Shown in pieces: positions 1 through 34,119 of a stretch of DNA of 34,119 nucleotides. The notes below the pieces were generated by a model. That model did not search any database. It worked only from the letters and a program-made list of their open reading frames with translations, and was not told the DNA's origin. The DNA comes from a virus. The position numbers and the translations under genes are program-made. The number at the start of each line of letters is the position of its first letter. Position 1 is the stretch's first letter. Location of the stretch: the IMG/VR virus record IMGVR_UViG_3300009180_000122, positions 1 through 34,119 of that record. One strand, 5' to 3'.

Positions 1-63
1 ATCTGGCAACGGTACGGAACGCCGAACTACATCCCCGACCAACACGGTTGTGCCGCTTGGTAG
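1..63 (+). CDS. C-terminal fragment of an upstream gene, unknown function
   Basis: Frame 1 is open from the first base to a TAG at 61-63 and gives a 20-residue tail ending HGCAAW. The gene start lies outside the window. I do not recognise the family. Frames 2 and 3 are also open across this short stretch, so the frame choice rests only on the TAG falling just before a hairpin and the promoter of the next gene. Confidence 0.35.
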   Translation: MWQRYGTPNYIPDQHGCAAW

Positions 64-77
64 AAAAATCCCTGCGG

Positions 78-101
78 AATACAGTGCCCCCACACTGTAT
101 T
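78..101. repeat. Perfect 9-bp inverted repeat (hairpin or operator)
   Basis: AATACAGTG at 78-86 is matched exactly by its reverse complement CACTGTATT at 93-101 around a six-base loop. It lies between the stop at 61-63 and the -10 box at 106-111, so it covers the -35/spacer region of the promoter of the next gene. No T-run follows, which argues against an intrinsic terminator. A repressor operator or an mRNA-end hairpin are the main options. Confidence 0.6.
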
Positions 102-105
102 GTGG

Positions 106-111
106 TACGCT
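106..111 (+). promoter_or_regulatory. -10 box TACGCT of a leaderless promoter
   Basis: TACGCT is followed by six bases (tcactc) and then the GTG start at 118, so transcription would begin at or next to the start codon. The same geometry recurs at 4784, 5983, 9363 and 9716. No clear -35 is visible; that region is occupied by the inverted repeat at 78-101. Confidence 0.55.
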
Positions 112-117
112 TCACTC

Positions 118-615
118 GTGCCAAAAGGTGTCTACCCACACACTCATATCAAGCCAAAGGTTTATCCGCAGGCGATGGTTGAGGCAGTGAAAAACTTGTA
201 CTACGACAAGCAAATGTCGCAAGTAGAGGTAGCGCAGGAACTCGGCGTGACCAACAAAGTGATTTGGAAGTTGATGGTGAACCACCAACTTGCCACTCGT
301 CCACAGGTCAAGCGGAACCAGTTTGGTACAAACAACACTTCTTGGCGTGGTGATAACGCTAGATACGAAGCCCTGCACGTAAGGGTAAATGTTTCTAGGG
401 GTAAGCCCAAGTTGTGTGTCCGTTGTGGTGAAACCGACCCTGCCGCAAGGTACGAGTGGGCAAATCTCACGGGCGAATACACAAATGTAAACGATTATGA
501 GCGTATGTGCGTGGCTTGTCACCGCAAGTTTGATGCAAAACGCCGTTTGGAAACCGGCGAGCGAACCTCGCCAACTAGGGGAGGTGATGCCCAATGCCCG
601 ACAAACAACAACTAA
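118..615 (+). CDS. HNH-type endonuclease with N-terminal helix-turn-helix
   Basis: A 165-residue protein read from GTG 118, giving MPKGVYPHTH, a typical start for phage HNH proteins. An in-frame TTG at 100 is possible but lies inside the hairpin and upstream of the likely transcription start. Residues about 20-60 look like a helix-turn-helix (EVAQELGVTNKVIWKLM). The C-terminal half has the phage HNH zinc layout: CVRC, then YEWANLTGEY, DYERMC and CVACHRKFD. Proteins of this kind act as homing or virion-associated nucleases. The gene overlaps the start of the C5-methyltransferase (594) by 22 bases. The first catalytic His of classical HNH enzymes is not obvious, as is common in this subfamily. 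Confidence 0.8.
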   Translation: MPKGVYPHTHIKPKVYPQAMVEAVKNLYYDKQMSQVEVAQELGVTNKVIWKLMVNHQLATRPQVKRNQFGTNNTSWRGDNARYEALHVRVNVSRGKPKLCVRCGETDPAARYEWANLTGEYTNVNDYERMCVACHRKFDAKRRLETGERTSPTRGGDAQCPTNNN

Positions 616-680
616 CAGCAGTATCCTTGTTTGCGGGTGTCTAGGTCGGTGGTTTCGATTTAGCCCTTGAACGACAAGGC
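594..680 (+). pseudogene. Detached N-terminus of the C5-cytosine methyltransferase, cut by TAG at 642
   Basis: A very good ribosome binding site (GGAGGTGAT) precedes ATG 594, which reads MPDKQQLTAVSLFAGV, then TAG at codon 17, then VGGFDLALERQGVK in the same frame, running straight into the 681-2765 reading frame. C5 methyltransferases carry motif I as FxGxGG. Here the expected FAGVGGF is split by six extra bases (TAGGTC) between GTC and GGT. The insertion both stops translation and separates the SAM-binding glycines. Several other genes in the window end in TAG, so TAG is a true stop here. Confidence 0.8.
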
Positions 681-2765
681 GTGAAGGTCGTTGCTGCGGT
701 GGAAATAGATAAGAACGCCAGAGGTGTCCTTGCCCATCGCTTTCCAAATAGCACACTCTTTCCCGATGTTACGGAGGTAACAGGTGAGCAACTTATTTCA
801 GCCGGCTTTGTTCCCGAACGAGGCATTATCACAGGAGGCTTCCCCTGCCAAGACCTCTCCGTTGCTGGAAAACGGGCCGGACTGGCTGGCAAGCGTAGTG
901 GCCTCTTTTGGCAAATCGCTCGCCTCATTGACGAACTCACGCCGCAATACTTCATCCTCGAAAATGTTCCCGGTCTATTGTCCTCAAACGGAGGAGGAGA
1001 CTTTGGAGCCGTCTTACGGGCGCTGGTTGAGCGCGGGTACGGGGTCAGTTACCGAGTTTTGGACGCTCAACACTTTGGAGTACCACAACGCAGACGGCGC
1101 GTGTTCATTGTCGGCAGTTTTGGAGACACCGGGGCCACAACTAGTGAAATACTCGCTCTCACCGAGGGCTTGTCGGGGCATCTTGAACAGAGCATTGAGA
1201 AGGGGAAAAACCCTTCCACCACTTCTAAACGCCGCACTCGAAGCGGTAGCGGAGAAGGAAGCGGCGTAGATGCCAACGATGTAGTTGTTGGTCCGCTAAC
1301 AGCAACAGGTATGTCTCGCGCTAGAGGCACAGAAACAGTTGAGAGTAATCACCTCGCTATGGAACAATCCCCTGTCCTCGCCTTTAGTGGCGGTCAGTCA
1401 TCAGGCTCATACGGCTTGGCTATTGACGACAATGTTGCCCCACCGCTTCGTGCTTGTGGTGGAAACAACTCAATGGCAACGATTATGGTTCCCGACCTTG
1501 ACACAGGGCCGATTTTCTTTGATAGTGCCACACACGGCGATGGCGCTCGTATTGCTGAAAAGACCATCCCGACCTTGACTTCCCGTATGGGAACAGGTGG
1601 AAACAACACGCCACTCGTTGCTTACGCCGACCCTATTGGGTTTAGCCACACCCAAGGGCTAAGCGCCCAAGCCTCTACCAGTGCGTTCCCCACGCTTCGT
1701 AGTGGTGGCGCTGGTCACGCAGTAATGGAACTCACGCCTCTCGTGGCTTATGCCGGCCCCGTAATCGGTATTGACCAAGAACTCAATGCCCGTGAGGACT
1801 TGATGGGAACGCTACAAGCCGGTGCTGATAGCGGCACACGGATGCAAGCAGTTGCCTACTCGGTTCGTGAGGATGCCCAGAGCGACACTTTCAGCGCCAC
1901 GGAACTCACGGCGGTCAATGCCCTACAAGCCCACCAGCCTTCAGTACAGAGCCACCACGCCCAGACCTTTATCGTTGAGCCAGCCATTTTCCCTATCCAA
2001 GATGGGCGCGAGATGGACCACAAGCAGAACGGCCTCGGAGTGGGTAGTGAAAACGACCCCGCTTACACGCTGCTTGCCACAGGCGGCCAAAGTGTCGCGC
2101 TCGCCTTTGAGCCGGGTGCTATGAGCCGACTTCCAAACCGTCGCTTGGAAAGCGTTACGCAGACCCTTCGCGCCCACGCAGGAGATAATCAGCAAGCCGT
2201 TCTTATTACCGATGACCCCACGGCGTTCCCATTGGACTTGCGAAATGCCACCCGTGACCCAGAGAAGTTGGATGCACAGAACCGACAAGGAGTAGGCGTA
2301 GGTGGTGAAAACGACCCCAGCCCAACCCTTACCTCGGCTTCAGTTCACGGCGTAGCAGTCTCTTACGATGGCTACAACCAGAGCGTTGAGGTGGAAACTT
2401 ATCGTTCCCTTCGCACCGGCAGAGACAGTTCAGACTTCGTGGCAACCCTGTCAACCGACAATGTGGTTTCACCAACCCTCACGGCTTACAATATGGATAG
2501 CCGTTCGCCCCAGAGCGAGGAAAGCCAGCGTATCGTTGGTACGGTTCACGCAGTCACCTCAACCGTTCGCCGCCTAACGCCGATGGAGTGTGAGCGCCTT
2601 CAAGGATTTGACGATAACTGGACAGCCTTCCGCATTGACGAAAAGAAGGGCTTAGTTCCCCAAGCCGATGCACCTCGCTACAAGCAGATGGGCAACGCCG
2701 TTGCTGTTCCGGTAGTGGAGTGGATAGTCAAGCGGCTCGTAGAGGTGGATAGAGCCTGTGCCTAA
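681..2765 (+). CDS. C5-cytosine DNA methyltransferase, N-terminally interrupted
   Basis: The 694 residues from GTG 681 carry nearly all C5-methyltransferase motifs: catalytic PCQ at about 55-57 (GGFPCQDLS), ENVPGL at about 94-99, QRRRRVFIVGS at about 136-146, and near the C-terminus RRLTPMECERLQGF and the RYKQMGNAV motif that completes the SAM pocket. Motif I is lost because the real start at 594 is cut off by TAG 642. A product from 681 should bind SAM poorly or not at all. Between motifs VIII and IX lie about 450 residues of degenerate repeats of roughly 40 residues, each with a PTL- or PL-like core and ending near VAF or VAY. This is where target-recognition domains sit, and a repeated one would resemble multispecific phage enzymes. 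The last codons overlap the next methyltransferase by 8 bases. Confidence 0.85.
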   Translation: MKVVAAVEIDKNARGVLAHRFPNSTLFPDVTEVTGEQLISAGFVPERGIITGGFPCQDLSVAGKRAGLAGKRSGLFWQIARLIDELTPQYFILENVPGLLSSNGGGDFGAVLRALVERGYGVSYRVLDAQHFGVPQRRRRVFIVGSFGDTGATTSEILALTEGLSGHLEQSIEKGKNPSTTSKRRTRSGSGEGSGVDANDVVVGPLTATGMSRARGTETVESNHLAMEQSPVLAFSGGQSSGSYGLAIDDNVAPPLRACGGNNSMATIMVPDLDTGPIFFDSATHGDGARIAEKTIPTLTSRMGTGGNNTPLVAYADPIGFSHTQGLSAQASTSAFPTLRSGGAGHAVMELTPLVAYAGPVIGIDQELNAREDLMGTLQAGADSGTRMQAVAYSVREDAQSDTFSATELTAVNALQAHQPSVQSHHAQTFIVEPAIFPIQDGREMDHKQNGLGVGSENDPAYTLLATGGQSVALAFEPGAMSRLPNRRLESVTQTLRAHAGDNQQAVLITDDPTAFPLDLRNATRDPEKLDAQNRQGVGVGGENDPSPTLTSASVHGVAVSYDGYNQSVEVETYRSLRTGRDSSDFVATLSTDNVVSPTLTAYNMDSRSPQSEESQRIVGTVHAVTSTVRRLTPMECERLQGFDDNWTAFRIDEKKGLVPQADAPRYKQMGNAVAVPVVEWIVKRLVEVDRACA

Positions 2766-3870
2766 TGCTCGTATCCTCATTGGCGATGCTCGCAAGAGAC
2801 TTGCTGAAATCCCAGAAGGTTCAGTTCGCTGCGTAGTCACTTCCCCGCCCTATTTTGGATTACGGGATTACGGCACAGCCGACTACGAGGGTGGCGACCC
2901 AGCCTGCGAACACACTATTTCAGCGGCAGATGCAGACGGCAAGGCGGTCTTTACCGAGCGTGTTTCCCGTGGTGACAGAACCATCTGTATCAAGTGCGGG
3001 GCAACCCGTGTGGACAGCCAGATAGGTTTGGAACAAACCCCCGAAGCGTATGTTAGTGAAATGGTTGCTCTGTTCCGCGAGGTCTGGCGCGTATTGGCCG
3101 ATGACGGAACGCTCTGGCTCAACATTGGAGACAGTTATGCGATGTCCTCAATGCGTGGGGAAAATAGCGAGTTCAAGGGCAATGGGGTGAAACAGACCGC
3201 CGCCATAAATGGTGCGGTCAGACTTGGTAAGCGTGAAATACCAGCAGGTCTGAAGCCCAAAGACCTAATGGGTATCCCGTGGCGTGTCGCACTTGCCCTT
3301 CAGCAAGACGGTTGGTATTTGCGAAGTGACATCATCTGGGCCAAGCCGAACCCGATGCCAGAGAGCGTTCGTGACCGACCAACAAAATCGCACGAGTATC
3401 TGTTCCTTCTCACCAAATCACCAAAGTATTACTACAACTCCGAAGCAATCAAAGAGCCTGCCCTCACACCACCTACGACTGGCAGGGTCATTCCATATTC
3501 GGCTCACACTCAAACAGGCGGAATAGCAACACAAAATCTCGGAACCTCTATGCCAGATGGCAAGCGCAACAAGCGTTCAGTTTGGACTATCAACACCAAG
3601 CCGTTCAAGGGCGCACACTTTGCCGTGATGCCAGAAGCACTTGTTGAGCCGTGTGTGTTGGCAGGTTCAGCACAAGGAGATACTGTCCTTGACCCATTTA
3701 CGGGAAGTGGCACAGTAGCCGTAGTTGCCCTACGACACGGCAGGAACTTTATCGGCACAGAACTCAACCCCGAATATGGTGAAATCGCCTACAACCGCAT
3801 TACTGGCGACCAACCCCTAATGAACCAAGTCGTGCTGGATTTCAGCACCGAGACAAAGGAAGCAGTATGA
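2758..3870 (+). CDS. Beta-class N4-cytosine/N6-adenine DNA methyltransferase
   Basis: A 370-residue protein from GTG 2758. The catalytic motif IV TSPPYFGLRDYG (about 28-39) comes first and the SAM-binding motif LDPFTGSGTV (about 311-320) last, the beta-class order. FIGTELNPEY (about 330-339) follows as expected. The S of SPPY favours N4-cytosine methylation, but N6-adenine enzymes with this motif exist. An insert at about 50-90 holds a CxH pair and a CIKCGA pair that probably bind zinc, common in phage members. It overlaps the broken C5 enzyme by 8 bases and the next gene by 4 (ATGA), so the genes are probably cotranscribed. It appears intact. No restriction endonuclease is adjacent other than the HNH protein, so it is best read as an orphan phage methylase. 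Confidence 0.9.
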   Translation: MPNARILIGDARKRLAEIPEGSVRCVVTSPPYFGLRDYGTADYEGGDPACEHTISAADADGKAVFTERVSRGDRTICIKCGATRVDSQIGLEQTPEAYVSEMVALFREVWRVLADDGTLWLNIGDSYAMSSMRGENSEFKGNGVKQTAAINGAVRLGKREIPAGLKPKDLMGIPWRVALALQQDGWYLRSDIIWAKPNPMPESVRDRPTKSHEYLFLLTKSPKYYYNSEAIKEPALTPPTTGRVIPYSAHTQTGGIATQNLGTSMPDGKRNKRSVWTINTKPFKGAHFAVMPEALVEPCVLAGSAQGDTVLDPFTGSGTVAVVALRHGRNFIGTELNPEYGEIAYNRITGDQPLMNQVVLDFSTETKEAV

Positions 3871-4052
3871 CCCACCTCAACCCCGCAGCCCCAAAATGGA
3901 AGCAATGGCGAGCCGACTACTACGGAACAAAGCCTGTCCTGAACCCCCACGGCAAGCGGTCTGTCCACAAGGTCAAGGCCCACACCGAACCGCAGCCTGT
4001 TGCTGAAATCCAAAAGCCGAGCCGCTTCGGGAAGTTCTTTGGTCGTGGCTGA
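3867..4052 (+). CDS. Small basic protein, unknown function
   Basis: A 61-residue basic protein (MTHLNPAAPKWKQWRADYYG...) whose ATG overlaps the stop of the methyltransferase in an ATGA arrangement, implying translational coupling. It is rich in Lys, Arg and Pro and ends RFGKFFGRG. No membrane segment or family motif is recognised. Support comes from the tight junctions at both ends and phage-like codon use. Confidence 0.6.
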   Translation: MTHLNPAAPKWKQWRADYYGTKPVLNPHGKRSVHKVKAHTEPQPVAEIQKPSRFGKFFGRG

Positions 4053-4230
4053 ACCAGCCGAAGGCGAAAAGCGGCTAGTTGGTTTGGAAATCGGCCCGCA
4101 GTTCACGGCAAAGGTTTACGAGGAAGCCGACTACTCGTTCCACGTTGTTTTCACTAGCGAGGACTTTGGTAGTCTGTCCGAAGCCCAAAACTTCATTGAG
4201 GCCGTGAGCAGAGGACTACAAAATGGCTAA
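4045..4230 (+). CDS. Small acidic protein, unknown function
   Basis: Start chosen at GTG 4045, which overlaps the preceding stop by 8 bases and gives MAEPAEGEKRLVGLEIG and 61 residues. A TTG at 4000 would overlap the upstream gene by more than 50 bases. The protein ends in a helix-like stretch (SLSEAQNFIEAVSRGLQNG). The next gene overlaps its end by 8 bases. I do not recognise the family. Confidence 0.55.
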   Translation: MAEPAEGEKRLVGLEIGPQFTAKVYEEADYSFHVVFTSEDFGSLSEAQNFIEAVSRGLQNG

Positions 4231-4387
4231 GTGCGCCAACACCAAACACCGATGGGTCTTGATGACAATGAACGGCAAGACCGTGTATGTCTATTGCGAC
4301 GCCTGTGGTGAAAAGTTTCCCTTCGGCGTAGAACAGAGTGGCGCTCGTTTCACGGGCAAACTCCCGACAAAGTATATGGTGGACTAA
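4223..4387 (+). CDS. 54-residue CxxC zinc-ribbon-like protein
   Basis: A short gene from ATG 4223 to TAA 4385-4387. It overlaps the preceding stop by 8 bases and shares one base (TAATG) with the next start. It reads MAKCANTKHRWV..., then YCDACGEKF and a C-terminal KLPTKYMVD. One Cys and one His near the N-terminus plus the CxxC pair at about 25-28 suggest a small zinc site. Such ribbons often bind DNA or partner proteins, but the role here is unknown. Confidence 0.6.
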   Translation: MAKCANTKHRWVLMTMNGKTVYVYCDACGEKFPFGVEQSGARFTGKLPTKYMVD

Positions 4388-4653
4388 TGGTACGGAAACC
4401 CGAACTCAAAGACCAAATCAAGGTAAATCAGCAGACCATCAACGCCCTTGTGCGCCAGAACGACCTACTAATGGCGGCTGGCAACGAGCAGCGTGAGATG
4501 CTTGCTGAAATGAAGCAACAGTTGGCGATGTATGAGACAGCGTTCCATAACGCCGCTGGACGACTTGCGGCTCACAATGGGATTTCAGCAGACGAGGTAG
4601 GCGATTATGCCCTTGACCTTCTGCGCTCAATAGTTCTGTCCGAGGTTCAGTAG
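4387..4653 (+). CDS. Small coiled-coil protein, unknown function
   Basis: An 88-residue protein from ATG 4387. Residues about 5-55 are rich in Gln, Glu, Leu and Met with heptad-like spacing (KVNQQTINALVRQNDLLM), suggesting a coiled coil. The C-terminus (GISADEVGDYALDLLRSIV) looks helical. It is the last gene of a tightly packed run of six, all joined by overlapping stops and starts. It is followed by a 142-base promoter region. Confidence 0.6.
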   Translation: MVRKPELKDQIKVNQQTINALVRQNDLLMAAGNEQREMLAEMKQQLAMYETAFHNAAGRLAAHNGISADEVGDYALDLLRSIVLSEVQ

Positions 4654-4695
4654 TTCTCGCGCCCTTGGCAGAAACATACCGTTTTCGGGATACTT

Positions 4696-4725
4696 TTGAC
4701 ACGGCATACCTTTACATTTTTACAT
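4696..4725 (+). promoter_or_regulatory. Candidate promoter TTGACA-18-TTACAT
   Basis: A consensus -35 TTGACA at 4696-4701 is followed 18 bases later by TTACAT at 4720-4725. The 142-base gap 4654-4795 holds no gene. The -10 falls inside the direct repeats at 4711-4760, so this promoter could be controlled by whatever binds them. The first gene downstream is at 4796. Confidence 0.4.
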
Positions 4726-4760
4726 AAACGGGGTTTTCCGGCTTACTGCTTTACATAAAC
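4711..4760. repeat. Direct repeats TTTACAT / TTTACATAAAC
   Basis: TTTACAT occurs at 4711 and the longer TTTACATAAAC occurs identically at 4719-4729 and 4750-4760, with starts 31 bases apart (three helical turns). They overlap the candidate promoter at 4696 and lie upstream of the leaderless promoter at 4784. Their position before a LexA-type winged-helix gene makes them plausible operators. Confidence 0.55.
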
Positions 4761-4783
4761 CCACCCATTTCCACCTCTGGGGG

Positions 4784-4789
4784 TAGGCT
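4784..4789 (+). promoter_or_regulatory. -10 box TAGGCT of a leaderless promoter
   Basis: TAGGCT followed by ctccct and ATG 4796, the same six-base spacing seen at 106, 5983, 9363 and 9716. The hexamer is identical to the one before the Cas4-like gene at 5995. No good -35 is seen 16-18 bases upstream. Confidence 0.5.
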
Positions 4790-4795
4790 CTCCCT

Positions 4796-4933
4796 ATGAC
4801 CGAACTTGACGAGTTGTGCTTGGCGTGTGGTGCTGCTATTGAGGAAGCCGGTGGTGTACTCATCCATACTCGCACTCGCGCCAAAGCCTGTGACCTTGAT
4901 GACCCCTCTAGCCTGATGGCTCAAAGGAAATAG
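4796..4933 (+). CDS. 45-residue Cys/His small protein
   Basis: ATG 4796 to TAG 4931-4933. It reads MTELDELCLACGAAIEEAGG, then a central His (about 24) and a further Cys (about 32), ending SLMAQRK. The CxxC-x12-H-x7-C spacing suggests a single zinc site. There is no Shine-Dalgarno at usable distance, consistent with a leaderless message from the -10 box at 4784. Function unknown. Confidence 0.5.
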   Translation: MTELDELCLACGAAIEEAGGVLIHTRTRAKACDLDDPSSLMAQRK

Positions 4934-4972
4934 TTGCATTACGGGTCTGTTTTGGAATAGCATTGGTCCAAC
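4934..4972 (+). promoter_or_regulatory. Weak candidate promoter with TTGGTCCAA operator-like site
   Basis: TTGCAT at 4934-4939 and TAGCAT at 4958-4963 are 18 bases apart. The inverted repeat TTGG-T-CCAA (4964-4972) falls at the predicted transcription start. This would serve the LexA-like gene at 4986, whose own product could bind the repeat. The -35 match is poor. Confidence 0.3.
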
Positions 4973-4985
4973 CTAGTGAAAAAGG

Positions 4986-5378
4986 ATGGCTGTGCTTCTC
5001 AACGGAAACAACCACACAACCCGAACAGGGAACGATGTTGTGCGCTACATCTCGTGGCATTGGAAGCAGTTGGGCTATCCACCCTCTATTAGAGCCATTG
5101 GTAAGGCTGTCGGTATTTCCAGCACCTCAACAATGCAGCAAGTCCTGAAGGATTTGGAACGGCAGGGCAAGATAACCCGTGACCCCTACCACCGAAGCGT
5201 GAAAGTGGTGAACGGCAGGACCCCTGAAGTCTGCGAACACGACTGGCGAACCCTAGATACAAGTGGTGAAATCATCAAAGTCATCTGCGTGGCCTGTTTC
5301 CGTGAAACCGAGTTTGAGTTTCACCCCGACCCTGAACAACCCTCAACTTGGCTACGATTTATGGGTCAAGGGCAGTAA
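4986..5378 (+). CDS. LexA-type winged-helix DNA-binding protein with zinc-ribbon-like tail
   Basis: A 130-residue protein from ATG 4986 with an AAAAGG binding site. Residues about 15-75 match the LexA N-terminal winged helix: VVRYISWHWKQLGYPPSIRAI, then GISSTSTMQQVLKDLERQGKI. The LexA self-cleaving Ser/Lys peptidase domain is absent. Instead residues 83-104 hold CEH and CVAC, a CxH-x15-CxxC pattern that should bind zinc. It is probably a phage transcription regulator that cannot respond to RecA by self-cleavage. Operator-like repeats lie just upstream (4711-4760 and 4964-4972). Exact targets cannot be read from the sequence. Confidence 0.75.
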   Translation: MAVLLNGNNHTTRTGNDVVRYISWHWKQLGYPPSIRAIGKAVGISSTSTMQQVLKDLERQGKITRDPYHRSVKVVNGRTPEVCEHDWRTLDTSGEIIKVICVACFRETEFEFHPDPEQPSTWLRFMGQGQ

Positions 5379-5394
5379 AGCAACTAGGGTGTGA

Positions 5395-5400
5395 TAACAT
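5395..5400 (+). promoter_or_regulatory. Possible -10 box TAACAT
   Basis: TAACAT lies 35 bases before the ATG at 5436, leaving room for a short leader with the AAGGAG binding site at 5423-5428. No convincing -35 is present. It fits the TAnnnT pattern of other -10 boxes in the window. Confidence 0.3.
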
Positions 5401-5435
5401 CATTACAGCAACCCCCCTACACAAGGAGTGGCATT

Positions 5436-5684
5436 ATGACCGTAGAAACACTAGATGAGTTGGTGGAACGTATTCATATGGCATTGGTTCACGATGCCTA
5501 CGAAACGAACGACATCACCTCTCTTATCCACAAGGTTCTTAGCCAGCGCGACAGGATTACCGAGTTAGCAGCCGACAACCAGCGCCTTACCGAGGCTTTG
5601 GAAGTTGCTGGAAAGCACATTGAGAACTTGGAAGCCGTTGAGCCGATGACCCACCTGCTTCAGTACACCGAGGGTAGCAACTGA
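5436..5684 (+). CDS. Small coiled-coil protein, unknown function
   Basis: An 82-residue protein. The start at ATG 5436 is fixed by AAGGAG seven bases upstream; an in-frame GTG at 5391 has no binding site. Residues about 35-65 (SQRDRITELAADNQRLTEAL) have strong heptad character. It is acidic and has no recognised domain. Its TGA overlaps the next ATG by one base (TGATG). Confidence 0.6.
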   Translation: MTVETLDELVERIHMALVHDAYETNDITSLIHKVLSQRDRITELAADNQRLTEALEVAGKHIENLEAVEPMTHLLQYTEGSN

Positions 5685-5956
5685 TGTTTTTCAGCAAGCG
5701 TCTGAAGTGGTCAGACCTTGACGATTTTGGACAGCGTGAGGCGAAGGACAACCCTTACACCTATGTCGCTTGGCAGGGCAAGGAATACGGCGAACTGCGG
5801 ATTATCCGTCGCGGCAACGAAGGCGGGATACTCGTTCCTATGCACGATTTCAGTATCTACACCCGTGACCTAGAGGCGGCGGTGCAACTTGCCGAGAAGG
5901 TCAACAAGGCGTTCCGCAAGTCACGGGAATACAACAAGTTCCAAGTTCTTTTCTAA
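5684..5956 (+). CDS. Hypothetical protein
   Basis: A 90-residue mixed-charge protein starting MFFSKRLKWSDLDDFG, translationally coupled to the preceding gene through TGATG. It looks like a small alpha/beta fold, with strands around VAWQGKEYGELRIIRR and a C-terminal helix (LEAAVQLAEKVNKAFRKS). No membrane segment or catalytic motif is recognised. Confidence 0.6.
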   Translation: MFFSKRLKWSDLDDFGQREAKDNPYTYVAWQGKEYGELRIIRRGNEGGILVPMHDFSIYTRDLEAAVQLAEKVNKAFRKSREYNKFQVLF

Positions 5957-5959
5957 TCC

Positions 5960-5988
5960 TTGCCTTTGTCTCATAGGTTTGGTAGGCT
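5960..5988 (+). promoter_or_regulatory. Promoter TTGCCT-17-TAGGCT, leaderless
   Basis: A -35-like TTGCCT at 5960-5965 is followed by a 17-base spacer and the -10 TAGGCT at 5983-5988. Six bases later comes ATG 5995. This is the most complete of the leaderless promoters here, with both boxes at standard spacing. Confidence 0.55.
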
Positions 5989-5994
5989 GTCCTA

Positions 5995-6810
5995 ATGGCA
6001 TCTACCCCTGTTTATCTCGGCCCTAAGCCTGATGGCGTATCACCAAGCCGAGTAAATCAGATAGAGACTTGCCCTCGGCAATACCAATACAGTTCGGTGG
6101 AAAAACTGACCGAAACCAAGAAAATGGCTACCTATCGGGGAACTGTGTTCCACGCCATTTTGGAAACCGTATTCCTACGGACTGCTGAAACCCCTGAACT
6201 CCGCACCGTTGATTACACGCTAGATGTGATGCGTGAGATGTTGCCTGAACTCGTAAGTGACGAAATCGCCGCTGAAATGGAACTTGACGAAGTGGGTCGG
6301 CAAGTGCTTACCCGTGACCTCGCCAAGTACATCCGCACCTACTTCACAATGGAAAACCCTGCTGAAATCAAGAGCGAAGGCATTGAAATACGGCTGGACT
6401 TGGATATGGGGGGCTTTGGACTTCGGGGCATCCTTGACCGCCTAGACCGTGACGATGCTGGAAACCTTATTATCGTGGACTACAAGACCGGCAAGGTTCC
6501 GCAGGATAAGTACAAGGCTTCAGCACTTCTGCCTTCCAAAATCTACGCCTACCTGTGTGAGCAGGTTCTAGGGGAACGCCCCACCCAAATCCGCTTACTC
6601 TATGTTCAGTTCGGCAAGACCCTCGTGGTCGATGTGACCGATGCTGATGTTGCCTACGCCGAGAAGCGTGTGCGAGAAGCGTGGGAAAAGATAGACGGTT
6701 GGTATGAGGATGGCTACTTCCCACCCGTTCGCAACAACCTCTGCGACAAGTGGTGTTCGTTCCGCAACATCTGTCCTCTCTACTCAACGGCTGACGACTA
6801 CCCGTTCTAG
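5995..6810 (+). CDS. RecB/Cas4-like PD-(D/E)XK exonuclease with Fe-S cysteines
   Basis: A 271-residue protein. RGTVFHAILE (about 48-57) is motif I of the RecB-like fold. GILDRLD (Asp148) and VDYKTGK (Asp162, Lys164) form the nuclease centre. SKIYAYLCEQ (about 181-190) is in the position of the QxxxY motif. Cys26 (ETCPRQY) and Cys250, Cys254 and Cys260 are spaced as in Cas4/AddB-type 4Fe-4S nucleases. Phage Cas4-like proteins degrade DNA ends during recombination or replication; no cas genes or CRISPR array are nearby. ATG 5995 is used leaderlessly. It is the last gene before the head-gene promoter. Confidence 0.85.
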   Translation: MASTPVYLGPKPDGVSPSRVNQIETCPRQYQYSSVEKLTETKKMATYRGTVFHAILETVFLRTAETPELRTVDYTLDVMREMLPELVSDEIAAEMELDEVGRQVLTRDLAKYIRTYFTMENPAEIKSEGIEIRLDLDMGGFGLRGILDRLDRDDAGNLIIVDYKTGKVPQDKYKASALLPSKIYAYLCEQVLGERPTQIRLLYVQFGKTLVVDVTDADVAYAEKRVREAWEKIDGWYEDGYFPPVRNNLCDKWCSFRNICPLYSTADDYPF

Positions 6811-6822
6811 TCGTTCCAAAAC

Positions 6823-6839
6823 AGGCTGCCTGACAGCCT
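6823..6839 (+). terminator. Hairpin after the nuclease gene, weak terminator
   Basis: AGGCTG (6823-6828) and CAGCCT (6834-6839) form a perfect 6-bp stem with a five-base loop, starting 13 bases after the stop. No T-run follows, so if it terminates transcription it probably does so poorly or with Rho. It separates the nuclease gene from the head promoter. Confidence 0.35.
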
Positions 6840-6881
6840 CACTCTCTCAATGACGGTTTAGTGCTGAAAAGCATTTGACAC

Positions 6882-6909
6882 TTGACACACAGAAAAGTGG
6901 TTCTACGCT
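6882..6909 (+). promoter_or_regulatory. Strong promoter TTGACA-16-TACGCT for the head genes
   Basis: A consensus -35 TTGACA at 6882-6887 is 16 bases from the -10 TACGCT at 6904-6909; a second TTGACA lies at 6875-6880. CTTGACA (6881-6887) and TGTCAAG (6916-6922) are inverted repeats flanking the promoter core, and TCTTG/CAAGA (6913-6923) is a small dyad at the predicted start, so it may be regulated. It drives the scaffold-decoration-capsid operon, which ends at the terminator at 9311. Confidence 0.65.
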
Positions 6910-6922
6910 TTGTCTTGTCAAG

Positions 6923-6946
6923 ACCAACGGGGTAATACTCGTTGGT
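6923..6946 (+). promoter_or_regulatory. Leader hairpin in the head-operon mRNA
   Basis: ACCAACG (6923-6929) and CGTTGGT (6940-6946) form a perfect 7-bp stem around a ten-base loop, within the first 35 bases of the predicted transcript. It lies about 10 bases before the AAGGAG binding site of the gene at 6967. It may stabilise the mRNA 5' end or tune translation. Confidence 0.45.
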
Positions 6947-6966
6947 GAAAGTCGTAAGGAGAACGA

Positions 6967-7779
6967 GTGGCACGCAAACTAGTGAAACTCAACATCAAGG
7001 AGACATCGGGTGTAGACCACCCGGCGCACCTCACTGAAGGTTGGGTAGTAATGAAGTCTGCCTCTCTCTCCGATGTGACTGCGGTTCTTGACGAACTGCG
7101 CCCCAGCGATGAAGTATCCGCCGCCGAACCTACCGTTGAGACAACGGAAGCACAGGTTGTGGATAGTGAAATCGTTGAGGCAACCAAGTCGGTATCCACC
7201 GATGAGGTAATCACAACCACCGTTTCCAAGGAGGAAACTATGTCTAACACTTCCGAAATGGCGGCTGAAGTCGTCATTATCCCGGAGGCTGCTAGCGAGG
7301 CTGACATCATCAAGGCAATGCCTGCGGCTATCCGCAAGATGCTGGACGAGGCATCGGCTAACGCCGACGCTGCGCTCCGCAAGGCTGCCGCGAGTGAGCA
7401 GGCCCTCATTGCCGAGCGTGACGCTCGTGCCGATGAGGCTGCTGTCATCAAGGCTTCGCAGTGGTCCTTCCTAAACATCGACCCATCCATTGTCGGCCCA
7501 GCGCTTCGTCGCCTTGCCGAGACTGACGGCGTTCTCGCCAATGAGGTCGTAAAGGCTTTGGACAGCGCGAACGAGATTTCCGCTACCAACGCAGTATTCA
7601 CTGAAGTCGGTTCAGAAGCCCCTGTTGCTGCTGACGACGCTTTCAGCAAGATGGAAAGCCTTGCCAAGTCACTCGTGGCTGACGGCGTTGCTCCTTCTTT
7701 CGAGAGCGCTCTGATGTCAGTTGCCCAGAGCAACCCCGACCTCTACACCCAGTACATCTCTGAAAAGGCAGGTCGCTAA
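6967..7779 (+). CDS. Capsid assembly protein: protease-like N-terminus plus scaffold
   Basis: A 270-residue protein from GTG 6967, preceded by AAGGAG. The N-terminus (VKLNIKETSGVDHPAH, then GWVVMKSA) resembles the start of XkdF-like capsid maturation proteins, whose hallmark is a VDxPA segment. An acidic Thr/Val/Glu-rich linker (about 45-90) follows, then a long Ala/Glu/Lys-rich helical part (about 100-170) typical of scaffolding proteins, ending SNPDLYTQYISEKAGR. Position directly before the decoration and major capsid genes supports a scaffold role. I cannot identify a complete catalytic triad, so protease activity is uncertain. A strong internal start at 7240 suggests a separate scaffold product. 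Confidence 0.65.
   Translation: MARKLVKLNIKETSGVDHPAHLTEGWVVMKSASLSDVTAVLDELRPSDEVSAAEPTVETTEAQVVDSEIVEATKSVSTDEVITTTVSKEETMSNTSEMAAEVVIIPEAASEADIIKAMPAAIRKMLDEASANADAALRKAAASEQALIAERDARADEAAVIKASQWSFLNIDPSIVGPALRRLAETDGVLANEVVKALDSANEISATNAVFTEVGSEAPVAADDAFSKMESLAKSLVADGVAPSFESALMSVAQSNPDLYTQYISEKAGR
7240..7779 (+). CDS. Nested scaffolding protein from an internal start
   Basis: In frame with the 6967 gene, AAGGAGG (7228-7234) sits five bases before ATG 7240 (residue 92). It is as strong as any binding site in the window and better than that of the full-length gene. It would yield a 179-residue protein (MSNTSEMAAEVV...) made only of the helical scaffold part. Nested in-frame scaffolds are known, for example Nu3 within lambda C. 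The extra product is inferred; the site itself is plain in the sequence. Confidence 0.55.
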   Translation: MSNTSEMAAEVVIIPEAASEADIIKAMPAAIRKMLDEASANADAALRKAAASEQALIAERDARADEAAVIKASQWSFLNIDPSIVGPALRRLAETDGVLANEVVKALDSANEISATNAVFTEVGSEAPVAADDAFSKMESLAKSLVADGVAPSFESALMSVAQSNPDLYTQYISEKAGR

Positions 7780-8261
7780 TGGCTTGGGAACAGAACCCAT
7801 ATGCAGTAAAGATTTCACTCGTCGCTGGTGAGGACCTGTCCAACTCGCAGTTCCGCTTTGTGAAGTTGAGCAGCAGTCTCATCACCGGACAGACCACGCC
7901 TTCGTGCGTCGCTGTTGGTGCTTCTACTGACTACGCCATCGGCATCCTTCAGAACGCCCCCGAAAAGGTTGCTACGGGTGTGAACGCATCGGGTGCCACC
8001 CTGTACAACTACGGCGAAGCCGAAGTTACTATTTCGGGTATCTGCAAGGTTGCTTCTGGTGCTACCGCTGGTGCGGCGATTTCCATTGGAAGCCGTATCT
8101 CCGTTGACAGCGTCGGACGCGCTATTGCCGTGACCGCCATTGGAACCACGGCTGTCAAGGGTAGTTACATCTACGGAACCGCTTTGTCGGCTTCATCCGC
8201 AACCTCAGACATCATCACGATGGTGGTTTCCACTACCGCTGCTGTCCTCGCCGCAGTTTAG
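7779..8261 (+). CDS. Capsid decoration/cement-like protein (DUF2190-like)
   Basis: A 160-residue beta-rich protein from ATG 7779, coupled to the scaffold stop through TAATG. Features such as AVGASTDYAIGILQNAPEKV and a small-residue second half (ASGATAGAAISIGSRISVDSVGRAI) match the DUF2190/decoration type, which forms trimers on the capsid surface. Its place between scaffold and major capsid gene is the usual one. No transmembrane segment is predicted despite the Ala-rich C-terminus. Confidence 0.65.
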   Translation: MAWEQNPYAVKISLVAGEDLSNSQFRFVKLSSSLITGQTTPSCVAVGASTDYAIGILQNAPEKVATGVNASGATLYNYGEAEVTISGICKVASGATAGAAISIGSRISVDSVGRAIAVTAIGTTAVKGSYIYGTALSASSATSDIITMVVSTTAAVLAAV

Positions 8262-8279
8262 TCAAGAAAGGACTAGAAA

Positions 8280-9287
8280 ATGCCACAACCATCAGTAAAC
8301 AATGTTCACATTGACGCTATCTTGACTAACATCTCGGTTGCTTACTTGCAGAACACCAACAACTTCATCGCAGACAAGGTTTTCCCTGTCGTACCCGTAG
8401 ATAAGAAGTCCAACATCTACTTCAAGTACACCAAGGACGACTGGTTCCGTGACGAAGCACAGCGTCGCGCTGACGGAACCCCTTCGGCTGGTTCCGGCTA
8501 CGGCTTGACCACCGACAACTACCTTGCGGACGTGTATGCGTTCCACAAGGACATCGGTGACCAGACCCGCGCTAACGCTGACAACCCCCTCAACCCAGAT
8601 ATGGAAGCCACGCAGTTTGTTACGCAGCGTTTGCTTCTCCGTCGTGAAGTGCAGTGGGCTTCGGACTACTTCACCAACAACATTTGGGGAACCACCATCA
8701 CTGGTGTGACCGCAGGTGGAGCCACGGCAGCAACCAACGCGACCAAGTGGTCGGACTACGCTGTATCGGGTACCTACAACAACGGTTACTCAAACCCCAT
8801 CGCAGACATTGAGTTGGGTAAGACCACCGTGCTTCAGAACACCGGATTTGAGCCGAACACGCTCGTTCTCTCGTACTCGGTGTTTCAGAAGTTGAAGGCT
8901 CACCCTTTGCTGGTTGACCGCTACAAGTACACGCAGGCTGGCGCTATCGTCACCGAGGACCTTCTTGCCGCATTGTTCGGCATTGACCGTGTTCTCGTTG
9001 CGAAGGCTGTCAAGAACACCGCCAACGAAGGTGCAACGGGTACTTACTCGTACACCGTCGGTGACAACGCTCTGCTCTGCTACGTTGCTCCAAACCCCGG
9101 TCTTATGACCCCCTCGGCTGGTTACACCTTTATGTGGACCGGCGTTTCGGGTGGTCTTGGAACGACCGTCGGTGTTTCACGCTTCCGTATGGAGGAGTTG
9201 AAGGCCGACCGTGTTGAAGGCGAAATCGCTTTCGACAACAAGGTTGTTGCTTCTGACCTCGGTTACTTCTGGTACAACATCATCTAA
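8280..9287 (+). CDS. Major capsid protein
   Basis: A 335-residue protein with a GAAAGGA binding site before ATG 8280. The N-terminal part reads ILTNISVAYLQNTNNFIADK, then VFPVVPVDKKSNIYFKYTKD and FRDEAQRRADGTPSAGSGYG, a layout seen in HK97-fold major capsid proteins of actinobacteriophages. A central region with TRANADNPLNPDMEA and a C-terminal VEGEIAFDNKVVASDLGYFW are also typical. Length fits the family. It is followed by a strong terminator, as expected for a highly expressed gene. Its codon use is biased to C-ending codons, in line with high expression. Confidence 0.85.
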   Translation: MPQPSVNNVHIDAILTNISVAYLQNTNNFIADKVFPVVPVDKKSNIYFKYTKDDWFRDEAQRRADGTPSAGSGYGLTTDNYLADVYAFHKDIGDQTRANADNPLNPDMEATQFVTQRLLLRREVQWASDYFTNNIWGTTITGVTAGGATAATNATKWSDYAVSGTYNNGYSNPIADIELGKTTVLQNTGFEPNTLVLSYSVFQKLKAHPLLVDRYKYTQAGAIVTEDLLAALFGIDRVLVAKAVKNTANEGATGTYSYTVGDNALLCYVAPNPGLMTPSAGYTFMWTGVSGGLGTTVGVSRFRMEELKADRVEGEIAFDNKVVASDLGYFWYNII

Positions 9288-9310
9288 GCCAGAAGTTCCA
9301 CTAGTGAAAT

Positions 9311-9346
9311 CCCCTCGGCCTTCGGGTCGGGGGGGTTTTGCTTTTT
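9311..9346 (+). terminator. Rho-independent terminator with UUCG tetraloop
   Basis: A 10-bp stem (9311-9320 with 9325-9334, including two G-T pairs) closes a TTCG loop and is followed by TTTTGCTTTTT. It begins 24 bases after the capsid stop and ends the operon started at 6882. Confidence 0.9.
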
Positions 9347-9362
9347 GCGGCAGTAGTGGTGA

Positions 9363-9368
9363 TACGCT
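9363..9368 (+). promoter_or_regulatory. -10 box TACGCT of a leaderless promoter
   Basis: TACGCT, six bases (acctat), then ATG 9375, right after the capsid terminator. No ribosome binding site is present upstream of the ATG, which supports leaderless translation. Confidence 0.6.
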
Positions 9369-9374
9369 ACCTAT

Positions 9375-9692
9375 ATGACTGAAGCCCCTTTTACCCACAT
9401 CGTTATTCGCCCTATTCCATCAGGGTCGGATACCTTTACTGACATTGGCACACTTATCATTGGTGGTGAAATCCCGAAAGCCAACCTTGATGCACTTGTG
9501 GGTTCGGGGTACATTGCACCCCTTACGCCAGAGGACTTTGAGAAATACAACGCCCCTGCTGTGGTGGAAACCGTCAAGTCAGATGAAGTTGTAGAGACTG
9601 AACCAAAGCCTGTTGTTGCGAAGGCAACGCCCGCCAAATCACCTGCCAAGAAACCAGCCGCGAAGCCCGTAAAGAAGTCAAGCACAAAGTAA
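9375..9692 (+). CDS. Unknown protein with Lys/Ala/Pro-rich tail
   Basis: A 105-residue protein. The first ~65 residues (MTEAPFTHIVIRPIPSG..., then LDALVGSGYIAPLTPEDFEK) form a compact domain. The last ~40 are an acidic linker followed by a histone-H1-like basic tail of KATPAKSPAKKPAAKPVKK type. Such tails bind nucleic acid or remain flexible on virion proteins. Small proteins like this often follow the capsid gene in actinophages. Family not recognised. Confidence 0.6.
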   Translation: MTEAPFTHIVIRPIPSGSDTFTDIGTLIIGGEIPKANLDALVGSGYIAPLTPEDFEKYNAPAVVETVKSDEVVETEPKPVVAKATPAKSPAKKPAAKPVKKSSTK

Positions 9693-9715
9693 GCCTTATT
9701 GCGCGTAGTGAGTGA

Positions 9716-9721
9716 TACCAT
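9716..9721 (+). promoter_or_regulatory. -10 box TACCAT of a leaderless promoter
   Basis: TACCAT, then ttcact, then ATG 9728. The gap 9693-9727 has no Shine-Dalgarno sequence. The same TACCAT hexamer is used at 19330, there with a leader. Confidence 0.55.
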
Positions 9722-9727
9722 TTCACT

Positions 9728-9985
9728 ATGTCGCTAAAGGATGCCGAGCAACGCTTGGAACAAGTCTTTACCTGTAAGTTCGTAGATTTCTACGAAGGGT
9801 TGGACAAGTCGGATAAAACCACTTTCACCTCTTGGGTTGAGGCTGCTCGCCCCGCAGGTTGGATTTCCCGTGTTGTAACCGCAGACGGGAAACACCTCAA
9901 CGAAAAGACCCTGAAACGACACCTAGACGGTCAATGCAAATGTCCTGAAACAGCAAGCCTGAAGGGGGCGTATCGTGGCGCTTGA
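9728..9985 (+). CDS. Small helix-turn-helix-like protein
   Basis: An 85-residue protein from ATG 9728. A central helix pair (FTSWVEAARPAGWISRVV, then LNEKTLKRHLDGQC) looks like a helix-turn-helix whose recognition helix ends in a CxC pair. It overlaps the start of the metallophosphoesterase by 11 bases, so the two are probably coupled. A role as a small DNA-binding partner is a guess; the family is not recognised. Confidence 0.55.
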   Translation: MSLKDAEQRLEQVFTCKFVDFYEGLDKSDKTTFTSWVEAARPAGWISRVVTADGKHLNEKTLKRHLDGQCKCPETASLKGAYRGA

Positions 9986-11198
9986 TGATGCGGCAAAGCC
10001 GTTTACGAAGCACAATGTTCCAAAGGGCAACGAGCCGGGTATCAAGTGGGATGGTGAAAAGGGCTTCATAGACACTCCTGCCCTTGCCGACGAGCCAGAC
10101 CAAGCCCTCTGGGATACGATTATTGCCGATTGGGGCTTATCACCAGAAAAGACCGAAATCATTGACGGTTCGGTTCATATTCGAGCGTGGGATAGTGCCA
10201 TTGGCGGTGGTGAAACCAAGCGTATGCGCTACTACCGAGCCTCTATTCGCAAGAAGCAAGAGGGTGGGTTCCTTTCCGAGGAAATCAAGGCCCTGCTGCG
10301 CCAAATCCAAAACCGCAAGCCCGTCAAGCGTAGTGAAAACGATGTGGACTATGGCAACCGCGCTCTGCTCTGTCTCGCAAGTGACTGGCAGTTGGGCAAA
10401 GGCGAAGGTGGCGGCCCTGAAGCCGCTATTGAGCGTATTTGTACGGCCCAAGACAAGTTCATTGAGAAGGTTCGCCATCTCCGCAAGATAGGTCGTGGCC
10501 CTGCCGTTATCTATGTCGTGGGTATGGGCGACTTGGTGGAAAACTGCGACAACCACTATGCGATGCAACGCTTTACCGTTCGCCTTGACCGCCGAGAGCA
10601 GAAGGATGCCGTCATCTTTCTCCTTGACCGCCTCATTGAGTTGTTGGTGAAAAACTTCCCTGATTTGGAAATCGTTATGGCAGCCGTTCCGGGCAACCAC
10701 GGTGAAAATCGCAACAGTTCTGGGAAAGCATTTACCCAATGGACAGATAACGACGATTTGGATGCGGTGGCTATGACCTACCGTGCTTTCACCAAGAACC
10801 CCGAACGCTACGGCAAAGTCTCAATGCCACAGTTTGACGGTCTAATCCAAGAGGATATGACCATCACGCTCAATGTCTGCGGAATAAATGTCGGTTTCGC
10901 ACACGGTCACCAGTTTCGCAACGGGGCTAACGCCTCGGCAAAGGCCGAAGGGTGGTGGAAAGGTCAGGTTATGGGCGAACAACCCATCGCCGCCGCCAAA
11001 ATCCTTTTTGCTGGGCATTTACACCACGCAGTCGTATCCGAAGCCACGGGCAGAACTTTTTTCCAATGCCCCGCAATGGACGGTGGCTCGGCGTGGTTCA
11101 CCAGCACTTCAGGTGCTTCCTCACCCGCAGGTATGTTGACTATCGGTATTGGAACGGGCTATGACCGCAACGGTTGGGGCGACTACGAAATCCTATGA
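9975..11198 (+). CDS. Calcineurin-like metallophosphoesterase
   Basis: A 407-residue protein from GTG 9975 with a GGGGGCG site upstream. The dimetal centre is visible: SDWQLG (Asp137), GMGDLVE (about 183-189), VPGNHGE (about 238-244), AHGHQ (about 309-313) and AGHLHH (about 346-351). These are the five conserved blocks of calcineurin-type phosphoesterases (DxH/Q, GDxxE, GNH, H, GHxH), with Gln replacing the first His. About 120 N-terminal residues precede the catalytic domain. Phage members may act on DNA ends or nucleotides; the substrate is unknown. It opens a run of overlapping genes with DUF4406, DUF1003 and Nmad1 proteins. Confidence 0.85.
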   Translation: MALDDAAKPFTKHNVPKGNEPGIKWDGEKGFIDTPALADEPDQALWDTIIADWGLSPEKTEIIDGSVHIRAWDSAIGGGETKRMRYYRASIRKKQEGGFLSEEIKALLRQIQNRKPVKRSENDVDYGNRALLCLASDWQLGKGEGGGPEAAIERICTAQDKFIEKVRHLRKIGRGPAVIYVVGMGDLVENCDNHYAMQRFTVRLDRREQKDAVIFLLDRLIELLVKNFPDLEIVMAAVPGNHGENRNSSGKAFTQWTDNDDLDAVAMTYRAFTKNPERYGKVSMPQFDGLIQEDMTITLNVCGINVGFAHGHQFRNGANASAKAEGWWKGQVMGEQPIAAAKILFAGHLHHAVVSEATGRTFFQCPAMDGGSAWFTSTSGASSPAGMLTIGIGTGYDRNGWGDYEIL

Positions 11199-11569
11199 CG
11201 AACAAGTTTTACATCGCTGGCCCAATGAGGGGTATTCCGAACAGTAACCGTTCAACCTTCACAGAAGCCGCACAGAGGCTTCGTGGGGCTGGCTACGAGG
11301 TCTTTTCACCAGCCGAGGGTAGTGACGAGCCAGCCACAGATGAAACCTTTACAGGGGCAATGAGAGCCTTGCTACCCGAACTACTGAAATGTGATGCGGT
11401 AGCCGTTCTGCCCGGTTGGGCTAAGAGCGAGGGTGCGAAGTTGGAAGTCCTTGTGGCTATCAGCACAGGTAAGCCTGTCTATGTCTATTATCAACACCGC
11501 CCCCAATACCTAGAGCAACTGCCGACCCTCAAAATCGTCACCAGAGCCGAGGCACTGTCAAATGGCTAA
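11195..11569 (+). CDS. DUF4406 protein, nucleoside 2-deoxyribosyltransferase-like
   Basis: A 124-residue protein; ATG 11195 overlaps the phosphoesterase stop (ATGA) and gives MTNKFYIAGPMRGIPN, the canonical N-terminal strand-loop (YIAGPM) of this superfamily. FTEAAQRLRGAGYEVFSPAE, then LLKCDAVAVLPGWAKSEGAK and LEVLVAISTGKPVYVY follow in order. Relatives exchange bases on deoxynucleosides or bind nucleotides. An in-frame start at 11174 would run back into the upstream gene and lacks support. The catalytic Glu of classical enzymes could be the one in KLEVLVA. Predicted role: nucleotide metabolism. Confidence 0.75.
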   Translation: MTNKFYIAGPMRGIPNSNRSTFTEAAQRLRGAGYEVFSPAEGSDEPATDETFTGAMRALLPELLKCDAVAVLPGWAKSEGAKLEVLVAISTGKPVYVYYQHRPQYLEQLPTLKIVTRAEALSNG

Positions 11570-12017
11570 CCCAGACTGGACAGATGGCACAGAGAACGCT
11601 TGGGATGTATCCCCTTGGGAACTTCTGCCCGGAGTGCGTTCTGGCGAGGAACTATCTCGTGGTGAAAGGGCTGCCGATACTGTCAGGAACAAGATGGGTT
11701 CGTGGGGCTTTGTTTTCACCTTCACGACCTTTATGTTTATTTGGGCGGTAGTCAATGTCATTGTGTTCGCCAACCGAGGCTTCGACCCCTATCCGTTTAT
11801 CCTGCTGAACCTGATGTTGTCCTCTTTGGCTGGCTTACAGGGGGCTATCTTACTCATCGCAGCCAAGCGTGCTGATGCCATCGCCGCAGAACAAGCCTTG
11901 TCGCACTTGACTATTTCCAAAGCAAGCGGCGAAATCATCCGTGAAGTCCGTAGTGAAATCAAGGCAGTCAAGCGCCTTGCTAACGAAATCCACAAACACA
12001 TACAAGAGGGCAAATAA
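11562..12017 (+). CDS. DUF1003 two-helix membrane protein
   Basis: A 151-residue protein from ATG 11562, overlapping the previous stop by 8 bases. The DUF1003 signature is clear: ERAADTVRNKMGSWGF, a first membrane helix (about 49-70), FDPYPFILLNLMLSSLAG and a second helix (about 79-101), then a charged tail with helical heptads (EIIREVRSEIKAVKRLANEI). The family is widespread in bacteria but has no settled function. In a phage it might alter the host membrane. It carries no lysis-gene hallmarks beyond its two helices and is not beside an endolysin. Confidence 0.8.
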   Translation: MANPDWTDGTENAWDVSPWELLPGVRSGEELSRGERAADTVRNKMGSWGFVFTFTTFMFIWAVVNVIVFANRGFDPYPFILLNLMLSSLAGLQGAILLIAAKRADAIAAEQALSHLTISKASGEIIREVRSEIKAVKRLANEIHKHIQEGK

Positions 12018-12550
12018 TGGCTAAGAACCACAATGGCGAGAACATCAACGAGTTGCTGCTACGAGAGGAACTGCGTATCAAGAGTATGTTGGCCCACCCT
12101 GCCAACCCCATTTATGCGGTTTCAGCAGGCCCAGAGGTCAAGGTCTTGCCCCCCGTAGTCCGTGCCGGTTCAGGGCGTAGGCGTGTGAACTCCGATGGAA
12201 CCCTTTATGTCAAGCCAGAGTTCCCCGAAGGTGGCGACCCCCGTTTCCGCGCCGTTCTTGCTGAAATGTTGCGTATCCACATCTCGAAGTCCGGCGATTA
12301 CGGCACAGGGAACGACATTTACGCCAACTATCGTGCCTCTGAAGCCATTGGGATTACCGCTTGGAAGTCTTGCTTTATTCGCGCTTTGGAAAAGGTGCAG
12401 CGTTTGACGAACGCGGCTGGTGGAAAGCGCCTCAAACACGAAGGTATTTCCGACAGTTTCCTTGACCTTGCCAACCACATCGTTATCAGCAAGGTTTTGT
12501 ATGACGAAAACCAAGAGAAGTCCTGCGGCAACCTAGAGTGCGACTGCTAG
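12017..12550 (+). CDS. Nucleotide-modification-associated domain protein (Nmad1/DUF1599)
   Basis: A 177-residue protein from ATG 12017 (TAATG coupling). The first ~70 residues are a variable N-terminus. From about 75 the Nmad1/DUF1599 pattern appears: FRAVLAEMLRIHISKSGDYG, then GITAWKSCFIRALEKVQRLT and a C-terminal DSFLDLANHIVISKVLYDE. This all-helical domain with a KxxDYG motif is related to MazG-like nucleotide-handling folds and was linked by genome context to phage DNA-modification systems. It closes the phosphoesterase-DUF4406-DUF1003 run. The C-terminus is Cys-rich (SCGNLECDC). Confidence 0.7.
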   Translation: MAKNHNGENINELLLREELRIKSMLAHPANPIYAVSAGPEVKVLPPVVRAGSGRRRVNSDGTLYVKPEFPEGGDPRFRAVLAEMLRIHISKSGDYGTGNDIYANYRASEAIGITAWKSCFIRALEKVQRLTNAAGGKRLKHEGISDSFLDLANHIVISKVLYDENQEKSCGNLECDC

Positions 12551-12615
12551 AGACAAGATTTTCCAAACCTTGTGGCAGACTAGGTGTGTCCTAAAGAACC
12601 CATAGGAGTGCAACC

Positions 12616-13290
12616 GTGGCGCAGATTTTCCCCAATGATGGCTTGAACTACATTTTCACCCAAATCAGTATGGGTGGTACCAACGCTTCTGCCGTCAGTG
12701 CGACCTACTACGCCGGTCTGCTTTCTGGTGGAACCGCCTCAACCGTTCCCGGTGCTGCCGCCGTTCTCGGAACGCTCGGTGGAACTTTCGTTGAGACAAC
12801 TGGCTCTGGCTATGTTCGCAAGGCCGTTTCTTTCAGCACTATCGCTACCTCTAACACGGCGATTTTGACGAGTGCAACCATTACTGCCGGTGGTGGAAAC
12901 ACTTCTTGGGTCGTAACCGTTGCATCCAACACGGGTGTCTTGCCCGGTATGACCGCAACCCTTACGGGTGGTTCTGGCTCGGAAACCAAAATCGTGACGA
13001 ACACCATCGGCTCTACGCAAATCGTTCTGTCCTCGGCTATCGCTTTGGGAACGCAGACTGCGATTTCAGTAGGCGACCTCTACGCAGGTCGTAAGGTCTA
13101 TCCTGCTTCGTCTATCTCGTTTGGACCAGCAACAGGAACTTGGACTGCCGCTACGGGATACTTCATCGCTACGAGTTCAGACAACTCTGGTAAGTTGTTG
13201 TATGTGAGCAACTTCGCTGACAACACCTCGCCCACCCTCGGCGCGAACGACACTTTGACGGTCACGCCAACCATCCTGTTGAGCAACTAG
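12616..13290 (+). CDS. Virion protein with inserted beta module
   Basis: A 224-residue protein from GTG 12616 with AGGAG upstream in a 65-base gap that shows no other clear feature. The N-terminus (MAQIFPNDGLNYIFTQ...) and a GSGYVRKAVSF segment match a family of small phage structural proteins with a GYxR motif. Residues about 80-152 (VVTVASNTGVLPGMTATLTG ... IGSTQIVLSSAIAL) are an inserted beta module of a type also found in the tail tube and minor tail proteins here. The last third (VYPASSISFGPATGTW ...) resumes the parent domain. Probably a head surface or fibre-associated protein. Confidence 0.6.
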   Translation: MAQIFPNDGLNYIFTQISMGGTNASAVSATYYAGLLSGGTASTVPGAAAVLGTLGGTFVETTGSGYVRKAVSFSTIATSNTAILTSATITAGGGNTSWVVTVASNTGVLPGMTATLTGGSGSETKIVTNTIGSTQIVLSSAIALGTQTAISVGDLYAGRKVYPASSISFGPATGTWTAATGYFIATSSDNSGKLLYVSNFADNTSPTLGANDTLTVTPTILLSN

Positions 13291-13306
13291 TCGGGCTACC
13301 CCGACA

Positions 13307-16300
13307 ATGAGTACGCTTGTTTCAGCACAGGGCGCTTCGTTTAGTGCCGCACTTACGGCTACATCTGCCTTTACATACACAAGTTCGACAACTTTTCTAA
13401 GCACCGCCCCTGTTGATGGTGATTATGTCTTTGTGGCGTTATGGCTAACTCGTGGAACGGCCACTACTGCTGGTCAAAACGCAAACGGAACGTACGGTTC
13501 GGTGAGATGCGGAACCATCTATCTGACCTGTATGGAAAATGTTGCCGTTCCAACGACCCTCTCCAACCCATCTACAACCCTGTTCCGTCAATGGGGGCAG
13601 ACAACAGGAAACAATGGCAACCTTCCCAACCTTGCTATTTTCGGCGCACCCTACACATCGGGTATGAGCCGACAAGTCGTTGTGACGGGCTACAACTCAT
13701 CAGCATCCACCGCATACCTTCTTGTCACGGCTATGGCCGTTCAGGGCATTTATGTTCCTACGAGCAGCCCCAGAACAACGTGGTGTAATACCATTTCGGC
13801 AGGTGGCGTAATAGATGCAACCTCTGGCTCTGGCTTAGGCTGGACAAGCAGCGGAACGCCAAGTATCAGCAGTTTTGGAAGCACCAAAGTCGGTAGCAAT
13901 ACGACTTCAGCCATCGTGGATGATGTCATTAGTAGCGCAACCACGGGAGTTCTCAACCTTGGCTCGGCGGGCTTCCAAACGACACAACTTTCCACTAGAT
14001 ACGCCAACCAACAGGGTCTTTACACGGGAACAATAGATGGCTATGGGTTTGCAACGGTGACGGGTGCTGCCTTTTTGATTACATCTAGTTCCAACAACCC
14101 TATTCCACCAGATTTATCGGGCGGCCCCTCAACTTACACAGGCAACGCAAAACTGGCGGTAGGGCAGTCTATTTCTGGCCCCCTTATTCAGAGAGATACC
14201 TACATAACTTCTTTTTCATACACATCTGATTTTTTTGGTGGTGGGCCGAGGTGGATTATCTACACCAGCCAAACACAAGGCCCTAATAGCATCATCTACG
14301 CAGGCACAGAGCAACCCGTTTTGGCAGTAATGCTCACCAACAACACCACCACAACAGCAGCCAACACTTCGGTGGGCAACGGCGGCACGGGTCAACCGGG
14401 GAACGGATACACCCTCTTTGACCCTGTGGGTTCAACGATGTATGTGAGTATCCTTTTTGGAACAAGTGGCGTAGTTTCCACCTCAACCAATACCGCCCTC
14501 CCGACTTCGGGGAAAATGACCATCCCCTCTTATGGTGGAAACGCCACGATGTCGTGGACATCCAAACCAAGTAGCACCAGCCTCGCAGGTTGCACTATTC
14601 CACCAACCCCCAAAGACGCTGGTTTGTATCAGACGTGGGTTGATGCGCTTAGTGCTATTCCGATGTATTGGGATAACACCCCCGTTATTTCCAACGGCTC
14701 CACCCAAAGTGTCGCACCGGGCATTGAAACGACAGGTACGGCTATTGCCACGGGGGCCACAGGCTTCCAAACTGGCTCTTTGGTGATGACCTACGGGGCT
14801 AACCGTTCGGGCATCAACCCCGTCAACCTCTATGGGCTACTTCGTTCTAATGGTGGAACCAACTATGGCTTCGGGGCTGCGTTCGCCTTCAAGCCCAACA
14901 AAGCGGCGATTATCGGAACGGTATCCGAAGTCACGGATGTTGAGGTTGCTGAAAACGCTTCGGCTGGCACCTTTCCTCGCAACTCCCAAGTCAATGAAAC
15001 CAATGTCTCCACCAACGCCTCAAACACGTTGCTGCCTCGCACTTCAGAGAACACCCCCGTTGCCGTCACAGAGAACGCCAGCGCCACTTCCAAAACACTC
15101 ACGGGAGCCGTTAGTGAAATAAACACAGGAGAAACTGGTGGGCGGTCACTCAACGCACTCAAAACAGACCAAATCAACGAAACACCCAGCCAGCAAAGCG
15201 TTCGCGCTCTCGAAACCCCCAAGACAGACGAAATCACCAACACACCCACATCAGAGGACCTTCGTAGTGCCTCTGTCATCAAGACTTCAGCGATACAGGA
15301 AACGCCTGTATCGGAAAATGTTCGGGCATCCCTATTCCCTAGAAATAGTGAGGTTGCCAATGCTTTCACCACTAGCGGCACAACCTCTAGGGCTTTATCC
15401 CTTGTTGGGAGTGTTGTTTCTGGCATTTCCACCACAAGTGCGAAGGCGATGTCAGTAGTTCGGAGTGCGGCAAGCAACCTGCTTTCCACCACAACCATCA
15501 AATCTGCCAGCCTCATAGTCCGTGTCTCGGAAGTCTCGGAAATCCTTTACAGCACCAGCCAAAAAGTCTTGGGCGTTGTTGTAGGAGTTGACTACACACT
15601 CGGCGCTATGGTCGCTCGTGGTGGCTACATACCCACGCTGAATAGCATCTTGGGCTATGGCGTAGTCGGGCAAGAAGCATTGGGCTACGGCATCACTAAT
15701 GCCATAAATAACTGGTATTCCACCACCGCTATCCCCCGTTTCGTTATCAACTACATTGAGACAGGGGCGGTCAACCTACTTTCCACCACCGAGAACGCCA
15801 AGAGTTTGATACGAAATCTCGTATCAACCGTGTCCGAAACCCCCAACTCGGAAACACAGAAAGCCACAGCCATTGCCCGTTCAACGGCGGTTGCTGAAAC
15901 ACCTACGACTGCCTCGCAGCGTTCCATCGCTCGCTCTGTTGCCTCTGCCGTTGCTGAAATCTTGTCCAGCCAGAACGCCAAGAGCATTGGAAAGTCCGTT
16001 GTAGGGGCGGTCAATGGAGTGGCAAGTGGTGAAAACGCCACACAGGTAGCCCGCAACCTCGTTTCGTTTGTTGCGATTATTGCAAGCGAGGAGAACCAGA
16101 CTTCCAAAACTTTCTCACAGGCCGCATCGGTTTTCACCACCCTTACCGCCCGCGAAGGCAAGGCTCGCAACTTTGGCAAGGCATCGGCGCGTAAAAACAA
16201 CTCCGTCACCAGTAGAGGCACAAGCGCCAAATCGGTTGACCGAGGCCGTAATAGTGAAATCGCAGAGCAACCAACCACGACTTCGCAACGTTCCGTCGCA

Positions 16301-16594
16301 CGCACCCTCGCTACTACTGCCAACCTACTTATTCAGTCAACAGTTTCTCGTTCGGTGGCTATCTCTCGCGCAAGTACAGTAGCCCAACGCTTTTACACCA
16401 CCGCCTTTGCCATCATCCTCAAAATCTCAAAGGGCTTCATCGCCAACTTTACGGAATACTCCAAGACCGAAGGGTTTACCGAGTACTCCAAAACCGAAAT
16501 GGCACAAGACGACACCAAAACAGTTTTCACCACACCATCGGCACTTACAAGTTTCCGAGATGATGGGGTAGCCTCTTACACGGAAGGACAATAA
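13307..16594 (+). CDS. Large repeat protein, putative head or neck fibre
   Basis: A 1095-residue Ser/Thr-rich protein from ATG 13307. Residues about 1-270 and 280-550 are two diverged beta domains; each contains a TGFQT- or AGFQTTQL-like strand and ends with a glycine/aromatic-rich YGFxxxxGAAF segment. From about 537 to 1040 there are over 20 degenerate repeats of 19-21 residues with a VxET/SExxxxSxxR pattern, interrupted near 760-820 by a Gly/Tyr segment (ILGYGVVGQEALGYGI). Near the C-terminus FTEYSKTE is repeated twice. Repeats of this style occur in fibrous phage proteins. Its place among capsid and connector genes suggests an appendage on the head or neck rather than the tail tip. Confidence 0.65.
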   Translation: MSTLVSAQGASFSAALTATSAFTYTSSTTFLSTAPVDGDYVFVALWLTRGTATTAGQNANGTYGSVRCGTIYLTCMENVAVPTTLSNPSTTLFRQWGQTTGNNGNLPNLAIFGAPYTSGMSRQVVVTGYNSSASTAYLLVTAMAVQGIYVPTSSPRTTWCNTISAGGVIDATSGSGLGWTSSGTPSISSFGSTKVGSNTTSAIVDDVISSATTGVLNLGSAGFQTTQLSTRYANQQGLYTGTIDGYGFATVTGAAFLITSSSNNPIPPDLSGGPSTYTGNAKLAVGQSISGPLIQRDTYITSFSYTSDFFGGGPRWIIYTSQTQGPNSIIYAGTEQPVLAVMLTNNTTTTAANTSVGNGGTGQPGNGYTLFDPVGSTMYVSILFGTSGVVSTSTNTALPTSGKMTIPSYGGNATMSWTSKPSSTSLAGCTIPPTPKDAGLYQTWVDALSAIPMYWDNTPVISNGSTQSVAPGIETTGTAIATGATGFQTGSLVMTYGANRSGINPVNLYGLLRSNGGTNYGFGAAFAFKPNKAAIIGTVSEVTDVEVAENASAGTFPRNSQVNETNVSTNASNTLLPRTSENTPVAVTENASATSKTLTGAVSEINTGETGGRSLNALKTDQINETPSQQSVRALETPKTDEITNTPTSEDLRSASVIKTSAIQETPVSENVRASLFPRNSEVANAFTTSGTTSRALSLVGSVVSGISTTSAKAMSVVRSAASNLLSTTTIKSASLIVRVSEVSEILYSTSQKVLGVVVGVDYTLGAMVARGGYIPTLNSILGYGVVGQEALGYGITNAINNWYSTTAIPRFVINYIETGAVNLLSTTENAKSLIRNLVSTVSETPNSETQKATAIARSTAVAETPTTASQRSIARSVASAVAEILSSQNAKSIGKSVVGAVNGVASGENATQVARNLVSFVAIIASEENQTSKTFSQAASVFTTLTAREGKARNFGKASARKNNSVTSRGTSAKSVDRGRNSEIAEQPTTTSQRSVARTLATTANLLIQSTVSRSVAISRASTVAQRFYTTAFAIILKISKGFIANFTEYSKTEGFTEYSKTEMAQDDTKTVFTTPSALTSFRDDGVASYTEGQ
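14915..16430 (+). repeat. Protein-level ~20-residue repeat array
   Basis: Units such as TDQINETPSQQSVRALETPK, TSAIQETPVSENVRASLFPR, AETPTTASQRSIARSVASAV and AEQPTTTSQRSVARTLATTA recur about every 60 bases. They share a small/hydrophobic-E start, a Thr/Ser core and a closing Arg or Lys. DNA identity between units is low, so the array is old. It is broken by a non-repeat segment at about 15590-15770. Confidence 0.6.
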
Positions 16595-16595
16595 A

Positions 16596-16934
16596 ATGAC
16601 CACAGTTGCCACATATCCCACCCCAGCCTCTAGTTTGCCCGATTTACAGTTCATTTGGACTGATGCGAACCAGAGCCTCATTGACTTCAGCGTTGTTGGA
16701 TGGTCGTTCAGTATGAAAATCGCACGACCACCAAACGCTGCCGTCATCACCAAAACTTCAGGGATTATCGGTGCTAGCACTTCGCCAAATGTCACCGTTC
16801 AATGGGGTGTTGGCGAACTCGCCACGCTCACTCCCGGAGTTTGGTACTTCCAACTGACCGCAACCTATGGCCCTAGTGGTGGAAAACAGCGTATCTTGAC
16901 CGGCTCGCTGCGTATTGACCAGAAAGTGATGTAG
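16596..16934 (+). CDS. Ig-like virion protein (BppU N-terminal-like)
   Basis: A 112-residue all-beta protein from ATG 16596, one base after the fibre gene. Its pattern (LQFIWTDANQSLIDFSVVGW, then SMKIARPPNAAVITKT, GVWYFQLTATYG and a closing ILTGSLRIDQKV) matches the small Ig-like domain seen at the N-terminus of BppU-type baseplate proteins and in stand-alone phage head-region proteins. It may cap or anchor the large fibre gene next to it. The assignment is by pattern only. Confidence 0.5.
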   Translation: MTTVATYPTPASSLPDLQFIWTDANQSLIDFSVVGWSFSMKIARPPNAAVITKTSGIIGASTSPNVTVQWGVGELATLTPGVWYFQLTATYGPSGGKQRILTGSLRIDQKVM

Positions 16935-16938
16935 TGAA

Positions 16939-17406
16939 ATGACTTGGACCTACTCCGCCGACCCAACATCCTCAACAAAGGATGCCGTTCGTTTTCTTAT
17001 TGGTGATACTGATGAAGCAAATCCAGCCATACAAGACGAGGAAATCTACTTCAACCTTGGTGAAGTCGGTGGCGAACCCTACCGAGCCGCCTCTAACACT
17101 TGCTACAACCTCGCCGCCCGATACACAGGTGAAGCATCCAGCACGAGCAAGAGCGTTGGTGGGTTGTCTCTAAGCAAGAGCCTTGGCGACAGGGCATCAC
17201 GCTACGAACGCCTTGCCAAAGACCTTCTTATGCGCTCACGCCGTATTTCACCACCCGTTCCAAACGCCGACCCAAATGCGCTCGGTTCAGAACTATATGT
17301 TGGACAGTTTGACCGCTACTACGCCGCTAAGGGCGATTGGCCCTCAAACAGTATTCTCGGCGTAACCACGACCTACGGCACAGGCTACGAACCCGGCGGT
17401 GACTAA
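16939..17406 (+). CDS. Head-tail connector/adaptor protein (HK97 gp6-like)
   Basis: A 155-residue protein from ATG 16939, four bases after the previous stop. The N-terminus (STKDAVRFLIGDTDEANPAI, then QDEEIYFNL) is the classic signature of head-tail adaptors, followed by AASNTCYNLAARYT and SLSKSLGDRASRYERLAKDL. The protein forms a ring under the portal. Its order before the closure and neck genes is standard for siphoviruses. Confidence 0.8.
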   Translation: MTWTYSADPTSSTKDAVRFLIGDTDEANPAIQDEEIYFNLGEVGGEPYRAASNTCYNLAARYTGEASSTSKSVGGLSLSKSLGDRASRYERLAKDLLMRSRRISPPVPNADPNALGSELYVGQFDRYYAAKGDWPSNSILGVTTTYGTGYEPGGD

Positions 17407-17825
17407 TGCCCATTGAACCGGAACTGTATGAACTGTTTGGGCAGACCGTAATCTGCGAGAACCCCGGACCTATCACCGCCTACACGCCCGTAGGTAGCAC
17501 GACACCCGCACCTGCTTTGGATGCGTATGGTCGACACATACTTGGTGATGGCACAACTCCTTCAGTCTCCGCTGCCGCTTGGGGCGCACCCGTGACCTAC
17601 AAATGCCGTTTGGAATACTCCGAGAAAATCACCCAAGATGCACAGGGCAGAAACCGAGTGAGTTCGGGTCGCGCCTACCTGATGGGCGTTTTCCCTGAAA
17701 TCACCACAGAAAGTCGGGTTACGGTTGATGAAATCCAGCCAGCCCTTCGTAACCCTGTGCTAATAAATGTCACGACGGATAACGACCAGTACGGACCGCA
17801 GAACACAATCCTGCACTTCGAGTAG
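17406..17825 (+). CDS. Head closure (stopper) protein
   Basis: A 139-residue protein from ATG 17406, sharing a base with the previous stop. It has a beta-rich layout with YKCRLEYSEKITQDAQGRNR, SSGRAYLMGVFPEITTESRV and a C-terminal NDQYGPQNTILHFE. This matches head-tail stopper proteins that follow the adaptor and close the DNA channel. Assignment rests on fold pattern and gene order. Confidence 0.65.
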   Translation: MPIEPELYELFGQTVICENPGPITAYTPVGSTTPAPALDAYGRHILGDGTTPSVSAAAWGAPVTYKCRLEYSEKITQDAQGRNRVSSGRAYLMGVFPEITTESRVTVDEIQPALRNPVLINVTTDNDQYGPQNTILHFE

Positions 17826-17833
17826 GTAGTGAA

Positions 17834-18217
17834 ATGGACTTCGTAATCAAGGTGGACACCACCGACCTCAAACTTAGAGAAATGTCAATGGACATCAACC
17901 AGATGGTAAGAGACACCATTGAAGAAGTGGTGGAAAAAGTCTTTGATGAGAGCCAACTCCTTGTACCCGTGAACACAGGCGCACTAAGGGATAGTGGGGA
18001 AATCATTGAAGATGAATACAGTATGGATGGAACCTTCACCAGTGCGTATGTATCCTACGGCGAAGGTCTAGATTATGCAGTAAAAGTCCACGAGGATTTG
18101 GATATGCGCCACGATGAGCCGACCCGTGCCAAATATCTAGAAATCCCCCTTATTCAGAACCGCAAGGTGCTGGAAAACCTTATCCGTGAACGCCTGAAAG
18201 TGATACTCAACTCGTGA
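17834..18217 (+). CDS. HK97 gp10-like neck/tail-completion protein
   Basis: A 127-residue protein from ATG 17834. Key features are LLVPVNTGALRDSGEI (the PVxTGxLRxS motif), AYVSYGEGLDYAVKVHED and MRHDEPTRAKYLEIPL, all hallmarks of the HK97-gp10_like family. The N-terminal part is helical (MVRDTIEEVVEKVFDESQ). These proteins act in head-tail joining. The stop overlaps the next GTG. Confidence 0.8.
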   Translation: MDFVIKVDTTDLKLREMSMDINQMVRDTIEEVVEKVFDESQLLVPVNTGALRDSGEIIEDEYSMDGTFTSAYVSYGEGLDYAVKVHEDLDMRHDEPTRAKYLEIPLIQNRKVLENLIRERLKVILNS

Positions 18218-18645
18218 CTACCCTCTTAGATGCCCTCGGCGCTTACCTGCCCACCAAGACCGCCAGCCTGACCACCGTTCAGCGTTTGTACTTGGGAAAA
18301 AACCTATTCTTGGCTCGTATCCCCGCCGAAGCCCCCGATGCCTGTGTGGTTATTCAGCAGTATGAGGGTCAGAACCCGACCTTCACAATGGGGCCTGTCG
18401 TGAGCGAGTTGGAACACCCTCGCATCCAAATCAGCGTAAGGGGTATGCGTGAGGACTACCCCGGTGCGTATGACCTGTCTATCGCCATCCGCAACATCTT
18501 GGGGGCTATCACCTCAACCACTTCGTTGAGTGGCATAAGCGTTCTGCGTATCGAGCCTCTAGGACTTCCAAACCCCATTGGCTATGACAAGGTTGAGCGA
18601 CCACAGTTCACCACCAACTTCCAAGTCCATTACAAGTCCTCGTGA
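18214..18645 (+). CDS. Tail terminator / minor capsid protein
   Basis: A 143-residue protein from GTG 18214, overlapping the previous TGA (GTGA). The order helix (LLDALGAYLPTKTASLTTVQ), strand (ACVVIQQYEGQNPTF), then HPRIQISVRGMREDYPGAYD, helix and a closing QFTTNFQVHYKSS fits tail-terminator proteins that cap the tail tube. Gene order after the neck protein and before the tail tube agrees. Confidence 0.75.
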   Translation: MTTLLDALGAYLPTKTASLTTVQRLYLGKNLFLARIPAEAPDACVVIQQYEGQNPTFTMGPVVSELEHPRIQISVRGMREDYPGAYDLSIAIRNILGAITSTTSLSGISVLRIEPLGLPNPIGYDKVERPQFTTNFQVHYKSS

Positions 18646-18914
18646 GCGAACTAGACCTCGTAATCCAAAGCATCAAAGCGGCTAAAGCGGCCAACCTCGC
18701 GGCCCTTCACGCTTTGGATGCCGTTGAGCGACTGTTGGGAAGTTCCAACGCCGAGGAACCTGTTTCCAAAACCGAACAGCCGGTCGACCAGCCACCCTTA
18801 GTGGTATCGGATGTGATACCAGATGGGGCTTGTAGGCACACCGATGCGGTCAAAGTCAGCACGACAGAAGGCTCATTTATGGTCTGCGACTGTGGCGAAC
18901 AGCAAGAAATCTGA
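18642..18914 (+). CDS. Small protein with C-terminal zinc-binding-like motif
   Basis: A 90-residue protein from GTG 18642 (GTGA overlap). A helical N-terminus (LVIQSIKAAKAANLAALHAL) is followed by an acidic, Pro-rich linker and a C-terminal CRHTD ... CDCGEQ motif that could bind one metal. Similar CxH/CxC tails appear in short proteins of actinophages. Function unknown; it ends the neck operon. Confidence 0.55.
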   Translation: MSELDLVIQSIKAAKAANLAALHALDAVERLLGSSNAEEPVSKTEQPVDQPPLVVSDVIPDGACRHTDAVKVSTTEGSFMVCDCGEQQEI

Positions 18915-18921
18915 TAATGAT

Positions 18922-18951
18922 TTGTCTTAGTCGACTAGAACCTGCTAATCT
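18922..18951 (+). promoter_or_regulatory. Promoter TTGTCT-18-TAATCT with palindromic operator
   Basis: TTGTCT (18922-18927) and TAATCT (18946-18951) are 18 bases apart in the gap after the neck genes. The spacer begins with the perfect 10-bp palindrome TAGTCGACTA (18928-18937), in the ideal place for a repressor to block RNA polymerase. The gene downstream (18977) has a leader with AAGGAG. This promoter probably drives the tail genes. Confidence 0.55.
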
Positions 18952-18976
18952 TTTGCCACCGACTAAGGAGCAATAG

Positions 18977-19267
18977 ATGGCAAGACGAGACACAACAGCA
19001 ATAGCCACCCCCAACTACACCCCTGCTTGGGTCAATGTATTGGAGTGGAAGGGCTTGACACCGGGCGACCCCGTAAAAATCACGGGTGAGCGTGGCGACT
19101 TCACCTTCATATCTGTCCACGAAAAAGATGGCGAAGTTATCGCAGTAATCGTTCGTGGCGGCGTTTATGGACACATCACCCAAAGGGCGTTCTACCCTGA
19201 CCGTGTGGTTGTAAAGACCGGCAAGCGTTCTCGCAAGACCGCCCCACAGCCCGATACAGACGAGTAA
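18977..19267 (+). CDS. Hypothetical protein, SH3-like
   Basis: A 96-residue protein from ATG 18977 with AAGGAG eight bases upstream. PAWVNVLEWKGLTPGDPVKI, then GDFTFISVHEKDGEVIAVIV and RAFYPDRVVVK suggest a small beta barrel. The C-terminus is basic then acidic (TGKRSRKTAPQPDTDE). Family not recognised. It is the first gene after the palindrome-marked promoter. Confidence 0.6.
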   Translation: MARRDTTAIATPNYTPAWVNVLEWKGLTPGDPVKITGERGDFTFISVHEKDGEVIAVIVRGGVYGHITQRAFYPDRVVVKTGKRSRKTAPQPDTDE

Positions 19268-19329
19268 ATCACCTACGAGGGGTAATGCCCCACCCACCCA
19301 CCACCACAGGCGTTTTCCTAATCGGGTGC

Positions 19330-19335
19330 TACCAT
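19330..19335 (+). promoter_or_regulatory. -10 box TACCAT with a short leader
   Basis: TACCAT is 30 bases before ATG 19366, leaving a leader of about 24 bases that holds GGAAGG. The gap 19268-19365 also contains a short GGGG/CCCC hairpin (about 19278-19290) that could be a weak terminator. No -35 is clear. Confidence 0.4.
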
Positions 19336-19365
19336 TTCAGCGTAGGCATCGCACGGGAAGGCACT

Positions 19366-19623
19366 ATGGCTAAGGCTAAATCACAGGCATACCAAGTCAC
19401 CGATAAGTCACCTCTGTCGTACAACGGCAAAGAAGCGGCTTGTGGTGATGTGGTTACTGACCTACCCGGCGAGAGCATCACTTGGCTCCTCGCAGACGGG
19501 TTTATTGTCGCTGCTGAAACGGCAGATGAGCCTGTCACGCCAGATGAGCCTGTCACGCCAGAACCCGAAAATACTCCTGACGAAACCCCTGCTGACGAAA
19601 CCCCTGCTGAAGGCGAACAGTAA
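19366..19623 (+). CDS. Small protein with acidic Pro/Thr/Glu tail
   Basis: An 85-residue protein. Start at ATG 19366, which has GGAAGG upstream; an in-frame ATG at 19285 lies before the -10 box. The first ~50 residues (MAKAKSQAYQVTDKSPLSYN, then LPGESITWLLADGFIVAAE) look like a small beta domain found near tail-tube genes in other phages. The tail is made of tandem copies of DEPVTP and DETPA. Its stop overlaps the tail tube start. Confidence 0.6.
   Translation: MAKAKSQAYQVTDKSPLSYNGKEAACGDVVTDLPGESITWLLADGFIVAAETADEPVTPDEPVTPEPENTPDETPADETPAEGEQ
19525..19608 (+). repeat. Two exact tandem duplications in an acidic tail
   Basis: An 18-bp unit (GATGAGCCTGTCACGCCA) is repeated exactly at 19525-19542 and 19543-19560, and a 15-bp unit (GACGAAACCCCTGCT) at 19579-19593 and 19594-19608. 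They code for DEPVTP and DETPA repeats. Exact identity implies recent slippage, and copy number may vary between relatives. Confidence 0.85.
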
Positions 19624-20648
19624 TGGCTACCTTCTTACACGGTAAGAACACACGGGTTATGTTCGTCAACCCCAACTTCGTATCGCAGGCCTTTACGGCT
19701 TCTGCTACGAACGGTAGTGCGATTATCACCATCGTCAATGCCAATGTCGTTCTTATTCCCGGTATGGTCGTGACTGCTGTCTCTGGCTTGGTTGCTGGAA
19801 CGGTAATCACCTCGGCTTCTGGGCGCACGCTCACCCTGTCCAACACCTTCACGGGAACCACCGGAACTATCACCTTCAACGCAAGCATCACGGGCGGTGC
19901 AACAGGTATTTCTCACGACCTTTCGCAGTTCTTCAATGATGTCTCGGTATCCTTCTCTAGCGAAGCAGCCGAAACCACGACCTTTCAGACCTCTGGCGTG
20001 AAGTCTTACATCGCCGGTCTGCGCGAAGGAAGCATTTCACTAGGCGGCTTCTATGACGGAACCGTAACAGGTGTGGATGCCATCCTCAACACGGCTCTCA
20101 CCTCAACGGGTGACGAGGGTTGCATCGTTTTCCCTGATGGCAACTCATCTGCCACCTCTATTTCTCGCTGCTACATCACCAGAGGTATTGAGACTAAGTA
20201 TGACCTGAAATCGCCTGTTTCTGGCGTAGTTGCGGTAGATACTGAAATCCAAGCCGACGGTGGCGTGTGGCGAGGCATTGGTCAGACCTTCACCCAAAGC
20301 GGTGCGGCAACGACCTACGCACCCAGTACATCTGGCTACAACCGTAACCTAAACAACTCGTCTAGTACGGGTACGCAAACCTCTGGTACCACCACAAATG
20401 GTGGGCTTCTGCTTTTGGGCGTGACGGCGCTGACCGGCACATCCCCAACGGCAACCCTAACCTTCCAGCACTCCCAAGACGGTATTACTTGGACAAGCCC
20501 TACGGGTGGCGACCTCGGTACCGAAACCGGCGTAGGTGGCGGTGTCGTCATCCTCGCAGGGAGTATCTACAACTACACAAGGCTACAAGTGGTCTTGGGT
20601 GGTACAAGTCCTTCAGCAAATATCTACTACGGGCTAGCCCGTTTCTAA
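19623..20648 (+). CDS. Tail tube (major tail) protein 1 with extra domains
   Basis: A 341-residue protein from ATG 19623 (TAATG coupling). The core shares a conserved line with the next gene: MATFxHGKN at the start, then ETTTF, GVKSYIAGLREGSISLGGFY and ETKYDLKSPVSGVVAVDTEI. Between the start and the core, residues about 25-92 are an inserted beta module (NVVLIPGMVVTAVSG ... SGRTLTLSNTFTG). Residues about 220-341 add a C-terminal beta-sandwich (PTATLTFQHSQDGITWTSPT, then YTRLQVVLGG) absent from the paralogue. Tail tube proteins stack as hexamers around the tape measure, and added domains point outwards. Confidence 0.75.
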   Translation: MATFLHGKNTRVMFVNPNFVSQAFTASATNGSAIITIVNANVVLIPGMVVTAVSGLVAGTVITSASGRTLTLSNTFTGTTGTITFNASITGGATGISHDLSQFFNDVSVSFSSEAAETTTFQTSGVKSYIAGLREGSISLGGFYDGTVTGVDAILNTALTSTGDEGCIVFPDGNSSATSISRCYITRGIETKYDLKSPVSGVVAVDTEIQADGGVWRGIGQTFTQSGAATTYAPSTSGYNRNLNNSSSTGTQTSGTTTNGGLLLLGVTALTGTSPTATLTFQHSQDGITWTSPTGGDLGTETGVGGGVVILAGSIYNYTRLQVVLGGTSPSANIYYGLARF

Positions 20649-20657
20649 GGAGTAATA

Positions 20658-21374
20658 ATGGCAACTTTCCAACACGGTAAAAACGGATTTCTAGCCCTCG
20701 GCTACGAAACCGCTACAACTGTCGCAACCATCCCAACCCTGACCGCAGCCATCTCGGCTACTACGGCTATGGGGTCAATCACTGGTTTCACCAACTCGTT
20801 GCTTGACGGCAACAAGGCGAACCCCATTGTGACGGGTGGTACGACCTACGGTATTTTCCTCGGTGGTGTTCCAAACTACCTGACTACTGCCGTAACAGCC
20901 TCTGGTGGAACCCTCCAAGTGGCGGCAACTGCCGCTACTGGCGCACAGGTGCTTTCGATGGTCAACATTTCACCATACATCAACGACATTTCGTTCCCAC
21001 AGCAAATCGAAACCCAAGAAACCACGACCTTCTCGGCTGCTGGTGTAAAGACCTACATCGTTGGTCTGCGTGGGTACACCATCTCGTTCGGCGGTATGTT
21101 GGACTTGACTACTGCCGCTACCAACGCTCCCGGTGGTGTGGACAAGATTATGTCGAACATCATCGACTTCCAAAACGTTTCTAGCGCCAACCTCGTTTCG
21201 TTCGTCTATGGCCCTGCTACCCCCGGTGCTTTGAACGGTGGAACCGCCGACTTGAAGTACTACGGTCAAGGCATTTTGACGAAGTACGACCTCAAATCCT
21301 CTGTTTCGGGTGTTGTCACCTTTGACGGCGAACTTCAGGTCACGGGTGTTGTAACCCGCACGACTGCTCTTTAG
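20658..21374 (+). CDS. Tail tube (major tail) protein 2, paralogue of protein 1
   Basis: A 238-residue protein from ATG 20658 with AAGGAG upstream. It begins MATFQHGKN and shares ETTTFSAAGVKTYIVGLRGY and TKYDLKSSVSGVVTFDGELQ with the preceding gene, so the two arose by duplication. It has a different insert near the N-terminus (VTGGTTYGIFLGGVPNYLTT) and lacks the C-terminal sandwich. Lying directly before the tail chaperone, it occupies the normal site of the major tail protein. Two tubes could mix or form distinct tail segments. Confidence 0.8.
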   Translation: MATFQHGKNGFLALGYETATTVATIPTLTAAISATTAMGSITGFTNSLLDGNKANPIVTGGTTYGIFLGGVPNYLTTAVTASGGTLQVAATAATGAQVLSMVNISPYINDISFPQQIETQETTTFSAAGVKTYIVGLRGYTISFGGMLDLTTAATNAPGGVDKIMSNIIDFQNVSSANLVSFVYGPATPGALNGGTADLKYYGQGILTKYDLKSSVSGVVTFDGELQVTGVVTRTTAL

Positions 21375-21411
21375 TGACTACACTCTAGGTAGGAACTAAC
21401 AAGGAGCATAG

Positions 21412-21798
21412 GTGTCAAACCTTTCAGCAAAGATTTTCGCAGCAGCAGACATTGAGAGTGAACTCGTAGAGGTTGCTCAATGGGATGTCACATTGCTAGT
21501 GAAATCCATCACGGCCAAAGACCGCGCAGTAATGATTTCGGGTTCAGTAGAGAACAACGGTGATTTCCGCCTAGAGGAAATCCTGCCCGACCTCGTTATC
21601 GCTGCGTGCTACGACCCAGAAACGGGCGAGAAGGTTTTTCAGCCCCAAGACCGTGATGCACTAATGGCAAAGTCAGCCGCACCCATTGAGCAGTTGGCGC
21701 AAGTCGCTATGCGCTTGTCGGGTATGGACGAGGAAGCCGTGGATGCGGCGGGAAAAGGTTCTACGCCAACCCAGAGCGACGCTTCCTCTTTGAGTTAG
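21412..21798 (+). CDS. Tail assembly chaperone, short (zero-frame) form
   Basis: A 128-residue protein from GTG 21412 with AAGGAG upstream. SNLSAKIFAAADIESELVEV, then VAQWDVTLLVKSITAKDRAV and ACYDPETGEKVFQPQDRDAL match siphovirus tail chaperones (lambda gpG-like). The last ~15 residues (GSTPTQSDASSLS) come after the slippery site and are low complexity, as expected where the downstream frame carries the real coding information. It coats the tape measure during tail assembly. Confidence 0.85.
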   Translation: MSNLSAKIFAAADIESELVEVAQWDVTLLVKSITAKDRAVMISGSVENNGDFRLEEILPDLVIAACYDPETGEKVFQPQDRDALMAKSAAPIEQLAQVAMRLSGMDEEAVDAAGKGSTPTQSDASSLS

Positions 21799-21950
21799 CG
21801 GAGAAGTTAGGGAGAACAGTTGGCGAACTTCTAGAGGGTTCTCCCGCACATCGGCCAATGTCTGCTAGTGAAATGGTGGAGTGGCAAGCGGTTTGGAAAA
21901 TACGCGCGTATGAGCAAGAGGAAGCAATGAAGGAGAGTGGCAACTACTAG
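21412..21950 (+). CDS. Tail assembly chaperone, -1 frameshifted long form
   Basis: At GGGAAAA (21750-21756), read G-GGA-AAA in frame zero, a -1 shift continues as RFYANPERRFLFELAEKLGR, then TVGELLEGSPAHRPM and SASEMVEWQAVWKIRAYEQE to TAG 21948-21950. This is the gpGT-type product, 179 residues, whose T part recruits tail tube subunits. The downstream frame has no stop from 21756 onward and no good start of its own, and its protein pattern is typical of the T domain. Confidence 0.85.
21750..21756 (+). promoter_or_regulatory. Programmed -1 frameshift site GGGAAAA
   Basis: A canonical X-XXY-YYZ heptamer placed in the correct zero-frame phase, 42 bases before the zero-frame stop. No strong hairpin directly downstream was noticed by eye. 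Confidence 0.85.
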
Positions 21951-21970
21951 CAAATGAAAAGGGGGCTGTG

Positions 21971-24900
21971 ATGGAAGAAAGTATGCGTATCCGAATACTC
22001 GGTGATGCTGCTGGCGCACAGACCGCTTTTCAGCAAGTAGAAAAAGCCGCCGAACTCGCTGCTGGCAAAATCACAGGCTCGTTTGAGCATCTTGGACATC
22101 TGTTCAAGAGAACCATCGGTTTTGCTGGTATTGCCGTAGGTATTGACCAAGCCCTAGAAAGTGCCTCGCACCTCATCAACGCACAGAAGGCACAGTCAGC
22201 ACTTCTAGAGAACCAGTCTAAGCAACAGGGCAGCCTTATCAAGTTGAAAGACTTTGAGATAGAGGGTAATGCGAAGGCATACTCGTGGAAGTCCAAAACT
22301 TTAGACCAGATGGCTACGCAGTTATCACTAGCCAACGGCATCAACAAGCAAGACATCGTTATGGCGCAGAACCGCCAACTTACGAACACAGACTTGCTGA
22401 AGTTCTACTCCAAGGGGAATAGTTATCTTTCCAAGCAGAACGCAACCTACAAAGAAATCGTAAAGGAAGCCAAAGAGCAGGGTCATCATATGTCTGGCTC
22501 ACAGGCGGCAATGGCAACCACTTTGACCACCGCCGCCAACCTTGCTGCAGTCACGGGTAGGGGTATCAACGGCTCAATGATGATGCTGACCCGACTATTG
22601 GCTGACCCCGAAGCACGTATGTCATCTATGTCTCGTATGGGCATCCAAATCGCCAAGTCCGACCAAGACCGTATCAAGGCGCTACAAAAGTCCAAGGGTC
22701 TTATGGCGGCGCAGGGCGAGTTGCTGAACGTGCTGGATAGGACCTACACTGGTCTTGCGGCTAAATCGCAGTCACCAGTAGAACTGCTGAAAAACGCATT
22801 GGCGAACATTTGGACTGCTTTGGGCGAAGGTTTGATGCCGGTGCTGGAAAGTCTGTCTAAGGTTGTTATTGACGTGGTGAAACCACTTCTGCCCGTTCTG
22901 CAAAGTGTGGGCAAACTCATTGAGGAGGTAGCGGTACATCTCGGTACATCACTCGGTAATCTCTTGGGCGACCTCGTGCCGTTTATTGACCTTGTGGTGA
23001 AAGGCTTGTTGCCAGCCTTCCTCAACCTGATTACGCCCCTCGTCGAAATGGCAGACAAGGCGATTACACCACTCGCCAAAGCCTTCGATAAGTTGGTCGG
23101 CGCGGGAACAGAAATCGGTCCCCTGTCGCAGATGTTCTTAGATTTGGGCGAAACCCTTGCTCATAACTTGAAGCCAGCCGTTGATTTCATAGCCGAAGCC
23201 TTTGACGATTTTGGCAAAAATAAAACACTCGAAAAAATGATGCAGAGCCTTATGGATACCTTCAAGGCTCTTGCCCCCGTTATGCCCGCGCTCGCCAAAG
23301 CGTTTGCCGACCTTGTTATTGCTCTTACACCAGCCTTTATCGCTATGTTGCCAAATATGGTCACGGCGTTTGACCTGTTCGTGAAAATCTTGGTCAAAAT
23401 GACCCCACTCCTTACAACGGCCATTGGTGGGATAACCCAACTGGTGACTTTGGTTACGAGCAATAAGGGCTTGACAGGTGTTGTCGGCGCACTCGCCGCC
23501 ATTTGGTTCACCAAGAGTTTGTTCCTTACCCCGATTATTGCCGCCGCTAGCGGTATTGGTATGTTGATGGGCAAGGTTGTAAACCTCGGCTCAAAGACCA
23601 AGGGCATTTTCACTACCCTAAAGGGCGGTTTTGGCGGTGGCGGTCTAAAGGGTATGGGCGCAGCCCGACTTGGCGGTTTGGAAAGCCGAGCATCCCGACT
23701 TGCTGGAAATGCCACACGAGACTTCAAGTTTTTTGGCCCAGACAGCGCTCGCTACAAACGTTCCAGCGCTTTAGCGGAGGCGGCTGGCACACGAGTGGAG
23801 CGCCTAAAGAGCAGACAAGAGGCTAATGCTATTTCCGGTGGTGGAATAAAGGGTCTAGTCAAGAATGTGTTCGGTCTTGGCGGTGGTGCGTTTGCCCCTA
23901 CTAACCAAATGGATGCCACTAACAAGAACACACAGGCCCTCATCCGACTGACTGATGCGCTGAAAATGGGTGCCGGTGGCACTCTGACGGGTGGTTTTGG
24001 AAGCGGTAGTGGTTCAGGAAGCGGTAGTGGTGCTGGAGGCGGTAGTGGTTCAGCGACCAAGAAGGCGATGACTATTGAGGAACGCCTTGCCGCCTCTATG
24101 AAGGCTGGTCGTCACGACACCATCGCTGCCGAGCGCAAGGCGATTATTGCCAAGTTCGGTGCTGGTGCTGGCGCACACCTCAATGTGTTTGATGCCGCCA
24201 CACAAAAGGCTTCGGCTATGGTTCAGGCTGAAAAACTAGCCGCAGGGGCGGCGGCAAATGCTACAACTGGGAAAAAGTTGGGTCGCTTCGCCCGTGCGGG
24301 CAACTTCCTAAAGGATGATTTCAGCGCCTTCAAGGGTCAGGTCGGTGGTATGGCTGGCAAGGTTGGTGGCGGTATTGGCGACCTTGGTGGCAAGATTGCT
24401 AGCGGTATCGGCAGCCTCGGTGGCAAGTTCGGTTCTTTAGCAAGTTCTCTCGCTGGGAAGTTCGGCGGTATGGCTAGTGGCATTGGTAGCAAGTTCAGCA
24501 GTCTTGCTGGTTCTCTCGGCAGCAAGTTCAGTTCTTTAGCAAGTTCGTTTAGCGGAAAGTTCGGTTCTTTAGCGAGCAACCTTAGCGGAAAACTCGGCGG
24601 TTTAGCGAGCAACCTTAGCGGCAAGTTTGGAAATCTGGCTAGTGGTTTGAGTGGAAAACTTAGCGGTATGGTCGGAAAACTTGGAAGCAGTCTTTCCGGT
24701 CTTGTCGGCAGGGTAGGCGGTCTTGTCGGAAGGGTTGGTAGCGGTCTTTCTGGTCTTACTGGAAAGGTTTCTATTCTTGTTGGCAAGGTTAGTGGTCTTG
24801 CTAGCAGGGTCGGTGGTGGTTTTTCTGGTCTTGGAGGAAAACTCGGCGGTTCTCTTGGTGGAAAACTTGGTGGTCTTTTTGGAAAACTCGGTGGGAAGTT

Positions 24901-25999
24901 TGGCGGTCTTGCTGGTGGAAAACTCGGTTCCCTTACTGGCAAAGTCGGTGGTCTTTTTGGAGGTCTGGCTGGAAAAGCCGGAGGTCTGGCTGGAAAAGTC
25001 GGCGGTATGGGGATGCTCGGCAAGGGTCTTACCGGCGGTCTAGGTTCATTAGCAGTTGGGCTGGCTATGCCTCTCCTTCAGAAGGTGATGCCCAAGAAGG
25101 CCGCAAATGTCCTCGGAGGGGCGGCACAAGGGGCTGCTATGGGTGCGATGTTCGGCCCGTGGGGTGCCGCTATCGGCGGTGCTATCGGACTAGTGAAATC
25201 GTTGTTCCAAAACTGCAAGCCATTCCACGACCTCGTTGTAAAAATCGGTCACGCTTTCCAGCAGGTAGGCAAATGGATAAAGGTACACATCGTTCCCGCC
25301 CTGAAGGTCGTTTTTGATGTCATCAAGAAGGTAGCCACCATCTACGTCAAGGCACTCGTTACATACTTCAAGGCTTGGTTTGCTGTTGCCAAGCAAGTTT
25401 GGAACGTTCTTGTCACGGTGGGCAAGTTCATTGGCAGCATTATTGTTGGCTATGTCAAGTTGTGGTGGGCGGCGTTGATGGAAGTCTGGCACATCATCAC
25501 AGGCGTATGGAACGCCCTTGTAAGTGGTGGGCAGACCGTTTGGAACTGGCTGAAGGGTATGTTCAGTTGGATAGGCAATACCGTCAAGACGATTTGGGAT
25601 GGGCTTTACAACTCGTTCGTGAAGGCGGCCAACCTGATTATCAAGGCTTACAACAACACCCTCGGTAGCCTTTTTAGCGCCATTGGTATCAACGTCAAAA
25701 TCAACGAACTCACTCCGACTGGTGAAAAGCCTAAGAAGCACCACTCTGGCGGTATTGTTCAGGGGCCACGAGGCAAGGAAGTTCCTGCCATCCTTCAGGC
25801 GGGCGAAGCCGTGACCTCTCTGGCCCAAATGAACGCCAACCGTGGCAAGGGTAGTGGAAACAGCCTCAATGTCAGCCCCGGTGCGGTCAGCATTGTGGTC
25901 AATGGAAACGCCGACCACGCCACTACTGCTGAAATCAAGAAGCACGTTGAGGCACAGTTCAAGGAACTCCATCGCACCCTAAAGGGTATGGGGCGGTAA
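21971..25999 (+). CDS. Tail tape measure protein
   Basis: A 1342-residue protein. ATG 21971 is five bases after AAGGGGG; GTG 21968 is too close. The N-terminal part (about 1-370) is helical (SMRIRILGDAAGAQTAFQQV). Hydrophobic stretches lie at about 500-533 and 1045-1080. A Gly/Ser linker spans about 676-695. Residues about 790-1017 are 11-residue repeats of the type GKFGSLASNLS. Near the C-terminus HSGGIVQGPRGKEVPAILQA and GEAV form the GGIVxG/VPAxLxxGE motif common in tape measures. Using the usual ~0.15 nm per residue, the tail would be about 200 nm. No peptidoglycan hydrolase domain is evident. Confidence 0.9.
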   Translation: MEESMRIRILGDAAGAQTAFQQVEKAAELAAGKITGSFEHLGHLFKRTIGFAGIAVGIDQALESASHLINAQKAQSALLENQSKQQGSLIKLKDFEIEGNAKAYSWKSKTLDQMATQLSLANGINKQDIVMAQNRQLTNTDLLKFYSKGNSYLSKQNATYKEIVKEAKEQGHHMSGSQAAMATTLTTAANLAAVTGRGINGSMMMLTRLLADPEARMSSMSRMGIQIAKSDQDRIKALQKSKGLMAAQGELLNVLDRTYTGLAAKSQSPVELLKNALANIWTALGEGLMPVLESLSKVVIDVVKPLLPVLQSVGKLIEEVAVHLGTSLGNLLGDLVPFIDLVVKGLLPAFLNLITPLVEMADKAITPLAKAFDKLVGAGTEIGPLSQMFLDLGETLAHNLKPAVDFIAEAFDDFGKNKTLEKMMQSLMDTFKALAPVMPALAKAFADLVIALTPAFIAMLPNMVTAFDLFVKILVKMTPLLTTAIGGITQLVTLVTSNKGLTGVVGALAAIWFTKSLFLTPIIAAASGIGMLMGKVVNLGSKTKGIFTTLKGGFGGGGLKGMGAARLGGLESRASRLAGNATRDFKFFGPDSARYKRSSALAEAAGTRVERLKSRQEANAISGGGIKGLVKNVFGLGGGAFAPTNQMDATNKNTQALIRLTDALKMGAGGTLTGGFGSGSGSGSGSGAGGGSGSATKKAMTIEERLAASMKAGRHDTIAAERKAIIAKFGAGAGAHLNVFDAATQKASAMVQAEKLAAGAAANATTGKKLGRFARAGNFLKDDFSAFKGQVGGMAGKVGGGIGDLGGKIASGIGSLGGKFGSLASSLAGKFGGMASGIGSKFSSLAGSLGSKFSSLASSFSGKFGSLASNLSGKLGGLASNLSGKFGNLASGLSGKLSGMVGKLGSSLSGLVGRVGGLVGRVGSGLSGLTGKVSILVGKVSGLASRVGGGFSGLGGKLGGSLGGKLGGLFGKLGGKFGGLAGGKLGSLTGKVGGLFGGLAGKAGGLAGKVGGMGMLGKGLTGGLGSLAVGLAMPLLQKVMPKKAANVLGGAAQGAAMGAMFGPWGAAIGGAIGLVKSLFQNCKPFHDLVVKIGHAFQQVGKWIKVHIVPALKVVFDVIKKVATIYVKALVTYFKAWFAVAKQVWNVLVTVGKFIGSIIVGYVKLWWAALMEVWHIITGVWNALVSGGQTVWNWLKGMFSWIGNTVKTIWDGLYNSFVKAANLIIKAYNNTLGSLFSAIGINVKINELTPTGEKPKKHHSGGIVQGPRGKEVPAILQAGEAVTSLAQMNANRGKGSGNSLNVSPGAVSIVVNGNADHATTAEIKKHVEAQFKELHRTLKGMGR
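24340..25020 (+). repeat. Gly/Ser/Leu 11-residue repeats in the tape measure
   Basis: About 680 bases of near-repeats code for units such as GKFGSLASNLS, GKLGGLASNLS and GKFGNLASGLS. The DNA units (for example aagttcggttctttagc) are partly identical, suggesting expansion by unequal recombination. The reverse strand is open here but reads as Pro/Arg-rich nonsense. Confidence 0.75.
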
Positions 26000-26016
26000 A
26001 TCCCGATTTCGTGGGG

Positions 26017-26022
26017 TAGAGT
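26017..26022 (+). promoter_or_regulatory. -10 box TAGAGT, probable leaderless promoter
   Basis: TAGAGT, five bases, then TTG 26028, in the 28-base gap after the tape measure. The geometry resembles the five six-base cases elsewhere but with a TTG start. An ATG in the same frame at 26037 is an alternative start. Confidence 0.4.
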
Positions 26023-26027
26023 AGTGG

Positions 26028-29000
26028 TTGAGCGAGATGAAAACCTATTACGCCAACCCTAACTATTCCGCAGCGTCCAATGAGGACAACTGGGTGGTAG
26101 TCGGCGCGCAGAGTGCTGATGTTGCTACTAATGACTTGACACAGTTGAGTGTCGGCAACCTTTCAGCACCCACGGCGACCAATGCTACGGGTTACTACTT
26201 CGCACAGGTAGAGGATTTGAGCCGCCTAACAAAGGGCTGGTCATACCTCACCAAGACGAGCCTCGGTAGGCGTAACTATGCGTTTTCCTCGCGCCCCCAA
26301 GCAGCGGTCAGTGAACCGTATGTCTATGTTGCTGAAATAAACGGCTTTGAGAACGGCGATACGCTGGCAGTTTTGGAAGGGCAACAAGAGAACCAAGCCC
26401 CATTTTCCAACGCGGCCACCACATCAGATGCCGCCTCTAGCCAATGGTCGTATGTCCGAAATGCTGGTCTAATCCCAATGGTCAGCGTCTACCCCGGAAG
26501 TATCAACTCATCGTTCCTTCAGGCAGAAAACTCATCATCGGTGGCTTCTCGCCTATTTGCTTTCACCGATACTGACTTTGGCGATACAAACTACGGCAAC
26601 CTTGACAGCAACGAAAACCCTGTTGCCGCGACCAAGAACTACGGCTCGTCTTTTGTACCAACTCCCGACAACCTCGGCAACGGCACGATGCAAGCGTGGT
26701 ATCTATCTGCTTCTGGCGATGACACAGCCCAAGCCAGCCTATTGACGATGCTGCCAGATTTCACTACCGATGGCGAAACTGTGACCAGCGTGGCAGTTGG
26801 TAGCACCAACACAACCGTGACCCTCGGAGCGACCAACGCCGCCTTCACGGTGGGTCAAACGCTGACTATTGCGACAAACGGCATTGCCGTTGACACTATG
26901 TTGCCCTATATCACCACCGCAACCCCTACTGGTTGGTATTGCGGAAAGATTACAAATGCCTCTGGCAATGTCTTGACTACCGACCTCAACGACAGCACCA
27001 ACAACAACCTTCAGGTTGACCCCCTGCCAGCCTCTATCAACATCGGAGTTCCTTTCACCGGAACAGTCACTACCCTCAACACGATTACAATCACGGCGGT
27101 TGGCTCAACGGCAAACCAAGGCATCGCCCCCGGTTGTGTCTTGAACCTAACGAACTCCATTTCGTCTATCACCTCAACGGCCTCAACTTTTACCGTAAAT
27201 ACGGTAGGCAACCACAGCCTCCAAGCGGGGCAAGATGTGACTATCTCTGGTGTGACGGGTGCTGGTTTCACCAACTACAACGGAACTTGGACTGTTCTGG
27301 GGTCTGGTGGAACCAACTTTACGGTCACAAGTAGCCTCAACCCCGGAACATTTAGCGGTGCGGGTGCCTCGGCTTCACAGCAAGCGTATGTTGGGAAAGT
27401 TGTGGGTAACGGCGTTGGTACGGTAATCACCTTAGACCCAACTGGCGGTGGTGGTGGTTTTGGTCTGAACACGCAAATCGCCAATGGAGCAGGTATCTCT
27501 TTTTCAGCATCGCGCAATGACTACAACTTGCGAGCCTTCGCTGCCACGATTACGGATTACACCCTTCAGGTCAACATTGACCACCAAAAACTCAACTGCA
27601 TCTACTCAACTGCCCCCTATTACGCCACCGCATCCGTTTTCAGTCTCGGCGCAACACTTTCCACCACAGGGGCAACCACCCAAGTTGTTTTGCGTGGCAA
27701 TGACACACAGAGTTACGCACTTACTAGCGGCACCGTTTGTGCCTTGGTAGAGGGCGATAACTATCAAGAAGTCACCTTGGCGGCCGATGTGACCGTCCCC
27801 GCCTACGGCAACACGGTGACGGCTACCGTCAAAAGTTTCACCCCGATTTCCGCCTTCCCTGCTCGCATTACATCGTTCTACGAGCCGCTTTGGAACGACT
27901 ATTCGGACAGGTATGGCAAGGTGCTGATTTTCCCTGTCGTACCACAGGTCTATCGCAACTCATCTGTCGCACAGTTCAAGAGTATGGAAGCCACCACGAT
28001 TACTGAAACCATTTCAGGGGCTACCTACTACTACGGAACCATTGGTGGAACCTACTACTCTGAACCGCCTTACAAGGTTTATGTAGACGATGTTTCCAAC
28101 ATCAAAGTAGGAGATACCCTCACCTTCCGCAAGGACTACAACCCGTGGTTCAGCAACTATCAAGTTGGTGCCGCCCCCGGCAGTAGTGGCGGTCCTTGGA
28201 CCTATGTTCTCTCCGACTATGGTTCAGGTTTCACCTGTTCGAGTGGAACAAACTACATTATCCTGCCCGATGCCAATGGCTACGCCCTACCCTTGAAAAT
28301 AGGCCAAGCGGTCTACGGCGCAGACACCATTGTGTCTAATGGAACAGTGGTCACAGGTTGGAACGCAACACAGATTTTTCTTAGCGCCAACACCAAGTTG
28401 ACCCAAGCAGGGGCAACTAATCTCCGCTTCTACCCCGGTTCATCGGGCTTCAACTACTGGAAGGTTTATTCGGTAGATACCGCTAATAATGCCTTCACCA
28501 TTTACGGCTCATCACAAGATTACGAACAACTATCGGAGGGCTACCCAAGCAACGCTGATAGCCAGAACTACATTTTTGGCTACAACACAACCGTATGGCA
28601 GGGCAACACCATTGACATCGCCAACGCAACAGGTCAAGGGGCTGGCGTAGTTGGCTTGGCGGCTAAGCAAACTGATGGGTTTAGTGCTGAAAACGACCTA
28701 AAGTGGCACGCAACCAATACGGTTGTCTGTTCCTATGAGGAAGGCGCTCGCTACATCGGTAGTCAGTCTGTGGGCGACCAAGAGCAGGTTATTCCGTATC
28801 GCATTGGCTCGCTCATCGGCTCAACCCTTGCTTTGGATATTATCGCCCAAACCAGCACCGCTTTTGCCGTCAGCCCGTTGCCCAGTACCGCAGCCATCGG
28901 GGAGTATGACCCCAACTTCACCAAAGGTGATTACGACCAATATGGAAATCTGCCATACGATTTTGCTGGACAAAATGCCGGATTTGCCGTATTGAGTACC

Positions 29001-29324
29001 ACGAGCGCATACAGCACCAACTATGTAGTTGGCAACCAGTTCCCAGTCGTTATCGGGCAAGGGGAAACGCAAGAAATAGTGCTGGCTTTCCGCGCACCTA
29101 GCAATAGTGGTGGCTTCGCCTACCCGACCACCGTTGATGGCGGAATAAAACTCAATGTGCCGGTGCTTTGGAACTTGGCAGCGGGGCAGTCTTTTCAGTA
29201 CGACCACGATGCAGGCGAGCCTGTCTGCACACCAAACTTTATTTACAACACGGCTGGTACGATTAGCCACGCGGCTAGCGCACCTGTAATCGGGCTACCA
29301 AACACGGGAACTGTCTATGGCTAA
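26028..29324 (+). CDS. Large minor tail protein 1
   Basis: A 1098-residue protein rich in Thr, Ser, Asn, Gly and Tyr, with no Lys-rich region and no membrane segment. Start TTG 26028 or ATG 26037 (MKTYYANPNYSAAS). The first ~230 residues form a distinct domain (YYFAQVEDLSRLTKGWSYLT). Residues about 240-500 carry Ig-like beta modules, including SLQAGQDVTISGVTGAGFTN followed by YNGTWTV near 394-425, a pattern common in phage tail-tip proteins. The C-terminal part includes FPVVIGQGETQEIVLAFRAP, which looks like an added beta-sandwich. Placed after the tape measure, it probably belongs to the distal tail or tip; no depolymerase motif is recognised. Confidence 0.65.
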   Translation: MSEMKTYYANPNYSAASNEDNWVVVGAQSADVATNDLTQLSVGNLSAPTATNATGYYFAQVEDLSRLTKGWSYLTKTSLGRRNYAFSSRPQAAVSEPYVYVAEINGFENGDTLAVLEGQQENQAPFSNAATTSDAASSQWSYVRNAGLIPMVSVYPGSINSSFLQAENSSSVASRLFAFTDTDFGDTNYGNLDSNENPVAATKNYGSSFVPTPDNLGNGTMQAWYLSASGDDTAQASLLTMLPDFTTDGETVTSVAVGSTNTTVTLGATNAAFTVGQTLTIATNGIAVDTMLPYITTATPTGWYCGKITNASGNVLTTDLNDSTNNNLQVDPLPASINIGVPFTGTVTTLNTITITAVGSTANQGIAPGCVLNLTNSISSITSTASTFTVNTVGNHSLQAGQDVTISGVTGAGFTNYNGTWTVLGSGGTNFTVTSSLNPGTFSGAGASASQQAYVGKVVGNGVGTVITLDPTGGGGGFGLNTQIANGAGISFSASRNDYNLRAFAATITDYTLQVNIDHQKLNCIYSTAPYYATASVFSLGATLSTTGATTQVVLRGNDTQSYALTSGTVCALVEGDNYQEVTLAADVTVPAYGNTVTATVKSFTPISAFPARITSFYEPLWNDYSDRYGKVLIFPVVPQVYRNSSVAQFKSMEATTITETISGATYYYGTIGGTYYSEPPYKVYVDDVSNIKVGDTLTFRKDYNPWFSNYQVGAAPGSSGGPWTYVLSDYGSGFTCSSGTNYIILPDANGYALPLKIGQAVYGADTIVSNGTVVTGWNATQIFLSANTKLTQAGATNLRFYPGSSGFNYWKVYSVDTANNAFTIYGSSQDYEQLSEGYPSNADSQNYIFGYNTTVWQGNTIDIANATGQGAGVVGLAAKQTDGFSAENDLKWHATNTVVCSYEEGARYIGSQSVGDQEQVIPYRIGSLIGSTLALDIIAQTSTAFAVSPLPSTAAIGEYDPNFTKGDYDQYGNLPYDFAGQNAGFAVLSTTSAYSTNYVVGNQFPVVIGQGETQEIVLAFRAPSNSGGFAYPTTVDGGIKLNVPVLWNLAAGQSFQYDHDAGEPVCTPNFIYNTAGTISHAASAPVIGLPNTGTVYG

Positions 29325-32300
29325 TACTTCTTACAACGCCGCACCATCACTCGTAGCGACCAACACGACGCAACAGTTGTCTATCACCGCCGATACTAAA
29401 CTCAATGTTTCGGCCCCGTGGCTCGCCTCTGGTAATGGTGGACAGCCCGACATTGCCACCACCGTAGCGAATACGGCTACGGCTGGCTCGTCATCGCTGG
29501 TGCTGAACTCCAACGACAACTTCCCCGACAGTTTCCCAAGTGTTTTCCAAAGTGGCATTTACTACCTACCCCCGACCATTGGCCGTTTGGCTGGTGCGGT
29601 TACTGCTGGCACGAACGTCATACCCTTTGTTAGCGATAATGACATCCCAAATAAAACCCCGATTTTTGTGCGGTTGGGTAGTGAAATCCTTCAGGTCACA
29701 AGTTTTGGAACGGCCACCGTTGGCAGCACTTCATACCTTTGCCTCAACACCGCCACGAACACGGCTTCAGCGCACCCCGACTTCACTCCTATCCACCTGA
29801 ACTCGCTACCCACCGATGTCCAGTACAGCAGCATCACGGTTCCGCACCTCTACCTCGCAGATACCACCGTTTCGGGAACAATGTCGGGTCAGAGCAATGT
29901 GATTAGTTCAGGGTCCCTTCCAGCAACCCTTGGAACAGGGCAAGTCATCAAGGCTGAGCCGGGTGGAACCACCTACTTGCCAGCCGGAACAACCGCAACC
30001 GCTTACGGCAATGGTCTTGTGACCTTATCTAGTGCTTTCAGTAGCATTGCCTCTGGTGTGACTTTTACCAATGCCGCACTTTTTGCTGCCAATGCGTACC
30101 CCAACCTGCTTACAAGTTTCACCAACGTGACAAGCCCTGCGGGTGGTGCAAACACAAAGTTTTCCACACTCGCTATCGGCGCTAATATTGCGGGAACGGG
30201 GTTGCCGGTGCCGTCATACATCAGTGGCTTAGACAATGCCAACCTTCGCTTGGCGGTCAACAACAACCCAACTGCCTACACAACGGGTGCTACTTTCACC
30301 TCAACCCTGACTTTTACTTGTAGCACAACTGCTGGCAAACGCTTCTTGAAAATCAACAGCATCACAGTCAACGGCGTGGTGAAAGCAAGGTCGGGTGGCT
30401 CCAACCCAACTTTCGATGGTAAGACTTTGGCTTCATACATCAAGGTTGGCGCACCTATCACCACGACTACTGGCGGTGGCATCGCCGCTAAATGGGTTGC
30501 ATCCATCCAGCCAAGTGAAGGAACGGTTTATCTCTCGGCTGCCGCTACTGCAACTGTCACAACAGCAACCGTCACCTCTGTCATTACAATGACTGCAAAT
30601 ACGGGTCGTGTAGTTCAGTTGACCCTAGATGCAAGTAGTGAAATCAACAAACTGTTGTCTATCAACTCCGTTATTGCGGATAGTGTTGGCAATACCGCTT
30701 ACATACCCAACGCTGCGCCGATTTCCAAGATTATCCCCAATGTTGACGGTGTTGGAACAAAAACCGAGGTTTGGCTGTCGACGGCAACAGGAACACAAAT
30801 GGGTGCGTGGTCGCGCACCGCTAGCGTTTGGACCTACTTCTCTGGTTCATCAGCATTTACAAACCAAATCACGGGCGTTGCCAGCGCCTCTAACTATCGG
30901 GTTGGCTCTCTGGTCTACGGCAACCGGTACATCCCTGATAACACCACGATTACACAGATTTCAGGAACAACGCTCACCCTCTCTAACACCCTGACGAACG
31001 GCTACACAACCATCAGCGCGACCAACTTCAAGGTTGGTAGCAGTCTGAACGTAGGTAGGTCTTACAACACGCTGCCCGTCACTCCTCTGCCGTGTCAGTT
31101 GCCCAGTGGGACAACCCTGTACTTGACTTTTGGAAACTACATTCAGAGCATCACCACTAGTGCTACCGCCGCCGCAGGTGCAACAAGTATTTCGGTCACT
31201 TCCTTCCAACCTCGCTACAACTTTTCCACCACCTCATACTCGTATGGCGTGGCTCGAACCTCAACGGGTGGCTACGGTTACGGGGCAAGCATCACCACAG
31301 GACTGAACTCGGACTTGTACCCCGGTCAGGCGATAATGCTCCAAGCCAACAATGCAACGGATTACACCACTACTTTTACCGTCAAGTCATACACGCGCTC
31401 TACCTCTCGCACCATTGAGGTGCAGCCCTTTGTATCCAAATACGCCTATGACGGGCAAAGTTTGGGGTTTTCCACCACCGGCACATTTACGGGTGGCGGC
31501 AACACGATTACGAGCGTTGGCTCAACGGGTGGGTTGGCAGTTGGGCAACAACTTTTCAGCACCGCTTTGCCGACTACGGCTCAATACTTCATTACTGACA
31601 TTTCTGGCTCAACCGTAACCATTTCGGGCGATGCCACTAGTTCTGGCGCGGCCGACTTCTTTGTCTATTCCACTACCTTTACCGCCTCATATCCAATGAC
31701 CGTGGATACGGGCAACGCCCAAGAGGTTGTGTATCCGATTTCACTACCTGCTGGTAGCAACGGGGCTTGGAGTATCAACCTTTCTGCACCCACGTCTTAC
31801 CAGCACAACAACGGTGTTCCGTTTGTCTATTACCATTGGCCCGTTCCTATCAAGGCGGGCGATGTTACCTACCGACCCGACTTTGGCAAGTTCCTTATGT
31901 GGGATGGCTTCCAATGGCGAACAGCACGGGTGAACTCGGTTCGTGGCGTTTATTCCATTTTGGGTGCGGTTGGCGGTGGCGATAGAAGCGACATCACCCT
32001 CTTTGACCCCAAGACCAACCTAGAAAGCGCGCCAGACACCTTTGCAGGAACGCCTTCTACAAACTATTCCACCTACCACGGTGGCAACCGAGCCAACGAC
32101 CCAAGCGGTAATGAGTGGACTGGCACAACCCTTTCTCGCACTCAACTTCACCTAAAGGTCAAGGTGCCGCAGGGCAAGTCGGTTGGCTTCCGCAGCCTTG
32201 CTTTGGAAAGCACTTACAAATCGGCCCCAACGGTTTCTAGCATCCACTTTACGCCCGGTGACAACCTAGAAATCGCACCAGACATCACTAACTCCGTGTT

Positions 32301-34119
32301 TTGGTATTACTCCGATATGGAAAACGAGCCTCAAACGGGTTGGGAAGTCAAGATTTTTGACGATTACACCTACAACCGTTCAGACTTCTCGCCCGACAAC
32401 AATGCCATTACCCCGTTCTGGCACAAAAGCGGTGCAGATGACAGCGCCGAGGTGGAAATCACGGGTGCGCACGGTTGGGTCAATGGCGAACGCTATTGGG
32501 CGTATGTCCGTGTAGCCAAGCAGTTTCACCAGAAGCAATGGTGGGGAGACTGGAACTACCAAAAGTTTGTGGCAACGGTTGACCAGCCCTCGCAACCGAT
32601 TATGTCCATCTACACCGATAACACCAACTCGGTCAACACGCTCGCCATCCAAAGCACCGACAACCTCTTAGGTGATAGCAACGGCACATTTGCCGAGGGT
32701 CCGGGTCAATGGCACATTACCGCCAACGACACCGCATCTAGTGGCATTGTTCCCCTTATTCAGGGCTTGCCTCTCGGTGCGACACTTTCCACCTCTGGTG
32801 CGATTAGTGCCTTGACGGTAGGCGCTACGGGTTATGTTGTTATTCGAGGTGCGTTGAGTGGCACCGGCACCGGAACCTTCAAGGTTGCTAGCAAGGCTTC
32901 GGGCGGTACAGATGCACTCGGTTTCCCGTCAAGCGGCAAGTTCTGGGTAACGATAGATAGTGAAAAAATCCTTGTTATCAACTCAATGGATGGCAACAAC
33001 ACAGGCGATACCTTCACCATTGTCCAGCGTGGCTACCTTGGAACTACTGCCGCCACACACGCCCTTGGTGCGACGGTTTATTTTGGGCTTCAGAACGACA
33101 TCTTTGTGGGAACGGTTGCAAATCTCACTTTTCACAAGCACACAGTTGTCACAACCAAGACGACCACCCACGCTAAAGTTCGCAACTACAACGGGCAAGC
33201 GGCCTACACGGCACCAAAGAGCCGTCTTAGCCTAAATATTCTCACCCAAACGCAAGGTTCCGACAAAAAAGCCACAGACCGAGTGTTAGTTAGCGACCCA
33301 AGGGGCTTGATTTCCAGCAAAGATGTTGGCTCAACCGTTGTGTTGAGTTTCCGTCACTGGCACACTGCTGGCAAGACAAATGCACTCGCTGGTGGTGCCA
33401 ACGGCAACAAGACGGTTGTTGCACAAGCCATCCCCGACAAAGTTCTCACGGGCAACGATGTCCGTGAGGTAGAAATGAAAATCAAGTCCATTCAAGACAT
33501 TTGGGATAACAGTGCGCAGAAGGCTGGCAAAATCAACCTTGCCGCTGTAACTACGCAGGTTTCTGGCACAAATGTCGATGGAAAACGCATTAGCCAGTTG
33601 TCGGTCAACCCCCTTGTTCCGGCGAACACAAACTTCCTTATTGCCAACAATCCTGCTGGAAACGCCTGTGTTCAACACAACTTCATCCCCTCTGGCTCAA
33701 CGGTTCAGATTTCATCCAACAGTATTCACGACCCCGTGGCGAACAAGGATTTACCACCAGCCTCTATGCAGTTGCACCTAACAAAAGACTGGCACCCAAC
33801 CGACAGAACCATCCATTTCCGGCCAATACTCCAAGCCCCCGGTTTCAGCGTGGGCAATGGCTCTTGCCACATTATTCCAAGGGCTTCCATAATCAGTTGG
33901 GCGCCACCCGTGCAGTTCACCGGACGTAAGGTAATCCACTTCACAGGAAAATACACCGACAAGAAGGGTTTTGCTGCTCAAAAACTTCAACCCGGCGATG
34001 GCCTCTATGTCATCAAGGGTCAGTATTACCCCGCTATCAAGAACACCGCAACGGGCTACCACGATGAGACAAAGACTGTCTCCACCGTAAAGCACATCGA
34101 CATCGACAGCACCCAAGAC
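29317..34119 (+). CDS. Giant minor tail protein 2, incomplete at window end
   Basis: ATG 29317 overlaps the previous stop by 8 bases and the frame stays open for 1601 codons to the last base, so the C-terminus is missing. Composition and codon use match the gene before it. It contains beta modules shared with other proteins here: YIPDNTTITQISGTTLTLSN (about 538-557) and GLAVGQQLFSTALP ... ISGSTVTISGDA (about 740-775). Further on there are Trp/Tyr-rich segments (VTYRPDFGKFLMWDGFQWRT at about 850; KQWWGDWNYQKF near 1075) that look like carbohydrate- or surface-binding beta domains. Probably a tail-tip or receptor-binding protein. Confidence 0.75.
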   Translation, partial: MANTSYNAAPSLVATNTTQQLSITADTKLNVSAPWLASGNGGQPDIATTVANTATAGSSSLVLNSNDNFPDSFPSVFQSGIYYLPPTIGRLAGAVTAGTNVIPFVSDNDIPNKTPIFVRLGSEILQVTSFGTATVGSTSYLCLNTATNTASAHPDFTPIHLNSLPTDVQYSSITVPHLYLADTTVSGTMSGQSNVISSGSLPATLGTGQVIKAEPGGTTYLPAGTTATAYGNGLVTLSSAFSSIASGVTFTNAALFAANAYPNLLTSFTNVTSPAGGANTKFSTLAIGANIAGTGLPVPSYISGLDNANLRLAVNNNPTAYTTGATFTSTLTFTCSTTAGKRFLKINSITVNGVVKARSGGSNPTFDGKTLASYIKVGAPITTTTGGGIAAKWVASIQPSEGTVYLSAAATATVTTATVTSVITMTANTGRVVQLTLDASSEINKLLSINSVIADSVGNTAYIPNAAPISKIIPNVDGVGTKTEVWLSTATGTQMGAWSRTASVWTYFSGSSAFTNQITGVASASNYRVGSLVYGNRYIPDNTTITQISGTTLTLSNTLTNGYTTISATNFKVGSSLNVGRSYNTLPVTPLPCQLPSGTTLYLTFGNYIQSITTSATAAAGATSISVTSFQPRYNFSTTSYSYGVARTSTGGYGYGASITTGLNSDLYPGQAIMLQANNATDYTTTFTVKSYTRSTSRTIEVQPFVSKYAYDGQSLGFSTTGTFTGGGNTITSVGSTGGLAVGQQLFSTALPTTAQYFITDISGSTVTISGDATSSGAADFFVYSTTFTASYPMTVDTGNAQEVVYPISLPAGSNGAWSINLSAPTSYQHNNGVPFVYYHWPVPIKAGDVTYRPDFGKFLMWDGFQWRTARVNSVRGVYSILGAVGGGDRSDITLFDPKTNLESAPDTFAGTPSTNYSTYHGGNRANDPSGNEWTGTTLSRTQLHLKVKVPQGKSVGFRSLALESTYKSAPTVSSIHFTPGDNLEIAPDITNSVFWYYSDMENEPQTGWEVKIFDDYTYNRSDFSPDNNAITPFWHKSGADDSAEVEITGAHGWVNGERYWAYVRVAKQFHQKQWWGDWNYQKFVATVDQPSQPIMSIYTDNTNSVNTLAIQSTDNLLGDSNGTFAEGPGQWHITANDTASSGIVPLIQGLPLGATLSTSGAISALTVGATGYVVIRGALSGTGTGTFKVASKASGGTDALGFPSSGKFWVTIDSEKILVINSMDGNNTGDTFTIVQRGYLGTTAATHALGATVYFGLQNDIFVGTVANLTFHKHTVVTTKTTTHAKVRNYNGQAAYTAPKSRLSLNILTQTQGSDKKATDRVLVSDPRGLISSKDVGSTVVLSFRHWHTAGKTNALAGGANGNKTVVAQAIPDKVLTGNDVREVEMKIKSIQDIWDNSAQKAGKINLAAVTTQVSGTNVDGKRISQLSVNPLVPANTNFLIANNPAGNACVQHNFIPSGSTVQISSNSIHDPVANKDLPPASMQLHLTKDWHPTDRTIHFRPILQAPGFSVGNGSCHIIPRASIISWAPPVQFTGRKVIHFTGKYTDKKGFAAQKLQPGDGLYVIKGQYYPAIKNTATGYHDETKTVSTVKHIDIDSTQD

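What the first reader, a model, noticed from the sequence alone, without database searches (positions are those of the whole stretch)
594..700. Motif I of the C5 methyltransferase is split by a six-base insertion carrying a TAG
The true start (ATG 594, strong Shine-Dalgarno) reads straight into the enzyme, but FAGV and GGF are separated by TAGGTC. The insertion both ends translation at codon 17 and destroys the SAM-binding glycine loop, while about 700 downstream codons remain intact. That pattern suggests a very recent loss, a reversible on/off state, or a sequence or assembly error. It is notable in a genome under heavy apparent restriction pressure.
Basis: partly seen in the sequence, partly recalled or inferred. 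Interest (0 to 1): 0.72.

Follow-up and report, generated by a model that had tools for sequence, protein, structure and literature searches.

The report
Stop-hop cassette inside phage methyltransferase
The stop codon that seems to kill this phage DNA methyltransferase is not a random mutation: the same kind of tiny stop-led insert, always next to a conserved RNA hairpin and usually beside a homing nuclease gene, recurs in many unrelated phage methyltransferases, which suggests that ribosomes hop over it.

Summary
In detail: a C5 methyltransferase ORF starts at ATG 594 and is cut at codon 17 by TAGGTC (642-647) inside motif I. About 700 downstream codons are intact. The reading as a lone recent loss, an on/off state or an assembly error is not supported. 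A second contig (99.96% identical over 14.2 kb, six SNPs) carries the same insert. Pattern scans found 17 distinct phage or prophage C5 methyltransferases split at exactly this point by 5 or 6 nt; 16 inserts begin with an in-frame stop (TAG, TGA or TAA). The codons before the stop keep encoding L-F-S/A-G-x under strong purifying selection. All carry a hairpin, with compensatory changes, whose 3' arm is those codons; intact homologues lack it. In 12 of 17 an HNH nuclease gene or its remnant lies just upstream, and relatives without the cassette show the insertion site is motif I. In the window a hop of tRNA-Val from GTC over TAG to GTC would restore the homologues' FAGV-GGF. Best explanation: the right end of an HNH homing cassette, protected by a short stop-led gap that ribosomes bypass, like T4 mobA/gene 60. 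The bypass itself is inferred, not shown.

The parts
118..615 (+). HNH endonuclease gene (ORF open from 100; GTG 118 is a likely start), overlapping the methyltransferase start
   Evidence: PHROG 8446 HNH endonuclease E=2.5e-19; C..CG...YEWANLTGEY...MC..CHRKFD; homologues directly upstream of methyltransferases in Gordonia phages Lton and Gudmit
580..586 (+). Shine-Dalgarno sequence GGAGGTG; GGAGGTGATGCCC is shared with Gordonia phage Lton
   Evidence: direct reading
594..641 (+). 5' coding segment (copy-B type): ATG to the codon before the stop, MPDKQQLTAVSLFAGV
   Evidence: window versus L139 pN/pS 0.06 over 10 codons
594..640 (+). hairpin: 5' arm 594-608 (one bulged A at 601), 3' arm 627-640 formed by the codons of motif I
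   Evidence: arm duplex -17.2 kcal/mol versus -6.0 and -6.7 in intact homologues L002 and L003
639..641 (+). putative take-off codon GTC (Val)
   Evidence: position relative to the stop; inference
642..647 (+). six-base insert TAGGTC: in-frame stop TAG 642-644 and putative landing codon GTC 645-647
   Evidence: absent from L002 and L003; present in L001/L015; equivalents in 16 further loci
648..2765 (+). rest of the C5 methyltransferase, from GGFDLAL to the stop, with motifs IV, VI, VIII and X
   Evidence: PF00145; motif check; dN/dS 0.14 against L002

Best explanation
This is the right-hand end of a mobile HNH homing-endonuclease cassette sitting in motif I of a phage C5 methyltransferase. 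The cassette brings the nuclease gene, a ribosome-binding site and a replacement 5' end of the methyltransferase. It closes with a 5-6 nt gap that begins with a stop codon. At the DNA level the gap separates the two halves of motif I, and so would spare the carrier from its own nuclease (inferred). At the RNA level the ribosome translates to codon x of F-A-G-x and meets the stop in its A site. A conserved hairpin made by the codons just translated re-forms behind it and helps peptidyl-tRNA slide over the gap. In the window this is tRNA-Val moving from GTC 639 to GTC 645, after which decoding resumes at GGT 648 and FAGV-GGF is made exactly as in homologues. Shown: insert, recurrence, position, HNH linkage, conserved stop, conserved hairpin with compensatory changes, and selection on both flanks. 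Inferred: the nuclease target, the protective role, and the ribosomal bypass.
For: (1) Recurrence: 17 distinct loci with a 5-6 nt interruption at the same point. (2) The stop is conserved as a stop: in a scan that left the five inserted bases free, 12 of 13 distinct methyltransferases had TAG, TGA or TAA directly after codon x; the exception L159 has AGG there. (3) Hairpin: mean MFE -21.4 versus -8.7 kcal/mol in 65 intact genes, P=6e-8. Leaders pair with their own arm, 0 of 20,000 permutations as good. 100% of pairs kept with 8 doubly compensated cells in a gap-free 7-row alignment, 0 of 500 shuffles as high on covariation. (4) Codons before the stop are under purifying selection, pN/pS about 0.1. 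(5) Most insert-bearing genes with enough contig keep motif X and an open frame. (6) HNH gene or C-terminal remnant directly upstream in 12 of 17. (7) L131 versus L077 is an occupied/empty pair at one locus with the cassette in motif I. (8) Related cassettes in the window (6 nt) and L139 (5 nt) differ in gap length and so in frame, which a bypass tolerates but plain read-through or one frameshift does not. (9) T4 gene 60 precedent: stop after the take-off codon, 5' stem-loop, and a possible origin as protection against a neighbouring homing nuclease (PMC5009743).
Against: No expression, proteomic or methylation data exist here. The codon before GG matches the take-off codon perfectly in the window and L139 and by third-base wobble in L150, but many loci have ACC, ACT, AGC or AAC there, so codon-matched landing is not general. 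The leaders (12-27 codons) are too short for a T4-style nascent-peptide signal. Insert-bearing genes are scattered among intact ones in the tree, so exon-2 integrity may partly reflect recent acquisition. L139 has two more lesions and L147 continues in another frame. Upstream sequence in the window ends 117 bases before the HNH start, so the left half of the cassette cannot be seen.
Confidence: 0.6

Rival explanations
1. The HNH cassette simply knocks out the methyltransferase. The stop-led insert is the selfish element's immunity scar, and the enzyme is not made; downstream codons are intact only because each invasion is recent.
For: Insert-bearing genes sit next to intact ones in the tree, with at least four to six changes of state. 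Homing elements can spread even when harmful. L139 shows further lesions.
Against: It does not explain why 12 of 13 inserts begin with a stop, why a compensated hairpin is kept, why LFSGx codons before the stop are under purifying selection, or why inserts persist in loci where the HNH gene is only a remnant or absent.
Confidence: 0.2
2. Other recoding: -1 frameshifting in the 5-nt genes and stop read-through in the 6-nt genes, giving an enzyme with two extra residues in motif I.
For: Both routes would give the same product length (x plus two residues before GG). Stop codons and nearby RNA structure are typical recoding signals (for the structure).
Against: Two mechanisms are needed for one element; no slippery site is present (AUU would re-pair at CAU or AAU); two extra residues would distort the SAM-binding glycine loop; related cassettes change between 5 and 6 nt.
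Confidence: 0.1
3. The hairpin and stop-led gap act in DNA mobility (for example as a single-strand end recognised by a transposase or the nuclease), not in translation.
For: The hairpin lies at the cassette's right border and the cassette moves between genes.
Against: The hairpin arms are coding, with a ribosome-binding site and start codon; in-frame stops are conserved; several loci lack an HNH gene yet keep the hairpin.
Confidence: 0.07
4. Sequencing or assembly error, or TAG read as sense.
For: Single metagenome contigs can contain errors; no tool result here supports it.
Against: A second contig with six SNPs has it; equivalents occur in cultured Gordonia phages and in prophage records that appear to come from isolate genomes; TAG ends 8 of 34 ORFs in the window and there is no tRNA gene.
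Confidence: 0.03

Closest known systems
Phage T4 mobA / gene 60 (HNH homing endonuclease plus 50-nt translational bypass)
   Same: Nuclease gene upstream in a split gene; insert near the start of the downstream ORF; stop codon directly after the take-off codon; 5' stem-loop; proposed role in protection against a neighbouring homing nuclease (PMC5009743; PMC2988022)
   Different: Gap is 5-6 nt, not 50; no KKYK-type nascent-peptide signal; landing codon not always matched; found in C5 methyltransferases of many phages; bypass not demonstrated here
Synthetic 'stop hops' (matched codons flanking a stop; nine bases give one residue)
   Same: GTC TAG GTC in the window is exactly this layout
   Different: Natural setting; the 2016 review said no natural in-frame stop hop was known (PMC5009743)
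ShiLan domain (HNH insertion in a mycobacteriophage methylase)
   Same: HNH element invading a conserved stretch of a phage methylase without a detectable intron or intein; flank-like sequence repeated in the element (PMC11855218)
   Different: ShiLan reads in frame without a stop and is thought to stay in the protein; here a stop and a hairpin mark the junction
Corndog tape-measure and split methylase genes
   Same: HNH insertion next to a phage gene with bypass considered as an explanation (PMC4351075)
   Different: Different gene and layout; a non-AUG start was not excluded

Membership tests
T4-type homing-endonuclease/bypass cassette | HNH endonuclease gene directly upstream of the recoded gene | tested here: met
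   Window 118-615, PHROG 8446; HNH gene or remnant in 12 of 17 loci
T4-type homing-endonuclease/bypass cassette | In-frame stop codon immediately after the take-off codon | tested here: met
   TAG 642-644; 16 of 17 loci
T4-type homing-endonuclease/bypass cassette | Stem-loop 5' of the take-off codon | tested here: met
[quoted passage not shown]
   Perfect in the window (GTC/GTC) and L139 (GTT/GTT), wobble in L150 (ATT/ATC); not in ACC, ACT, AGC and AAC loci
T4-type homing-endonuclease/bypass cassette | Long (about 50 nt) gap and nascent-peptide signal about 30 residues upstream | tested here: not met
   Gap 5-6 nt; leaders 12-27 codons. So it is not filed as a member of this family; the claim is that it works like one
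T4-type homing-endonuclease/bypass cassette | Ribosomes measurably bypass the gap | not testable with these tools
   needs expression or peptide data
Group I intron | Match to a group I intron covariance model | tested here: not met
   No Rfam match at gathering threshold in 11 loci
C5 cytosine methyltransferase (PF00145) | PF00145 profile and motifs IV, VI, VIII, X | tested here: met
C5 cytosine methyltransferase (PF00145) | Uninterrupted motif I F-x-G-x-G-G in the DNA frame | tested here: not met
   split by TAGGTC; a homologous gene whose product would need bypass to regain the motif
C5 cytosine methyltransferase (PF00145) | Methylation activity | not testable with these tools
   none

The most novel reading that the evidence does not exclude
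A widespread family of natural mini-bypass ('stop-hop') elements: HNH homing cassettes in phage C5 methyltransferases whose 5-6 nt stop-led gap, with a compensated 5' hairpin, is skipped by bacterial ribosomes. The window would be an in-frame case with perfectly matched GTC codons.
Probability: 0.55. Interest if true: 0.93.

Novelty: new variant of a known kind. Interest (0 to 1): 0.85.

Why it matters
Programmed bypassing in phages rests almost entirely on one case, T4 gene 60. A set of short, recurrent, natural variants with a shared hairpin, including cultured Gordonia phages, would make the requirements for ribosome take-off and landing testable by comparison. It would also support the idea that bypass elements arise as self-protection of homing nucleases. 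It warns annotators that such 'broken' or frame-shifted phage methyltransferases may be functional.

Tried and rejected
Group I intron: no Rfam match, and the codon-sized gap leaves no room for one. Intron splicing from an upstream exon copy: several insert-bearing genes (L147, L151, L155, L159) have no upstream copy. TAG reassignment: TAG is an ordinary stop here. A codon-matched hop as the universal rule: fails for about half the loci. Reinitiation at the stop: a suitable start in the downstream frame exists only in the TGA subset. A genome-contig scan for the 6-nt form gave only three chance hits. Other-stop or other-codon scans gave chance hits that were discarded after translation. L126 has a one-base change without hairpin or stop at the site and was left out of the set. 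E. coli genomes hold no match to L159.

Full report
1. The observation. ATG 594, preceded by GGAGGTG, opens MPDKQQLTAVSLFAGV, then TAG (642-644), GTC, and GGT GGT TTC GAT. The frame stays open to TAA 2763-2765. The protein from 645 matches PF00145 at 5e-63. The closest relatives L002 and L003 read LTAVSLFAGVGGFDLALERQGVKVVAAVEIDKNARG without the six bases. A second contig, IMGVR_UViG_3300010885_026348, has the same insert and differs from the window at six positions over 14,237 bases, so an assembly slip is unlikely. TAG ends 8 of 34 listed ORFs and there are no tRNA genes, so TAG is not recoded genome-wide.

2. It recurs. A degenerate search for a TAG-led six-base insert at this point found two prophages, L016 and L017, whose unrelated methyltransferase reads LFSGI*VGGFDLAAEW with TAGGTT. 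Gordonia phages Lton and Gudmit, found through the neighbouring HNH gene, read LFSGY-TGA-AC-GGC. Their intact relatives read LFSGYGG, so the insert follows the native codon. A scan for five-base stop-led inserts found many more: TAGTT (L138/L153, L139), TAGTC (L140, L151), TGACC (L141, L146, L147), TGATG (L143/L144/L148), TGATC (L150), TGACT (L131), TAACT (L154) and TAAGC (L155). L139 is a relative of the window's own enzyme. A scan leaving the five bases free added one true case, L159, with AGG instead of a stop. In that scan 12 of 13 distinct methyltransferases begin the insert with a stop; by chance it would be about 3 in 64. The cassettes are related, so this is not 13 independent trials, but TAG, TGA and TAA all occur, which points to conservation of the stop itself.

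3. The cassette. An HNH endonuclease gene overlaps the start of the window's methyltransferase (118-615; PHROG 8446). An HMM of this family finds it just upstream of the insert in L015-L017, L114, L115, L131, L140 and L154. C-terminal remnants lie there in L138/L153, L139, L143, L146 and L150. In L131, L154, L140, L138, L141 and L146 a second, uninterrupted copy of the methyltransferase 5' end lies further upstream. The layout is: native 5' end up to motif I, HNH gene, replacement 5' end with its own start, stop-led gap, rest of the enzyme. L077 is the same phage locus as L131 without the cassette: upstream sequence is closely similar, and the cassette sits in motif I. HNH neighbours without an insert exist too (L119, L121, L135, L137). 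The window's contig starts too close to the HNH gene to show the left half.

4. The hairpin. In the 17 distinct loci the codons for F-S/A-G form the 3' arm of a hairpin with the leader (in L114 and L115 alternative folds compete, but the arm pairing is present). Mean energy of the 65-nt region is -21.4 kcal/mol (z -3.4) against -8.7 (z 0.0) in 65 intact genes, P=6e-8. In the window, 594-608 pairs with 627-640, from the start codon to the codon before the stop; its own z-score is modest (-1.6), and the case for it rests on the family. Leaders pair with their own arm better than with others': 0 of 20,000 permutations as good. In a gap-free alignment of seven loci all eight pairs are kept in every row, with eight doubly changed cells; sliding the partner drops pairing to 14-63%. 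The intact relatives L002 and L003 lack it, with arm duplexes of -6.0 and -6.7 against -17.2 kcal/mol. Two of 65 intact controls have an arm duplex as strong as the weakest insert-bearing locus.

5. Selection. Codons before the stop are conserved as protein: pN/pS 0.10 and 0.12 in two groups, and 0.06 between the window and L139. The search patterns demanded F-S/A-G but not the residues before it, which are conserved as well. Downstream genes keep motifs IV, VI and usually X, with low dN/dS. The tree shows insert-bearing genes scattered among intact ones, so part of this may reflect recent acquisition. L139 has further lesions and L147 continues in another frame.

6. Mechanism. A stop directly after a conserved codon, a hairpin that can re-form behind the ribosome, a short gap of variable length and frame, and a neighbouring homing nuclease are features shared with T4 mobA/gene 60 (PMC5009743; PMC2988022; PMC11194080). 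In the window take-off and landing codons match perfectly, and a hop gives FAGV-GGF, exactly the homologues' motif I. Read-through or a single frameshift cannot serve both 5- and 6-nt forms. The landing codon is not matched in many loci, the leader is too short for a T4-type nascent-peptide signal, and nothing here measures translation, so I give the bypass about 0.6. The claim that this is a recurrent, structured element and not a lone random loss is much firmer (about 0.9).

7. Known or new. The T4 cassette, synthetic stop hops, the ShiLan insertion (PMC11855218) and Corndog (PMC4351075) are the nearest precedents. The 2016 review states that no natural in-frame stop hop was known. I found no paper describing this set, within an open-access library only. 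Because the long gap and nascent-peptide signal of T4 are not met, I do not file it as a member of that cassette; I say it most likely works like it, and rate it a new variant of a known kind.

Noticed in passing
L147 exon 2; L016 760-1638; L017 5004-6053; Paenibacillus phages Lily and Bloom: A second long ORF in another frame overlaps the target-recognition region of these C5 methyltransferases (LLPTPTA.D...); in L147 the C-terminal half with motif X is only in that frame, so another frameshift or dual coding may be involved.
   Followed up: partly
L139, about 650 bases into exon 2 and beyond: The relative of the window's enzyme has a frame change and a further stop in the variable region before an intact C-terminus.
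   Followed up: partly
L017 6511-8919: The DnaB-type helicase gene upstream of the prophage methyltransferase appears to contain an intein-like insertion.
   Followed up: no
window 1 and L001/L015: Two contigs that differ at six positions begin at the same base, upstream of the HNH gene, which may reflect a variable or repeated flank there.
   Followed up: no
window 2758-3870: A second methyltransferase gene (PF01555, N6/N4 type) overlaps the end of the C5 methyltransferase by a few bases.
   Followed up: no
L126 about 1966-1985: HNH-linked methyltransferase with one extra G in motif I but no stop at the site and no hairpin; possibly an error or a different lesion.
   Followed up: partly
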